64,000 bases of DNA from Planctomycetaceae bacterium (GTDB lineage: Bacteria; Planctomycetota; Planctomycetia; Planctomycetales; Planctomycetaceae): NCBI GenBank assembly GCA_002726205.1, contig PBSL01000066.1, positions 1 to 64,000 of the forward strand, in the 5' to 3' direction. The number at the start of each line of letters is the position of its first letter. The stretch's first letter is position 1. Of this stretch, positions 1 to 64,000 are shown one piece after another. Both the position numbers and the translations under genes were made by a program. A model generated the notes under the pieces. That model saw nothing but the letters and a program-made list of their open reading frames with translations, did no database searches and had not been told where the DNA came from.

Positions 1-45
1 CCCTAAAGCTCCTCAATAGAGGGTCTTGCGTCGTCGGGGCCGGTT

Positions 46-61
46 TGGCACGACGATTGCA
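46..61 (+). promoter_or_regulatory. sigma-54 (RpoN) promoter of the groEL1 operon
   Basis: The site reads TGGCACG, four bases, TTGCA, preceded by T, so it matches every specified base of the -24/-12 consensus YTGGCACG-N4-TTGCW, with exact GG-N10-GC spacing. Transcription would start near base 72, leaving a leader of about 50 bases with a GGGAG ribosome site before the GTG of groEL1. Any activator site would lie mostly before the window start. No CIRCE repeat for HrcA is present. Function is inferred from sequence only. Confidence 0.85.
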
Positions 62-96
62 AACTCCCCGTTGAGTAATTGCATCCTAGAGCCTGA

Positions 97-1851
<1,755 letters not shown>

Positions 1852-1924
1852 GAGCCGTGGTGTTACCGGCCAATAAGCAACAAGAGCAGCTAATACGCTG
1901 AAGAACAACCGGGAGTGAAGAGAG

Positions 1925-2212
1925 ATGAACCTGAATCCGTTGGACGATCGAATCGTTATCGAGCCGCTCAGTGCCGAGGAAACCACCGCGGGTGGGATCG
2001 TGCTGCCTGATGCTGCCCAGGAAAAACCTCAACGCGGTACCGTCGTCGCTGTTGGCCCCGGCAGGCTGCTCGAGAGTGGTGAGCGGGTTGCGGTGGCCGT
2101 TGTCGCTGGCGACGAGGTTCTCTACGGCAAGTTCGGAGGCATGGATATCGAGGTCGACGGTGCCGAGGTCAAGATTCTGCGTGAAAGTGATATCCTCGCC
2201 AAGGTCGTCTGA
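1925..2212 (+). CDS. groES: Co-chaperonin GroES
   Basis: 10 kDa lid of the GroEL chamber (95 aa, normal length). It begins [14 protein letters not shown], carries the mobile-loop region with [11 protein letters not shown] and ends with the typical [17 protein letters not shown]. It starts 73 bases after groEL1 and ends 93 bases before groEL2, so all three are probably one transcript. A GGAGTGAAGAG purine stretch precedes the ATG. The order groEL-groES-groEL, with groES second, differs from the usual groES-groEL and suggests that a groEL was added in front. Confidence 0.97.
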
Positions 2213-2305
2213 ACGGCCCCGGGACTGCGACGCGAAAACACGAGAAACCCTCATCACGAGATCCTCCCGGGTGATCAGCCCGGGTCATATCAGGAGCCAG
2301 TACCA

Positions 2306-3922
2306 GTGGCCAAGCAACTGCTCTTCGAACACGCGGCCCGCGTCAAGCTGCAAAAGGGTGTTGAACAACTCGCCCACGCTGTCGCCGTGACGATGGGACC
2401 GACCGGTCGCAACGTGATCATCGACAAGAACTTCGGTAACCCGGTCGTGACCAAGGACGGGGTGACCGTGAGCAAGGAGATCGAGCTCGAGGATCCCTAC
2501 GAGCACATGGGAGCCAAGCTGGTCAACGAGGTCGCGACGAAAACCAGCGATATTGCCGGCGATGGAACGACCACCGCCACGGTACTGGCCCGCGCGATTT
2601 TCGAGGAAGGTCTCGGCAGTCTTTCGCTGGGAGCCAACCCGATGACCGTTCGTCGTGGAATCGACAAGGCGGTCGACGTGGCCCTGGGTGAACTGCGGTC
2701 GCTTGCCAAGCCGGTCACCTCCAAGACCGAAATCGAACAGATCGGCACGATCTCGGCCAACAACGATGTCGCCATCGGTAAACTGATTGCCGACGCGATG
2801 GAAAATGTCGGCCGTGACGGTGTGATCACCGTGGAAGAGGGCAAGGGCAGCACGACGTCGCTGGACTTTGCCGAGGGAATGCAGTTCGACAAGGGCTTCA
2901 TCTCGCCCTACTTCGTGACGAATCCCGAGGAAATGAAGGTCGTTCTCGAGGATTGCTACATCCTGATTCACGAGAAGAAGGTCTCCAACCTCCGCGACCT
3001 CGTCCCGATCCTTGAACAGATCTCCCAGACGGGCAAGCCGCTGTTGATCATCGCCGAGGACGTTGATGGCGAGGCTCTGACCGCGCTGGTCGTCAACAAG
3101 CTCCGCAATGTCCTCTCGGTGTGTGCCGTCAAGGCTCCCGGTTTCGGCGACCGTCGCAAGGCCATGCTCGGTGACATTGCCGTGCTGACCGGAGGCACGC
3201 TGCTCTCCGAGGATCTCGGCGTCAAGCTCGAGAACACCGAGATCAGTGCCCTGGGGCATTGCAAGAAGATCGAGGTGACCAAGGACTCCTGCACGCTGAT
3301 CGAGGGAGCCGGCGACGGCGACCAGATCGCCTCGCGGGTCGGGCAGATCAAGACACAGATCGAGAACACCGAGAGTGAATACGATCGCGAGAAGTTCCAG
3401 GAACGGCTGGCGAAGATGACCGGCGGCGTTGCCATCATCTCGGTGGGTGCGGCCACCGAGACCGAGATGAAGCAGACGAAGGCACGGATGGAAGACGCCC
3501 TGCACGCGACCCGCGCGAGTGTCGAGGAAGGGATCCTGCCCGGTGGCGGGGTTGCCCTGTTACGGACGATCGACACGGTCCGCGACGTCAAGGTCAAGGG
3601 CGAAGAGAAGATCGGTGTCGAGATCGTTGCCCGGGCACTCGAGGCGCCGATTCGACAGATCGCCGAGAACTGCGGTGAGGACGGGTCGGTCGTGGCCGAC
3701 GAGGTCCGCCAGAAAAAGGCCAACATCGGCTACGACGTCAACACCGGCGGTTTCGTCGACATGTATGAACAGGGAGTTATCGATCCGGCAAAGGTCGTGA
3801 CCAGTGCCCTGTCGAATGCCGCGTCAATCGCCGGACTGATGCTGACCACCGAGGTCCTGGTCACGCGGACCGACGACCTTGAAGGCGGCGAAAAGCCCAA
3901 GGTCGAAGGAGCGGTTCGCTGA
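2306..3922 (+). CDS. groEL: Chaperonin GroEL, paralogue 2, without GGM tail
   Basis: Second 60 kDa chaperonin (538 aa). It has the ATP-binding segments [14 protein letters not shown] and [13 protein letters not shown] and the PGGGVALLR segment, so ATPase function is likely. The C-terminus stops at about the end of the folded equatorial domain with [10 protein letters not shown] and has no GGM tail, unlike its neighbour; in other bacteria, paralogues lacking the tail tend to be specialised. It starts with GTG after AGGAGCC. A CCCGGG-TGATCAG-CCCGGG inverted repeat lies about 20-40 bases upstream and could form a small stem near the ribosome site. Confidence 0.96.
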
Positions 3923-3944
3923 TCGAATCGACTTTCGACAACCG

Positions 3945-3992
3945 ATGAAATGTCCAGCGGGCCACCTCTCTCCACGAGGTGGCTCGTTTCAT
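3945..3992 (+). terminator. Probable transcription terminator after groEL2
   Basis: A perfect 8 bp stem (GCCACCTC / GAGGTGGC, seven-base loop) is flanked by a second complementary pair, ATGAAA and TTTCAT, making a long interrupted hairpin. It lies between the groEL2 stop and dnaJ. There is no clean U-run, only TCGTTTC, so termination efficiency is uncertain. Confidence 0.55.
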
Positions 3993-4040
3993 TGAGACAC
4001 GCGACCCGTTGATCGCTCGCCTTGTCGAGCCCGTCACCTC

Positions 4041-5171
4041 ATGGCCGAAAAACGCGACTACTACGACGTGCTTGGCGTTGCCCGGGATACAGCCACCGAC
4101 GAGATCAAGAAGTCGTACAAGAAGATCGCCCTGAAGAACCACCCCGACCGCAATCCCGATGACGAGGAGGCCGTCGAACGGTTCAAGGAGGCGGCCGAGG
4201 CCTTCGAGGTACTCGGCGACGCGGACAAGCGGCGCCGCTACGACCAGTTCGGCCATGCCGGTTTGCAGGGCGGAGGCCGGCAACCGGGGTCTGGTGATAT
4301 CGGTGACATCTTCAGCATGTTCGGTGACATCTTCGAGGGCTTCGGATTCGGTGACGGGTCGGGACGTCGGCAACGAGCTCAACGAGGAAGCCACCTGCAG
4401 GTCCCGCTGACCATCGAGCTTCCCGATGCCGCCAGGGGATGCTCGCGGACCATCGAGGTACCTCGGCACGAACCCTGCCAGACCTGTGACGGCAGTGGCG
4501 CGCGGCACGGGACCACGCCGGATTCGTGTGACTACTGTGGTGGCCGCGGGCAGGTTGTTCAGTCGCGAGGTTTCGTTCGTGTTCAGACACACTGCCCGGC
4601 CTGCCACGGGGCGGGCGAAATTGTCCGGGAGAAGTGCGACGCCTGCCGGGGTGATGGGAAGGTGCCGCAGACCGTGACATTGGACGTCAGGGTTCCCGCC
4701 GGCATCGACAACGGCATGCGACTGTGCGTGAGGGGAGAAGGGGAACCCGGTGCCCTGGGAGGACCGCGTGGAGACCTCTATGTACAGATCGAGGTTCTCG
4801 ACCATCCGCTGTTTCGCCGCGAAGGAATCCACCTGATCTGCGAGGTACCAATCACCTTCACACAGGCCGCGCTGGGGACCGAGATCGAGATCCCCGTACT
4901 CGAGGGTCGGCATGTACTGACAATCCCGGCCGGAACACAGCCGGGACATGTCTTCCAGATCCGCGGTGGCGGAATGCCCGATCACCGCAATGGACGACCG
5001 GGTGATCTGCTCGTCGAGGTCAACGTCGAAGTTCCTCGCAAGATTCCCGACGAACAGGAAACGCTGCTCAGGCAACTTGCCGAAATGGAACAGGCCAACG
5101 TTTCGTCCCATCGCAGCTCATTCCTCGATACGCTCAAGGAGTGGTTTGCCCCCGGAGAAAATGACGACTGA
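4041..5171 (+). CDS. dnaJ: Chaperone protein DnaJ (Hsp40)
   Basis: Co-chaperone that stimulates the DnaK ATPase and delivers unfolded clients (376 aa, normal length). Residues 1-70 form the J domain with HPDRNPDDEEA, followed by a Gly/Phe region. Four zinc-binding repeats follow: CQTCDGSG, CDYCGGRG, CPACHGAG and CDACRGDG. The C-terminal substrate-binding and dimerisation region completes a type I DnaJ. It is separated from groEL2 by a likely terminator and followed closely by grpE. No dnaK lies in the window. Confidence 0.97.
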   Translation: MAEKRDYYDVLGVARDTATDEIKKSYKKIALKNHPDRNPDDEEAVERFKEAAEAFEVLGDADKRRRYDQFGHAGLQGGGRQPGSGDIGDIFSMFGDIFEGFGFGDGSGRRQRAQRGSHLQVPLTIELPDAARGCSRTIEVPRHEPCQTCDGSGARHGTTPDSCDYCGGRGQVVQSRGFVRVQTHCPACHGAGEIVREKCDACRGDGKVPQTVTLDVRVPAGIDNGMRLCVRGEGEPGALGGPRGDLYVQIEVLDHPLFRREGIHLICEVPITFTQAALGTEIEIPVLEGRHVLTIPAGTQPGHVFQIRGGGMPDHRNGRPGDLLVEVNVEVPRKIPDEQETLLRQLAEMEQANVSSHRSSFLDTLKEWFAPGENDD

Positions 5172-5266
5172 TTCCGCCCGGTCCAGTGAAGAATTTCGGA
5201 CAACGTGGAATAGCATCGAAGCGGCGACAAAACCAGAACACACGCGGACAACCGGGAACGGCTGCC

Positions 5267-5962
5267 ATGAACGAGAATGTCAACGACGATGCCGGCCAGG
5301 GGCCGGATCCCGATGAGAAGCTTCCTCGAGAGGCCGATGCCGAAACCGGCGACCTCGAGGGGGCCGAGAGTGAAGCGGAAGCGGCGGAGGCCGAGGCAAT
5401 CGATGAGGCGTTGGCCGAACTGTCGTTGGATGAGCAGTTGGAGGCGACACGTGGCGAGCGAGACGAGAACTTCGACAAGTGGCAACGTGCATTGGCTGAA
5501 CTCGAGAATTTCCGTCGTCGGGTTCAGCGGGAAAAAGACGAACTGAGGACTTACCAGGCACTGCCACTGGCCCGTGACCTGCTTCCCGGCCTCGACAATC
5601 TCCAGAGAGCGCTTCTGGCGGCCGAGGCGGCCGAGGAGGCCGGGGAACTGGTCGAGGGTGTGAAAATGGTGGCCACGCAGTTCGACAGCATCCTCGCCCA
5701 ACACGGGATTGAACCGATTGCCGCCATCGGCGAACCGTTTGATCCGGCGGTGCACGAGGCGATTCAGCAGCTGCCCAGCGCCGATCACGAACCGATGACG
5801 GTGATCGAGGAGGTGGAACGGGGTTTCCGGCTCGGCGATCGTGTCGTGCGGCCGGCAAAGGTCATCGTCTCGATGGAGCCGCCGGAATTGTCGAAGGACG
5901 CGCAGCCGTCTGAAACCCAGGGCGATCCGGATGGAGAGAATGATGCGAGCAGGGAGAACTGA
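5267..5962 (+). CDS. grpE: Nucleotide exchange factor GrpE
   Basis: Releases ADP from DnaK during the Hsp70 cycle. From this ATG the product is 231 aa: an acidic, low-complexity first 60 residues, a long helix rich in Glu and Arg (ENFDKWQRALAELENFRRR), then the beta domain with GEPFDPAVHEAI and the closing VRPAKVIVS. An in-frame GTG 81 bases upstream would add 27 unlike residues and has no ribosome site, so the ATG is preferred. The stop overlaps the start of the next gene (TGATG), so the two are coupled. Confidence 0.94.
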   Translation: MNENVNDDAGQGPDPDEKLPREADAETGDLEGAESEAEAAEAEAIDEALAELSLDEQLEATRGERDENFDKWQRALAELENFRRRVQREKDELRTYQALPLARDLLPGLDNLQRALLAAEAAEEAGELVEGVKMVATQFDSILAQHGIEPIAAIGEPFDPAVHEAIQQLPSADHEPMTVIEEVERGFRLGDRVVRPAKVIVSMEPPELSKDAQPSETQGDPDGENDASREN

Positions 5963-6303
5963 TGCCGACTTATGACTACGAGTGTCGCGAGTGCGGTCAC
6001 CGCTGGGAGTTGTTCCAGCAGATGAGTGCCAACCCGAAGCGGAAGTGTCCCGAGTGCGGACGATTGCGGGCGCGTCGGCTGATCGGACCGGGTGCCGGGA
6101 TCATCTTCAAGGGCTCGGGCTTCTACCAGACCGACTACCGCAGCCAGGCCTATTCGGATGACGCCAAAGCCGACAAGAAGGCCGAGAAGACCGCCAACGA
6201 GAAGAGCAGCAAGAAATCCGAATCGAAGTCGGATTCGAAGTCCGCCTCCCAATCCGATTCCAGCTCCAGCGGTTCGAGTGATTCGTCGAAATCCGACAAC
6301 TAG
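5962..6303 (+). CDS. FmdB-family zinc ribbon protein
   Basis: Small protein (113 aa) of the FmdB/CxxC_CxxC_SSSS family, whose function is poorly defined (putative regulatory protein). The N-terminus MPTYDYECRECGHRWE and the later KCPECG give the paired CxxC zinc knuckles. The remaining 60 residues are a Lys/Glu then Ser/Asp-rich low-complexity tail starting after the GSGFYQTDYR segment. Its ATG overlaps the grpE stop, and association with grpE/dnaJ suggests a protein-quality role, which is inference. Confidence 0.9.
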   Translation: MPTYDYECRECGHRWELFQQMSANPKRKCPECGRLRARRLIGPGAGIIFKGSGFYQTDYRSQAYSDDAKADKKAEKTANEKSSKKSESKSDSKSASQSDSSSSGSSDSSKSDN

Positions 6304-6360
6304 CCGGCAGATCCCTCGGCGGGCCTGTTGGACAGCTGTTGAGCGGGTATCATCGTCGGT

Positions 6361-8625
6361 ATGGTTTGTCGACTGATTCTCGTTGGACTGCTCGGTACCT
6401 CGCCGTTGTTGGCCGCCAAGCCGACTGTCGCAGAAGACGTGCACTGGGCCTACCGTCGTCCGACCGCGGCGAAACCGCCCGCGCTGTCCGGTGGCCACGA
6501 TTCACGCAATCCGATTGACTGTTTCGTTGTTGAGCGTCTGCGCGACCTGGAGATTGCCCCGTCGCCTGCCGCCGATCGACCGACCCTGATCCGGCGGGTG
6601 ACCCTGGATCTGACCGGCCTGTTGCCCGAGCCGGCCGAGGTCGATCGATTCCTGGCCGATGAGCGACCGGGTGCCTGGGAACGGGTCGTCGACCGCCTGC
6701 TGGCGAGTCCTCACTATGGCGAGCACTGGGCGCGGGAGTGGATGGACCTGTCGCATTATGCCGACAGCGACGGCTACCTGACCGATCAACTGCGACCGGT
6801 CGCCTGGCGTTACCGCCAGTGGCTTGTCAAACAGCTCAACGCCGGCACGCCCTTCGACCTGTTGACCGTGCGGCAGCTTGCCGGAGATCTGGTTCCGAAT
6901 GCCACGATCGCTGACCGGCTCGGAACCGGTTTCCTCCGACAGACACTCAGCAATCGTGAGGGCGGGGCCGACCCCGAGGAATTCCGGGTCAAGCAGATCG
7001 TCGATCGGACCGAAATGCTCGGAGCTGTCTGGTTGGGACTGACGGTCGGTTGTGCACGATGTCACGATCACAAGTACGACAGGTTGAGCCGGGCGGAATT
7101 CTTCGGGCTGTACGCTCTTTTGAATGCCGCCGACGAGGTGAACATCTACGCTCCCCGGGCCGAAGAAGAACGACCGTGGCTCGAGGCGGTCGAGAAATAC
7201 AATCGCCGACGCGACAAGTTGCTGGCACCAATTGCCGGTCCATTGCGGATCTTACAGGATCGCTGGGAGGCACGGTTGCTCGAAGCGGGTGCGCGGCCGG
7301 GGCGCGAGTTTCTCTGGGATCGCCGCTGGGAAGTGCTGGGACTGATCTGGGGAGGGCAACTTGGTGAGGGGCAGTTGGAAGGCCAGGAGATCGTCAAGCG
7401 GGATCGCCAGCTGCGAACTCGGGACGAGCAGGACCGTCTGCTGCTGTATTTTCTGTCGCACGGTTCACTGATCGATCCCGCCAAGTTCAAGCAACTCAAG
7501 CTCGGTGAAGTACAGAGCAAACTCGAGAAACTGCGCACCGAGGTCCCCTGGCCGATCCGGGCCCAGGTGATGCGGCAGGCACGGGTTCCCCGCCAGGCGT
7601 TTCTGCACGAACGGGGAGATTTTCGTGTTCGCGGACCGGCAATCCAGGCCGGTGTTCCCTTCATGCTGCCGCCACTGGCCGGGACTTCTCGCGACCGTCT
7701 TGCCCTGGCCCGTTGGCTGGTTTCCGACAGCCACCCGCTGGTTGCCCGCGTGACGGTCAACCGCATGTGGCAGGCCTTTTTCGGTACCGGGCTGGTGAGA
7801 ACGGTTGACGATTTCGGCGTTCGTGGTGAATTGCCATCTCACCCGGTTCTGCTCGACTGGCTGGCCTCGGAATTTCGCGATCGCGGCTGGTCGATCAAGC
7901 GGATGCACCGGCTGATCGTGACCAGCGGCACGTATCGGCAGTCGTCCAGGCAACGTCCCCGGCTCCAGCGACGGGATTCGGGCAACCGCCTGCTGGCTCG
8001 GCAGCGGGCGCTGCGGTTTTCGGCAGAGGTCGTCCGCGACACCGCCCTGCAGGCCGCGGGCCTGCTCTGCCGGCACCTGGAGGGACCGAGTGTTCGGCCG
8101 CCCCAGCCGGAGAGCGTTACCGGCGAGGCCTACGGGAACGTGTGGACCGAAAGTGTCGGGGTCGACCGCTACCGGCGCGGCCTGTACACGTTCGTGCAGC
8201 GGACGACGCCGTTTGCTCAGGGAACAACCTTCGACGCGCCCAGTCCCGGAAAGACCTGCACCGGTCGCGAACGTTCCAACACGTCGTTGCAGGCCCTGAC
8301 ACTGCTCAACGATCCGGTCTTTTTCGAGTGCGCCCAGGCCCTGGCGGCACGGACGCTGGCCGAGAGTCGTGGTGGTGATGTCGAACGCCTGGACCGGCTG
8401 GTTCGCCGGTGCCTGGCCCGTCGACCCGCCGCCGAGGAATTGCAGCGACTGGCCGTTTACCTGGCGGCGCAGCGGAGGCTGTACTCCGGAAGCGGTGAGG
8501 CGGCCGAGTCGGCCGGGCGGGTGGCCGGCAGCGCTTCCCGATTTGCGGCCCCCGATGAGGCGGCCGCCTGGGTGTCGGTAGCCAGTGTCGTCATGAACCT
8601 CCACGAGTTCATCACGCGGGACTAG
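6361..8625 (+). CDS. DUF1549/DUF1553 exported protein (lacks N-terminal cytochrome domain)
   Basis: Large exported protein (754 aa) of the planctomycete PSD1/DUF1549-DUF1553 family; biochemical function unknown. A short Sec-type signal (LILVGLLGTSPLLAA) is followed almost at once by DUF1549 (LTGLLPEPAEVDRFL, SPHYGEHWAREWMDL) with a conserved GCARCHDHKYD at about residues 230-240, a CxxCH that could hold c-type haem. DUF1553 follows (LVARVTVNRMWQAFFGTGLV, HPVLLDWLASEF). Many relatives begin with a separate PSCyt1 cytochrome domain; this one does not. Four bases separate it from the DUF1501 gene. Confidence 0.9.
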   Translation: MVCRLILVGLLGTSPLLAAKPTVAEDVHWAYRRPTAAKPPALSGGHDSRNPIDCFVVERLRDLEIAPSPAADRPTLIRRVTLDLTGLLPEPAEVDRFLADERPGAWERVVDRLLASPHYGEHWAREWMDLSHYADSDGYLTDQLRPVAWRYRQWLVKQLNAGTPFDLLTVRQLAGDLVPNATIADRLGTGFLRQTLSNREGGADPEEFRVKQIVDRTEMLGAVWLGLTVGCARCHDHKYDRLSRAEFFGLYALLNAADEVNIYAPRAEEERPWLEAVEKYNRRRDKLLAPIAGPLRILQDRWEARLLEAGARPGREFLWDRRWEVLGLIWGGQLGEGQLEGQEIVKRDRQLRTRDEQDRLLLYFLSHGSLIDPAKFKQLKLGEVQSKLEKLRTEVPWPIRAQVMRQARVPRQAFLHERGDFRVRGPAIQAGVPFMLPPLAGTSRDRLALARWLVSDSHPLVARVTVNRMWQAFFGTGLVRTVDDFGVRGELPSHPVLLDWLASEFRDRGWSIKRMHRLIVTSGTYRQSSRQRPRLQRRDSGNRLLARQRALRFSAEVVRDTALQAAGLLCRHLEGPSVRPPQPESVTGEAYGNVWTESVGVDRYRRGLYTFVQRTTPFAQGTTFDAPSPGKTCTGRERSNTSLQALTLLNDPVFFECAQALAARTLAESRGGDVERLDRLVRRCLARRPAAEELQRLAVYLAAQRRLYSGSGEAAESAGRVAGSASRFAAPDEAAAWVSVASVVMNLHEFITRD

Positions 8626-8629
8626 TCGC

Positions 8630-10078
8630 ATGCACCATGATTTCGTTGACCCCGTCGAAGGTTCGTTGCAACGCCGGTTGTTCCTGCAACGCACCGCCTG
8701 CGGCCTGGGCACGATCGCCCTGGGCGATCTGCTGGCCCGTGACAGCCAGTCGGCCGAGAAGAGCATCCGCCCGTTCCGTCCGCTGGCGCCGCACGGGACT
8801 CCCCGGGCCCGGAACGTGATCTTCATTTTCATGGCCGGGGCGCCCAGCCAACTGGATCTCTTCGACCCCAAGCCGGGCATGAAGCGGCTCGACGGCCAAC
8901 CGGTCCCCGCATCGTTTCTGGACGGACTCGAGGATCCTCTGATCAAGGGCAGCGCCCGGGTCTATGCCTCGCCGAGATCCTTTCGCCGCTACGGCGAGTC
9001 GGGGATCGAGTACTCCGACTACGTGTCGCACCTTGGTGGTGTTGCCGACGAAACCTGCGTGGTTCGCAGCGTCTACACCGACGTGGCCAATCATCATCCG
9101 GCGCAGTTGATCATGAACTGCGGGACGAACCGCTGGGGCCATCCTTCCTTCGGGGCGTGGGTGACCTGGGGCCTGGGCAACGCGGCCGACAACATGCCGG
9201 GATTTGTGGTGTTGATGTCAAATTCGGGCCACGGGATCGATGGTGGAGCGTCGCTGTGGTCGAGTGGTTTTCTGCCGTCGATCTATCGCGGGACGACCTT
9301 CCGCAGCAGCGGCGACTCGATCCTGCACCTGGCCAATCCCGAGGGGGTGACGGGTCGGGCCCAGGCGGATCGGTTGCGGGTGATTGCCGACTTGAACCGA
9401 ATTCGGCAGGCACGGACCGGGGACAGCGAGATTGCCGCGAGAATGGCCAGTTACGAACTCGCGTTTCGCATGCAATCGGCCGGTCCCGAGCTTCTGGATT
9501 TCTCGCGAGAATCGGCCTCGACCCACAAGCTCTACGGCCTCGACCAGGACAAGACACGCTGGTTTGGTACCAATTGCCTGCTCGCCCGACGGATGGTCGA
9601 ACGGGGTGTGCGGTTCGTGCAACTGTACCATTCGACCTGGGACGATCATTCGAATCTCAACGCCAATCTCAAGACCAACTGCGACATGACCGACCTGCCG
9701 GCGGCCGGCCTGATTGCCGATCTCAGTCAACGCGGTTTGCTCGACGACACGCTGGTGATCTGGGGCGGGGAATTCGGGCGGACGCCGATGAACGAGGTGC
9801 GTCGTTCTCCAGCGCCCGGCAGCGAGGGTCGCGACCATCACCGGTTCGCCTTTTCGATGCTCTTTTGCGGTGGGGGCATTCGACGGGGCACCGTCGTGGG
9901 CCGGACCGATGAACTGGGCTACCACCCGGTCGAGGATGCCATCCATGTTCACGATATCCAGGCCACGCTGTTGCATTGCCTGGGCTTCGAACATACCCGG
10001 CTGACCTACCGTCACAGCGGCCGCGACTTCCGACTGACCGACGTGGGTGGCGAGGTCGTCGAGTCGATGCTGGCCTGA
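8630..10078 (+). CDS. DUF1501 exported protein (alkaline-phosphatase-like fold)
   Basis: Exported protein (482 aa). It begins with a twin-arginine-like signal, QRRLFLQRTACGLG, then FMAGAPSQLDLFDPKPG, the usual first conserved block. The late block WGGEFGRTPMNE ... GRDHHRFAF carries the acidic and His residues conserved in the family, which is assigned to the alkaline phosphatase/sulfatase superfamily; substrate unknown. It directly follows its DUF1549/DUF1553 partner, the standard planctomycete pairing, so the products probably act together at the cell envelope. Confidence 0.92.
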   Translation: MHHDFVDPVEGSLQRRLFLQRTACGLGTIALGDLLARDSQSAEKSIRPFRPLAPHGTPRARNVIFIFMAGAPSQLDLFDPKPGMKRLDGQPVPASFLDGLEDPLIKGSARVYASPRSFRRYGESGIEYSDYVSHLGGVADETCVVRSVYTDVANHHPAQLIMNCGTNRWGHPSFGAWVTWGLGNAADNMPGFVVLMSNSGHGIDGGASLWSSGFLPSIYRGTTFRSSGDSILHLANPEGVTGRAQADRLRVIADLNRIRQARTGDSEIAARMASYELAFRMQSAGPELLDFSRESASTHKLYGLDQDKTRWFGTNCLLARRMVERGVRFVQLYHSTWDDHSNLNANLKTNCDMTDLPAAGLIADLSQRGLLDDTLVIWGGEFGRTPMNEVRRSPAPGSEGRDHHRFAFSMLFCGGGIRRGTVVGRTDELGYHPVEDAIHVHDIQATLLHCLGFEHTRLTYRHSGRDFRLTDVGGEVVESMLA

Positions 10079-10088
10079 GCCGGTACGG

Positions 10089-10847
10089 TCACATCCCCTT
10101 GCCTGACCAGCCGCCGTCGACGAACAGATCCGTGGCGGTGACGTAGCTGGAGGCGTCGCTGGCCAGGAACAGGCACGGACCGATCAGTTCTTCGGGCTGT
10201 CCCCAGCGGCCGAGCATCGTTTGCGCCGTGCGTTCCGCGCGTCGCTGGGGATCTTCAAAGCTGGCCCGTGTCATGTCGGTCAGGATGTAACCCGGGCAGA
10301 TCGTGTTGACGCGGATGTTGCTCGACGCAAAGTCGCGGGCCATCGCGCGGGAAAGTTGTCTCAGACCCGCCTTGGCCGCCTGGTAGGACGGGTTGTCGGG
10401 CATGCCCAGTGTGCCGGCGATGCTGGCGATCTGGATGATCGATCCGCCCCCACCATCGACCATCGCGTTGGCGGTTTCGCGGGCCACCCGGAAGGCCCCG
10501 GTCAGGTTCACGTCGAGCGTGGTCTGCCAGGTGCTGTCAGCGTAGGGAGGGGCACCCGGCAGGGTCACCGCCGCATTGTTGACCAGCACGTCGATCCGTC
10601 CGAACGCGTCGATGGCACACCCACAGAGTCGCTGTCCCGTGTCGGTCTCGGCCAGGTCGGCACGGAAGGCCCGGGCGCGGTCGCTGCGATATTCTCTGAC
10701 CTGTTCGAGCAGGCTTTCGGAGCGAGCCGAGAGGATCACTCGGGCCCCCTGGTCCAGGAACCCTTCGGCCACCGACCGGCCGATGCCTCGACTGGCCCCG
10801 GTCACCACGACCACTTTCTGCGAGACGTCAAACGGGTTGCTGTTCAT
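10089..10847 (-). CDS. SDR-family NAD(P)-dependent oxidoreductase
   Basis: Short-chain dehydrogenase/reductase (252 aa) with cofactor motif TGASRGIG, NNAAV and the catalytic Ser...Tyr-x3-Lys (IASIAG, then YQAAK). The C-terminal FLASDASSYVTATDLFVDGG is typical of FabG/gluconate 5-dehydrogenase-like classical SDRs. Substrate cannot be read from sequence. An upstream GTG would add seven residues; the ATG giving MNSNPFDV fits the family better, but neither has a clear ribosome site. It converges on the DUF1501 gene, ten bases away. Confidence 0.88.
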   Translation of the reverse strand: MNSNPFDVSQKVVVVTGASRGIGRSVAEGFLDQGARVILSARSESLLEQVREYRSDRARAFRADLAETDTGQRLCGCAIDAFGRIDVLVNNAAVTLPGAPPYADSTWQTTLDVNLTGAFRVARETANAMVDGGGGSIIQIASIAGTLGMPDNPSYQAAKAGLRQLSRAMARDFASSNIRVNTICPGYILTDMTRASFEDPQRRAERTAQTMLGRWGQPEELIGPCLFLASDASSYVTATDLFVDGGWSGKGM

Positions 10848-10934
10848 GAAAATTCTGTCGTGTATCACGGAGGAAATGTCGGGACCAGTCCATCATACGC
10901 CGAGCCTGCTTGACAGTAGAAGCCGGCGGGACGG

Positions 10935-12182
10935 ATGATGAACCCGGTCCCCATGCGTACCTGCTTTCCCCACGCCGTTGCCGTCCTGCTGTTTGCCGCC
11001 GCCGGTCTGGCCGCGTGGCAGGTGCATGATGTCCTGCAACCGGCTCGAGCCGAGACGACCATCCTGTTCAATCACGGACTCGACCCGGTCGTGACCGCGG
11101 CTCCCGCGTCGTGGACCAACGCCTGGTGCGGCTCGTGTCACAAGCAGGAATATGCCCAGTGGCAGGAAAGTCGGCACAGCGTGGCGGGAACCAGCGACAC
11201 GTTCGTTGTCGAGTGCCTGGAACCCGGCAGCGGGCGGCAGCAGTTCTGCCTTAACTGTCACACGCCGCGGATCCCCGATCGGGGGCTGCCGACGGCCGAG
11301 CCGCCCGGACTCGACGATGCCTTCGGGGATCAGCCCGACTGGCTCACCGGCGGCGTCGACTGCCTGACCTGCCATGTGCGTGACGGAGTCGTTGTCGCCA
11401 CCCGGGTCACTTCACGGGGACTGGCCAAACATCCGATGCGAGAGGATTTTCGCCTGGGCCGGACCGAGTTCTGTGCGGGGTGCCACCAGTTCGCTTTCAA
11501 GGACTCCGACCTTCCCGATCGCTTCCACGGCGCCCTGCAGCAGGCCAGCCTGGAGGAGTTTCGCGAGTACAAGGCCGGGGGAGGAAAGGCGGCGCGATGC
11601 CACGAATGCCATATGCCCAAGGGAGGACACCTGATGCCTGGTGGCTTCTCCGACGAGATGGTCCGTCAAGCCGTTGGACTCGAACTCGACGCACGCTGGA
11701 TCGATCCGGGTCGCGAAGCCGAAGTGGCCGTGACGCTTCGAACCGGTCGCGTCGGCCACCGTGTCCCCGGAGGTGAGGAACTGCGGTTTCTGACGGCTCG
11801 GACCGAGGTGTACGACGCCGGAGGTCGAATGGTCGGCCGCCCTGTTTCCTCCGACAAGACTCATGAGCCGCTGGAGGGATGGCCGGCGGTTGAAACCCTG
11901 CGGAGGCTCATGGGGGACCGTGAACACGGCCGCGATCTGCAGGCCGCTCCCGCACCGGATACGCGGCTGAGATCGGGTGAAATCCGGCGGTATTCCTACC
12001 GGGTCCACTTCGATCCCGAGAGCCTCCGTGGATCACTGACAGTTCGTACCCGGTTGTGGTACCACCTGATGCACGACGGCAAGGCCGAACTGTTCGGCCA
12101 TCAGGCGGAGGATGTGCAACGCGTCGTTCGCGAAACCGAGGTCCGCCTGGATTTGCCCCGACCGGCGCCTACGGATCGGTGA
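10935..12182 (+). CDS. Exported five-haem cytochrome c
   Basis: Periplasmic multihaem cytochrome (415 aa) with an N-terminal Sec signal (AVAVLLFAAAGLAAW). Five CxxCH haem sites are seen: CGSCH at residue 65, CLNCH at 105, CLTCH at 143, CAGCH at 180 and CHECH at 222. The spacing and the WQESRHS segment after the first site resemble the cytochrome c-554 type of multihaem proteins. Residues 240-415 have no haem motif and look like a beta-rich domain. No oxidase or reductase gene is adjacent, so the electron partner is unknown. Confidence 0.88.
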   Translation: MMNPVPMRTCFPHAVAVLLFAAAGLAAWQVHDVLQPARAETTILFNHGLDPVVTAAPASWTNAWCGSCHKQEYAQWQESRHSVAGTSDTFVVECLEPGSGRQQFCLNCHTPRIPDRGLPTAEPPGLDDAFGDQPDWLTGGVDCLTCHVRDGVVVATRVTSRGLAKHPMREDFRLGRTEFCAGCHQFAFKDSDLPDRFHGALQQASLEEFREYKAGGGKAARCHECHMPKGGHLMPGGFSDEMVRQAVGLELDARWIDPGREAEVAVTLRTGRVGHRVPGGEELRFLTARTEVYDAGGRMVGRPVSSDKTHEPLEGWPAVETLRRLMGDREHGRDLQAAPAPDTRLRSGEIRRYSYRVHFDPESLRGSLTVRTRLWYHLMHDGKAELFGHQAEDVQRVVRETEVRLDLPRPAPTDR

Positions 12183-12354
12183 TCGCATCGATCAACTCGT
12201 GCGACCGCGGCATTCGAACCGTCGGCGGCATCCAGTGTCGGAACTCCTCGAGCCCGGATCGCTTCCACAGCGTGTCCTCGGACCACTCGGAGCGGATCCG
12301 TGCACACTCGTGTCGGATCTCGGCAGGTGTCGGCGTGTATTCCTGGCGGGCCAT
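12169..12354 (-). CDS. Conserved-looking 61-residue protein of unknown function, sigma-54 controlled
   Basis: Small soluble, charged protein (61 aa) beginning MARQEYTPTPAEIRHECARI and containing EWSED. No signal, membrane segment or known domain is visible. A strong GGAGG site lies eight bases before the ATG. The same reading frame is open upstream, but the region before this ATG contains the ribosome site and a sigma-54 promoter, so this start is chosen. Its 3' end overlaps the cytochrome gene by 14 bases, tail to tail. The opening resembles small planctomycete hypothetical proteins I have seen, an impression not checked by search. Confidence 0.72.
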   Translation of the reverse strand: MARQEYTPTPAEIRHECARIRSEWSEDTLWKRSGLEEFRHWMPPTVRMPRSHELIDAITDP

Positions 12355-12407
12355 GATGTGAACCTCCGGGGTGGGAGAGAATCTCCTGGACAGGTACCAC
12401 ATACAGA

Positions 12408-12424
12408 TGCAACGAGCGTGCCGA
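12408..12424 (-). promoter_or_regulatory. sigma-54 promoter of the 61-residue gene
   Basis: Read on the minus strand the site is TCGGCACG, CTCG, TTGCA: one mismatch (C for T before GG) to YTGGCACG-N4-TTGCW, with exact GG-N10-GC spacing. It points at the 61-residue gene; transcription would start near base 397 of this kilobase (12397), giving a leader of about 43 bases that contains the GGAGG site. Confidence 0.75.
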
Positions 12425-12480
12425 AGCGGGTGATTGACGTAACTGACTGTCAACCAGTTGTTTGCATCACGGGCCCACAG

Positions 12481-12506
12481 TGTCGCGCGTGGTGAATTTC
12501 GCGACA
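12481..12506. promoter_or_regulatory. Inverted repeat, candidate enhancer-binding site
   Basis: TGTCGCG and CGCGACA form a perfect 7 bp dyad with a 12-base spacer. The centre is about 96 bases upstream of the predicted sigma-54 start, the usual distance for a bacterial enhancer-binding protein. A second, weaker dyad (AACTG-N9-CAGTT) lies between it and the promoter. The activator is not identifiable from the window. Confidence 0.5.
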
Positions 12507-12527
12507 AGTGTATCGGATTGACACAGG

Positions 12528-14096
12528 CTAGCGTTCGTAACGCAGTGTCCGGCCCGGCTGGTTGTCGGCGGTCAGATGAGAGGGCTGGGCGTCTTCGAGG
12601 ATGATCTGGCCGTTGACGACGACCAGGCCGATGCCGTCGGCGGTCTGGTGCGGGTCCTTGTAGGTGGCCCGGTCAGTGACGGTTTCGGGATCGAAGACGA
12701 CCAGGTCCGCGAACGCGCCCTCGGAAATCTGGCCCCGGTCCTTGAGTCCGTAGCAGCGGGCGGGACGGCTGGTCAGCTTGGCGACGGCCTCTTCGAGGGT
12801 GAACAGGTTTCGATCACGAACGCAGGGTCCGATGATCCGCGGTGCCGTGCCGTAGACACGGGGGTGGACCACGCCATCATCGTGGTAGATGCCGTCGGAA
12901 CCGATCACGCACAGGTCGTGCTGCAGAAACGGTTCGACTCGCTCGTCCTCTCCTTCATGAAAGACCATCAGTGGCGCCAGTCGTTCTTCGAGCAACAGGT
13001 TGAACAGGGCTTCCTCGGCCGGCAGGTTCGACTCGTCGACGTATTCCTGGAGCGTGCGTCCCTGGTAGACCGAGTTCTCCTTGCCCGGCACCCAGGCGAT
13101 GGTGATCCGGTCGAGCTTGAGCGGGTAGGAGGCCAGTCCCTCACGGAACCGGCTGCGGGTGACCGGGTTGTGGAGTTCCGAGAGGGCTCCCAGCGGGCCG
13201 TTTTCCCAGGCCTCGTAGGGCAGCAGGTAATTGAGCATCGTGGAACCGGGCTGGTACGGGTAGCAATCGAAGGAGAACGCCACCTCGTTTCTCGCTTCCT
13301 TGTCGAAGTATTCCAGCAACGCGTCGACGGTTTCCCGGTCACGGCCTTTCATGTGGGAGATGTGGACGCGACATCCGGACCGTCGTCCGATTTCGACGGC
13401 CTCGCGAACTCCTTCGAGCACACCCTTCTTGTAACGGACGTGGGTCGTGTAGACGCCCTCGTATTCGGCGATCACCTTGCAGGCTTCGACCAGTTCATCG
13501 GTCGTGCTGTAGCACTGCACGATGTAGTCGATTCCGGTCGAGAGGCCGACGGCCCCGTCCTGCATGCCCCGGTGGATTTCGGCCTGGATCATTCGTAACT
13601 GCAGGTCATCGACCCACTCCTTGCCGAAGCCGCAGGCCAGGGCCCGGACGTTGGCGTAGGGCACGTGCCCGGCAACATTCTGGGCCGCCCGGCCATCGAA
13701 CTCGGCCAGGAATTCACCGACCGATTCCCAGCCCCGGTACTCTTGCTGCCGCAGCGCGTTGATTCCTCTCAGGTAAAAGATCCATTGCCGAACGTTGTCG
13801 GGCCGGACCGGTGCGTAGGAAATCCCGTCGACCATCAGCACCTCGGTCGTGAAACCTTGTGAGGTCTTGGGGAGAAAATGCGGCTGTTTGAGCAGCCAAC
13901 CGTCGGAGTGGTTGTGGACATCGATGAAGCCGGGGGCGACGACATGTCGATCGACGGCGATCCGCCGTCTCGCCTCGGCATCAGCCAGGTTGCCGATCCC
14001 GCTGATGCGGTCGCCAGAAATGCCGACGTCGGCGGTCACACGATCCGCGCCGGTTCCGTCGATGACCGTGCCGCCGTGTAGAATCAGGTCAAACAT
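12528..14096 (-). CDS. N-acyl-D-amino-acid deacylase-like amidohydrolase
   Basis: Zinc amidohydrolase (522 aa) of the D-aminoacylase/dihydroorotase group, starting MFDLILHGGTVIDGTG. Metal-ligand motifs are VHNHSDG, HISHMKG and the late GSDGIYHDDG...HPRVYGTAPR. The segment that in D-aminoacylases reads GNCG and supplies the metal-bridging Cys is here MVDGISYAPV, without Cys, so the metal site may differ and the substrate is uncertain. An upstream in-frame start was rejected because it adds 23 unlike residues. The SDR gene lies 37 bases upstream on the same strand. Confidence 0.82.
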   Translation of the reverse strand: MFDLILHGGTVIDGTGADRVTADVGISGDRISGIGNLADAEARRRIAVDRHVVAPGFIDVHNHSDGWLLKQPHFLPKTSQGFTTEVLMVDGISYAPVRPDNVRQWIFYLRGINALRQQEYRGWESVGEFLAEFDGRAAQNVAGHVPYANVRALACGFGKEWVDDLQLRMIQAEIHRGMQDGAVGLSTGIDYIVQCYSTTDELVEACKVIAEYEGVYTTHVRYKKGVLEGVREAVEIGRRSGCRVHISHMKGRDRETVDALLEYFDKEARNEVAFSFDCYPYQPGSTMLNYLLPYEAWENGPLGALSELHNPVTRSRFREGLASYPLKLDRITIAWVPGKENSVYQGRTLQEYVDESNLPAEEALFNLLLEERLAPLMVFHEGEDERVEPFLQHDLCVIGSDGIYHDDGVVHPRVYGTAPRIIGPCVRDRNLFTLEEAVAKLTSRPARCYGLKDRGQISEGAFADLVVFDPETVTDRATYKDPHQTADGIGLVVVNGQIILEDAQPSHLTADNQPGRTLRYER

Positions 14097-14133
14097 GGTC
14101 AGAGCTTGCCACGGGATGGGGTTGCCGGGAATT

Positions 14134-14868
14134 CTAACGGTAGGACTGTGTCGTGGGGATGACAATCAGTTCGGGGACATTGGCCCGGGCGGGGAGGCCG
14201 ACGACCATCAGCACGGCGTCGGCAACGTCCTCGGGTTGCAGGATTCGCGCCCGGTGCTCGGCGGTAACCGGGACCGGACGATCGTCCAGGATCGGGGTTT
14301 CGACTTCCCCGGGGTAGACGTTGGTCACCCGGATGCCCAGCTCTCGGTGTTCCTCGGCGACGGTCGTTCCCAGTGCGGCCATGCCGAACTTCGAGGCATT
14401 GTAGGCGACGCCGCCGATCGGTCCGGCCCGTTTGCCGGCGACCGATGAGATGTTGATGATGATTCCATCCTGCCGCTGCCGCATCCCGGGCAGCACCTCG
14501 TGGATGCAGTTGTAGGCACCGGTCAGGTTGACGGCGATCAACTTGTCCCAGTCGGCCGGATCGAGCGTGGCGACAGCACGGACCGGGGTGTTGATGCCGG
14601 CGCTGTTGACCAGGATATCGATCTGCCCCAGTTCCTCCCGTGCCCATTCGAAGAACTCGTGCACTCCCTGGCGGTCGGCGACATCACTGGGACGGGCCAG
14701 GATCGGGACCGGGCCACTGCAGTTGTCGGTGACGTCGTCAAGACGTTCCTGGCGGCGCCCGGTGATGGCGACGCGGCAGCCGGCATCAGCCAGCCCGCGG
14801 GCGATTGCGGCGCCGATGCCTGAACCACCGCCGGTGACCACCGCCGTGCGGCCTGTGAGATCGCTCAT
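14134..14868 (-). CDS. SDR-family oxidoreductase
   Basis: Classical short-chain dehydrogenase (244 aa): MSDLTGRTAVVTGGGSGIG cofactor motif, NSAGIN, catalytic ISSVAG and YNASK. The YNASKFGMAAL...NVYPGEVETPI segment is typical of the YdfG/serine 3-dehydrogenase-like group. Substrate unknown. It sits between the SGNH hydrolase and the amidohydrolase on the same strand; an upstream in-frame start adding 24 residues was rejected because the family N-terminus begins at this ATG. Confidence 0.88.
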   Translation of the reverse strand: MSDLTGRTAVVTGGGSGIGAAIARGLADAGCRVAITGRRQERLDDVTDNCSGPVPILARPSDVADRQGVHEFFEWAREELGQIDILVNSAGINTPVRAVATLDPADWDKLIAVNLTGAYNCIHEVLPGMRQRQDGIIINISSVAGKRAGPIGGVAYNASKFGMAALGTTVAEEHRELGIRVTNVYPGEVETPILDDRPVPVTAEHRARILQPEDVADAVLMVVGLPARANVPELIVIPTTQSYR

Positions 14869-14950
14869 GGTGGTCCCTGTTGTCGGAAGAAAGGGGCTAA
14901 GCAAGAGACCGGTTCTAACCGGCGCGTCGGAGACCGGCAAGCCAGCCGCC

Positions 14951-16126
14951 TCAGTCGCTCTGCTTCTTTTCCCCGATCTCCCGGATGACCGCCGCGGCCA
15001 GCCGTTTGTGCCCCTGGGGGGTAAAGTGGCCGTCGAGTTCGAAGTAGTCCCCGTCAGCGGCCGCCTCGCGGAACCCGGCTACCGGATCGATCACCGCAAC
15101 ATCGAATTCGCTGCAGATATCGGTGACCACCTCCTGGCAGACTGTCGTCTTCAACAACGTCGCGGGGACATCATAGCCGACCAACCGCATCCCCTGCCGG
15201 CTGGCCTCGGAGACGTAGGGTCCGTCCGGAACGATCACCATCACCAACCGGGCACCGGCCGCACGGCAGCGTGACGACCATTCGCGGACAGATCGTCTGA
15301 ATCGTGATTCGGCATTGCTCCGCCATTCAGTCGCTCCCTGGACCGGTTGCACGAACCGCCCCGGATTGGTCATCGCGGTGTGGACCAGTGACGGGTTGAG
15401 CAGCCCGGCCTCGAAGGCCGTACGCACCCTCGGAGAGAGTTGCCGGTACCGCCGCTGCTGGGAGGGCGTCAGTGTCGATCGCAGGTAGGCTTGCGATTTG
15501 CGGAAGACGCTGCGGTAGGACTCCATCGTCGTCGGTGTCGGTTGCAGCCATCCGCTCAGCGTGGGGAAGACCCACTCGCGGGTCCGCACCGACCAGTTGA
15601 TCTCGGCAGGCTCCTGTTCGACCAACTGGATCAGGTCGTCACCCTGCAACGTTCCGACCAGCACGATCGAGGGGCTGAAGTGATCCAGCGCCGCGGTGAT
15701 CATCGGCGAATAGTCGTTGGGCGAGGCCCCGGGAAACCCGAAGTTGATCACCTCCCAGGGTTCGTTGGCCAGGTTCTCGACAACTTTCGGCCACGACTCT
15801 TCGGCGCGGACGCCCCAGCCGAAGGTGAACGAGTCGCCGATGGCCACTACCCGGCGTTTGGTCGCCGGCGGCAGCGGTGAGAAGTCGCGGTCGCGAAGGC
15901 CCTGGCTGGAGATCGTGACCACGACATCGAATTCGCAGCTCTCGTGTTGTACCCGGCTGCCCGAAGGAAACAGCAGGTGCCGTGGAGGAGTTGCCAGGAT
16001 CCAGCCGACCAGGTGATCAAGCCCCGAGAGGCTCAGCGGGATGCCGATCAGGCAGATGGCCACGAACAGCCGACGCCGTTTCGAGCGACGTGGCGCGGTG
16101 TCAATTGGTGGGGCTGGCTCGGTCAT
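14951..16126 (-). CDS. Membrane-anchored SGNH hydrolase
   Basis: SGNH/GDSL-type esterase or acyltransferase-like protein (391 aa). Arg/Lys-rich N-terminus followed by one hydrophobic segment (LFVAICLIGIPLSLSGL), then block I IGDSFTFGWG with the nucleophile Ser, a block II Gly (NFGFPGAS) and the terminal DGHFTPQGH supplying Asp and His. Block III is weak (GTLQGDD). Probably anchored in the membrane with the enzyme outside. Its start overlaps the stop of the next upstream gene, another SGNH protein, by four bases (ATGA). Acyl-group chemistry on a surface glycan is inference from the manC linkage. Confidence 0.8.
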   Translation of the reverse strand: MTEPAPPIDTAPRRSKRRRLFVAICLIGIPLSLSGLDHLVGWILATPPRHLLFPSGSRVQHESCEFDVVVTISSQGLRDRDFSPLPPATKRRVVAIGDSFTFGWGVRAEESWPKVVENLANEPWEVINFGFPGASPNDYSPMITAALDHFSPSIVLVGTLQGDDLIQLVEQEPAEINWSVRTREWVFPTLSGWLQPTPTTMESYRSVFRKSQAYLRSTLTPSQQRRYRQLSPRVRTAFEAGLLNPSLVHTAMTNPGRFVQPVQGATEWRSNAESRFRRSVREWSSRCRAAGARLVMVIVPDGPYVSEASRQGMRLVGYDVPATLLKTTVCQEVVTDICSEFDVAVIDPVAGFREAAADGDYFELDGHFTPQGHKRLAAAVIREIGEKKQSD

Positions 16127-17637
16127 GGCATGTCCGAATCCGTGATCGCCGATCGCAGCAACGGCGCCAGCGCCTCGGCGATCAGCTGGTGTCCCAGAGG
16201 CGTCGGGTGGCAGTCATCGTGGATCAGATCGACATTGTAGTACCGCTGCCGCTGGGCGCCGTACTGTTGGAACAACGCCTGCACGTCGATCAGCGGCACG
16301 CCGGCCGCCTCGGCCACCTCGCGGATGATCCGGTTGGTGCTCAGCCGCGAACCCAGGTTGCCTATCGACCGTTCGCGACTCTCGGCGTAGGCCAGCTCCG
16401 CCTGCTGATGCCGCTGGAGTCCCTCCAGACACTGGGCCTTCAGGTAATGCAGGAGGGCCGGGTGCGGGTCGAGATCCAGGGCAGCGGTGACCGTGGCCAG
16501 TCCTTCTTCGAATTGCTCCTGTCCGACCGCCTGCGACGCGTCGGCGATCGCCGCGGTGACCTGCCGATGGTGCTCGGGAGCGAACGAATGTGGTTGACGG
16601 TGTTTCCAGGCGGGCGAGAGACGGGGGTTGAAGGGAATGGTCAACAGTACGACCGGTACATCGGCGTTGCGGGCCGTGGCGACCATCTGGCTGAGGTTGG
16701 CCCGGAACGTGTCGAGGTACTTCTGCCGCACCGTCAGCCACTCGGAGGGGTCGTACCGTTCCGGTGCCAGTGGCATTTCCACGGCGTAGTCCGATCCGAT
16801 CAACTCATGGTGCGACTCGAAACGGTCTCGCGTCCGTGACTGACGCGCCTCGTCCTGGCGGGCCCGGCGTTTCGAGACTGTCCATTGCACAAGGCCGTAC
16901 TCGATGGCGGCCAGGGTTCGGCTGTGAGCCAGCGTTCGCAGCACGTTGATGCTGGCCTGGCTGAGATGTTCTCGAGCAGGAGATTCACCGGAAGGTGGCT
17001 GGTCGGATGATGGTTTCAGCAGCGGTTGCCAGTGAAACCATTCGTTGTTGCCGACAAACAAGACGATCGTCGCGGGCTTGTAGAACCTCACGGCCTGGTC
17101 GACCACCGGAGCCAGTTCGCCGCTGGTGCAGCCGACCTGGGCGGCGTTGAGAATACGGACCTGTTTGCCGTCGATGCCCTGGCCGAGCATTGGCTCGACC
17201 AGGCCCGAGAGGCTGTCGGCGTAGCGGTAGGGGAATCCGAACGCGGCCGAGCCACCGACGATGACTACGCGGCGTTCCCCGTCGCGAACCACGTTGTCGG
17301 GGACGACGTATTGTGTCCCCAGCCACGGGCCGGCTCCAGCGATCTCCACGCCACCGATCCGGTATGGTTCGTCGGTACCCGGTCCGTCTGCGGGGTCGCG
17401 TAGAACCAGCTGGCGGTCGTCGGACGTGTTGGAGAGAACCGGGATGGGTTGGGTGTTGAGCCGCATCATGGCCAGTGCGGACAGCAGCCGCCGGCGGTAG
17501 TTGAAGATGTAGTCACCCAGCCAGCCGGCCGCTTCCAGTGTGACCAGCAGGATGGCGATGAACAGCAGCCGCCGCCGCAACGACCGGCGTGTCGTTGCGG
17601 GAGTCTCCTGTGGTTCGGCCGGGCTGGTTTCAGTCAC
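16123..17637 (-). CDS. Membrane-anchored SGNH hydrolase with TPR-like segment
   Basis: Second SGNH-type protein (504 aa), starting with GTG. One N-terminal membrane segment (LLFIAILLVTLEAAGWLG), block I VGGSAAFGFP with the nucleophile Ser, block III FVGNNEWFH and terminal DDCHPTPLGHQ with catalytic Asp/His. Residues around 340-410 (QFEEGLATVTAALDLDPHPA ... HQQAELAYAE) look like a tetratricopeptide pair inserted before the last block. Overlaps ruvX by eight bases upstream and the other SGNH gene by four downstream, so the group is translationally coupled. Confidence 0.8.
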   Translation of the reverse strand: MTETSPAEPQETPATTRRSLRRRLLFIAILLVTLEAAGWLGDYIFNYRRRLLSALAMMRLNTQPIPVLSNTSDDRQLVLRDPADGPGTDEPYRIGGVEIAGAGPWLGTQYVVPDNVVRDGERRVVIVGGSAAFGFPYRYADSLSGLVEPMLGQGIDGKQVRILNAAQVGCTSGELAPVVDQAVRFYKPATIVLFVGNNEWFHWQPLLKPSSDQPPSGESPAREHLSQASINVLRTLAHSRTLAAIEYGLVQWTVSKRRARQDEARQSRTRDRFESHHELIGSDYAVEMPLAPERYDPSEWLTVRQKYLDTFRANLSQMVATARNADVPVVLLTIPFNPRLSPAWKHRQPHSFAPEHHRQVTAAIADASQAVGQEQFEEGLATVTAALDLDPHPALLHYLKAQCLEGLQRHQQAELAYAESRERSIGNLGSRLSTNRIIREVAEAAGVPLIDVQALFQQYGAQRQRYYNVDLIHDDCHPTPLGHQLIAEALAPLLRSAITDSDMP

Positions 17638-18085
17638 GGTCGAGATACCCCTGCAGGATCAACTGTGCGGCGAGCATGTCGAGACGGGCCTTGCGTTTCT
17701 TGCGGGTCATGTCGAGATCGAGCAACACGGATTCTGCCTGGCGGGTCGTGTAACGTTCATCCCAGAAGGCGACCGGTTTCCCGGTTGCTTGGCGGACCCA
17801 GTCACCAAAGGCCCGGGCTTCCTGCGACAGTTCACTGATTGTTCCATCGGCGTGCAGCGGCAGGCCGATGACCAGGGCCACCACCTGCTGGTCGGCGATC
17901 AGTGCTTCGAGGTGCCCGGCGTCCTGGTTGTCGTCGCCGGATCGCTCCCAGGTCTCCAGCGGGACCGCCAGCGACTGTTCGGGTGTCGAGACGGCAACGC
18001 CGATTCGACGACGTCCGTAGTCGAGTCCCAACAAGGCTCCCTCGGAGGGAAGCAGGTCATCGGTCGGATCAGAGGTAACCGTCAC
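17630..18085 (-). CDS. ruvX: RuvX/YqgF-family Holliday-junction resolvase-like protein
   Basis: RNase H-fold protein (151 aa) of the RuvX/YqgF family, linked in other bacteria to 16S rRNA 5' processing and possibly Holliday junctions. GLDYGRRRIGVAVS supplies the first acidic residue, IGLPLHADGTIS and FWDERYTTRQAE the others. A GTG start with GGAGGAAGG seven bases upstream is preferred; a longer upstream start would deeply overlap manC. Overlaps manC by 17 bases and the SGNH gene by eight. Its position inside a polysaccharide-type operon is odd for a housekeeping gene. Confidence 0.9.
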   Translation of the reverse strand: MTVTSDPTDDLLPSEGALLGLDYGRRRIGVAVSTPEQSLAVPLETWERSGDDNQDAGHLEALIADQQVVALVIGLPLHADGTISELSQEARAFGDWVRQATGKPVAFWDERYTTRQAESVLLDLDMTRKKRKARLDMLAAQLILQGYLDRD

Positions 18086-19142
18086 GGCCTTCCTCCGCCA
18101 GTCGCTCGACGAGCTCTCGCAGGCCGTCCTCGTCGTCACGACGGGCCACCAGGGTGACATCAGCCGTCTGCACGATCACCAGGTCCTCGACACCCACGAC
18201 GGCCACCAGGTGATCGCCGACGCTGCGGACGATGCAGTTGTGGACATCGACGGTACTGACAGGTCCCTGCAGGCAGTTTCCGGATTCGTCGCTGCCGATC
18301 ACTTCCGGCAGGGCCCGCCAACTGCCGACATCGTTCCAGCAAAACGACGCTTCCAGGACACAACTGTCCTGGCAGTGCTCGAGCACTGCGCGGTCGATGG
18401 AAATCGCCGGCAGGGCCGCAAACGTCTCCTGCAGCCTGGCGCTGTATTGATCGGTTCCCAGGACCGCGCGCAGCGTGGCCAGCCCGTCGCCGATTGCCGG
18501 TTGATGTTCGGCCAACGCCTCGACGATGCGGTCGGCTCGCCAGGTGAAGATGCCGCTGTTCCAGTAGCTTTCTCCGGTCGCGAGATAGTGCTCTGCCGTT
18601 TCCCGGTCGGGTTTTTCGTGAAAAGAGGAAACCCCGAACCCGTTGGGCTGGCCGGGCAATGGATCACCGCGGTGGATGTAGCCGAAACCGGTGGCCGCCC
18701 GTGTTGGGGGGACACCAAACAGCACCAGCCGCCGCCGATCGTCTTCGACCAGCGCCACCGCCGCCTGGACCGCCTCGCGGAAGGACTCGTCGGGTTGAAT
18801 CACGTGATCGGCCGGCAGAACCAGCATCACCGCTTCGGGGTCGGCAGCCAACAGGTGTTCGGCGGCCAGCCCCAGGCAGGCCGCGGTGTTGCGTGCCACC
18901 GGCTCTTCGATCACCTGTTCGCCCGGGACCGACGGCAACTGCTCGCGGGTGGCGGTTGCCTGGACGACGTTGGTGACCACCCAGGTCCGCTCAGCGGTGA
19001 CCAGACCGTCGAGCCGATCGACCGACTGCTGCAGCAGCGTGCGGTCGCCCACGAGGACCTGCAACTGCTTGGGGCAGTCGCGGCGGCTCTGTGGCCAGAA
19101 TCGCGTGCCACTGCCGCCGGACATGATCACCGCGTGAAGCAT
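18069..19142 (-). CDS. manC: Mannose-1-phosphate guanylyltransferase
   Basis: Makes GDP-mannose from mannose-1-phosphate and GTP in the cytosol (357 aa). Starts MLHAVIMSGGSGTRFWPQSR with the nucleotidyltransferase signature, followed by CPKQLQ and the later FHEKPD and WNSGIFTWRAD. There is no fused C-terminal isomerase domain, so it is the single-function type. First gene of the coupled leftward group manC-ruvX-SGNH-SGNH; GDP-mannose supply plus two extracytoplasmic SGNH enzymes suggests decoration of a mannose-containing surface glycan, which is inference. Confidence 0.93.
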   Translation of the reverse strand: MLHAVIMSGGSGTRFWPQSRRDCPKQLQVLVGDRTLLQQSVDRLDGLVTAERTWVVTNVVQATATREQLPSVPGEQVIEEPVARNTAACLGLAAEHLLAADPEAVMLVLPADHVIQPDESFREAVQAAVALVEDDRRRLVLFGVPPTRAATGFGYIHRGDPLPGQPNGFGVSSFHEKPDRETAEHYLATGESYWNSGIFTWRADRIVEALAEHQPAIGDGLATLRAVLGTDQYSARLQETFAALPAISIDRAVLEHCQDSCVLEASFCWNDVGSWRALPEVIGSDESGNCLQGPVSTVDVHNCIVRSVGDHLVAVVGVEDLVIVQTADVTLVARRDDEDGLRELVERLAEEGRDGYL

Positions 19143-19307
19143 CGCACACCTGGGTCGGGAAGGAGACGATTTCGAGCATAGACGGTGAGGCGTGTTGGGT
19201 CGAGTACCGCTTTCGGGCGGGTCCGGTCGGCTGCCCAACGGTTCGCACGGTCACTGTCGCCAGGCGATGCGGATTTCCGCGGGTTGAATCGCGGGTCCTG
19301 TCAGAGG

Positions 19308-20705
19308 CTAGAACAGCGGCAGGGGCTGGCCGAGTGCCAGCGGTTGCGGTCGTTCCAACTGGTCGTAGATCACCGTGTCCGGCTGGATGCCCAACGCGGT
19401 AAAGACCGTCGCGTGCACGTCGTGCGGCCCGCAGGCCAACGAGTGCGGATGGGCGGCGTGGGCGTCGCTGCTGCCGTAGACCCGGCCCCCGCGGATTCCC
19501 CCGCCGGCGAGCACGACCGAAAATGAGAACGGGTAATGGTCGCGTCCAGCGCCTCCGTTGATCTTGGGAGTGCGTCCGAAGTCGCCGATCATCAGCACCA
19601 GTGTTTCGTCGAGTTGCCCTCGCTGGTCGAGATCGGTGATCAGAGCCGCCGCGCTACGATCAAAGACGGGCAGCAGGCGGTCCTTCAACCGGTTGAAGTT
19701 GTTCCCGTGGGTGTCCCAGTGATCGCCCTTGCCGCCGTTGAGATCGCTGGCCGACATCAGGACCTGGACCACCGGCACACCGGCACCGACCAGGCGACGG
19801 GCCAGCAGGCAACTCTGGCCACCGAGATGATCTCCGTAGAGTTGCTTCAGTTGCGGGGTTTCGCTGTCCAGGTCAAAGGCCCGCTGGACCTTGTCGCTGA
19901 CGAGCATGTCGAGGGCCAGTTCGTGGAAGTGCCGGTAGGAACGGATTGCCGTGGCCGACACGTCGACGGCGGGCGAGGCAAGCTGGTTCAGTAGCGAGCG
20001 CCGGAGGCGGAATCGGTCGCGATCGATGCCGTCGGCGAGGTTGAGTACCGGCGAGCCAAGATCGCGGGAGACGCCGCCGTAGGCCTTGCCCTTGGGTGTC
20101 TTGACCACGATCGGGTCGTAGGCTCCGCCCAGGAACCCGCCGTACTCGCCAGCCTGCAACGTGCCGTTGTCGACCATCGGGTAGGGGAGACGGATCGAGC
20201 GGGGAACCCCGGACCGGCCGTCACGGAAAAACGAGATCATTGCTGCCAGGCCAGGCCAGTCAGCCCGGCGAGGCGGGATGTTGCCGGGACGGTTCGGCGG
20301 GGGCTTGTGGCCGGTCAGGTTCCAGTACATGCCGCGGCCGTGGGCCGGATCGGTGTGATAGACCGAGCGGATGATCGACAGCTTGTCGGCCATTCGGGCC
20401 AACCGTGGAATGTGCTCGCCGACCCGGATGTCCGGGACATTGGTCGCAATCGGTTTGAAGGGGCCGCGGATCTGCTTTGGGGCATCGGGTTTCAGATCCC
20501 ACGTGTCGATATGACTCTGGCCACCCCAGCAATAGAGGATGATGCACGACTTGGCCTTGCCGCCTTCCCCGGCCACCGCACCCAGGCTCTGCTGTTGCAG
20601 CAGAGCGGGCAAGGACAGGCCGAGCAATCCACCCGCCTGCAAGGCGGCGCGGCGCGGGAGCCGGTTGAACTGGCTGCAGCCGCGACGGGGAGGTGTGGAA
20701 TGCAT
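19308..20705 (-). CDS. DUF1501 exported protein
   Basis: Exported protein of the alkaline-phosphatase-like DUF1501 family (465 aa). Tat-like N-terminus with PRRAALQAGGLLGLSLPALL, then CIILYCWGGQSHIDTWDLKP, and the late block MIGDFGRTPKINGGAGRDHY. No DUF1549/DUF1553 partner is adjacent; it follows leuS on the same strand at a distance of about 105 bases. An ATG 36 bases upstream is possible. Substrate unknown. Confidence 0.9.
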   Translation of the reverse strand: MHSTPPRRGCSQFNRLPRRAALQAGGLLGLSLPALLQQQSLGAVAGEGGKAKSCIILYCWGGQSHIDTWDLKPDAPKQIRGPFKPIATNVPDIRVGEHIPRLARMADKLSIIRSVYHTDPAHGRGMYWNLTGHKPPPNRPGNIPPRRADWPGLAAMISFFRDGRSGVPRSIRLPYPMVDNGTLQAGEYGGFLGGAYDPIVVKTPKGKAYGGVSRDLGSPVLNLADGIDRDRFRLRRSLLNQLASPAVDVSATAIRSYRHFHELALDMLVSDKVQRAFDLDSETPQLKQLYGDHLGGQSCLLARRLVGAGVPVVQVLMSASDLNGGKGDHWDTHGNNFNRLKDRLLPVFDRSAAALITDLDQRGQLDETLVLMIGDFGRTPKINGGAGRDHYPFSFSVVLAGGGIRGGRVYGSSDAHAAHPHSLACGPHDVHATVFTALGIQPDTVIYDQLERPQPLALGQPLPLF

Positions 20706-20810
20706 CGGAGAACCCCGATCAGGTAGACGATCTTGCATCAATCTTGCCTTATAAATCGGGAGGATTCAACCTGAATGATCGGCAATGCCCCGGGCCGGTG
20801 TGCAGGCTGA

Positions 20811-23654
20811 TTATTTTACGACAAAGTTGACCATCCGACCGGGAATCACGATCGCCTTGACGAGGGTCTTGCCATCCAGGTGGCGTGCGACCCCCTCGTC
20901 GGACTCGGCCGCGGCCTGGATCGTTTCGGGATCGGCGTCGCTGGCCACGGTGACCTTGCCTCGCAACTTGCCGTTGACCTGGACCGGGATGTCGAGTGTG
21001 GCCGTCATCAGCCTCGCTTCATCCCACTCGGGCCAGGGTTCGTAGGCCAGGGAACTTTCGTGGCCGAGAAGATTCCAGAGTTCTTCGCTGATGTGGGGCG
21101 CAAACGGTGAGAGCAGCAGGATGAAGGGTTCCATCAATGCGGTCGGTCTCGGGTCGGACTGTCCGACGGCATTGGTGAATTCCATCAGCCGGCTGATCGC
21201 CGTGTTGAACGACAACTTCTCGATGTCTTCGGTCACCGACTTGATCGTCAGGTGCAGCAGCCGCAATTGGTCGTCGTCGGCAGCGACGTCCTGGATTGCC
21301 CGGTTGGGGCAAGGGTCGTCGGCTCGCTCCTCGGTGATCATCCGCCAGACGCGGCCGAGGAATCGACTGACGCCCTCGACACCGCTCATGCTCCAGGGCT
21401 TGGTGGCTTCCAGGGGGCCCATGAACATCTCGTACATCCGCAGGGCGTCGGCCCCGTAGTGGGCCACGATGTCATCGGGGTTGATCACGTTGCCGCGTGA
21501 TTTCGACATTTTGAAGGCGCGGCTGTCGATGACGATGCCGGGGTCGGACTTCAGCACGAAATTCTCGCCCCGTTTTTCCACCTCGTCGCCGGAGAGCGAG
21601 ACCGATTCCCCGGCGAAGGTCGCGGTGTCGATCTCGGGGCTGGAGACCCAGTCGCCGGCCTCGTCCCGGTAGCCGGTCAATTCGGCCTCGCCCAGGATCA
21701 TGCCCTGGTTGACCAGGCGGCCAAAGGGTTCCGGTGTACTGAGGTGTCCCCGGTCAAACAGCACCTTGTGCCAGAAGCGGGCGTAGAGCAGGTGCAGCAC
21801 CGCGTGTTCGGCTCCGCCGATGTAGAGATCCACCGGTAGCCAGTTCTGCTCGAGTTGAGGATCGACGAACCGTTCCTGGTTCTGCGGGTCGGCGAAACGG
21901 AGGTAGTACCAGCACGATCCGGCCCATTGCGGCATGCTGTTGGATTCCCGTTTCAACCGCGTGCCGTCGTCGTCGGTGCGGTAGAGCCAGTCGTCGGGAG
22001 CTTCCTCGAGCGGAGGATCCGGGCGACCGTGCGGTTTGAAGTCAAAGTTCTCGGGTAACTCGACCGGCAGCGACTCGTCTGGATCGGTCCGCATCAAACC
22101 GGTCCGGTTCCCCTCGTCGTCGAGTTCGTGCCAGATCGGGAACGGTTCACCCCAGAAATGCTGTCGGCTGAACAGCCAGTCGCGGAGCCGGAAGTTGACG
22201 GGCGTGGTGCCCTGGCCGGTTTCGTCGAGATGCGAGATGATCCGGGCCTTGGCGTCGTCGATCGCCAGGCCGTCGAGGAATTCGCTGTTGATCGCCGGGC
22301 CGTCGCCGGTGTAGGCCTTGCCCTGGAAATCCTCGGGCGCCTGGACCGTGCGGAGGATCGGCAGATCGAAAACCTCGGCGAATTCCCAGTCCCGTTCGTC
22401 CTGGCCGGGTACGGCCATGATGGCCCCGGTGCCGTAGCTGATCAGGACGTAGTCGGCCACCCAGATGGGAATGGGGCTGCCGTTGACCGGGTTGACCGCG
22501 TGCGAACCGGTGAAGACACCGGTTTTCTCTTTCGCGAGGTCGGTGCGATCGAGATCACTCTTGGCGGCGGCCTGGGCCTGGTAGCCGCTGACGGCTTCTT
22601 TTTGTGAGTCGATGGTCAGGCGATCGACGAAAGGATGCTCGGGAGCAAGCACCATGTAGGTGGCACCAAACAGCGTGTCGGGCCGTGTCGTGTAGACACG
22701 GAGCACGTCAGGGCCGGCAGCGTCGGGGAACCCACAGGCCGTACGATCGGCTTGCCAGCTGGCGAAACCGGCGTCGAGTGTTTCGGTCGATGTTTCGGGT
22801 GGCCCGATGTAGAAATCGACCTCGGCACCGGTACTGCGACCAATCCAGTTGCGTTGCGAGAGCTTGATCGACTCGGGCCAGTCGACCAGTTCAAGTTCGT
22901 CGAGCAACCGGTCAGCAAACCGGGTGATGGCCAGCATCCACTGCCGCAACGGCAATCGCTCGACGGGATGATCCCCCCGTTCACTGAGACCGTCGATGAC
23001 TTCCTCGTTGGACAGAACCGTTCCCAGGGCGGGGCACCAGTTGACTGGGGCCTCGTGCTGGTAGGCCAGCCGATGGCTGTCCTGATAGCGTCGTACCGCC
23101 TCGTCCCCCCCGGCGGCGATTTCGTCGGGAATCGCCAACTCGGCGATCGGTCGTCCCCGCCCGGTTCGCTGCCGCCCGTCGGGGCCGGTCCATTCGCAGT
23201 CGGGGTCGTACCAGGTATCGAAGAGTTCCAGGAAAATCCACTGGGTCCAGCGGAAATAGTCGCTGTCGGTCGTCGAGAATTCCCGGCTCCAGTCGTAGCT
23301 GAATCCGAGCATCTTCAACTGGCGCCGGAAGGTGTCGATGTTCCGGTAGGTGGTTTCCCGCGGGTGGGTTCCGGTGCGGATGGCATGCTGCTCGGCCGGC
23401 AATCCGAAGGCATCCCAGCCCATCGGATGCAGCACCTGGTGGCCGGTCATCCGGCGGTAGCGGCAGACGATGTCGGTGGCGGTGTAACCCTCGGGGTGGC
23501 CGACGTGCAGCCCGTCGCCGGAGGGGTAGGGGAACATGTCGAGCACGTAGAGTTTTTCGCGGCCGGGTTCGTAGGGACCGGTCCGAAACGTCTGGTGTTG
23601 CTCCCAGTAGGCCTGCCAGCGTGGCTCGATTCGTGCGGGGTCGTAGCGGGGCAT
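20811..23654 (-). CDS. leuS: Leucyl-tRNA synthetase
   Basis: Class I aminoacyl-tRNA synthetase (947 aa) charging tRNA-Leu. The HIGH motif is HVGH within [20 protein letters not shown], an editing domain lies in the middle ([20 protein letters not shown]), KMSKS is [10 protein letters not shown], and the C-terminus has [13 protein letters not shown]. It is longer than the roughly 860 aa of many bacterial enzymes but within the range of the family. Divergent from the exported isomerase gene, with about 100 bases between the starts. Confidence 0.97.
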
Positions 23655-23755
23655 GGTCGGTCCGGTTCGCAGAAACGGGTCGTTCGGTCGTGAGTCACGG
23701 GGAAGCGCGATAGTCTATTGATGGTCCTGCGCTTTGCCAATAAGGAACCCAACCC

Positions 23756-24694
23756 ATGAGTGACCTCTCCCTGACTTCCCGCCGAGGCTTTCTGACCGGC
23801 ACGATCGCCGGCGGCCTCGGTGCCAGCCTTGCCGCGAACCCGGCAGCGGATGCCGTCGCCGCCGATCCACCCCGTCGCAACGGCAGACCGTACATGAAAC
23901 TCAGCCTCGCCGGCTATTCCTTCAGCCGGTTGCTGCCGAGGCGATGGACGCCCGAACAGTTGAAGTCGGCCAAGATGACCCTGGATGACTTCATCACCTT
24001 CTCGGCGGAGCAGGATCTCGACGGTGTCGAACCGACGGCCTACTACTTTCCCAAGACCGTCACCAACGAGTACCTGGTTCATCTCAAGCAGTTGACCTTC
24101 CGGCTGGGGCTGGATATTTCCGGTACCGCCATCGGCAACGATTTCTGCCTCCCCAAGGGACCCGCACGTGACAAGCAGTTGGCCGAGACCCGGCAGTGGA
24201 TCGACCACGCCGCGGTGCTGGGAGCACCGGTGATCCGCATCTTTGCCGGACGGGTGCCCAAAGGGGACAGCGTCGAGACGTCGATCGAGCGGTGCGTGGC
24301 GGGAATCGACGAGGTGCTGAAACATGCCGAAAAACGAGGCGTTTTCCTGGCACTGGAAAACCACGGGGGGATCACCGCCACCTCCGAGCAGATGCTGAAG
24401 ATCATCCGCGGTGTCAAACCCTCGCCCTTCTTCGGCGTCAATCTCGACGGTGGCAACTTTCGCACCGACGATCCCTACCTGGATCTCGAGCGGATCGCCC
24501 CCTACGCCATCAACGCGCAGGTCAAGGTGTCGATCTTCCGCAAAGGCAAGAAGGAACGCGCCGACCTGGCCCGTGTCGTCCGGATCCTCAAGGCCGCCGA
24601 CTACCGGGGCTATGTGGTGCTCGAGTACGAGGAGGACGATCCCCTGGGAGAAATTCCCGGATATCTCCGGCAATTGAGGAAACTGATCTCGTAG
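23756..24694 (+). CDS. Exported sugar phosphate isomerase/epimerase-like TIM-barrel protein
   Basis: Xylose-isomerase-like TIM-barrel protein (312 aa). It begins with a Tat-type signal SRRGFLTGTIAGGLGASLAA and then LSLAGYSFSRLLPR. Metal-site style motifs include ALENHGG, GVNLDGGNF and VLEYEEDDPLGE. Such exported isomerase/epimerase-fold proteins are frequent in planctomycetes; the substrate is unknown. AAGGA lies nine bases before the ATG. The next gene follows closely. Confidence 0.88.
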   Translation: MSDLSLTSRRGFLTGTIAGGLGASLAANPAADAVAADPPRRNGRPYMKLSLAGYSFSRLLPRRWTPEQLKSAKMTLDDFITFSAEQDLDGVEPTAYYFPKTVTNEYLVHLKQLTFRLGLDISGTAIGNDFCLPKGPARDKQLAETRQWIDHAAVLGAPVIRIFAGRVPKGDSVETSIERCVAGIDEVLKHAEKRGVFLALENHGGITATSEQMLKIIRGVKPSPFFGVNLDGGNFRTDDPYLDLERIAPYAINAQVKVSIFRKGKKERADLARVVRILKAADYRGYVVLEYEEDDPLGEIPGYLRQLRKLIS

Positions 24695-24733
24695 ATCACA
24701 GGTGTGGGGCTGGAACCAGTCGGGAGTTCGGTG

Positions 24734-25072
24734 ATGGCAGGGCCTTGGCGATCGCCGGTCCGGTTCGGTTATGAGATAACGCTGTTCGTCCTGGTCAGCG
24801 TTCTGGACATCCTGATGACCAATCGGCTGTTTCTTACCGGCCGTTTCCGCGAGGCGAACCCGGTGGCGCGTTTCACTCTCGACCACTGGGGCCTCGATGG
24901 AATGGTCTACTTCAAGATGGCGATGGTTGCCTTTATCGTCGTGTTGACCCAGATCATCGCCCGCAAACGGCCCGCGACGGCACGCTGGATTCTTCATCTC
25001 GCCACGGCCGTCGTTTCGATCGTCGTGGTCTACAGCCTGCTGTTGTTGCTGAGAAGCCGGGGGGCCCTGTGA
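24734..25072 (+). CDS. DUF5658-like small membrane protein
   Basis: Small membrane protein (112 aa) with three or four hydrophobic segments: YEITLFVLVSVLDILMTN, a second around VYFKMAMVAFIVVLTQII and a third around HLATAVVSIVVVYSLLLLL. The DILMTNRLFL...EANPVARF pattern matches the DUF5658 type; function unknown. The ATG preceded by CGGGAG is preferred to an in-frame GTG 30 bases upstream. Its stop overlaps the GTG of the next gene (GTGA). Confidence 0.72.
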   Translation: MAGPWRSPVRFGYEITLFVLVSVLDILMTNRLFLTGRFREANPVARFTLDHWGLDGMVYFKMAMVAFIVVLTQIIARKRPATARWILHLATAVVSIVVVYSLLLLLRSRGAL

Positions 25073-26511
25073 GCGACGCGTTGCGGGAACGGCTGGTTCG
25101 CCACGGACAGGATCATCTGCTGGATGGCTGGGAACAACTCGAGACGGGACCACGGCAGCGGTTGCTGTCACAGATCGAGTCGATCGACTGGGCCGGGCTG
25201 GAGCAGCGGCTGGCGGCAGGCGATTCACTCGACCCGCTCGCTGCACGGCTCGAGCAGATTGTTGCCTCGGGACAACTCAGCGGGTTGCCTCACCTGATTC
25301 GGCAGGCCGGGGCCGGCGAGGCGGCCACCGAGAGCCGGCGGGCGGCCGAGGAGACGGGGCGGCAGATGCTGGCCTCGGGGCGGGTGGCGGTGATCACGGT
25401 GGCCGGTGGCCGTGGCACCCGGCTGGGGTGGGATCGGCCCAAGGGCCTGTTGCCGGTGATGCCGGTCAGCGGCCGCACTTGCTTCGAGCATTTTGCCGCC
25501 ACGATCCGTACCCGCGGTCGGCGGGCCGGCCGACGGCTGCCCTGGCTGGTAATGACCAGCCCGGCGACACACGCCGACACGCTGGCGTACTTTCGGGAGC
25601 AGAAGCATTTCGGTCTGGATCCCGACGATGTCGTCGTGTTCCAGCAGGGGGTCTTGCCGGTGGTCGATGCCGGGACCGGTCGCGTGCTGTTGTCGGCCCC
25701 CGGCGAAGTGGCCCAGAGTCCGGATGGGCACGGGGGGCTGCTCGAGGCCCTGTGGACGGCCGGGCTGCTGGAGTGGCTGAAGGACCGTGAAATCGACACG
25801 CTGTTTTATCACCAGGTGGACAACCCGGCTGTGGCCCTGGCCGCCCCGGACGTGCTGGGTTGGCATCGACTTGGCCGGGCCCAGGTCACGACCCGGGTCG
25901 TTGCCAGGCGGTCCGCCGAGGAATCGCTCGGTGTTGTTGCCCTGGTCGACGGCAAGGTCCGGATTGTCGAATACAGCGATCTCCCGGCCCGGACCGCGGC
26001 GGCAACAGCTGCCGACGGTTCGCTGTTGCTGTGGGCCGGCAATACCGCCGTTCACGTCTTCGACCGGGAATTCCTGGAAGGCGTCGGCTCGGCGGCGTTG
26101 CCTTTTCACCGGGTACACAGGATCGTTCCCCATGTCACCAGTCACGCGGCAGAGGAACTGGTGATCCCGACCGCTGCCAACGCGGTCCAGTTCGAGCGGT
26201 TCGTGTTTGATCTGCTGGCGTTTGCCGACGTGGGGCTGGTCGTCGAAAGTGATCGCGGCAGCGAGTTCCTGCCGGTCAAGCGGGCCAGCGGCGAGGATTC
26301 TCTCGAATCCGCCCGTTCCGGTCTGTTGCAACTCTACGGTCGCTGGCTCGAAGCCGCCGGTGCACGGATCGGCAAGGGAGCGCGGGTGGAGATCGCTCCC
26401 GAGTGGGCTCTGACCGCCGAGGACGTCCAGGGGAAGATCGAACCGGGCAGCGTGCTCGAGGGGTCGGTCGTCCTCGGGTTGGACACGATGCCCGATCAGG
26501 CTGCCGACTAG
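25069..26511 (+). CDS. UDPGP type 1 family nucleotidyltransferase (UDP-sugar pyrophosphorylase)
   Basis: Sugar-1-phosphate uridylyltransferase of the eukaryote-like UDPGP type 1 family (480 aa; UAP1/UGP2 relatives). The core motif is VAGGRGTRLGWDRPKGLLP; later blocks GHGGLLEAL and YHQVDNPA match UDP-N-acetylhexosamine pyrophosphorylases, so UDP-GlcNAc or UDP-glucose synthesis is likely but not resolved. It overlaps the DUF5658-like gene by four bases and converges on the following DUF1501 gene, their stops overlapping. Confidence 0.88.
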   Translation: MSDALRERLVRHGQDHLLDGWEQLETGPRQRLLSQIESIDWAGLEQRLAAGDSLDPLAARLEQIVASGQLSGLPHLIRQAGAGEAATESRRAAEETGRQMLASGRVAVITVAGGRGTRLGWDRPKGLLPVMPVSGRTCFEHFAATIRTRGRRAGRRLPWLVMTSPATHADTLAYFREQKHFGLDPDDVVVFQQGVLPVVDAGTGRVLLSAPGEVAQSPDGHGGLLEALWTAGLLEWLKDREIDTLFYHQVDNPAVALAAPDVLGWHRLGRAQVTTRVVARRSAEESLGVVALVDGKVRIVEYSDLPARTAAATAADGSLLLWAGNTAVHVFDREFLEGVGSAALPFHRVHRIVPHVTSHAAEELVIPTAANAVQFERFVFDLLAFADVGLVVESDRGSEFLPVKRASGEDSLESARSGLLQLYGRWLEAAGARIGKGARVEIAPEWALTAEDVQGKIEPGSVLEGSVVLGLDTMPDQAAD

Positions 26512-27965
26512 ACGTCGAGCAATTCCCTGACGATCCGGCCAGGCTGACCATCAAGGATGGTCTTTTCCCGGGTGTTGCGGGTGTAGGTGAGCGTGTTGGC
26601 GTCGATCCCGAAGAGGTACATCAGTGTTGCGTGGTAGTCGTAGTGGTTGACGACGTTCTCGACGGACTTGTGACCGAAGTCGTCGGTCTGTCCGTAGGCG
26701 AGTCCGCGTGCGAAACCACCGCCGGCGACCCACATGCTGAAACCGTGGGTGTTGTGGTCGCGACCGATGTTCTTCTCGTTCTGGATCACCGGCAAACGAC
26801 CCATCTCGCCACCCCAGTGAACGACGGTCGAGTCGAGCAGGCCGCGTTGCTTGAGATCCCGGACGAGTGCTGCGGAGGGTTTGTCGACTTTCCGGCAGGC
26901 CCGTGGCAGGCTCTTCTTGATTCCCCCGTGGTGGTCCCAGAACTGGTTTTGCGTGTAGACCTGTATGAAGCGGACGCCGCGTTCGACCAGGCGGCGAGCG
27001 ATCAGGCAGCGGGTTCCGTAATCGGCAGTTGCCTTGTCGTGGATGCCGTACATCTCCTGCGTCGCCTTGCTCTCCCCGGAGATGTCCAGCGCCGCGTGGG
27101 CTGACATCTGCATCCGTTCGGCCAACCGGTAGCTGGCAATCCGGGCGGCAAGATCGTGTTCGGTCGCTCGCTGGGCAAGGTGTCTTGTGTTGAGACGACC
27201 GACGTAGTCGAGAAACGACCGCTGGACCTTGCCGGCAAGTTGTGCCGGGGGTTGAAGGTTGAGGATCCTGGGTTCGCGGGGCCTGATCACGGTGCCCTGG
27301 TAGATGGCCGGCAGCCAGCCGTTGGACCAGTTGGCGACTCCCTCGACGGGCAACTGTCCGGGATCGATCAGGGCCAGGAAACTCGGCAGGTTGTCGGTCT
27401 CGGTTCCCAGCCCATAGGACAACCAGCTGCCCAGCGACGGACGCCCCTTGAGAATCCTGCCCGTCTGCAGGGCGAGAATCGACTGTCCGTGGTTGTTGAC
27501 CCCGGTCCGCATCGACCGGATCAGGCAGATGTCATCGACGATGTCGGCCGTATGAGGCAGCAACTGGGAAATCTCGGTACCGCAGTCTCCCCGTGGACGG
27601 AACTTCCAGGGGCTGTGCAGGACTTTGGAGCTGGCCTGTGCGGCGTTGTCGTACTTGACCTTTCCCGGGAACGGCTTCATGTGCCACTTGGCCATTTCCG
27701 GCTTGGGATCGAACAGGTCGATGTGGCTGGGACCGCCCTGCATCCACAACGAGATCATCGCGTTGGCCCGGGGTGGCGAAACCGGGGGTTTCGGCAGGGT
27801 GTCGTAATGCGTTTTCACCAGTTCCGGACGAATCGGTGCAGCCTGTGCCCGGTCCTGGTCCAGCAGCCACGCGGTGGCCAGCGATCCAAGCCCCAGGGAA
27901 CCGGTGGTCAGAAAGTGACGGCGGTCGTGTTCGCCGGTAATGGACTGTTGCATCGGGTCTACCAT
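26508..27965 (-). CDS. DUF1501 exported protein
   Basis: Exported alkaline-phosphatase-like DUF1501 protein (485 aa, or 481 from an internal ATG). Tat-type signal DRRHFLTTGSLGLGSLATAW, first block SLWMQGGPSHIDLFDPKP, late block WGGEMGRLPVIQNEKNIGRD. Neither candidate start has a clear ribosome site. It follows the DUF1549/DUF1553 gene by 30 bases on the same strand, forming the usual pair. Confidence 0.92.
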   Translation of the reverse strand: MVDPMQQSITGEHDRRHFLTTGSLGLGSLATAWLLDQDRAQAAPIRPELVKTHYDTLPKPPVSPPRANAMISLWMQGGPSHIDLFDPKPEMAKWHMKPFPGKVKYDNAAQASSKVLHSPWKFRPRGDCGTEISQLLPHTADIVDDICLIRSMRTGVNNHGQSILALQTGRILKGRPSLGSWLSYGLGTETDNLPSFLALIDPGQLPVEGVANWSNGWLPAIYQGTVIRPREPRILNLQPPAQLAGKVQRSFLDYVGRLNTRHLAQRATEHDLAARIASYRLAERMQMSAHAALDISGESKATQEMYGIHDKATADYGTRCLIARRLVERGVRFIQVYTQNQFWDHHGGIKKSLPRACRKVDKPSAALVRDLKQRGLLDSTVVHWGGEMGRLPVIQNEKNIGRDHNTHGFSMWVAGGGFARGLAYGQTDDFGHKSVENVVNHYDYHATLMYLFGIDANTLTYTRNTREKTILDGQPGRIVRELLDV

Positions 27966-27995
27966 GGGTTGATCAGTCAGGAACGGAAATCAGGA

Positions 27996-30605
27996 TCAAT
28001 CGACGTAGAGGAAGCGACTGCTGGAGAACAGGGCCTGGCAGAAGACCGACAGGGCCTGGTCGCGGCTCCGGGCGAGCTTCTTTTTCTTGTCATCGGCCTT
28101 GGGGACTGGTCCGTTGAACAACGCCGTCTGTTCATCCAGGAATGCTGTCGCCTCGCCGATCTCGGCCGCGGTCGGCTCGGACCCGTAGACCAGTTGCCAG
28201 GCGTGATGGATCCGGTCGATCGTTTTCGGGCCGGCTTCGGCTTTCAGTCGTTCGGCGAAACGGGTGGATTGGGATACGACGAAATCGCTGTTCATCATCA
28301 TCAGCGACTGAGACGAAACGGTCGTTGAAACCCGCTCGGTACAGTTGGGCACCATCGCCGGTCGATCGAAGGTGTCGAGAACGCCCAGCGGCCGGCTGCG
28401 GCGTACCTCGATCCAGACGCTCCGACGGTACTGCTCGTTGCTCATGTCGACCACCGCGCCGGGCCGCCCGGCGTTGAGATTTTCCTTGCCGATGACCCAC
28501 TGTCCGACCCGGTCGGCCATGATCGGTACCGGGGGACCGTAGCGGCGGGGGTTCAGCGATCCGCTGACCGCGAGAATCGCGTCACGGAGGCTCTCGGCAT
28601 CCAGTCGCCTGATCGACATCCGTCCCAGCAGGTCGTTGTCGGGGTCGGTCACCAGCAAGGGACCGGGTGCCGAGGCGGACTGGCGGTAGGTGGCCGATGT
28701 CATCACCAGTCGGTGCAACCGCTTCAGACTCCAGCCGGTCCTCATGAACTCGTCGGCCAGCCAGTCCAGAAGCTGGGGATGAGTGGGACGCAGGCCAAGC
28801 GAGCCGATGTCGCCGGGAGTGGCGACCAGTCCGCGGCCAAAGTGGTGCATCCAGGACCGGTTGACGATCACGCGGGCGACCAACGGATGGGTGCCCCCGG
28901 TCAGGCGGCGGGCCCAGGTCAGTCGCCGGCCGGTCGAACCAATCTGCTTATTGTTTTGAGCCAGAGTGACCGGTTCCCGGGTGGTCACTCCGAGGATCGA
29001 CAGGCCGGAGGGGTCGACTGGCTGCCGGGGCTGGGTGATGTCGCCACGAAAAAAGACCCTGGTGACCGGGACCGGTCCGGATTGCTCGGCCAGCACGCGG
29101 ACGAAGGTTTCCTGGGGCTTGGTTGCCCGCAGGTCGCTGGCCCGCTTGGAAATTGCCTTGAGGTCGTTGGCTGCCTTCTGGTCGTAAAGGTAAAGAGAAC
29201 CGGCCGAGACGTTCAGGCTGGGGTGCTTCTTGAGCAGGTCCTTCTGGGCGGGAGTTCTTTTCTTCGCATCGGTCTTGCGTGCCAGTCGGGCCAACTCCCG
29301 CTGGGCGGCGGCCAACTTTGCGACCTCCTTGTCGAAGGTCTGTTGAATGTAGGTTGCCTGTTTCCGGCCCCGCTCGCCATCGATCACCTTCGCTTCCTTC
29401 TCGATCCGAGCCGCTTCCTTGCGGTCGGCGTCGGTGTAGAGCGACACCAGTCGGCCGCCGGGCCGCTTCCAGCGGGCGACATTCAACGCGGGTTCGAAGA
29501 TCGCGCGGAGACGATAATAGTCGACCTGTGGTATCGGGTCGTAGCGGTGATTGTGACACTGGGCGCAGCCAACAGTCAGTCCAAGGATCGAAGTGGAGAC
29601 GATGTTGATTGTCTCGGCGACGACCTGGTTGCGATTGGCGGCGTCATTGCTGCCGACGGTTCCATCGGGTGCAGTCCGCAGGTAGCCGGTGGCGGTCAAC
29701 AACTGGAGGTCCCCGGGCGAGAGATCCTTGTAGGGTGGCTTGACCATTTCGTCGCCGGCAAGTTGTGCCAGCAGGAAGCGGTTCCAGCCGAGATCGTCGT
29801 TGTGGGAATTGACGACCCAGTCGCGGTACTGCCAGGCCCACTTCCGCTGCGGATCAACACTGGCGACGCCCTCGCTGTCGGCGTAGCCGGCCGCGTCCAG
29901 CCAGTGACGGCCCCAGCGTTCGCCGTAGTGCGGGCTGGCCAGCAGGCGATCGATCAGACGCTCCCAGGCACCCGGGGTCGTATCAGCCAGGAAGCGGGTT
30001 CGCTGAATTGGCGTGGGAGGCAGACCCAGCAGGTCGAATGTCGCTCGACGAAGCAGAGTCGATTTCGCTGCCGGGCCACCCAGCGTGTGGCCAATCGTCT
30101 CGAGCCGCGCCTGCGTGAATTGGTCCAGTGGATTGCGGATTTCAGCGAGGGTCTTGACCGTTGGTGGCGTCGCGCGACGGATCGGCTGGAACGCCCAGTA
30201 GCTGCGGTCGCCGTCGGTGAACTGGAAACCGCGGGCGAGTGTCTTGGGTTCGGGTCCGGCCGTCACGGCACCGGTGGCGATCCAGCGACGGATCAGATCG
30301 AGTTGAGCAGGGGTGAGTTTGCGGCTTTCTTTTCCCGGAGGCATCTCGCCGGTGGAAACCCGCTTGAGCAGTGCACTGGCGGCGGGGTCGCCCGGCACGA
30401 TCGCGGCTCCCGAATCGCCTCCGGAAACGAGAAACCGTCTCAACCTGAGGTCGAGCTCTCCCTTGAGTTCCTTGGTTTCTCCGTGACATTCCAGGCAGTG
30501 CGCCTTGAAGATCGGACGGATGTCACGCTCGAACGTCAGCGGCGGAGCCGCGGTCAGTGGGCCGGTGAGCAGGCCGAGCAACAATGCAGAGAGGGCGGGA
30601 CGCAT
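27996..30605 (-). CDS. PSCyt1/DUF1549/DUF1553 exported protein
   Basis: Large exported protein (869 aa): signal peptide MRPALSALLLGLLTGPLTAA, PSCyt1 cytochrome-like domain with AHCLECHGE at about residue 38 and STGEMPPGKESRKL, DUF1549 with LTVGCAQCHNHRYDPI, a Lys/Arg-rich charged helical middle (about residues 370-480), then DUF1553 with HPLVARVIVNRSWMHHFGRG and HPQLLDWLADEF. Two CxxCH sites suggest c-type haem, but redox function is unproven. First gene of a leftward pair with DUF1501. Confidence 0.92.
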   Translation of the reverse strand: MRPALSALLLGLLTGPLTAAPPLTFERDIRPIFKAHCLECHGETKELKGELDLRLRRFLVSGGDSGAAIVPGDPAASALLKRVSTGEMPPGKESRKLTPAQLDLIRRWIATGAVTAGPEPKTLARGFQFTDGDRSYWAFQPIRRATPPTVKTLAEIRNPLDQFTQARLETIGHTLGGPAAKSTLLRRATFDLLGLPPTPIQRTRFLADTTPGAWERLIDRLLASPHYGERWGRHWLDAAGYADSEGVASVDPQRKWAWQYRDWVVNSHNDDLGWNRFLLAQLAGDEMVKPPYKDLSPGDLQLLTATGYLRTAPDGTVGSNDAANRNQVVAETINIVSTSILGLTVGCAQCHNHRYDPIPQVDYYRLRAIFEPALNVARWKRPGGRLVSLYTDADRKEAARIEKEAKVIDGERGRKQATYIQQTFDKEVAKLAAAQRELARLARKTDAKKRTPAQKDLLKKHPSLNVSAGSLYLYDQKAANDLKAISKRASDLRATKPQETFVRVLAEQSGPVPVTRVFFRGDITQPRQPVDPSGLSILGVTTREPVTLAQNNKQIGSTGRRLTWARRLTGGTHPLVARVIVNRSWMHHFGRGLVATPGDIGSLGLRPTHPQLLDWLADEFMRTGWSLKRLHRLVMTSATYRQSASAPGPLLVTDPDNDLLGRMSIRRLDAESLRDAILAVSGSLNPRRYGPPVPIMADRVGQWVIGKENLNAGRPGAVVDMSNEQYRRSVWIEVRRSRPLGVLDTFDRPAMVPNCTERVSTTVSSQSLMMMNSDFVVSQSTRFAERLKAEAGPKTIDRIHHAWQLVYGSEPTAAEIGEATAFLDEQTALFNGPVPKADDKKKKLARSRDQALSVFCQALFSSSRFLYVD

Positions 30606-30811
30606 GCGGGGAACTCGGGTGGGAGGGACCGTGGTGGTGGGACGCCGCAGCGGTTTCTTCCATGATTCTGGGTCGAACCCCCCGGGTCTGGCAAGGGGAG
30701 GAGTCCCGGTCGTGAAACGGCGTGATCATGGTGGCGTTGCCCGGACCCCCGGCAGCGGGTACACATTAGGCGTTCCGAAAGCGGTAGCACGAGAAAACGG
30801 AGAAAGTGACG

Positions 30812-32074
30812 ATGAGGATTTCCTGGGCGGATGTGGTTCGTCGGTCGGGTTGCCTGGTGCTGCTGGCGACACTGGCGGGGTCGGTCTCCGCGGCCGATTG
30901 GCCGGGATTTCTCGGGCCGGCTCGCAACGGGATCAGCGGTGAGACCGGTCTGATCGACACGTTTCCTGCCACCGGGCCGGCCCGGGTCTGGCGGGTTGCC
31001 GGTGGCGTGGGAATGTCGGGACTGGCCGTGGCCGATGGCCGCGTGGTGACCCAGGTCGAATTGGCCGGCAAACAGCAGGTGATCGCGCTGGCCCTGGCCA
31101 GCGGCAAGACGCTTTGGCGGACACCGGTTGCCGCGGCCTATCGCAATGGCATGGGAAACGGCTCCCGGGCGACCCCGGTGATTTCCGGAGACCGGGTCGT
31201 TGTCTTCACCGGCGAGGGCCGGTTGGTGGCCCTGGCGGCGGCGACCGGCAAGACGCTGTGGCAGCGGGACGTCGTAACCGAACTCAAGGGGCGAGTGGCC
31301 GACTATGGCATGGCGTCTTCGCCGCTGATCGTCGGCGGCCTGGTCGTCGTCACGCCCGGGGCCCGGCAAGCCGCGGTCGCGGCGTTTCGTCTGGCCGACG
31401 GAACAACGGCCTGGACGGCCGGTGCTGGACCGGCCGGTTACTCGTCGCCGGCAGTGTTGACCGTGGGAGGACGTCGGCAGGTCGTGGCCTTCCTGGGCGA
31501 CCAGGCCCTCGGACTCGATCCGGACAAGGGCTCGTCGCTTTGGCGATTTCCCTACGTCACCGATTACGAATGCAACATCGCGACCCCGTTGGCCCACAAC
31601 GGTCGCGTTTTTCTCTCGTCCGGAGAAAACCACGGCAGCGTGATGCTGGGGCTGAAGAAATCCGGCGGCGGGTTCACCGTCGAGACCGCCTGGTCTTCTC
31701 TCGGTCCCCAGTCGGTGATGAGGAACGAGTGGCAGACGTCGATACTGTGGAAAGGGCATCTCTACGGCATGGACAACGTTGGCGGCGCCGGTCCGATCAC
31801 TCATCTCACCTGCATCGATGCCACCAGCGGCCGCCGTCTCTGGCAGCAGCGACGCTTTGGCAAGGGAAACCTGATCGCCGCCGACGGCAAGCTGTGGATC
31901 AGCACGCTCAAGGGAGAACTCGTGCTCGTGGCCGCCTCGCCGAAGGGATTTCGCGAGTTGTCCCGTGCCCGGGTGCTGGGGCCGACCCGCCAGGCGGCGG
32001 CCCTCTCGGCAGGAAAACTGCTGTTGCGCGACAATGCCGAGATCGTCTGCCTGGACATCAAGAAGGCTCGCTGA
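30812..32074 (+). CDS. Exported PQQ-like beta-propeller protein
   Basis: Secreted beta-propeller protein (420 aa) with Sec signal (SGCLVLLATLAGSVSAADW-like) and PQQ-like repeats, e.g. GKTLWRTPVAAAY, GKTLWQRDVVTEL, GRRLWQQRRFGKGN. It starts WPGFLGPARNGIS, typical of planctomycete outer-membrane-assembly-BamB-like proteins, though no cofactor residues can be claimed. The ATG nine bases after GGAG is chosen over a GTG six bases earlier. The next gene starts two bases after its stop. Confidence 0.88.
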   Translation: MRISWADVVRRSGCLVLLATLAGSVSAADWPGFLGPARNGISGETGLIDTFPATGPARVWRVAGGVGMSGLAVADGRVVTQVELAGKQQVIALALASGKTLWRTPVAAAYRNGMGNGSRATPVISGDRVVVFTGEGRLVALAAATGKTLWQRDVVTELKGRVADYGMASSPLIVGGLVVVTPGARQAAVAAFRLADGTTAWTAGAGPAGYSSPAVLTVGGRRQVVAFLGDQALGLDPDKGSSLWRFPYVTDYECNIATPLAHNGRVFLSSGENHGSVMLGLKKSGGGFTVETAWSSLGPQSVMRNEWQTSILWKGHLYGMDNVGGAGPITHLTCIDATSGRRLWQQRRFGKGNLIAADGKLWISTLKGELVLVAASPKGFRELSRARVLGPTRQAAALSAGKLLLRDNAEIVCLDIKKAR

Positions 32075-32076
32075 CC

Positions 32077-32937
32077 ATGGACGCCGGGTTGCTGGATCGC
32101 GAGGAATACGTCGAGCAGGCGTATTTCTTTCGTGCCTACCGCGAACGGCTTGCCGACGCGATTCCCTCCCAGGAAATCCTCGTACAGATCCGGGAAGAGC
32201 TGCTCAGCACGACACGGCTCCCCGTGGCACTGGAGGTGATCGAGGGCGAGTTGCTCCTGCGTGGCAAGCTTGCTGACGGCATGCAGCACCTGACCCATTA
32301 CTTCACCCCGTTCCAGATCTACGTCGTCGCGCAGTCGGAACGAGAACGCTCGAAATTCGATCAGTACACCGCACTCGAGGTCCTGGAGAAGGAGGCCGAG
32401 TACCGGGCAGAGGGATGCAGTCCGCAGGGATTGTTCATCTATCACTTCGAGTCGCTTGCCCGCAACCATCTCGGTTACGACCACGGACTCGAGGCGGTAG
32501 CGGCCGACCCGTCCTACGACGAGGATTTTCGTAAGTGGATCCTGAAGATCCGCACCGAACTGGGAACGATTGATTTCGCTGACATGCTCTACGTTCGCTC
32601 CGAGCAACTCGTCGCCGACCGACGGCGCCGGCCCGGCCAGCAAGACTGGGATCCGGGCTACCCAATCCTGTTCGGGTTGAAGGAAGGCCGCATCGCCAAG
32701 GCCAATCGCGGCAAGGACCCTCTCTACATGTTTGCCGCACTGCAACGGCACCTGAATTATCCGGTGGTTCCCCGGTCGCAACCGGATGACGAGATCGAGA
32801 TCGACCCGCTGCTGCAGCGTCGGCTGCAGGTGATTGAAAAGCGGCTGCAACTTGTCGAGTCCGAACAGAAAGGTGGTGTCGATCTCAGCCAGTTCTACGC
32901 GAAGCCTGGCGAGGACGAGGATCCGCCGGTCGGATGA
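32077..32937 (+). CDS. Hypothetical cytosolic protein
   Basis: Protein of 286 aa with no recognised domain, no signal peptide and no membrane segment. It begins MDAGLLDREEYVEQAYFFRA and is rich in charged residues; the C-terminal part (LLQRRLQVIEKRLQLVESEQ) looks like a short coiled coil. The start codon follows the PQQ gene's stop after two bases, so co-transcription is likely. Codon usage looks native. Possibly planctomycete-specific; function not inferred. Confidence 0.85.
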   Translation: MDAGLLDREEYVEQAYFFRAYRERLADAIPSQEILVQIREELLSTTRLPVALEVIEGELLLRGKLADGMQHLTHYFTPFQIYVVAQSERERSKFDQYTALEVLEKEAEYRAEGCSPQGLFIYHFESLARNHLGYDHGLEAVAADPSYDEDFRKWILKIRTELGTIDFADMLYVRSEQLVADRRRRPGQQDWDPGYPILFGLKEGRIAKANRGKDPLYMFAALQRHLNYPVVPRSQPDDEIEIDPLLQRRLQVIEKRLQLVESEQKGGVDLSQFYAKPGEDEDPPVG

Positions 32938-32981
32938 TCCTCGGGCCTCGTCGCTGCCGAACCCGCGCCAGGGGATAGACG

Positions 32982-33794
32982 ATGACGACTGCCATACCCC
33001 CGGAAGACCCACGACCGGAGATGCTCGATGGGCATCTCTACGACTACCCCGCCTATTACGACCTGGTCTTCGGGAGCGATTGCGCGGCCGAGCTGTCTTT
33101 TCTTGAGGCTTGTTTCGAGCGATTCACCGATCGGGTTGTCTCCCGCGTGTTCGAACCAGCCTGTGGAACCGGCCGGCTGCTCTACCGCCTGGCACGTCGG
33201 GGTTACAGCGTCTCGGGAAACGATCTCAATCCCTCGGCGATCGAGTACTGCAATGCCCGGTTTCAGCGGGCTGGGCTGCCACCGCCGGCGATCGTCGGCG
33301 ACATGGCCGACTTTCGCCTGAAACGCAAGGTCGATGCCGCGTTCAACACGATCAACAGTTTCCGGCATCTCGACACCGAAGCCGCCGCAGGAAGGCACCT
33401 CTGCTGCGTGGGTGATTCGCTGGCCCGGGGTGGAATCTACCTGCTCGGGCTGCACCTGACACCAACCCACGGGCTGCGTGACATGGGAGAGACCTGGACG
33501 GCACGGCGAGGCCACCTCGGAATCGTCTCGGACCTGCAGAGCCTGGCGATCGACCTCCGCCGCCGGGTCGAATCGTTCCGGATGACCTTTGATATCTACA
33601 CGCCGACGCGTCATCGCCGAATCGCCGGAATCATCAAGTATCGTACCTACACGCTGGCGCAGATCCGCCGGCTGGTGGCTTCGGTGCCGTCACTGGAGTG
33701 GATCGAGTCGTTCGATTTCTCTTATGACGTTTCGCGGCCGGTCGTCGTTGATGAGCAGAGCGAGGATGTTGTTCTGGTCCTGAGGAAGCGTTGA
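32982..33794 (+). CDS. Class I SAM-dependent methyltransferase
   Basis: Rossmann-fold methyltransferase (270 aa). Motif I is FEPACGTGRLLYRLARRG, followed by motif II VSGNDLNPSAIEYC and the acidic-aromatic block DAAFNTINSFRHL. An AGGGGATAG stretch precedes the ATG. The C-terminal half is beta-rich (YRTYTLAQIRRLVASV), a common arrangement. Substrate unknown; the neighbouring hypothetical gene gives no clue. Confidence 0.88.
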   Translation: MTTAIPPEDPRPEMLDGHLYDYPAYYDLVFGSDCAAELSFLEACFERFTDRVVSRVFEPACGTGRLLYRLARRGYSVSGNDLNPSAIEYCNARFQRAGLPPPAIVGDMADFRLKRKVDAAFNTINSFRHLDTEAAAGRHLCCVGDSLARGGIYLLGLHLTPTHGLRDMGETWTARRGHLGIVSDLQSLAIDLRRRVESFRMTFDIYTPTRHRRIAGIIKYRTYTLAQIRRLVASVPSLEWIESFDFSYDVSRPVVVDEQSEDVVLVLRKR

Positions 33795-33902
33795 GACGGT
33801 CGGGGGCAACGACAGTACTGATTGACCCGGCAGTTCGGCCTGGCGTAAAATTGTCCCAGTGCTGTTGCTGCCCTCCCCCGCCCTCCCCCCGTTGAATCCG
33901 CA

Positions 33903-36317
33903 ATGCGCGTTTCCCACCTGCCCGTGTTTCTGCTGGCCGTGTTCGCGGCGACGATGCCGGCCGTGAACGCCGCGGTGACGCTGGAGGTGCGGCCCCCGCG
34001 GGTCACGCTCGTCAACCCGGAGGATTCGGCGCAGGTGCTCGTCGAGACGATCGATGCCGGTCGGCGAGTCGATCGCACGCGGCAGGCCCGGCTGGCGGTG
34101 GCTGATCCCGGCGTGGCCCGGGTCAACCGACGGGGCCTGGTGATCCCGCTTGCCGAAGGCAGAACGCAGTTGCTGGTCACCTTTGGCGAGGTCACCCGCT
34201 CGATCCCGATCGAGGTCGCTGGCCTGGCCGCTCCCCAGCCGGTGTCGTTTGTCGAGGAAGTGATCCCGATCCTGTCGAAGGCCTCCTGCAACTCCGGGAG
34301 TTGCCATGGCAAGGCCGAGGGGAAAAACGGGTTCCGGCTGAGCATATTCGGTTTCAATCCCCGGGCTGATCACGCGGCGCTGACAAAGGAAAAACGAGGC
34401 GGCCGTGTTTCGCCGGCGCTTCCGGCCGAGAGTCTGCTGCTGACGAAGTCGACCGCGACGGTGCCCCACGGCGGGGGCCGTAAGGTGAAACTGGACGGAA
34501 GACGATACCGGCGGTTGCGACGGTGGATTGCCGAGGGGGCCCGGTTTGACGTGCCCGGTCACCGTTGCACGTCGATTCGCGTCGATCCACCCCAGCGGGT
34601 TGTTGACGCCGGCGGACAACAGCAACTGCGGGTCGTGGCAACCGATGCTTCCGGCCGCAAGTGGTGCGTGACCACCGAGGCCCAGTTTGAATCCAACAAC
34701 GAGGTGATTGCCGAGGTCGATTCGGCTGGATTGGTCACCGCGACGAACGTGCCCGGTGAGGCGGCCATCCTGGTGCGGTACCTGGGGCAGGTGGCCGTCA
34801 GCCGGATCACCCGGCCCCAGCCGGCCATCGTGTTTCAGCGGCCGCCCGAACACAACTTCATCGACCGTCACATCTGGGACCGGTTGACCGAACTGAGGAT
34901 TCCTCCCAGCCCGCTTTGCGACGACGCGACATTCCTGCGGCGGGCCTTCCTGGACACGATTGGTACGCTACCGACGTCAGCCGAGACGCGGGCGTTCCTG
35001 GCCGGCAAGGATCCCGACAAGCGAAATACGCTGGTGGCGGGGTTGCTCCAACGGGGCGAGTACGCCGACTACTGGACACTGAGATGGTCGGACATCCTGC
35101 GAGTCGACAACGACAAGATCAAGGCGCAGGGGTCGGTCGCGATGACGCGGTGGTTGAGGCGACAATTCGTCGAGAACACGTCCTACGACCGATTTGTTCG
35201 CGAGATTGTCACCGTTCGCGGCCACACCAGGGGACGGTCGCCGGCGGCCTTTTACACCGTGCTGAAGACTCCCGAGCAGGTCTCACGGTCGGTCAGCCAG
35301 CTCTTTCTGGGCGTGCGGATCGAGTGTGCCCAGTGTCACCACCACCCCTACGAGAAATGGGCACAGCAGGATTACTACGCACTGGGCGGATTCTTTACCG
35401 GCGTCAACCGTGGTGGGGTGCCCGGTGGTGGCCAGAAGATCTCCGACAAGCCCGGCGTCAATTTCAAGCATCCCCGCAGCGGCCTGGAGGTTCTGCCGGC
35501 CGGGCTGGGCGCTGAACCGGTCACGCTGGCCGATCCCAACGGGCGACGGCGGGCGTTGGCCGACTGGATGCTGGCTCCCGGGAATCCCTTCTTCGCCCGC
35601 ACGATGGCCAACAGGCTGTGGGCGCATTATTTCGGCCGCGGGCTGGTTGAACCGATCGACGACCACCGGGCCACCAACCCCGCATCGAACGAGAAACTGC
35701 TTGCCGCGCTGGCTTCGCACCTGGTCGAAATCGGCTATGACCTCAAGGCTTTCACCCGCACCCTGCTGGCCTCGCGGACCTACCAGCTTGCCTCGAGCAC
35801 GTTGCCCGACAACGTGCTCGATCAACAAAACTACTCGCACATTGTCCACAAGGCGTTGCCGGCCGAAGTGTTGCTCGACGCGATCAGTCAGGCGACGGGA
35901 GTCCCCGAGGAATTCAATGGCTGGCCGGTCGGTTATCGGGCGATCCATGTTTGGGACAATCGCCTGCCGTCCTATTTTCTCCGAATCTTCGGCCGCCCCC
36001 AGCGGGTGACTGTCTGCGAGTGTGAACGGGGCAACGAACCGAGCATTGCCCAGGCCCTGCACCTGATGAACTCCGAAGAGTCGTTTCGCAAGATCCGTCA
36101 CCGTGACGGGCGGGCAGCCCGGTTGGCTGCCTCGAAACGGACCAACGCCGGGGTGATCGACGAGTTGTATCTCCTGACGCTTTCCCGTTATCCCTCGAAT
36201 GCCGAACGCAAGCTGATGCTCGGGGCGTTCACGCAACCCGGGGGCAGTCGTCGAGAAGCTGTCGAGGACGTTCTCTGGACGCTGCTGAACACCAAGGAGT
36301 TCTTGTACAATCACTAG
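33903..36317 (+). CDS. Ig-like/DUF1549/DUF1553 exported protein with CX4CH motif
   Basis: Exported protein (804 aa): signal (VFLLAVFAATMPAVNAA), an N-terminal bacterial Ig-like (BIG2-type) domain (residues about 25-110), a cytochrome-like segment with KASCNSGSCHGKAEGKNGF near residues 127-145, a second Ig-like stretch (about 225-300), DUF1549 (SYDRFVREIVTVRG, ECAQCHHHPYEKW) and DUF1553 (NPFFARTMANRLWAHYFGRG). CNSGSCH is a CX4CH rather than CxxCH. This architecture differs from the two other family members here. First of a four-gene exported module. Confidence 0.92.
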   Translation: MRVSHLPVFLLAVFAATMPAVNAAVTLEVRPPRVTLVNPEDSAQVLVETIDAGRRVDRTRQARLAVADPGVARVNRRGLVIPLAEGRTQLLVTFGEVTRSIPIEVAGLAAPQPVSFVEEVIPILSKASCNSGSCHGKAEGKNGFRLSIFGFNPRADHAALTKEKRGGRVSPALPAESLLLTKSTATVPHGGGRKVKLDGRRYRRLRRWIAEGARFDVPGHRCTSIRVDPPQRVVDAGGQQQLRVVATDASGRKWCVTTEAQFESNNEVIAEVDSAGLVTATNVPGEAAILVRYLGQVAVSRITRPQPAIVFQRPPEHNFIDRHIWDRLTELRIPPSPLCDDATFLRRAFLDTIGTLPTSAETRAFLAGKDPDKRNTLVAGLLQRGEYADYWTLRWSDILRVDNDKIKAQGSVAMTRWLRRQFVENTSYDRFVREIVTVRGHTRGRSPAAFYTVLKTPEQVSRSVSQLFLGVRIECAQCHHHPYEKWAQQDYYALGGFFTGVNRGGVPGGGQKISDKPGVNFKHPRSGLEVLPAGLGAEPVTLADPNGRRRALADWMLAPGNPFFARTMANRLWAHYFGRGLVEPIDDHRATNPASNEKLLAALASHLVEIGYDLKAFTRTLLASRTYQLASSTLPDNVLDQQNYSHIVHKALPAEVLLDAISQATGVPEEFNGWPVGYRAIHVWDNRLPSYFLRIFGRPQRVTVCECERGNEPSIAQALHLMNSEESFRKIRHRDGRAARLAASKRTNAGVIDELYLLTLSRYPSNAERKLMLGAFTQPGGSRREAVEDVLWTLLNTKEFLYNH

Positions 36318-36436
36318 GCCCGGGTGGCCGATGAGAAAACCGGTGGGTGTTTGATCCCGGGATCACCGTACGCCGGACTCGCTCGGAACAGGCCGGGCAC
36401 GGAAAAGGACAAGCCGATTTCCACGAGGGATGAGCC

Positions 36437-37786
36437 ATGTTGAACGTGTCACTGGATGGGCTTTCCGGACGATTCCGCGACAGCGTGTCTCGCCGCCACG
36501 CCCTGCGACTGGGCGGAACCGGTGCTCTGGCCGGACTCTCGTTGCCGACGTTGCTGGAACTGGAGGCCAAGGCGGCCTCGCCCAACGGTGCCCAGGCGAA
36601 GTCCTGCATCATGATCTTCCTGGAGGGAGGTCCCAGTCATATCGACATGTGGGACCTGAAGCCGCAGGCGCCCAAGGAGGTCCGCGGCAGCTTTCATCCA
36701 ATCGCGACCAACGTGCCCGGCACCCGGATCGGCAACATCCTGCCCCGTTGTGCCAGGGTTGCCGACAAGTTCACGATCCTGCGTTCGCACAGCCACCGCG
36801 ACAACGGTCACCAGACGGGTCGTCACTGGTGCCTGACCGGTTACAAGCCTCGTTTTGGTGACGGGCAGGCCCAGGGAACACCCTGGAACGAACTCTTCCC
36901 CTCGATTGGTTCAATCATTGCCAGGGAACTGGGCCGCAACGGGGACGTGCCGCCCTACATCAGTGTTCCCGAACCGATGGGACCGGGTGGGCCGGGATTT
37001 TACGGTGCCGGTTACGCGCCGTTCACGATCGAGACCGATCCGGTGCAACCGGACTTCAAGGTCCGGGACCTGAGTTTGGCCGCGGGGACCAGCCGTCGCC
37101 GGTTCGACTTGCGTCGACGGTTGCTGGCCGGGGTCGAGAAACTCTCCGGGGACACCGCGGTTCGCGGCCGCGCCCGGACGATGTCGACCTATTACCAGAA
37201 GGCGCTGGAACTGGTGACCTCGCCGGCCGCCCGCCGCGCGTTCGATATCCAGTCGGAATCACCGTCGGTTCGTGAACGTTACGGGCTGACATCGTTGGGT
37301 CAGTGTGCCCTGCTGTCCCGGCGGCTTGTCGAGGCCGGTTGCCGTTTCGTGGGAATCAGCCACGGCAGCTGGGACACGCACGTCGACAACTTCACCAGTC
37401 ACGAAAAGGCCCTGGCGCCCTCGGCCGATGCCGCGCTCTCGAGCCTGCTGGCCGATCTCGACGAACGGGGCATGCTCGACGAAACCATGGTGGTGATGTG
37501 GGGCGAGATGGGGCGGACGCCGCGGATCAATGCCAATGCCGGACGCGATCACTGGTCGATGTGCCAGAGCGTGATCATGGCCGGTGGCGGGATCAAACGC
37601 GGGGCCGTGGTGGGGGCCTCCGACAAGACCGCTTCCTACCCGACGACCACTCCGCACGGAGTCCGCGATCTTCTGAGGACGATTCTGGGTCAGATGGGTG
37701 TTGACTGCGACCGACGCTACTTCACCCCGCTCGGTCGGCCGGTACCGCTGGTCAAGGACGGGGCGTTCATCGACGAGTTGGTCTAG
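36437..37786 (+). CDS. DUF1501 exported protein
   Basis: Exported alkaline-phosphatase-like DUF1501 protein (449 aa). Tat-type N-terminus SRRHALRLGGTGALAGLSLP, first block FLEGGPSHIDMWDLKP, late block WGEMGRTPRINANAGRDHW. It follows the Ig-like/DUF1549/DUF1553 gene after about 120 bases and precedes the PPC-domain gene by 35 bases, so the group is probably expressed together. Substrate unknown. Confidence 0.92.
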   Translation: MLNVSLDGLSGRFRDSVSRRHALRLGGTGALAGLSLPTLLELEAKAASPNGAQAKSCIMIFLEGGPSHIDMWDLKPQAPKEVRGSFHPIATNVPGTRIGNILPRCARVADKFTILRSHSHRDNGHQTGRHWCLTGYKPRFGDGQAQGTPWNELFPSIGSIIARELGRNGDVPPYISVPEPMGPGGPGFYGAGYAPFTIETDPVQPDFKVRDLSLAAGTSRRRFDLRRRLLAGVEKLSGDTAVRGRARTMSTYYQKALELVTSPAARRAFDIQSESPSVRERYGLTSLGQCALLSRRLVEAGCRFVGISHGSWDTHVDNFTSHEKALAPSADAALSSLLADLDERGMLDETMVVMWGEMGRTPRINANAGRDHWSMCQSVIMAGGGIKRGAVVGASDKTASYPTTTPHGVRDLLRTILGQMGVDCDRRYFTPLGRPVPLVKDGAFIDELV

Positions 37787-37821
37787 GCCGTGTCGGGCGT
37801 GTAGAAAAGGGGGAGAGCCTG

Positions 37822-40197
37822 ATGCGCGTGCGTCTGCTTGCCTTGGCGATGGTGTGGCTGACCGGCTTCCCGCTGGCGGCCCAGGTCCCTCGTCTTGGAT
37901 ACGTCTACCCCCCCGGGGCCCGTGCCGGTGAAACGGTCGAGGTGACGCTTGGTGGTTACGACCTGACCGCCGATGTTGATTATTTCCTGCACGACGCTCG
38001 TGCGAAGATGAAGGTCAGCGGGTCATTGACCGAGATGCTGGTACCCGGACCGCCTTACTGGTTCGGTGGCAAGAGCCGGTCGTCGGCGTTGCCGTTGCCC
38101 CGGGAAATCACGGCGACGATCTCACTACCGGCCGACTTGCCACGCGGTCCGATTCACTGGCAGGTGGCCAACGTGATGGGCAGTTCGGGAATGGCCGTGT
38201 TTTACGTGGGTGATGGGCACGAGGTACTGGAATCGCGCCGCCGTGACGAACCCCAGCAACTCGCCTCGCTGCCGGTCACCGTCAACGGCCGGCTCGAGCG
38301 GATCACCGAGGTCGATCGGTACAGCTTCAACGCCGGGGCCGACGGCCCCGTCACGATCGACCTGTTTGCCCGGCGGCTGGGAGCCGATTTCCACGGGTCA
38401 CTGCAGGTTCGTGATGACCGGGGCCGGTTGTTGGCCGACGTGGCCGATACCCGGGGCCGGGACTGTGCAACGACGGTTGCGGTCCAAAAGGGCCACCGAT
38501 ACGAGGTCGGTGTCTTCGATCTCGATTTCCGTGGCAACCGCGCCTTCGTCTATCGGCTGGAATTCACGCCCGGTCCCCGCGTCGTTGCCTGTTTGCCCAG
38601 TGGCGGCCAGCCCGGCACCACGGCCGAGGTGACGCTTGTCGGTTTTGGCCTGAAGACGGGTGCCGCAAAGCTGGAGTCCCTTTCCCGCAGGATCACCTTT
38701 CCCGGGATCGTCAACGACCAGCGATGGTTTCTGCATCGAGTCAAGACCGCGCACGGCCAGACCCCGCCGTTTGTCCTGCTGCTGGATGATCTTCCTGAAA
38801 CCGTCGAGCCGAAGAAAGACCAGCCAGGACTGCCGACGACTTCCGCGGTGACCGCGACGCTGGCGACTGCCGGCGAGACCGACGTGTACCTGTTGGACGC
38901 CAAGGCCGGCCGTTCGATCCGGTTGGAAGTTCGGTCAGAGCAAATTGGCACGCGGCTGGATCCGGTACTCCGCGTGCTCGACGACAAACAAAAGCAACTG
39001 GCCATCAATGATGACTTGCCCGGGACTCTTGACTCCGGACTCGACTTCAAACCACCGGCCGACGGTGTTTACCGCGTGCTGGTCAGCAATGGCAGCGGCC
39101 ACGACGGGACAGCGGATGCGGTGTACCGGTTGACGGCCCGGATTCCAGACCCGGGATTTTCCTTGACGGTTCCCGTGGGATTTTCGGTTCCGGTTGGTGG
39201 AAAGGCGACGTTGAATGTCACGGCCAAGCGGTCGGGCGGGTTTGCCGACGAGATCGCCCTGGCAATGACGGGTCTTCCCAACGGTGTGACCGTGTCCAAG
39301 CCGGTCAAGATTGCCAAGGGCAAGGCGGCGGCCAAGATCGAACTGGCCGTGGCCAAGACCTCCGGGACCGCCGCCGTGTTTGTCGGGGTGACCGGGACTG
39401 CCGCGATCAACGGTCAACCGGTGACAGTGACGGCGCGAAGCGTGCGGGGCGGTGATCTTGCACCACGCGATGCGGCTGCTCATCTCGGTCGACGATTGTT
39501 GTTGTCCCGCACGTTGACCCCGCCGATCAAACTCGAACTGATCGACCGCAACCGCCAACGCGCGGTGCACCGTGGAACGACCTACCCGGCCGAGTTCCTG
39601 GTGAAGCGGGACCAGGGGTACACGGGCGTCGTGCGGCTGCGGATGGCGGCCAAGCAGGGACGGCATCGTCAGGGAATCAACGCCCCGATTTTTCCCGTAC
39701 CGCCCCGGACCGAGCTTGTCCACTATCCGTGTTTCATGCCGGAATGGCTCGAGACCGATCGAACGACACGAATGGTGATTCACGCGGTTGCCGAGATCAA
39801 GGATGCAACAGGCCGGGTGCGACACACCGTCAAGGCGGCCAATGCCAGCGTGACGATGATCCTCGAAGGGGCCCTGATGAAACTCTCGCATCAGGCCGGA
39901 GAGCTGACCGTCAAATCCGGTTCGCGTTTCCAGGTTCCCGTGCGGGTTGTCCGGTCGGCAAAGTTCCGCGAGGACGCGGTGATCCGTCTCGAGGTCCCCG
40001 AGGAGTTGAAAGGTCTCTTGCAGGCCGAGCCGGTGAAGCTGGCGGCCGGCAAGTCCGAGGCCGTGCTGGAGATTACGACATTGCCCGACGCCCGACTTGC
40101 CGGTGATTGGGACCTGAAAATCACGGCGACGGCGATGCAGGACGGCCGCTGGCCGGCGGTTTCGCAGACACGGGTTGCCGTTCGACTCGTCAGATAG
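37822..40197 (+). CDS. Exported multi-domain protein with PPC domains
   Basis: Secreted protein (791 aa) with signal peptide (LLALAMVWLTGFPLAA). The N-terminal PPGARAGETVEVTLGGYDL resembles an IPT/TIG-type repeat, repeated near residue 255 (SGGQPGTTAEVTLVGFGL). Two pre-peptidase C-terminal (PPC)-type beta-sandwiches are likely: ITEVDRYSFNAGADGPVTID and ETDVYLLDAKAGRSIRLEV. The remainder is beta-rich Ig-like sequence; no protease triad is visible. A strong AAAAGGGGGAG site precedes the start. Probably a surface or periplasmic binding or adhesion component of the DUF1501 module; this is inference. Confidence 0.82.
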   Translation: MRVRLLALAMVWLTGFPLAAQVPRLGYVYPPGARAGETVEVTLGGYDLTADVDYFLHDARAKMKVSGSLTEMLVPGPPYWFGGKSRSSALPLPREITATISLPADLPRGPIHWQVANVMGSSGMAVFYVGDGHEVLESRRRDEPQQLASLPVTVNGRLERITEVDRYSFNAGADGPVTIDLFARRLGADFHGSLQVRDDRGRLLADVADTRGRDCATTVAVQKGHRYEVGVFDLDFRGNRAFVYRLEFTPGPRVVACLPSGGQPGTTAEVTLVGFGLKTGAAKLESLSRRITFPGIVNDQRWFLHRVKTAHGQTPPFVLLLDDLPETVEPKKDQPGLPTTSAVTATLATAGETDVYLLDAKAGRSIRLEVRSEQIGTRLDPVLRVLDDKQKQLAINDDLPGTLDSGLDFKPPADGVYRVLVSNGSGHDGTADAVYRLTARIPDPGFSLTVPVGFSVPVGGKATLNVTAKRSGGFADEIALAMTGLPNGVTVSKPVKIAKGKAAAKIELAVAKTSGTAAVFVGVTGTAAINGQPVTVTARSVRGGDLAPRDAAAHLGRRLLLSRTLTPPIKLELIDRNRQRAVHRGTTYPAEFLVKRDQGYTGVVRLRMAAKQGRHRQGINAPIFPVPPRTELVHYPCFMPEWLETDRTTRMVIHAVAEIKDATGRVRHTVKAANASVTMILEGALMKLSHQAGELTVKSGSRFQVPVRVVRSAKFREDAVIRLEVPEELKGLLQAEPVKLAAGKSEAVLEITTLPDARLAGDWDLKITATAMQDGRWPAVSQTRVAVRLVR

Positions 40198-40238
40198 ACA
40201 AACAGCGTGGTGGCCCGACTGGCAGGAGAACAACAACG

Positions 40239-41621
40239 ATGTTTGCGATGAGCCGACGTGAGTTCCTGGCCGCTACGGCCGCGACAGGTCTCTCGCTGCT
40301 GGACCCGGGGCTGCGGCGCCGCGTCGACGCGGCCGGGGTCGAGAAACTCAGGATCACCGGGATCACCTGGAAGCAGGTCCTGGTGCCCTACCAGGAATTT
40401 AACCGGCAGGCCCTGTTTCGCTATCACGGGGTGTCCTTGCAGCTGCGGACGATCTTCCAGGTTCGCACGAACTCGGACCTGGTCGGGCTGGGTGAGTCCT
40501 GGGGCGCCTCTTCGTTTTCCGACCAGGAGGTTGCGGCCTACGTGGGGACGAGCCCGTTTGAATGGTTGGGGGCGAGGAAACACCTGTCGCTGAACATGGC
40601 GATGTACGACCTGATGGGGAAGTCGCTGGCACTTCCCGCCTGGCGATTGCTCGGCCCGCGGGTTCGCACGCGGATCCCGGTGGCGGCCTGGACCGTGTCG
40701 CGGTCACCCGATGCGATGGCCGAGGAAGTTCGCCAGGCGGCGGGAAGAGGATACCGGTGGCTGAAGTACCACATCGACGAGATCCACAATGTCGTCGACC
40801 AGACCCGCGCGATGCAGAAGGTGGCTCCACCTGGGTTCCGCGTCCACTACGACTTCAATGCCAACGGCGAACTGGAGACGATCGCCCCGATTCTCAAGGA
40901 AATGGCGCGTTTCCCGGTGGTGGGCCGGATCGAAGATCCCATCCAGACGTCCGACCGGGACGGGTACCGCAAGCTGATCGCCGAGTCCGACCTCGAGATG
41001 CTTGTGCACCACGGGCCGGTCAATTACCTGGTCGATCGTGCCTGCGACGGCTACATGGCCGGCCACGCCCCGGTCGGTCACGCGATCGTCGTGGCGGGAG
41101 TCTCGGAACAGTCCGGGTTGCCGTTCATGCTTCAGCAAGCCGGTGGCCAGATCAACCAGGCGTTTCTCGCTCACGAGGTGGCCGTCTTCCGGGGAGCGAC
41201 GATCGACCACGTCAACCTGGCCCATCTCTGGGTCGATGACGTGACGACCACCCGCGCGAAGGTTCGCAACGGGACGATTCCGGTTCCGAAAGGACCCGGG
41301 CTGGGACTGGTGTTGGATCCCGGGAAACTCGAAAAGTACGCCCGGGCGCCCCGGCCGAAATATCGCCCTTTTCTCGTGAGGATTCGTTACCGGGGAGGAC
41401 CGACGATCATCGTTCGTCACGATCCGCACAAGCCCGGAAAGGTCGATGCCATGAGGTTTCTGGATCGGATGCTCAAGGGCCAGGTGCCCGGCGACCGGAT
41501 TCCCGGTCCGACTCCCGGCTACAACAATGCTGTCCAGAGCGACTTGCTGGATCGGGACAATTTCGGCGAGTTCGACCGGCTCTGGAAGGCGACCGCTCGG
41601 GGGGCGGTGGTCACCCGGTAG
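40239..41621 (+). CDS. Exported enolase-superfamily (mandelate racemase/muconate lactonizing) protein
   Basis: Enolase-superfamily protein (460 aa) with a Tat-type signal SRREFLAATAATGLSLLDPG. Capping domain, then the barrel with WLKYHID in place of KxK, metal ligands Asp in HYDFNANGE and Glu in GRIEDPI, while the third ligand position reads LVHHGPVN instead of an acidic GDE/DES. So base and metal chemistry may differ from characterised racemases and dehydratases. AGGAG lies ten bases before the ATG; a longer upstream frame has no ribosome site and would overlap the PPC gene. Confidence 0.82.
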   Translation: MFAMSRREFLAATAATGLSLLDPGLRRRVDAAGVEKLRITGITWKQVLVPYQEFNRQALFRYHGVSLQLRTIFQVRTNSDLVGLGESWGASSFSDQEVAAYVGTSPFEWLGARKHLSLNMAMYDLMGKSLALPAWRLLGPRVRTRIPVAAWTVSRSPDAMAEEVRQAAGRGYRWLKYHIDEIHNVVDQTRAMQKVAPPGFRVHYDFNANGELETIAPILKEMARFPVVGRIEDPIQTSDRDGYRKLIAESDLEMLVHHGPVNYLVDRACDGYMAGHAPVGHAIVVAGVSEQSGLPFMLQQAGGQINQAFLAHEVAVFRGATIDHVNLAHLWVDDVTTTRAKVRNGTIPVPKGPGLGLVLDPGKLEKYARAPRPKYRPFLVRIRYRGGPTIIVRHDPHKPGKVDAMRFLDRMLKGQVPGDRIPGPTPGYNNAVQSDLLDRDNFGEFDRLWKATARGAVVTR

Positions 41622-41647
41622 CGGGCGTGGCCGGTTCTTTGCCGGAT

Positions 41648-42193
41648 TCAGCGATACCGTTGGACAAGACGGTTCCAGCCGCGGGCAACCTCGCCTCGCC
41701 AGCGGACCAGGCGGTCGGCCTGCGAATCCTGCAGCAAGGCAAAGGCAAACAGTACCAGGCAGGCCGCGGTGACCAGCAGCCCAAGCCGGAGCGCCGAGTT
41801 CTGGGCCAGCGTGTTGACCAGCGGTCGTGACCACTGTGCCCACGGTGCGACAGCCGGGTCGGACGGTTTGGTCAACCGCGGGACCAGCTGCAACGACCTG
41901 TCGACCGCCAGGCGGCTCTCGCCCGGACGAGCCGTCTGCTGGTCCAGGCGGGCCAGTTCGGTTGCAAATCCGGGATTGATTTCCAACGCCTGACGAACTC
42001 TCTCGAGATAGACGATCCGGTCTTCCAACGCCGCCAGCTCGACCCGGTTGTCGAAATGCTGCAGGCCGAGATGTTGGAGCGTGCGGAATCCGGGAGCAAG
42101 CGAGACAGCCGCGTACAGGCTCGCGGCGACGGTCAACGTCAGCCAGAAGGCCAGGCTGATTCGCCAGGTCGGCTGTTTGCTTGAGGTGATCAC
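41648..42193 (-). CDS. DivIC/FtsB-like (septum formation initiator) protein with extra C-terminal TM
   Basis: Bitopic or polytopic membrane protein (181 aa). Residues 11-33 form a membrane segment, about 48-70 a short coiled coil (AALEDRIVYLERVRQALE), then EINPGFATELARLDQQTARP, which resembles the end of DivIC/FtsB domains (NPxYxExxAR...xxPGE). Unlike FtsB it continues to a second membrane segment at about 135-155 and a basic tail. It directly follows eno on the same strand, the position of ftsB in many bacteria. GTG start after AAGGA. The family assignment is moderate; function in division is inference. Confidence 0.62.
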   Translation of the reverse strand: MITSSKQPTWRISLAFWLTLTVAASLYAAVSLAPGFRTLQHLGLQHFDNRVELAALEDRIVYLERVRQALEINPGFATELARLDQQTARPGESRLAVDRSLQLVPRLTKPSDPAVAPWAQWSRPLVNTLAQNSALRLGLLVTAACLVLFAFALLQDSQADRLVRWRGEVARGWNRLVQRYR

Positions 42194-42233
42194 CTGGATA
42201 ATTCCTTTTCGCGATTTGCGGTCGATCCGTGTG

Positions 42234-43553
<1,320 letters not shown>

Positions 43554-43566
43554 TCAGGTTTTAGCA

Positions 43567-43626
43567 GGTGGTTTGCACGGCATCCACGACACGCCGACAA
43601 ACCACCGTGTCGTGGCTATCGGCGTG
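43567..43626. promoter_or_regulatory. Interlocking inverted repeats between eno and psd
   Basis: Three perfect complementary pairs overlap each other: GGTGGTTTG (43567-43575) with CAAACCACC (43598-43606); CCACGACACG (43584-43593) with CGTGTCGTGG (43606-43615); CACGCCGA (43590-43597) with TCGGCGTG (43619-43626). The first two interlock in H-type pseudoknot order, and the second and third exclude each other. The site is 62-121 bases before the eno ATG and about 170 before psd, so it could act as an RNA leader for eno or as DNA sites in the divergent promoter region. The rest of the 290-base gap shows nothing clear. Confidence 0.5.
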
Positions 43627-43795
43627 GAGCAGCGTCGCTCAGCAGTCGAAACACCGGCGCCGATACGACCGGTGCCGTCGGGTGATTCGTCAGGAGCGGA
43701 CACGTCGCCGCGGGGTACAGCAGCCAGTACAATAACAGCCGTGACTCGGCCTGGTCTCACCGGGCTCTCCAACGACCAGGACGAAAGATCTTTCC

Positions 43796-44851
43796 GTGTC
43801 TGATCCTGTTGAAACTTCCAGTCCGGTTTCCCCGCCGTCGCCGCTGGCGACCGAGACTGCGGCCGGTCGACGTCCACTGGAACCGATGGATCCACAGTTG
43901 ACCTCGATCCAGCCTGGGGGCGGCGTGGTGATCCGGCTCGAACTGGCCTGGGGGGGCCTGAGGCGATTGTGGCTGAAGACGTTTCGCCGGGGTTACGTGC
44001 GGCGGATGGCGGCACTGCGTCGAGGCGAGGCCAACGGGTGTCCTCACGAGGTCCTGGATCCTCGCGACCTGAAGTTCTACCGCAACCAGCCGGGGTACTG
44101 GTGGGAGCCCGAGGACGACCCGTTCACGGGCCGGGATCGGCTGCCGTTTGTCCGGGCGGGGCTGGCCGAGCTGATCGTTTTTTCGTCTCTGACCTGGGGA
44201 CCCGCCCTCGTCCTGGCCTGGTGGCTACTGTCGAGCTCAGCGGCCGGGCCGCTTGCCTGGCTCGGCTGGACGGGCCTGGTCACGCTGGCGGTGTTCGGAG
44301 CGATCATCGCCTGGTTCTTCCGCAACCCGCGGCGGATACCACCCGACGACCCCTTCGCGGTCCTCTCGCCGGCCGATGGCACGGTGGTCGAAGTGACCGA
44401 GTTGGATCACGACGAGGCGATCGGAGGGCCGGCCGTGCAGATCGGGATCTTCCTGTCGTTGTTCAATGTGCACATCAATCGCAGTCCTCGACCCGCGCGG
44501 GTGATCGGCCTGTCCTACCGTCGCGGCAAGTTCCTCAATGCGATGCGACCAGAGTCCTCGCGGGAAAACGAGCAACTGGCGGTGCGGCTCGAAGAAACCC
44601 AGTCGCCGTTTCGGCCGCTGGTGGTTCGCCAGATCACCGGCGCGGTGGCGCGACGAATCGTCTGCTGGTTGAAACCCGGTGACCTGTTGTCGACAGGCGA
44701 GGCATTTGGAATGATCAAGCTCGGGTCGCGAACCGAGATCGTGCTGCCGCGTGAACCGGGACTGGAACTGCTCGTCAGCAGGGGCCGGAAGGTCCGGGCC
44801 GGGACGAGTGTGCTGGCGAGGTTTGCCGAACCGGGGGAGGAGATCAATTGA
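43796..44851 (+). CDS. psd: Phosphatidylserine decarboxylase
   Basis: Pyruvoyl enzyme converting phosphatidylserine to phosphatidylethanolamine at the membrane (351 aa). The self-cleavage site is LGSR in FGMIKLGSRTEIVLP, as in the shorter archaeal-type/Psd-A group. The core begins around residue 165 with FRNPRRIPPDDPFAVLSPADG and has FLSLFNVHINRSP. Two hydrophobic segments lie around residues 125-180. An extra N-terminal region (residues 1-120, Pro/Arg-rich) precedes them. Starts with GTG. Coupled to pssA, whose TTG overlaps its stop. Confidence 0.9.
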   Translation: MSDPVETSSPVSPPSPLATETAAGRRPLEPMDPQLTSIQPGGGVVIRLELAWGGLRRLWLKTFRRGYVRRMAALRRGEANGCPHEVLDPRDLKFYRNQPGYWWEPEDDPFTGRDRLPFVRAGLAELIVFSSLTWGPALVLAWWLLSSSAAGPLAWLGWTGLVTLAVFGAIIAWFFRNPRRIPPDDPFAVLSPADGTVVEVTELDHDEAIGGPAVQIGIFLSLFNVHINRSPRPARVIGLSYRRGKFLNAMRPESSRENEQLAVRLEETQSPFRPLVVRQITGAVARRIVCWLKPGDLLSTGEAFGMIKLGSRTEIVLPREPGLELLVSRGRKVRAGTSVLARFAEPGEEIN

Positions 44852-45687
44852 ACCGTCGCCGGAAGATGTTTGCCGTGCTGCCGACGTTGTTGACCCTGGG
44901 CAACCTGGTCTGCGGTTTCGGCTGCATCACCTTCGCCGCGAAGCTTGGTCCCGACCTGACTGATCCGAAGCAGGCGATGCTGATCGCCGCTTCACTGATC
45001 TACCTGGCGATGGTGTTTGATGCCTTCGACGGCAGTGTCGCCCGCCTGACCAGCCAGACCAGCGAATTCGGCGCCATTCTCGACAGCCTCTGCGACATGA
45101 TCAGCTTCGGCGTGGCGCCGGCATTCCTGATGCTGCAGTTCACCCGGCTCTTCGACACTCCTCACGATCTCTGGAAGGAACCCGGCAGCCAGACCCAGCG
45201 GTTGTTGTGGGTGATCGCGGCGTTGTTTGCCGTGTGCGCGGCCCTGCGACTGGCACGGTTCAATTCCGAGACTGACGAGGAAGACACCCATTCGGAGTTC
45301 AGTGGCCTGCCTTCCCCGGCGGCCGCCAGCGTGCTGGCGAGTTTCCCGATCGCCTATATTCTGCTGTCCCGACCACAGGATCAGACCTCCCGGGAGATCT
45401 TCGATGTGCTCGGTCCGATGCTTCAACTGTTTCTGCCGCTGGTCACGCTTGCTCTGGCCGGCCTGATGGTCAGCCGGATCCCCTACCCGCACGCGGTCAA
45501 TCACCTGTTGCGGGGACGGCGGGGGCGGTCTCACTTGATCCAGCTGGTCTTTGCCGCGGCGGCGATCTACCTGTTGCACGAGGTCGCGATTCCGGTGATC
45601 CTGTGTTCCTACGCGTTCTGGGCACCGGCGAAGTTGGGATGGCAGAAACTGTACCGTTGGCGGCTTCACAAACCCGAAGAAATCTGA
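44848..45687 (+). CDS. pssA: CDP-diacylglycerol-serine O-phosphatidyltransferase
   Basis: Membrane enzyme making phosphatidylserine from CDP-diacylglycerol and serine (279 aa). The CDP-alcohol phosphotransferase signature is seen as DAFDGSVARLT...FGAILDSLCDMISFG, giving DGxxAR-x8-GxxxD-xxxD. Several hydrophobic segments follow. It starts with TTG (ATTGA overlap with psd) after the strong GGGGGAGGAG site. With psd it forms a two-step phosphatidylethanolamine pathway, translated together. Confidence 0.94.
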   Translation: MNRRRKMFAVLPTLLTLGNLVCGFGCITFAAKLGPDLTDPKQAMLIAASLIYLAMVFDAFDGSVARLTSQTSEFGAILDSLCDMISFGVAPAFLMLQFTRLFDTPHDLWKEPGSQTQRLLWVIAALFAVCAALRLARFNSETDEEDTHSEFSGLPSPAAASVLASFPIAYILLSRPQDQTSREIFDVLGPMLQLFLPLVTLALAGLMVSRIPYPHAVNHLLRGRRGRSHLIQLVFAAAAIYLLHEVAIPVILCSYAFWAPAKLGWQKLYRWRLHKPEEI

Positions 45688-45797
45688 CAGACTCTCTCAA
45701 TGGCGGGCTGCCATCCCGGGTTGGTCGCACCGGGTCCCTGACTGCGGCCGGGATGCCGTGGCAAACGATGTCACGGCACCAGCCCCTGAATCGCTTC

Positions 45798-46442
45798 ATG
45801 TTTACAGGCCTGGTTGAAGCCCTCGGGACCGTGACCGAACTGGTCGACGATCCGCCCGCGTGTCGACTCGAGGTAGCCGTCGCGCCCGACTGGGCGGTCG
45901 AGGCATCGGTCGGTGATAGCGTGGCCCTGAACGGTTGCTGCCTGACGGTGGTGGCGATTGCAGAAAACTCGCTGGCTTTCGAAGCCGGACCCGAAACACT
46001 TGCCCGGACCAATCTCGGTCAACTCGCGTCGGGCGATCCGATCAATCTCGAACGGCCGCTTGCCGCCAACGGTCGGCTCGGAGGCCACTTCGTGCAAGGC
46101 CACGTCGACGGGGTGGCGACGGTGACCGCAGTGGATCGCGAGGGCGACTGGGTCACGATGTGGTTCGAAGTTCCTGCAGACCTGGCCGCTCAACTGGTTC
46201 CCAAGGGATCGGTGGCCGTCGACGGGGTCAGCCTGACCGTCGTCGAGGTCGACGACAACCGCTTCAGCGTCGCGCTGATCCCGCATACGCTCGACGTGAC
46301 CACGTTGGGGATCCGTCAACCCGGTGGCCGGGTGAACCTCGAGACCGATATTCTTGCCAAGTATGTCCAGAAACTGATTGGTGGAGAATCGTTGGACGGT
46401 GTCGTGATCGGCAACGAGAATTCCGTGGGAACCCGGCCATGA
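45798..46442 (+). CDS. ribE: Riboflavin synthase, alpha chain
   Basis: Dismutates two 6,7-dimethyl-8-ribityllumazine molecules to riboflavin (214 aa). It contains the two tandem lumazine-binding repeats: MFTGLVEALGTVTE with NGCCLTVV, and GHFVQGHVDGVATV with DGVSLTVVEV. Ends with the usual short helix. No FMN riboswitch is seen upstream. Stop overlaps the ATG of rsmA. Confidence 0.95.
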   Translation: MFTGLVEALGTVTELVDDPPACRLEVAVAPDWAVEASVGDSVALNGCCLTVVAIAENSLAFEAGPETLARTNLGQLASGDPINLERPLAANGRLGGHFVQGHVDGVATVTAVDREGDWVTMWFEVPADLAAQLVPKGSVAVDGVSLTVVEVDDNRFSVALIPHTLDVTTLGIRQPGGRVNLETDILAKYVQKLIGGESLDGVVIGNENSVGTRP

Positions 46443-47356
46443 GGACATCCGATCGGCAGACCCGCAGTTACCTGATGGCCTTGTTCGAGCGTCACGGGTT
46501 CCACCCTCGAACCGCCTTCGGACAGAACTTCCTGATCGATCTGAACCTGATCGACGTTCTTGCCCGCGAGGCGTCGCTTGGTCCCGAGGACCTGGTACTG
46601 GAAATCGGAACCGGGACCGGCGGCTTGACGGCCCGGTTGGCCCGCGAGGCCGGGGCGGTCATCACTGTCGAGGTGGACCGCAACATGGTGGGGCTGGCTC
46701 GCGAACTGATCGACGAGCTGCCCAACGTGACGCTACTGCACCGTGATGCGCTGAAGAACAAGAACCACTTTGCTCCCGAGTTGCTCGAGTTGATTGACGA
46801 ACGGCTTGGGGAAGCCGGCGACCGGCGATTGAAGCTGATCGCCAATCTCCCTTACAGCATCGCAACACCGATCGTCTCGAACCTCGTCGCCAGTGAACTC
46901 GACTGGGAGCGGATGGTGGTGACGATCCAATGGGAACTCGGACAGCGGATGACCGCCGGACCCGGGACCAGCGACTACGGAGCTCTCTCGGCGTGGTTGC
47001 AGTCCCAGTGCCGCGTCAAGATGCTCCGGAGGCTGCCCCCGACGGTGTTCTGGCCCCGTCCGAAGGTCCAAAGCGCCATCATGAAGTTGAGGCCGGCTCC
47101 GGAACGGCGTGCACGGATTGCCGATCGAGCCTTCCTCCAGGATTTTCTGCGACGTGGTTTCCAACAGCGTCGCAAGCACTTCCGGGGTGTCCTGGCGGGC
47201 ATGTATCGAAAGCAGTTGGGCAAGACCGATATCGATGAAATTCTGGCCGAGTTGGAGTTGCCTGCCGGCATCCGGGCCGAACAGATCGACGTGGATGGTC
47301 TGGTTGGACTCGCTAATCGGCTGTACCAGAGAGTGGAACAGGACCAGGGAGCTTGA
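46439..47356 (+). CDS. rsmA: 16S rRNA (adenine(1518)-N(6)/adenine(1519)-N(6))-dimethyltransferase
   Basis: KsgA/RsmA dimethylates two adjacent adenines near the 3' end of 16S rRNA (305 aa). Motifs: FGQNFLID near the start, [16 protein letters not shown] for SAM, and the catalytic [10 protein letters not shown]. The C-terminal helical domain begins [14 protein letters not shown]. Starts four bases inside ribE (ATGA overlap). Length is somewhat longer than the usual 260-290 aa owing to inserts around residues 110-125. Confidence 0.95.
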
Positions 47357-47360
47357 TGCC

Positions 47361-48854
<1,494 letters not shown>

Positions 48855-49610
48855 CCTGGTGCTACGATGCCTGTCATCTGGCCTTGGGTTGCTTGTCTGT
48901 TTCGCGTTCCTGCCGGTTGACGCCGGACAGGCCGCGGACCAGCCGGCCGGTGCCACGGCTGATCGGTCCGGAACCGGGTTCCTGAAACCACGACTGGCCA
49001 AACGAAAAAAGACACGGGCCGTTTCGCGGCTGGCACCGGTGATTTCCGGTTCGGCGATCGTCGTCCCGCGATTATCGCTGCCAGCCCGGCCGCAGGCAGT
49101 TTCTGCGACGGTTGGCCTGCTCCAGCAACCCGTCACGCCGCCTCCAACACGCGATCCCGGCAAGTTGCGGAAGATCACGACGATCAGTCCGTTTCACGAT
49201 TATTCACCACTGGGCCAGGCACGTGTCTCCCGGACACCGCAGGAAGCGGGACTGGGCGATGCGAAATTTCCCGGGCGGGCCTTTCAGTCCCGGATCTACC
49301 ACTGGAAACCCAGCGACCTCTACCATTTCCCGTTGTACTTCGAGGATCCCACGCTCGAGCGATACGGGCACACGCATCACCGGCTGCTGCAGCCGTTCGT
49401 GTCGGCCACGCGTTTCGGCACGCAGTTGATCGGCTTGCCATACCAGATGACAATCGATCCAATCCGTAAGAAGACCTACACCCTGGGCTGGTATCGTCCC
49501 GGAGAACCTGCGCCGATGCAGTACTATCAGGTGCCCTGGAACACTGCGGCGGCTATGGCGCAGGGGGGTGTGATGACCGGCCTGTTTTTCCTCATTCCCT
49601 GATCACCAGT

Positions 49611-50027
49611 GTGCTTGATCCCGTGAATTCTCATCAGCCTGGACTCGACAATCAGGACGTTGGCTTGTCGGCACTCGCCGAGGACATCCTCAACCGCATC
49701 GAAGCTCTACTGGTCGATGCCGAGCGGACCACTCGTCCGCTGGAGGTCGATCCGTACCGCGGTCAACTCTTCGAGTTGTTCGTCACGGTCAACGCGGCGG
49801 GTTTCCTGGTCGAGGGTGCTCCGGTCGACTTGAGAGCCGATGCCATCAGCAGCCTGCTGGCTCAGCGTTGGAAGTTGGCCGATGCGGCCCAGGATTCGGC
49901 CGTTCGCCAGGAAAAACTCTCCAACGAGTCGCTCGGTCGCATGCGGATGCTCTGGTCATTCCTGAGGATGTGGATGGAATGGAGCTATGCCTGGGAGCGT
50001 TGGCCGGAGTTTCATGACGAGGCTTAA
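49611..50027 (+). CDS. Hypothetical protein
   Basis: Small soluble protein (138 aa) starting with GTG, eight bases after the previous gene. Helical, acidic in the first half; ends with a Trp/Met-rich segment (MRMLWSFLRMWMEWSYAWERW). No known domain recognised. Its stop overlaps, tail to tail, the glycosyltransferase gene on the other strand by four bases. Confidence 0.7.
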   Translation: MLDPVNSHQPGLDNQDVGLSALAEDILNRIEALLVDAERTTRPLEVDPYRGQLFELFVTVNAAGFLVEGAPVDLRADAISSLLAQRWKLADAAQDSAVRQEKLSNESLGRMRMLWSFLRMWMEWSYAWERWPEFHDEA

Positions 50028-51139
50028 GGTTCGGACTGCAATGCCGCCTCCCAGGCCGCAGTCAGTCCGTCGGCCGCGGCCTCGATCGTAAAACGAGTTG
50101 CCACGTCTTCTCGAGCGGCCGTTCCCAGCCGCTTGCGCAATGGCTCGTCGCCGGCGAGTCGATCGATCCCCCCGGCCAATGCCCCGGCATCATCGGGAGC
50201 AACCAGCAGGGCCGTTTCGTTGTCCACGAGGATCTCGGCGGTTCCACCGACGTCGGTGGCGAGGATGGCACAACCGCTCACGGCCGCTTCCAGGAGCACG
50301 CGGCCGAGTGGTTCCTGGCGGGCCGGATGGACCAGCAGGTCGATCTCGGAGAGAATCCCGGCGATATCGGTCCGGTAGCCAAGCCGGTGAAGACGGCCGG
50401 TTGGTGCCGCTTCGAGAAATCGTTCGAATGCGTCGGCCTCGAAAACCACGCTCTCGTCCTTCTTCGAATATCGCTCGCCGATGACCAGGTAATCGACGGT
50501 CGCACTGACCTGGACGGTTGCCTCCGCGAGAACATCCAGAGCCTTTCTCAACCCCAGCTGCCCGATTGTCGCCACCAGCAGGCTTGGCCGGCTGATTCCC
50601 AGTTCGCGTCGCAGCCATCCGCGTCCCGTCTGGCGTCGTCGGAACCGATTCGGATCGACACCGTTGTAGACGACCAGTGTCCGTCGGGCATCCAGTCCGG
50701 CGGCGACATGATGGTTGCGGGTGGCCTGCGACACGGCCAGCAGGCGGCGGTTGGCGTTGAGGTCGGCGATTGCGGCGTTGGAAAGGTTGAGGATGTCGCG
50801 GAGGTGGGTGGTGGTGGGATGACCGGTGGCTTGCGCCAGCCGACCGCTCAGTCGCCCCATCGAGAGACTGTTGGCATGCAGCAGGGTCGCGGCGGTCCGG
50901 TCGAATGCATCGGCCAGCCGTTCGACCGCGGTGGTTCGGTCGTCGCGCATCGAGAATGCGACGTGAGGTATCCGGTGCTCGGCCAGTGCCGCGGCCAGTC
51001 GACCCTTTGCCGGTGCCAGGGCGACCGGTTCAAAACCCCTCGCCCGGATCTCCGGGATCAGGGCGAGCAGCGAATGCTCGCCTCCGTTCAACGAACCGAA
51101 TTCCGACAACAGCGCAACCCGGCAACTCGTGGGAACCAT
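50024..51139 (-). CDS. Glycosyltransferase family 4 protein
   Basis: GT-B fold glycosyltransferase (371 aa). N-domain FGSLNGGEHSLLALIPEIRA; C-domain VYNGVDPNRF, VATIGQLGLRKALDVLAEA and the retaining-enzyme block HPARQEPLGRVLLEAAVSG (EX7E). The donor sugar is not predictable. Nine bases after the aldolase gene on the same strand; whether they work together is unclear. Confidence 0.9.
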   Translation of the reverse strand: MVPTSCRVALLSEFGSLNGGEHSLLALIPEIRARGFEPVALAPAKGRLAAALAEHRIPHVAFSMRDDRTTAVERLADAFDRTAATLLHANSLSMGRLSGRLAQATGHPTTTHLRDILNLSNAAIADLNANRRLLAVSQATRNHHVAAGLDARRTLVVYNGVDPNRFRRRQTGRGWLRRELGISRPSLLVATIGQLGLRKALDVLAEATVQVSATVDYLVIGERYSKKDESVVFEADAFERFLEAAPTGRLHRLGYRTDIAGILSEIDLLVHPARQEPLGRVLLEAAVSGCAILATDVGGTAEILVDNETALLVAPDDAGALAGGIDRLAGDEPLRKRLGTAAREDVATRFTIEAAADGLTAAWEAALQSEP

Positions 51140-51148
51140 GCCGCGGTC

Positions 51149-51946
51149 CTAGTACCTCGCCAGATCGGCCGTCTCGTCCTTGAGCTTCAGGTCGGAGACG
51201 ATCTGCTGGGCACCCCCGACCATCATCTTCAACTCGCTGCCGATGGCCAGGAACTGCCAGCCTTCCTCGATTCGGCGTTGAACATCCTCGACGGTTTGCA
51301 CGTGCAGCCCCACCGGGACTGAGAGTTCGCGGCCGATTTCCAGGACGCGTTGCATCATCTCTTCGTGTTCCTCGGCCGTGGGAAAGGCCCCCTCGGCGTC
51401 CCGCATCTGGAATCGAAGGTCGTTGGGGCCGATGAAGATCGCGTCGATGCCCGGCAGACTGTAGATCTCGCGGGCATTTTCGACTCCCTGGGGAGATTCG
51501 GTCTGCAGCACGACCAGGATGTTGTCATTGGCCTGTTCGTAGTAGTCCCCGGCGGTTGTATCGAAGTTCATGGCATGCAGACCGCCACCAACCGACCGGT
51601 TGCCGACCGGTGGGTACTTGGCTGCGGCGATTGCATCGCGGGCCTGTTCGACGGTGTTGATCATCGGAACGACGATGCCATGGGCACCGGCGTCGAGTAC
51701 CCGCTTGATGTGATCATGATCCCCGCGCGGCACCCGGGCCAGCGGCACGCAGCCGGCATCGGCGATCGCGCCGAACAGTAATGCCGCGTCACTCCAGTCG
51801 ATCGGTGAGTGTTCGATGTCAATCGTCAGCCAGGGAAACCCGACCCGGGCCATCAGGCGGGCGGCAAAGACGTTGCCCAGGCTCAACCACGTGCCAACCT
51901 GTGGGCGACCCGCTTGCAGGGCCGCCTTGACGGGATTGTGTTTCAT
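51149..51946 (-). CDS. HpcH/HpaI aldolase family protein
   Basis: Class II metal-dependent 2-keto-acid aldolase of the HpcH/HpaI family (265 aa). Motifs: [40 protein letters not shown] with the metal ligand Glu, and [10 protein letters not shown] with the metal ligand Asp. The closest activities are 4-hydroxy-2-oxoheptanedioate and 2-keto-3-deoxy-L-rhamnonate aldolases; the exact substrate is not resolved. The 179-base gap to the divergent Rieske gene holds TATACT at 52061-52066, a possible -10 box without a clear -35. Confidence 0.88.
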
Positions 51947-52125
51947 CGTTTGATCCGTCCTGTCCTGGAAAAAACAAGGGAGCTGTTTCGGAAACCGGTC
52001 TGCGATTTTCGCACGTATGGTAAGCAGGTCAACCGAGCGGACGTTCTCGTGGGCAACGGCTATACTCGGATTCCGTCCCTGGCCTTCGAGCGAGGCGGGA
52101 ACCTGGCGAACGGGAGCCGAACAAG

Positions 52126-52473
52126 ATGGACGAGTTTCACACGGTGGCGAAAACCGCTGATGTTCCCGAGGGAGAGGGCCGGGCGTTTTCCGTGGCCGGT
52201 CGCGCTGTGGCCGTGTTTCGACGTGATGGCCAGTTTCACGCGATCAACGACATCTGTCCCCACATGGGCGCCTCGCTGGCGACCGGTGCGTTCGAAGGTG
52301 ACCAGGTCTTTTGCCCGTGGCACGCCTGGCGGTTCTGCGTGGTCGATGGCCAGTGGCTGGACAACCCCAACGCCACTCTCAAGACCGACTGCTACGAGGT
52401 CCGGGTGGTCGGTGATGAAATCCAGGTGGGGCTGCCCGGCGATCCTCAACCGGCACCCAGCGAGCAGGACTGA
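52126..52473 (+). CDS. Rieske [2Fe-2S] domain protein (NirD-like)
   Basis: Small single-domain Rieske protein (115 aa). Cluster ligands are CPHMG and CPWHAW, in the ferredoxin/NirD-like arrangement. No signal peptide, so cytosolic. Partner reductase or oxygenase is not adjacent. Its 3' end overlaps the convergent MBL-fold gene by 28 bases. Confidence 0.9.
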
Positions 52474-53144
52474 CCGGGTTGCAGGACCAGCGGTTCCGAG
52501 GAGGTCTCGGAGCGAACCCGCTCGGCCCAGGCCTGCCCGTCCTGGGCAATCAACGGCCAGGTGTCGTAGTGATCGGGGATCACCCTGACGGGGGCGATCA
52601 GGTTGACCGCCCGGATCGCATCCTCGGGTCCCATCGTGAAGTTGTCGCCGATCGGGACGATCGCCAGGTCGATGCCCTGTTCGCCAATCAGTTTCATGTC
52701 GTAGAACAGCCCGGTGTCGGCGGCATGATAGATCGTGCCGTCGTCAAGTGTCAGTACCACGCCGCACGGATTGCCCCCGTTGGCACCGTCGGGCAGCATC
52801 GAGCCGTGCTGGGCGATCGTCAGCTTGACGACACCCCAGTCAAACGCGTGGGCTCCGCCGATGTGCATCGGGTGGGTGTTCTCGACACCCTGCCCCTGCA
52901 GCCATTGCGTGATCTCGAAGTTGGCGATCACCAGGGCTCCGGTCCGGTTGGCGATCGCGACGGCATCACCGACGTGGTCGCCGTGGCCGTGCGTCAGGAT
53001 GATCACCTCCGCGGGAACATCCTCGGCGGTCGTCGAGGCGACGGGGTTGTCTGTCAGGAAGGGATCGATCAGGACATGCGTACCGGCTGTTTCGATCAGG
53101 AATGACCCATGGCCCAGGAATGTCACGGTGGTCGGCATCGTCAT
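52446..53144 (-). CDS. UPF0173 metal-dependent hydrolase (MBL fold)
   Basis: Metallo-beta-lactamase-fold hydrolase (232 aa) of the UPF0173/YtkL type: VTFLGHGSFLIE at the start, metal motif LTHGHGDHVGDA, then HAADTGLFYDMK and the late PDHYDTWP. Physiological substrate unknown for the family. Last gene of the leftward set pyrE-pgi-MBL, 32 bases after pgi. Confidence 0.88.
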   Translation of the reverse strand: MTMPTTVTFLGHGSFLIETAGTHVLIDPFLTDNPVASTTAEDVPAEVIILTHGHGDHVGDAVAIANRTGALVIANFEITQWLQGQGVENTHPMHIGGAHAFDWGVVKLTIAQHGSMLPDGANGGNPCGVVLTLDDGTIYHAADTGLFYDMKLIGEQGIDLAIVPIGDNFTMGPEDAIRAVNLIAPVRVIPDHYDTWPLIAQDGQAWAERVRSETSSEPLVLQPGQSCSLGAG

Positions 53145-53176
53145 GGTTCTCCGTCGAGGTCGTGGTCCCGGCCCGG

Positions 53177-54532
53177 TCAGCCGTCGAGCTCTTTGTGCAT
53201 CTGCCGTTTGTAGCCCTCGACGCCGGGTTGCCCGAAGGGATTGATGCCCGTCGCGTACCCTTCCAGGGTGACCGAGAGCATCAGCATCTGGACGAGTTGG
53301 CCGAGGGTGAATTCGTCCAGACGGGGCAGCCGGATGTCGGCGGTCGGACGACGGTCCTGGGCGTAGGCCTGGTTGGTGCCGCGAATGGCCGCCCCGAGAA
53401 GTTCGGGCATCGTCCGTCCGGCCAGCCGATTCAGGCCGTCGCTGTCATCGGCTCGCGCCGGGATGACAAGAGGCGTGCTGCCGGGGTCGTCGATCAGCAG
53501 GTTGGTGATCAATTTGTCTCGTCGGCCGTCCTGGTGTTGCTGGCCGCGACTGTGCAGGTCGCGGGTATTGACGACCGTCAGTGGCGTGGCACCACGACCA
53601 TCCTTACCGAGACTCTCGGAGAGCAACTGGTCGTGCCACAGTCCCAGTGGCTCGAGGGCTTTTGTCCAGACCGAGAGCACGCGGATCGAGAGGCCGTGGT
53701 GCTCCTCGGCGGTGATCGACGTCGCGGCATGGTCCAGGACGGGGTTGTTGCCGGGATCGGTTTCCCGGAATCGTCGGGTCGTGGCCAGGGCTCCCGCGAG
53801 CAGTTGACGGATATCGAGGCCGAGGATGGCTGCCGGCAGCAGGCCGACAGCCGTCAGGATCGAAAACCTCCCGCCGATCCTCTCCGGCAGGCTGAAGATG
53901 TTCTCACATCCGATGGTCCGGGCCATCTCGCGCAGTCGGCTTTCGGCCCCGGTCATCACCGCCAGTGCGCCGGGGACCTCGGCTGGATCCTCACAACGTG
54001 ACTCCAACGCGGCCAGGAAGACACGCAACGCGACGGCGGTCTCCAGGGTATTGCCCGACTTGCTGGTGACCAGCAGAGCCCATCGCCGACCGGCCAGCTG
54101 GGCGAGTCGATCGAGCAGGGCGACCAGGGAATTGTTGTCGAGATTGTCACCCTCGAAGTAGACCCGCGGCGAGTCCCCGCGGGCCTGGCGAGGGCGTTCG
54201 TTGTGAAAGGGATCGCACAGTGCGCTGAACAGCGCACGGGGACCCATCGATGAACCACCGATTCCCAGCAGCACGATCTCGTCGTTCTGGTCACGAAACG
54301 CCGAGGCCGTTTCCTCGATCCGCGACAACTCGGTGTCGTCGGCGAGCATCTTCTCGGGCCAGTCGACGAAATCGATGTCGAGTGGGTTGAAGGAGGTTGA
54401 TGTCGGCGGGTCGGTGAGATCTCCCAGCAGCGTCTCGCGTGCGGTGACCAACCGCTGGACGACGGTTTCCCGGGCAGCGGCATCCAACACGGCGTCGGCC
54501 GCTGCAGGGTCGTATTGCAGGAGGTCGCTCAT
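53177..54532 (-). CDS. pgi: Glucose-6-phosphate isomerase
   Basis: Interconverts glucose-6-phosphate and fructose-6-phosphate (451 aa, the shorter Firmicutes-like form). GIGGSSMGPRAL and TSKSGNTLET bind the phosphate; FSLPERIGGRFSILTAVGLLP is the PGI signature; late NPFGQPGVEGYKRQM has the catalytic Lys. The ATG giving MSDLLQYD (AAGGGAG upstream) is preferred to one 42 bases earlier inside pyrE. Gluconeogenic/glycolytic role plus supply of hexose phosphates. Confidence 0.94.
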   Translation of the reverse strand: MSDLLQYDPAAADAVLDAAARETVVQRLVTARETLLGDLTDPPTSTSFNPLDIDFVDWPEKMLADDTELSRIEETASAFRDQNDEIVLLGIGGSSMGPRALFSALCDPFHNERPRQARGDSPRVYFEGDNLDNNSLVALLDRLAQLAGRRWALLVTSKSGNTLETAVALRVFLAALESRCEDPAEVPGALAVMTGAESRLREMARTIGCENIFSLPERIGGRFSILTAVGLLPAAILGLDIRQLLAGALATTRRFRETDPGNNPVLDHAATSITAEEHHGLSIRVLSVWTKALEPLGLWHDQLLSESLGKDGRGATPLTVVNTRDLHSRGQQHQDGRRDKLITNLLIDDPGSTPLVIPARADDSDGLNRLAGRTMPELLGAAIRGTNQAYAQDRRPTADIRLPRLDEFTLGQLVQMLMLSVTLEGYATGINPFGQPGVEGYKRQMHKELDG

Positions 54533-54566
54533 CGCCTGATCGGCTCCCTTCGTCAAGTCGCCCCGG

Positions 54567-55124
54567 TCACGCATCGTCCGGGGGTGAGATCCCGAAATCC
54601 TCGATCGTCAACAACGATCGAAACGGCAGTTCTCGCTCGGCGAATGTTCGGGCACCACCTTCCATGCGATCGACAACGCCGACGACCTCGACGACACGGC
54701 AACCGAATTCCTCGATCCGCTCGACGGCCAGCATCGCGCTGCCCCCGGTGGTGACCACGTCATCGAAGACGACCACCCGGGCGTCTTTTTCGGCAGGACC
54801 CTCGACGAACCGGCCGGTCCCGTGCCCCTTGGCCTCCTTGCGAACCAACAGGCCTTCCAGGGGACGGCCCCGTTCGGCGGCCACCGTTAGCAGGCCGCCG
54901 ATGATCGGATCGGCACCGATCGACATCCCGCTGACCACGTCGTACTCGACATCCTCGAGCAACTCGAACAGTCCCTCACAGATCAATCGCAGTCCGTCGG
55001 CATGCAGCAGGATCTGTTTGCCGTCGAGGTAATAGGAGGAGCTGCGACCGCTGGCGAGAGTGAACTCGCCGAACTTCAACGCCCGCTGGTGGAACAGGTC
55101 GATCAGGGCTTGGCGATCATACAT
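54567..55124 (-). CDS. pyrE: Orotate phosphoribosyltransferase
   Basis: Joins orotate to PRPP to make OMP in pyrimidine synthesis (185 aa). PRPP-binding motif VVVFDDVVTTGGSAML; N-terminal FTLASGRSSSYYLDGKQ; RKEAKGHG loop. Normal length for the short-form enzyme. First gene of the pyrE-pgi-MBL group. Confidence 0.94.
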   Translation of the reverse strand: MYDRQALIDLFHQRALKFGEFTLASGRSSSYYLDGKQILLHADGLRLICEGLFELLEDVEYDVVSGMSIGADPIIGGLLTVAAERGRPLEGLLVRKEAKGHGTGRFVEGPAEKDARVVVFDDVVTTGGSAMLAVERIEEFGCRVVEVVGVVDRMEGGARTFAERELPFRSLLTIEDFGISPPDDA

Positions 55125-55180
55125 GGGATGCGGGCGATCCGGGGCGTGACGACGATTGGCGAACGTGACAGCCCGCCATC

Positions 55181-56266
55181 TTAGCGGTGGATCACCACTT
55201 CACAACCGGTCACCAGCATCCCGTAGAGTCGCTCGATGTCGCGATTGTGCATTCTCACGCAGCCTCGCGACTCGGACCGGCCGATCGATTTGGGTTCGTT
55301 GGTCCCGTGGATTCCGTAACCCTCGCCCAGGTCAATCCAGAACTGCCCCAGCGGGTTCTCGGCAGTCCCCCCGGCAATCACCCGGCCGTCGGGATCGGTG
55401 TACTGGGGATCGGGGATCTTGCGAAGGACACGAAATCGCCCGAGTGGCGTCGAGTTGTCCTTGCCGATGCCGATCCGGAACCGGCAGACGTACTCGCTGC
55501 CGGCACCGACCAGCAGTGTGAAGTCATCCAGGCCGACGATTACCCGGAACGGCCCCCGGATGACCTTCAACTTCTGGCCGGCACGGATCCGCCGGGGATC
55601 GATCTGGTTGACCGCGGCGAGATATTGCCAGCCGACCTGAAACCGTGGGGCAATCCGTGCCAGCGAATCACCGGGGCCGATCGTGTAGGCGGGAATCACG
55701 TGGGATCGCGGCGAAAAGTACACTGCCGCGGCCGTTTGTTCGATCCGATCCTGAATCTCGGGTCGACGGACCGGCTGCTGGAAATAGACCTGCGAGAGTG
55801 CTGTATGGGCTCGGCCGATCTCCCCGTCCTGGATCAACCGGTCGATCTCGACAAGTGTCGTCGGCAGCGGAACCACTGGTCGTGTGGCCGTGGCAGGTTT
55901 GATTTCGGGTGTTCCGGGGTTCGTCGAGATCGCATCGGCGGTGACGATCGGACCGGATCCCGGTTGTTTCTCTCGGAAGATCGGTGCCGGAGGGAATGAG
56001 GAAGAGATCCCGGCCAGCGCCGGGGAACCCTCCGGGCCTGGATCGACCGGGGGCTCCGACTGTTCGGGCAAGTCCAGCGGGGCTTCCCGATCGGACAACC
56101 GCGATTGTGCGGGTGCCGGTCGTTGGACGAGACCGTTGGTTACGAACGGCTGGAACGGGTTCGGCCACCAGCCACCGCGATGCCCCAGCCAGCCGCCGAC
56201 GGCGACCGCGAGCAGGAGAAGAAACAGGAGGCCGGCTCCTCCTCCTTGATCTCGACGGCGCGACAT
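55181..56266 (-). CDS. LysM-YkuD L,D-transpeptidase
   Basis: Envelope enzyme (361 aa) with one N-terminal membrane segment (LLFLLLLAVAVGGWLG), a Pro/Ser-rich linker, a LysM peptidoglycan-binding domain (YTIGPGDSLARIAPRF...AGQKLKVI) at about residues 195-240, and a C-terminal YkuD domain with HGTNEPKSIG and SRGCVRM supplying catalytic His and Cys. It makes or uses 3-3 cross-links or attaches proteins to peptidoglycan. It supports the presence of peptidoglycan in this planctomycete. About 57 bases upstream of pyrE, same strand. Confidence 0.9.
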   Translation of the reverse strand: MSRRRDQGGGAGLLFLLLLAVAVGGWLGHRGGWWPNPFQPFVTNGLVQRPAPAQSRLSDREAPLDLPEQSEPPVDPGPEGSPALAGISSSFPPAPIFREKQPGSGPIVTADAISTNPGTPEIKPATATRPVVPLPTTLVEIDRLIQDGEIGRAHTALSQVYFQQPVRRPEIQDRIEQTAAAVYFSPRSHVIPAYTIGPGDSLARIAPRFQVGWQYLAAVNQIDPRRIRAGQKLKVIRGPFRVIVGLDDFTLLVGAGSEYVCRFRIGIGKDNSTPLGRFRVLRKIPDPQYTDPDGRVIAGGTAENPLGQFWIDLGEGYGIHGTNEPKSIGRSESRGCVRMHNRDIERLYGMLVTGCEVVIHR

Positions 56267-56340
56267 TTTCTGGTCCTTGCCTGAACGCGGGCGGGGATCC
56301 TAGCAGACGAGGTTACAACCGGCGATGGGAATCGTGGCGA

Positions 56341-57465
56341 TCAACTTCCACGAACCACGTACGAGCCGGGAAGTCGCCGCACCAGGCGCTTCATCTCCAG
56401 TACGGTCAGCGTCGCCAGCGTGGCCGCCGCTTCCAGGGGCGATCTCCGCAGCAGTTCGTCGAGGTGCTGGGGATCGGGACCGACGATTCCCAGCACCTGC
56501 CGTTCCCTGTCGTTGAGCGACAATTCCCGCGGCACGTGGATCGTCGCCGTGTCGTCCAGGCGAACCGGTCGGATCAATGGACCCAGTTCCTCGAGGATGT
56601 CGTCGAGCCCGGTGACGAGTCGTGCTCCATCCTTGAGCAGGTCGTGGCAACCCTGGCTGGCCGGACTGTCGATCGGACCGGGTACCGCAAAGACCTCGCG
56701 TCCCTGTTCGATCGCGTGTCGTGCCGTGTGCAAGGCACCGCTGCGGCGCGTGGCTTCAACGACGACCACGCCCAATGCCAGCCCGCTGATGATCCGGTTG
56801 CGTTGAGGAAACAGGCCGGCCACCGGCGTCTGATCAAGCCGCGCCTCGCTGACGACGGCTCCGTAGCGTGTGACCTGTTCCGCCAGGTCGACGTGCTCGG
56901 GAGGATAGACGTGATTGACGCCGGTGGCGAGTACCGCGATCGTGCGGCCCCCTGCGGCCAATGCTGCCCGGTGGGCGACACCGTCGATTCCACGGGCCAA
57001 TCCACTAACGATGGTCAGGCCTGCACGTGCCAACCCGCCGGCGAGTCGGTCCGCCACCCGGCGACCGTAGGTCGTGCAGCGGCGGCTGCCGACGATCGCG
57101 ACGGCCAACTGGTCGACGTCCGCCAGGTCCCCACGGACGTAGAGCAATTCCGGGGGATCGGGAATTTCCTCCAACAGCGGTGGGAAGGCATCGCCCCCGC
57201 GATCGACCAGGCCGATTCCCGAATCGTGACAGCGTTGCAGGATCTTGCGGGCAGACTCGCGGCCGACGGCGGCCACGATCGCGTCGGCCAACCGGGGTCC
57301 GATTCGCGGGACCTCCAGCAACCGTTGCCTGTCGGCTCGCAGGATGGCCGTCGGAGAACCGACGTGCTCGCGAAGCAACTGCAGGATTCGCGGGCCGACT
57401 CCAGGGACCAACTGCAGCCGCAGCCGGTCCAGTAGAATGTCATCGCCGTGAGGTTTTCTGGTCAT
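56341..57465 (-). CDS. dprA: DNA-processing protein DprA
   Basis: Loads RecA on incoming single-stranded DNA during transformation (374 aa). N-terminal helix-hairpin-helix-like region (LVPGVGPRILQLL, VPRIGPRLADAI), Rossmann-like DprA domain (AIVGSRRCTTYGRRVA, GLARGIDGVAHRAAL, NRIISGLALGVVVVEA, VFAVPGP) and a C-terminal winged-helix segment. The ATG chosen has GGAG eight bases upstream; the frame is open for a further 145 codons upstream but without family similarity. Confidence 0.93.
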   Translation of the reverse strand: MTRKPHGDDILLDRLRLQLVPGVGPRILQLLREHVGSPTAILRADRQRLLEVPRIGPRLADAIVAAVGRESARKILQRCHDSGIGLVDRGGDAFPPLLEEIPDPPELLYVRGDLADVDQLAVAIVGSRRCTTYGRRVADRLAGGLARAGLTIVSGLARGIDGVAHRAALAAGGRTIAVLATGVNHVYPPEHVDLAEQVTRYGAVVSEARLDQTPVAGLFPQRNRIISGLALGVVVVEATRRSGALHTARHAIEQGREVFAVPGPIDSPASQGCHDLLKDGARLVTGLDDILEELGPLIRPVRLDDTATIHVPRELSLNDRERQVLGIVGPDPQHLDELLRRSPLEAAATLATLTVLEMKRLVRRLPGSYVVRGS

Positions 57466-57589
57466 CCGGTGTTCTCCGCTCAACGTGTCGAGAGTCAAAC
57501 ACCGCAGCAACCGAATTCTATCGGCCCGCGGGGCCGGCGGGTATGATCCTCTACGGATTCGAAGAAAATTCGTCTCGAGGCCGGGCTGG

Positions 57590-58501
57590 ATGAGCAGGGC
57601 GGAAAAACCGATCGACGAGAAACGCGATGCTGCCATCGGCCTGGTCGGGGTCGGATTGCTCGGCAACGCCCTGGCATCGCGGCTGATCCTGGCAGGGTTC
57701 CCGGTGACCGGTTGGGATGTCAACGCCGACGCGCGACGGGGGCTGGAAGAACTGGGCGGAACCGTTGCCAGCGGAGTGGTCGACGCCATGAGTTGCCCAC
57801 GTGTTTTTCTCAGCCTGCCGCATGACGGGATCGTGGCCGAGGTGCTTGCCGAGTCGGCTGACGTTCTCGAGGCAGGAATGCTGGTGATCGACACCACCAC
57901 CGGCGATCCCGACAGCCAGGCCGCGGCAGGAGCCGGGTTGGCCGAACGCGGCGTGGCCTATCTCGATGCCACCATCGCCGGTTCGAGCCGCCATGTCCGC
58001 GAGGGATCCGCGGTCGTGATGGCCGGGGGAGATGCCGGGGCGTTTGCCGCGTGCCGCGAACTCCTCGACAGCTTTGCCTCGCGGACGATCCACGTCGGTC
58101 CCTGCGGCAGCGGTTCCCGCATGAAACTGGTGGTCAACCTCGTCCTGGGTCTGAACAGGGCGGCCCTGGCGGAAGGGTTGGCCCTGGCCGGTGGTTTTGG
58201 CCTGGATCTCCCCCTCGTGCTGGAATGCCTGCAGGCCGGTCCCGCCCGCTCCCGCGTGATGGAAGACAAGGGCCGGAAGATGATCAACAGCGAGTTCCAG
58301 CCCCAGGCCCGGCTGGCTCAACACCTCAAGGACGTCGGCTTGATTCTTGCCTCGGGAGAACAACACGACGTGTCGCTGCCACTCTCGGTGGTGCACGAGA
58401 GGCTGCTGGCGGTTGTCGAGGCGGCCGGATTCGGTGGAGAGGACAACAGCGCTGTGTTTCGAGCTTATGGTGCAGGTGGTGGTGGCCGGTTGCTCGATTG
58501 A
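57590..58501 (+). CDS. 3-hydroxyisobutyrate dehydrogenase-family NAD(P)-dependent oxidoreductase
   Basis: Beta-hydroxyacid dehydrogenase (303 aa). Dinucleotide-binding GLVGVGLLGNALASRL; substrate loop DATIAGSSRHVREG; catalytic Lys in GSGSRMKLVVNLVLG. Family members act on 3-hydroxyisobutyrate, tartronate semialdehyde or related substrates; this one is unresolved. The ATG gives a normal length; an upstream in-frame codon 105 bases earlier was rejected. Divergent from dprA, with about 120 bases between the starts. Confidence 0.9.
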   Translation: MSRAEKPIDEKRDAAIGLVGVGLLGNALASRLILAGFPVTGWDVNADARRGLEELGGTVASGVVDAMSCPRVFLSLPHDGIVAEVLAESADVLEAGMLVIDTTTGDPDSQAAAGAGLAERGVAYLDATIAGSSRHVREGSAVVMAGGDAGAFAACRELLDSFASRTIHVGPCGSGSRMKLVVNLVLGLNRAALAEGLALAGGFGLDLPLVLECLQAGPARSRVMEDKGRKMINSEFQPQARLAQHLKDVGLILASGEQHDVSLPLSVVHERLLAVVEAAGFGGEDNSAVFRAYGAGGGGRLLD

Positions 58502-58543
58502 CAGGTGGGTTGAATTCTGACCGGCGAAGGATGTAATGAGGTC

Positions 58544-59500
58544 ATGGCTGTGACAATTCGCCCGATCGGTCTGGCGCTGCTTGTGATCTGTTCGACCGTG
58601 TCGGTGACCGTCGCCGGTCGGCCGGCAACGGTGGCTTTCCGGACCGACGGACCCCGGGTCGCGATCACGATCGATGGTCGTCGGTTTGCGGTCTACGTCT
58701 TCAGCGATCCCGCGATCCGGCGTCCGTACTTCACGGCGGTCAAGGCGCCAACCGGTCAACAGGTGACCAGGCATCATCCCCCGCGGCCGGGCGTCGATTC
58801 GACCGATCACGCCACGATGCATCCCGGCATCCAACTGGCCTTCGGTGATCTTGGCGGGGCCGATTTCTGGCGAAACAAGGCCAGGGTGATTCACGAGGAG
58901 TTTGTCGAGAAGCCCCGGGGCGGGCCGGCGACCGGCAGTTTCACGGTCCGGCAACGCTACGTGGCCGGCAAACGGACGGTGTGCCGCGAGGTCTGTCGTC
59001 ACACGGTGCTGGTGCGGCCACACGGGATCCTGTTGACCTACGATTCGCAGTTCTGGTCGGACGAATCCGATTTCGCGTTTGGCGATCAGGAAGAGATGGG
59101 ATTGTCGGTACGCGTCGATCGCGAACTTCGCGTTCGCGGTGGACGGGGTGTGATCACCAACAGCGAGGGACGACGCAACGAGAAGGCGGTCTGGGGACGG
59201 CAGGCCCTGTGGTGTGCCTACGGCGGCATCCGGGGAAAAAACCACGTCGGTGCGATCCTGATGCCTCATCCCGGCAATTTTCGCGTGTGCTGGTTTCATG
59301 CTCGCGACTACGGGTTCCTGGCCGCCAATCCCTTTGGACGAAAGGCCTTCACCCGGGGGGAAGCCAGTCGCGTGGTCGTGAAGCGGGGCAGGAAATTTCG
59401 TCTGCGATACGGCGTGTTGATTCACGGAACCCCGGCCGACAAGCCCGTCGAACCCGGGGTTGCCTATGCCGACTACCTGGACGTGATCGGCAACAAGTGA
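58544..59500 (+). CDS. DUF6807 (PmoA-family) exported protein
   Basis: Exported protein (318 aa) with a signal (IGLALLVICSTVSVTVAG) and the family pattern RPYFTAVKAPTGQQVTR, STDHATMHPGIQLAFGD and the late RDYGFLAANPFGR. The PmoA-family name is historical; no methane oxygenase link is implied and function is unknown. Frequent next to Gfo/Idh/MocA genes in planctomycetes, as here, where it precedes two of them. Confidence 0.85.
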   Translation: MAVTIRPIGLALLVICSTVSVTVAGRPATVAFRTDGPRVAITIDGRRFAVYVFSDPAIRRPYFTAVKAPTGQQVTRHHPPRPGVDSTDHATMHPGIQLAFGDLGGADFWRNKARVIHEEFVEKPRGGPATGSFTVRQRYVAGKRTVCREVCRHTVLVRPHGILLTYDSQFWSDESDFAFGDQEEMGLSVRVDRELRVRGGRGVITNSEGRRNEKAVWGRQALWCAYGGIRGKNHVGAILMPHPGNFRVCWFHARDYGFLAANPFGRKAFTRGEASRVVVKRGRKFRLRYGVLIHGTPADKPVEPGVAYADYLDVIGNK

Positions 59501-59575
59501 CACCCGAACAGGCGGAACCGGAATGGGAACAACTGACCAACGAGAAATTGATTTCCTGGAAAGGATGATTCCACG

Positions 59576-60574
59576 ATGAGTGACAACAGGGTTCGCTGGG
59601 GAATTCTCAGCACGGCGAAGATCGGGACCGAGAAAGTCATTCCCGCGATGCAGCAGGCCGAGTTCTGCGAGATCACCGCGATTGCCTCGCGTGACGCCGA
59701 CCGGGCGCGGGCCGCAGCCGGTGCGCTGGGCATTCCCAACAGCCATGGCAGTTACGAGGCCCTGCTGGCCGACCCGGAAGTCGATGCCGTCTACAACCCG
59801 TTGCCCAACCACCTGCACGTGTCGCTGTCGATCCAGGCCCTCGAAGCCGGCAAGCACGTGCTGTGCGAAAAACCAATCGGGCTGACATCCGCGGAAGGGC
59901 AACAACTGGTCGAGGCCGGGGCCGCCCACCCGGACCTGAAACTGATGGAGGCCTTCATGTATCGCCACCATCCGCAATGGCAAAGAGCCCGGGAGATCGT
60001 CGAAAGCGGTGGAATCGGGGAACTGAGAACAATCCAGACGGCGTTTGCCTACTTCAATGATGACTCGGCCAACATCCGCAACATTGCCGAGATCGGAGGT
60101 GGTGGCCTGATGGACATCGGTTGCTATGCCATCTCGCTGTCGAGATTCGTGTTCGCTGCCGAGCCGGATCGGGTCGTGGGAGTTGTCGAGTATGACGAGA
60201 CGTTCGGGACCGACCGGCTGGCCTCGGCAATTCTTGACTTCGGCCGGGGGACGAGCACCTGGACCTGTTCGACACAGCTCAACCCCTACCAGCGGGTCAA
60301 CATCTTCGGGACCACCGGTCGCGTGGAGATCGAAATTCCCTTCAATGCGCCGCCGGATCGTCCCTGCCGGATGTGGCATGACCGTGGCGGCGAGATTGAA
60401 CTGATCGAGTTTCCCGTGTGCGACCAGTACGGGATCCAGGGTGACCTGTTCAGTCGTGCGATTCTCGATGACACGCCGGTTCCGACCCCGATCACCGACG
60501 CCGTGGCCAACATGCAGGTCATCGAGGCGGTTGTTGAGAGCGGTCGTTGCGGGGGATGGGTGAGTCTGTCATGA
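59576..60574 (+). CDS. Gfo/Idh/MocA family oxidoreductase
   Basis: NAD(P)-dependent sugar-type oxidoreductase (332 aa). Rossmann start RWGILSTAKIGTEKVIPA, the EKP motif in VLCEKPIGLT and MEAFMYRHHPQW; the C-terminal domain has GGGGLMDIGCYAISLSRF. No signal peptide. The substrate is probably a sugar or cyclitol but unresolved. AAGGA lies before the ATG. Its stop overlaps the next start (ATGA). Confidence 0.92.
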   Translation: MSDNRVRWGILSTAKIGTEKVIPAMQQAEFCEITAIASRDADRARAAAGALGIPNSHGSYEALLADPEVDAVYNPLPNHLHVSLSIQALEAGKHVLCEKPIGLTSAEGQQLVEAGAAHPDLKLMEAFMYRHHPQWQRAREIVESGGIGELRTIQTAFAYFNDDSANIRNIAEIGGGGLMDIGCYAISLSRFVFAAEPDRVVGVVEYDETFGTDRLASAILDFGRGTSTWTCSTQLNPYQRVNIFGTTGRVEIEIPFNAPPDRPCRMWHDRGGEIELIEFPVCDQYGIQGDLFSRAILDDTPVPTPITDAVANMQVIEAVVESGRCGGWVSLS

Positions 60575-61542
60575 CCGTTCGCTGGGGTATCCTGGGTTGC
60601 GGAGACGTGGCGCGGCGACGGGTGGCCGGGGCGATTGCCGACGATCCGGACAGCCGGTTGCTGGCCGCCTGTCGACGCAATGGTACGGCCCTGGAACAAT
60701 TCTGCAGCGACTTCGGTGTCGATCGCGGGTACACCGACGAGGCCGACCTGGTCGGCGATGCGGACATCGATGCGGTCTACATCGCCACCCCGGTCAACCG
60801 GCACCTGGATCAGACGCTGGCCTGTGCCGCGGTTGGCAAGCACGTGCTGTGCGAGAAACCGATGGCGATGTCGGTCGAGGAATGTGACCGCATGATCGCC
60901 GCCTGCGAGACGGCGGGCGTGAGGCTGGGCCTGGCCTACTACCGCCGGTTCTACCCGGTGGTCGACCGGATCCGCGACCTGGTCAGCGAGGGCCGCATCG
61001 GGACGGTCTTCTCGATCACCGCCGTCACGGCCACTCCGTTCACGTTCACTCCCGGGGATGACGGTTACTGGCGAGTGGTGCTCGAGGAGGGGGGCGGTGG
61101 TGCGTTGATGGACATCGGCAGCCACCGCCTGAACCTGTTCCTGGACCTGTTTGGACCGATCGCGGACGTTCGCGGTTTCTGCTCGACCCGGGCCGGCGAC
61201 TTCGCGGCAGACGACGCGGCCCTGCTGACCGTTCGATTCGAGAGTGGCGTGCTGGGAACGCTGCAGTGCTATTTTGGCGTCCCCGTCGATCCCGACGAGT
61301 TCGTCGTGGTGGGGACCGAAGGACGACTGGTCGCCACGCCGCTCAACAGCGGCCACCTGGTGATCGAGACGGCCGGGGGAGTCGAAACCGAGTCGCATCC
61401 GCCGTCGGAGAACTTCAACTTGCCACTGATCACCGACTTTGTCGATGCGATCCGCACGGGGCGGGCACCCCGGGTCGACGGGCACGAGGGCCGGTCGACC
61501 AACGAGGTCATCGAGCGAGGGTACCGGTTCGGCCAGGCATGA
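60571..61542 (+). CDS. Gfo/Idh/MocA family oxidoreductase, second copy
   Basis: Second family member (323 aa): VRWGILGCGDVARRRVAGAI, VLCEKPMAMSVEECDRM with the catalytic Lys, YYRRFYPV, and GGGALMDIGSHRLNLFLDLF. It is clearly different from its neighbour, so not a recent duplication; the pair may act on successive steps or form mixed oligomers. Start at the ATGA overlap is preferred to an ATG 15 bases earlier. Confidence 0.92.
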   Translation: MTVRWGILGCGDVARRRVAGAIADDPDSRLLAACRRNGTALEQFCSDFGVDRGYTDEADLVGDADIDAVYIATPVNRHLDQTLACAAVGKHVLCEKPMAMSVEECDRMIAACETAGVRLGLAYYRRFYPVVDRIRDLVSEGRIGTVFSITAVTATPFTFTPGDDGYWRVVLEEGGGGALMDIGSHRLNLFLDLFGPIADVRGFCSTRAGDFAADDAALLTVRFESGVLGTLQCYFGVPVDPDEFVVVGTEGRLVATPLNSGHLVIETAGGVETESHPPSENFNLPLITDFVDAIRTGRAPRVDGHEGRSTNEVIERGYRFGQA

Positions 61543-61570
61543 TTGCCGGTGGCCGTTGCCCAAACAAGGT

Positions 61571-62857
61571 TCAGACGAGTTCCTTGATCAACTCCCGTTC
61601 GTAGCTCAGGAACTGCGGCCGCCCGTTGGGATCGATCAGCGTGGTCGTGTTGCAGTCGATGCCCAGCTGGTGGTAGAGCGTGTGGAAGATCCGCTGCAGC
61701 CGGATCGGGTTGTCCTTGGGACGTTCGCCCCTGGAGTTGGTCGAACCGATCACCTGGCCGTGCTTGAAGCCACCACCGGCGATGAAGAAGAATGCCGCCG
61801 AGGGCCAGTGGTCACGGCCCTTGTTGCCGTTGACCCGCGGGGTCCGGCCGAATTCTCCCGACATCATGATGATCGTGTCATCGAGCATGCCGCGGGCGTC
61901 CAGGTCCTCGATCAACGCGGTCAACTTCCGCGACAGGCCGGGCAGCCGGCCCCGCATCGAGTTGAAGTTGTTGCCGTGGGTGTCCCAACCACCCCAGGTC
62001 ATCGTCACGCAGCGAACACCCTCCTCGATCAGCCGGCGTGCGGCCAACAGGTTGTTGTCGCCGTAGCGTTCGCGGGTTCGCGGATCCTCGGCACCGGTGT
62101 CCAGGGCCTTGGCGATCCGGCCCGAGACAACCAGGTCCAACGCCCGGCCGGTGTAGCTGTCGACCGCGTCGAACATCCCGCGGCGATCGATACCTTTCTT
62201 CAGACGGTCCAGGCCCGACAAAAGCACCCGGCGGTCGTCGAGGCGTTCAAGCGAGACGTTCTTCAGCGTCAGGTTCTGCCGTCCGGTGCTGTCGGGCCGG
62301 TAGGCCGCGTAGGTCTGGCCAAGGAACCCGGGACTCGAACCAGCGAAGTCGATCGCCGTCGGCGCCATCCCGTGAGCCGTTTCCTGGGCCGGGCCCCAGA
62401 CCTTCGACATGACCGCACCCACGCCGGGGCGACCGCCGATCGAACGCAGCGAATTCACGCTCCAGCCCGAATCGCTCTGGTTGGTCGTGTGCTCGTTGTT
62501 CATTCCCTGGGTCGACCGGATGATCGAATACTTGTCGGCGACGCCGGCGAGTTCCGGCATCAGCTCGCAGATTTCCACTCCTGGGACACTCGTTTCGATC
62601 GGACGAAACTCGCCCCGGTACTCCTTGGGCGCCTCGGGCTTGAGGTCGAAGGTGTCCATGTGTGTCGGACCACCGTGCAGGAAGATGTTGATCAGTGACT
62701 TCCCGGTCACCTCTTTCGGCGTCGATTCGGCCTCGGCTCGCAACAGGCCCGGCAAGGCCATTCCGGCTCCACCCATTGCCAGTGCACCGATGTGCAACGC
62801 GTCTCGCCGCGTTACGCCGTCACAGTAGTTCCGCTTCGTGCCGTGGATCGTCAACAT
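61571..62857 (-). CDS. DUF1501 exported protein
   Basis: Exported alkaline-phosphatase-like DUF1501 protein (428 aa). Tat-type signal VTRRDALHIGALAMGGAG, first block FLHGGPTHMDTFDLKPE, late block MSGEFGRTPRVNGNKGRDHW. No DUF1549/DUF1553 partner follows in the window. It converges on the second Gfo/Idh/MocA gene and its upstream region holds a strong hairpin. Confidence 0.92.
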   Translation of the reverse strand: MLTIHGTKRNYCDGVTRRDALHIGALAMGGAGMALPGLLRAEAESTPKEVTGKSLINIFLHGGPTHMDTFDLKPEAPKEYRGEFRPIETSVPGVEICELMPELAGVADKYSIIRSTQGMNNEHTTNQSDSGWSVNSLRSIGGRPGVGAVMSKVWGPAQETAHGMAPTAIDFAGSSPGFLGQTYAAYRPDSTGRQNLTLKNVSLERLDDRRVLLSGLDRLKKGIDRRGMFDAVDSYTGRALDLVVSGRIAKALDTGAEDPRTRERYGDNNLLAARRLIEEGVRCVTMTWGGWDTHGNNFNSMRGRLPGLSRKLTALIEDLDARGMLDDTIIMMSGEFGRTPRVNGNKGRDHWPSAAFFFIAGGGFKHGQVIGSTNSRGERPKDNPIRLQRIFHTLYHQLGIDCNTTTLIDPNGRPQFLSYERELIKELV

Positions 62858-62941
62858 ACCGAAAGCTCCTTCCAGGAGTGTGGCTTATTCGGATCGTCTC
62901 GATTCGGGGTTTCTACTGACCAGCCTCTATTGTCCAAGTTT

Positions 62942-62979
62942 CGACCGAATGGATCAACGTGTGTTGATCCATTCGGTCG
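62942..62979. repeat. Perfect 17 bp inverted repeat with 4-base loop
   Basis: CGACCGAATGGATCAAC and its exact reverse complement flank the loop GTGT. It lies in the 291-base divergent region between the DUF1501 gene (85 bases from its start) and the symporter gene (about 170 bases from its start). There is no T-run directly after it in either direction, so a simple terminator is not indicated. It could be an operator, an RNA leader hairpin or an element end. Nothing else is clear in the gap. Confidence 0.75.
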
Positions 62980-63148
62980 GGTTTCAGGAGTTTTCTCGGA
63001 GGGAACTTTCGAAAAATTGGCAGAACCCGCAGAGATGATGTGATTTCCGAGACGATGGTCTTCGGTTTGTCTGAAGGCGACAATCGGGCGCTGGAATGAG
63101 TACGATGGTCACCGCGTTGCCGACCGACCGAACCGGAGAAATGATCAA

Positions 63149-64000
63149 ATGGCCGAACAATCTCAGGATGCCCAGCCCCAGGACTCCGGGCCGGTGATGA
63201 TCTCCACCGACGGATCGGTCCCAATACCGCCGGGTCACGGGCATCGGCTGACTTTCATGATCGTCGGTGCCATCGTGCTGGCGATTCTCTCGTCGCTGGT
63301 CCTTCCCTCGATGCTCTCCCGGGAAGCCGGCCTGACGTTGTTCGAGGCGATCGGGGTGGGGGGCGAGGTGTTCCTGCGGGCGCTGACGATGATGGTTGTT
63401 CCGCTGGTCGTCGCCAGCGTGATGAACGGAATTCTCGGCATGGGTGACATTCGTAAACTGGGTCGACCGGGACTGACCGCGATCGTCTATTACATCTCGA
63501 CAACGGTCCTGGCCGTCGTGGTGGGTCTGATCATCGTCAGCGTGATCCGCCCGGGGAACCGGGTGGAGCAGCCCGAACAGGCCCACAAACGGCTGGACAT
63601 CGACAAGGACGGGCAGTTGGCGTTTGTTGAGTTCCAGGCCGAGTTTGGGCAGGACAAGGCTGAGGAGGCCAAACGACGGTTTGATGAGAAGGACCTGGGC
63701 GACGACGGATTTCTGTCGCTGGGTGAATTCAAGGGAGTGACCGGTACTGTCGGCGTCGAGGACCGCAAGCGGATTGTCGACAGCATGTCGGAAGAGTCGG
63801 GGTTGGAAGCGGGGAAAATCGAGAAGATCTTTCCCCAGTTGTCGTTGGAGGAAAGCGAGGGGACCGGCCCGTCGCTGGGTACAATCTTCTCGAACCTGCT
63901 GCTGATGCTCTTCACCGACAACCTCTTCGCCTCGGCCGCGGAGACGCAGTTGCTGCCCCTGATCGTCTTTTCGATCATCTTTGCCGGCATGCTGACGACG
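63149..64000 (+). CDS. Na+/H+:dicarboxylate (glutamate-type) symporter with inserted EF-hand domain, partial
   Basis: First 284 residues of a DAACS/glutamate transporter-family protein that runs off the window end. ATG with GGAG ten bases upstream. Membrane segments at about 33-53, 72-95 (ALTMMVVPLVVASVMNGIL, a family hallmark), 108-133 and from 243 (NLLLMLFTDNLFASA...LLPLIVFSIIFAG). Between segments 3 and 4, residues 137-240 form a hydrophilic insert absent from standard GltP/GltPh. It holds a canonical EF-hand loop, DIDKDGQLAFVE (150-161), and a second, DLGDDGFLSLGE (182-193), with Gly at position 3. Calcium control of transport is inference. Confidence 0.88.
   Translation, partial: MAEQSQDAQPQDSGPVMISTDGSVPIPPGHGHRLTFMIVGAIVLAILSSLVLPSMLSREAGLTLFEAIGVGGEVFLRALTMMVVPLVVASVMNGILGMGDIRKLGRPGLTAIVYYISTTVLAVVVGLIIVSVIRPGNRVEQPEQAHKRLDIDKDGQLAFVEFQAEFGQDKAEEAKRRFDEKDLGDDGFLSLGEFKGVTGTVGVEDRKRIVDSMSEESGLEAGKIEKIFPQLSLEESEGTGPSLGTIFSNLLLMLFTDNLFASAAETQLLPLIVFSIIFAGMLTT

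Follow-up and report, generated by a model that had tools for sequence, protein, structure and literature searches.

A conserved planctomycete small-protein gene with a predicted sigma-54 promoter and tandem upstream sites

The locus described here holds a 61-codon gene (MARQEYTPTPAEIRHECARIRSEWSEDTLWKRSG...DAITDP) on the minus strand of the window, that is, the whole 64-kb stretch of DNA that was analysed, taken from the 4.86-Mb, GC-rich genome of a marine planctomycete, termed G000. The gene occupies 12172..12354, with its ATG at 12354 and its stop codon ending at 12172, and a Shine-Dalgarno sequence GGAGG (12363..12367, minus strand) lies 8 nt 5′ of the ATG in a CCGGAGG that is the same in four out of four species. 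Convergent with it is a multi-CxxCH (cytochrome c-like) ORF at 10935-12182 on the plus strand, the 3′ ends of the two overlapping by 11 nt. A longer frame of 112 residues (12507-12169) was dropped, its upstream portion being divergent and interrupted by a stop in the sister genome RS383. Upstream of the gene, a predicted sigma-54 -24/-12 element CGGCACGCTCGTTGCA spans 12408..12423 on the minus strand, proposed from its sequence and its conservation in sister genomes, and sets the predicted +1 at about 12397. It carries one mismatch to TGGCACGN4TTGCW and exact GG-N10-GC spacing, both as read in the original prediction, which had described a dyad, a -24/-12 element, GGAGG and a 61-codon frame; all of these were found on the minus strand where it had placed them, including the dyad TGTCGCG-N12-CGCGACA at 12481..12506. 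RpoN is encoded in the genome (PF04552 match, E 1.3e-61).

Singly, no element is improbable in so GC-rich a genome, so the case for the module rests on conservation. The pattern YGGCACGN4TTGCW occurs 8 times genome-wide compared with 5 for the reversed control, and sites scoring at least 20 with a -24/-12 matrix, made by hand from the known consensus, are not commoner in 2.0 Mb of G000 than in the control (67 vs. 62); the element at 12423-12408, taken alone, is not above the genome background. In the same way, 7-bp dyads with some gap are not rare in a 150-bp region, and the N12 dyad by itself gives weak support.

Orthologs of the small gene were found in three sister MAGs (RS395, UBA9460, and RS383) with 80-85% protein identity and collinear flanks (roughly 15 kb compared). 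The ORF is under purifying selection, with dN/dS of 0.05-0.10 (reference G000) and changes mostly at third codon positions, and together with the orthologs this bears out the earlier view that the frame is not random: the small protein is real and selected. In the intergenic alignment the -24/-12 element is kept across the four species, appearing as CGGCATGCTGCTTGCA or CGGCACAGTCCTTGCA in the sister genomes with 13/21 columns identical, the RBS forms another conserved island, and an upstream block holds 24/36 identical columns versus 21/63 in the stretch between block and promoter. As judged from this conservation, the predicted promoter and the ORF are real. The relatives thus retain the promoter, RBS, ORF and left arm of the dyad, as the original prediction would have it, while the right arm of the dyad (12487-12481) is lost.

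Because that right arm is missing in the three relatives, the N12 dyad is not the conserved unit, and it was ruled out as the activator site it had been taken for. Its exact sequence is also unique in the 4.86-Mb genome, so that the proposed search for other genes carrying it returned no second copy. The conserved unit is instead a tandem of dyads with N5 gaps. Predicted activator site 1, TGTGTC-AATCC-GATACA (6-N5-6; 12509..12525, minus strand), is centred about -120 from the predicted +1, reads TGTATC/CGTATC-N5-GATACA in the three sister genomes, and is the sole 11/12 match to TGTMKC-N5-GMKACA within the 64-kb window. Predicted activator site 2, TGTCGC-GAAAT-TCACCA (12490..12506, minus strand), is centred at about -101 and shares its left arm with the N12 dyad; its right arm is degenerate in G000, the three relatives have TGTCGC-GGAAT-GCGMCA, and TGTCGCG is invariant in the four species. 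The pair TGTRTC-N5-GATACA, 2 nt, TGTCGC-N5-GCGMCA spans window positions 12525-12490, and the common form of both dyads, spaced 2 nt apart, is TGTMKC-N5-GMKACA, as in UBA9460 (CGTATC-AAAGT-GATACA and TGTCGC-GGAAT-GCGACA). Each genome has a single copy of the combined 26-bp block when up to three mismatches are allowed. The N5 form was derived from the alignment post hoc, and its best support is its recurrence at a second promoter in two other genomes (G190 and G191), described below.

The protein had been called an orphan, which proved wrong: it is one of a family of small planctomycete proteins, and within the GTDB family 49/170 genomes have a match at 1e-4. Across the phylum, 12 of 392 evenly drawn genomes had a match at 1e-6, all but one of them within the same GTDB family. 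The family motif is YxPTPxEIRxxCxxIQxxWSxxExxxR, with P, I, C, I, W, and R invariant in the family alignment A1. Searches of Pfam, NCBIfam, PHROGs, and PDB returned no relative of note. The AlphaFold2 model (pLDDT 76, pTM 0.40) has two short helices, at residues 10-22 and 26-32, with a tail of low confidence, and fold comparison of this model matched nothing meaningful. The product is most likely a small helical protein working through partner binding, and it may be the tightly controlled effector or regulator that was originally suggested.

Upstream of 70 family members, 13 elements scoring at least 20 were found within 350 nt, against control values of 0 (reverse strand), 0 (downstream), and 0.25 (dinucleotide shuffles), although 3 of the 13 come from close sister genomes and the counts are not fully independent; the excess over controls is still large without them. 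Of the best 30 members, 11 had an element of 20.5 or more in those 350 nt, against none on the reverse strand or downstream and about 0.05 in shuffles; the remaining, more distant members gave 2/40 at 20 or above. As the matrix was hand-made and the test devised after viewing a few members, the exact p-values, at about 1e-4, err on the optimistic side. Sigma-54 control thus appears, from these predicted sites, not to be family-wide, the distant members being mostly without the element. One distant member in another genome, G120 (L135), has a perfect -24/-12 element; it converges on the gene of an NtrC-type regulator and lies near a hybrid histidine kinase. The background counts given above would suit a chance -24/-12 look-alike and dyad, with the small ORF run from an ordinary promoter, yet the elements are kept in three relatives despite the divergence of much of the intergenic sequence, and the top family members have upstream -24/-12 elements more often than the controls, which makes such a coincidence very unlikely. 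Conservation, the promoter excess in the family, and dN/dS together support the original picture of a sigma-54 promoter and upstream activator element before a real small protein.

Genome searches for the tandem pattern with two mismatches returned 3 to 9 matches per genome versus 1 to 7 in the reversed control, and most of these matches are chance. In G190 and G191, the sequence CGTATC-N5-GATACA-CG-TGTTGC-N5, with a right arm after it that matches in part, lies 136 and 137 nt, respectively, upstream of a strong predicted sigma-54 promoter aatTGGCACACC(A/G)AGTGCA, and by this recurrence the tandem dyad seems to travel with sigma-54 promoters. The segment 3′ of this promoter is conserved between the two genomes (blastn, 85% over 99 nt); in G190 it terminates in a long hairpin followed by eight Ts, and the G191 contig stops before the terminator position. 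The stretch of about 105 nt (105 nt as folded) has a folding energy of -43.8 kcal/mol (z -3.9) and had no match in Rfam. On the strength of the tandem site and conserved promoter, we regard it as a candidate sigma-54-dependent small RNA gene under the same activator, located on the minus strand of L198 (G190:C162) and L193 (G191:C308). Within the 2.0 Mb (41%) of G000 that was searched, neither a copy of this small RNA nor a tandem site beside another strong promoter was found. A candidate RNA under the same tandem site raises the thought that the transcript, not the 61-residue protein, is the product of our gene as well, which we consider extremely improbable given the dN/dS of its frame, the third-position changes, the conserved RBS, and a family recognizable at the protein level in distant genomes.

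We think it very probable that the locus is a sigma-54-dependent unit whose product is a conserved small protein of planctomycetes, switched by an enhancer-binding protein (EBP) via the tandem upstream sites. Sequence and conservation support the predicted promoter, tandem site, RBS, and an ORF under purifying selection, while EBP binding, a start site near 12397, and stress as the signal are what we infer. A trans-encoded EBP would bind both 17-bp dyads of the tandem, some 95-130 bp before the start, and contact RNA polymerase-sigma-54 parked on the -24/-12 element; on signal it would open the promoter, giving a tightly gated output of the 61-residue protein. Upstream dyad sites of an EBP-activated unit are expected about 80-150 bp before +1, where the tandem 6-N5-6 dyads indeed lie. 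Seven strong EBPs are encoded in the genome, none of them on this contig, and no convincing dyads, which would be a sign of autoregulation, were seen near the EBP genes examined. The lack of an EBP linked to the gene, the decay of one arm of site 2 in G000, and the absence of the block from the other sigma-54-like promoters examined would all agree with a real gene and sigma-54 promoter whose upstream block is a repressor or nucleoid-protein site; we hold this to be unlikely, since dyads in tandem about 100-120 bp before +1 are an arrangement typical for EBPs, and since two genomes carry the block again at another sigma-54 promoter.

As to the signal of the proposed EBP-switched unit, family neighbours and sigma-54 elements on stress genes point to stress without proving it, and the gene probably falls within a stress regulon, by association only. 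CsbD genes are present in 18/40 related planctomycete genomes, and CsbD loci (L147-L176) carry a -24/-12 element scoring at least 20 in 14/30 cases (vs. 1 and 0). CsbD-like genes lie near family members in G016 and G008, that of G016 adjoining and having its own -24/-12 element. Other neighbours, which vary by genome, are a ribosome-hibernation-factor-like gene (G011) and PP2C-like genes (G027, G061). The tandem site was absent from the CsbD and chaperone promoters examined, being shared only by the second promoter of G190 and G191; no activator motif common to the CsbD and other family promoters was found among those examined, save that G009 has a possible 10/12 site at an equal offset, which was judged weak. 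In the window itself, a groEL-like gene has a consensus -24/-12 element TGGCACGACGATTGCA at 46-61 (plus strand), 59 nt before its start and 45 nt from the contig edge, which leaves the activator site region out of view. Elsewhere in the searched part of G000, strong -24/-12 elements precede a DnaK-like and two UspA-like genes (L224:17559, minus; L278:12773, plus; L229:9798, plus), these names and that of groEL being read from translated starts, and most other G000 sites of this kind are background.

The PspF/pspA, ZraR/zraP, and NorR units likewise combine a sigma-54 promoter with upstream dyad sites, and some of their products are small and stress-induced. In these and similar EBP units the activator gene is usually adjacent, whereas here none is on the contig and the protein matches no Pfam family. 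CsbD-type stress proteins are also small, stand behind sigma-54-like promoters, and neighbour family members in two genomes, but they have no sequence relation to the 61-residue family and another conserved motif. Vibrio Qrr RNAs are sigma-54-dependent small RNAs; the second unit of G190 and G191 resembles them in looking like a terminator-ended small RNA driven by sigma-54, and differs in lacking an Rfam match and in being likened without a quorum-sensing context. Studholme and Dixon reportedly predicted the sigma-54 regulon of Pirellula in 2004. A predicted Planctomycetia sigma-54 regulon (PMC12316311), in the parts consulted, has chaperone and UspA genes enriched among its targets, with NtrC-type activators and, like here, -24/-12 promoters on GroEL, DnaK, and UspA; it differs in being an analysis by COG category, and those parts name neither the small-protein family, CsbD, nor such an activator site. 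For a thioredoxin gene, a stress study of R. baltica (PMC2754498) mentions that a sigma-54 promoter has been proposed.

The regulatory module is real and is now defined better than before: it joins a newly defined, not previously described small-protein family, which has a clear regulatory signature, to a tandem site that is testable as an activator site. The finding adds to the idea that planctomycete sigma-54 serves stress genes that elsewhere are under RpoS, SigB, and heat-shock sigma factors. A dedicated EBP at tandem TGTMKC-N5-GMKACA, running a two-target circuit of small protein and small RNA within a sigma-54 general stress response that replaces RpoS/SigB in planctomycetes, is possible, if somewhat doubtful; the small protein and candidate small RNA under one element point to a small private genetic switch.
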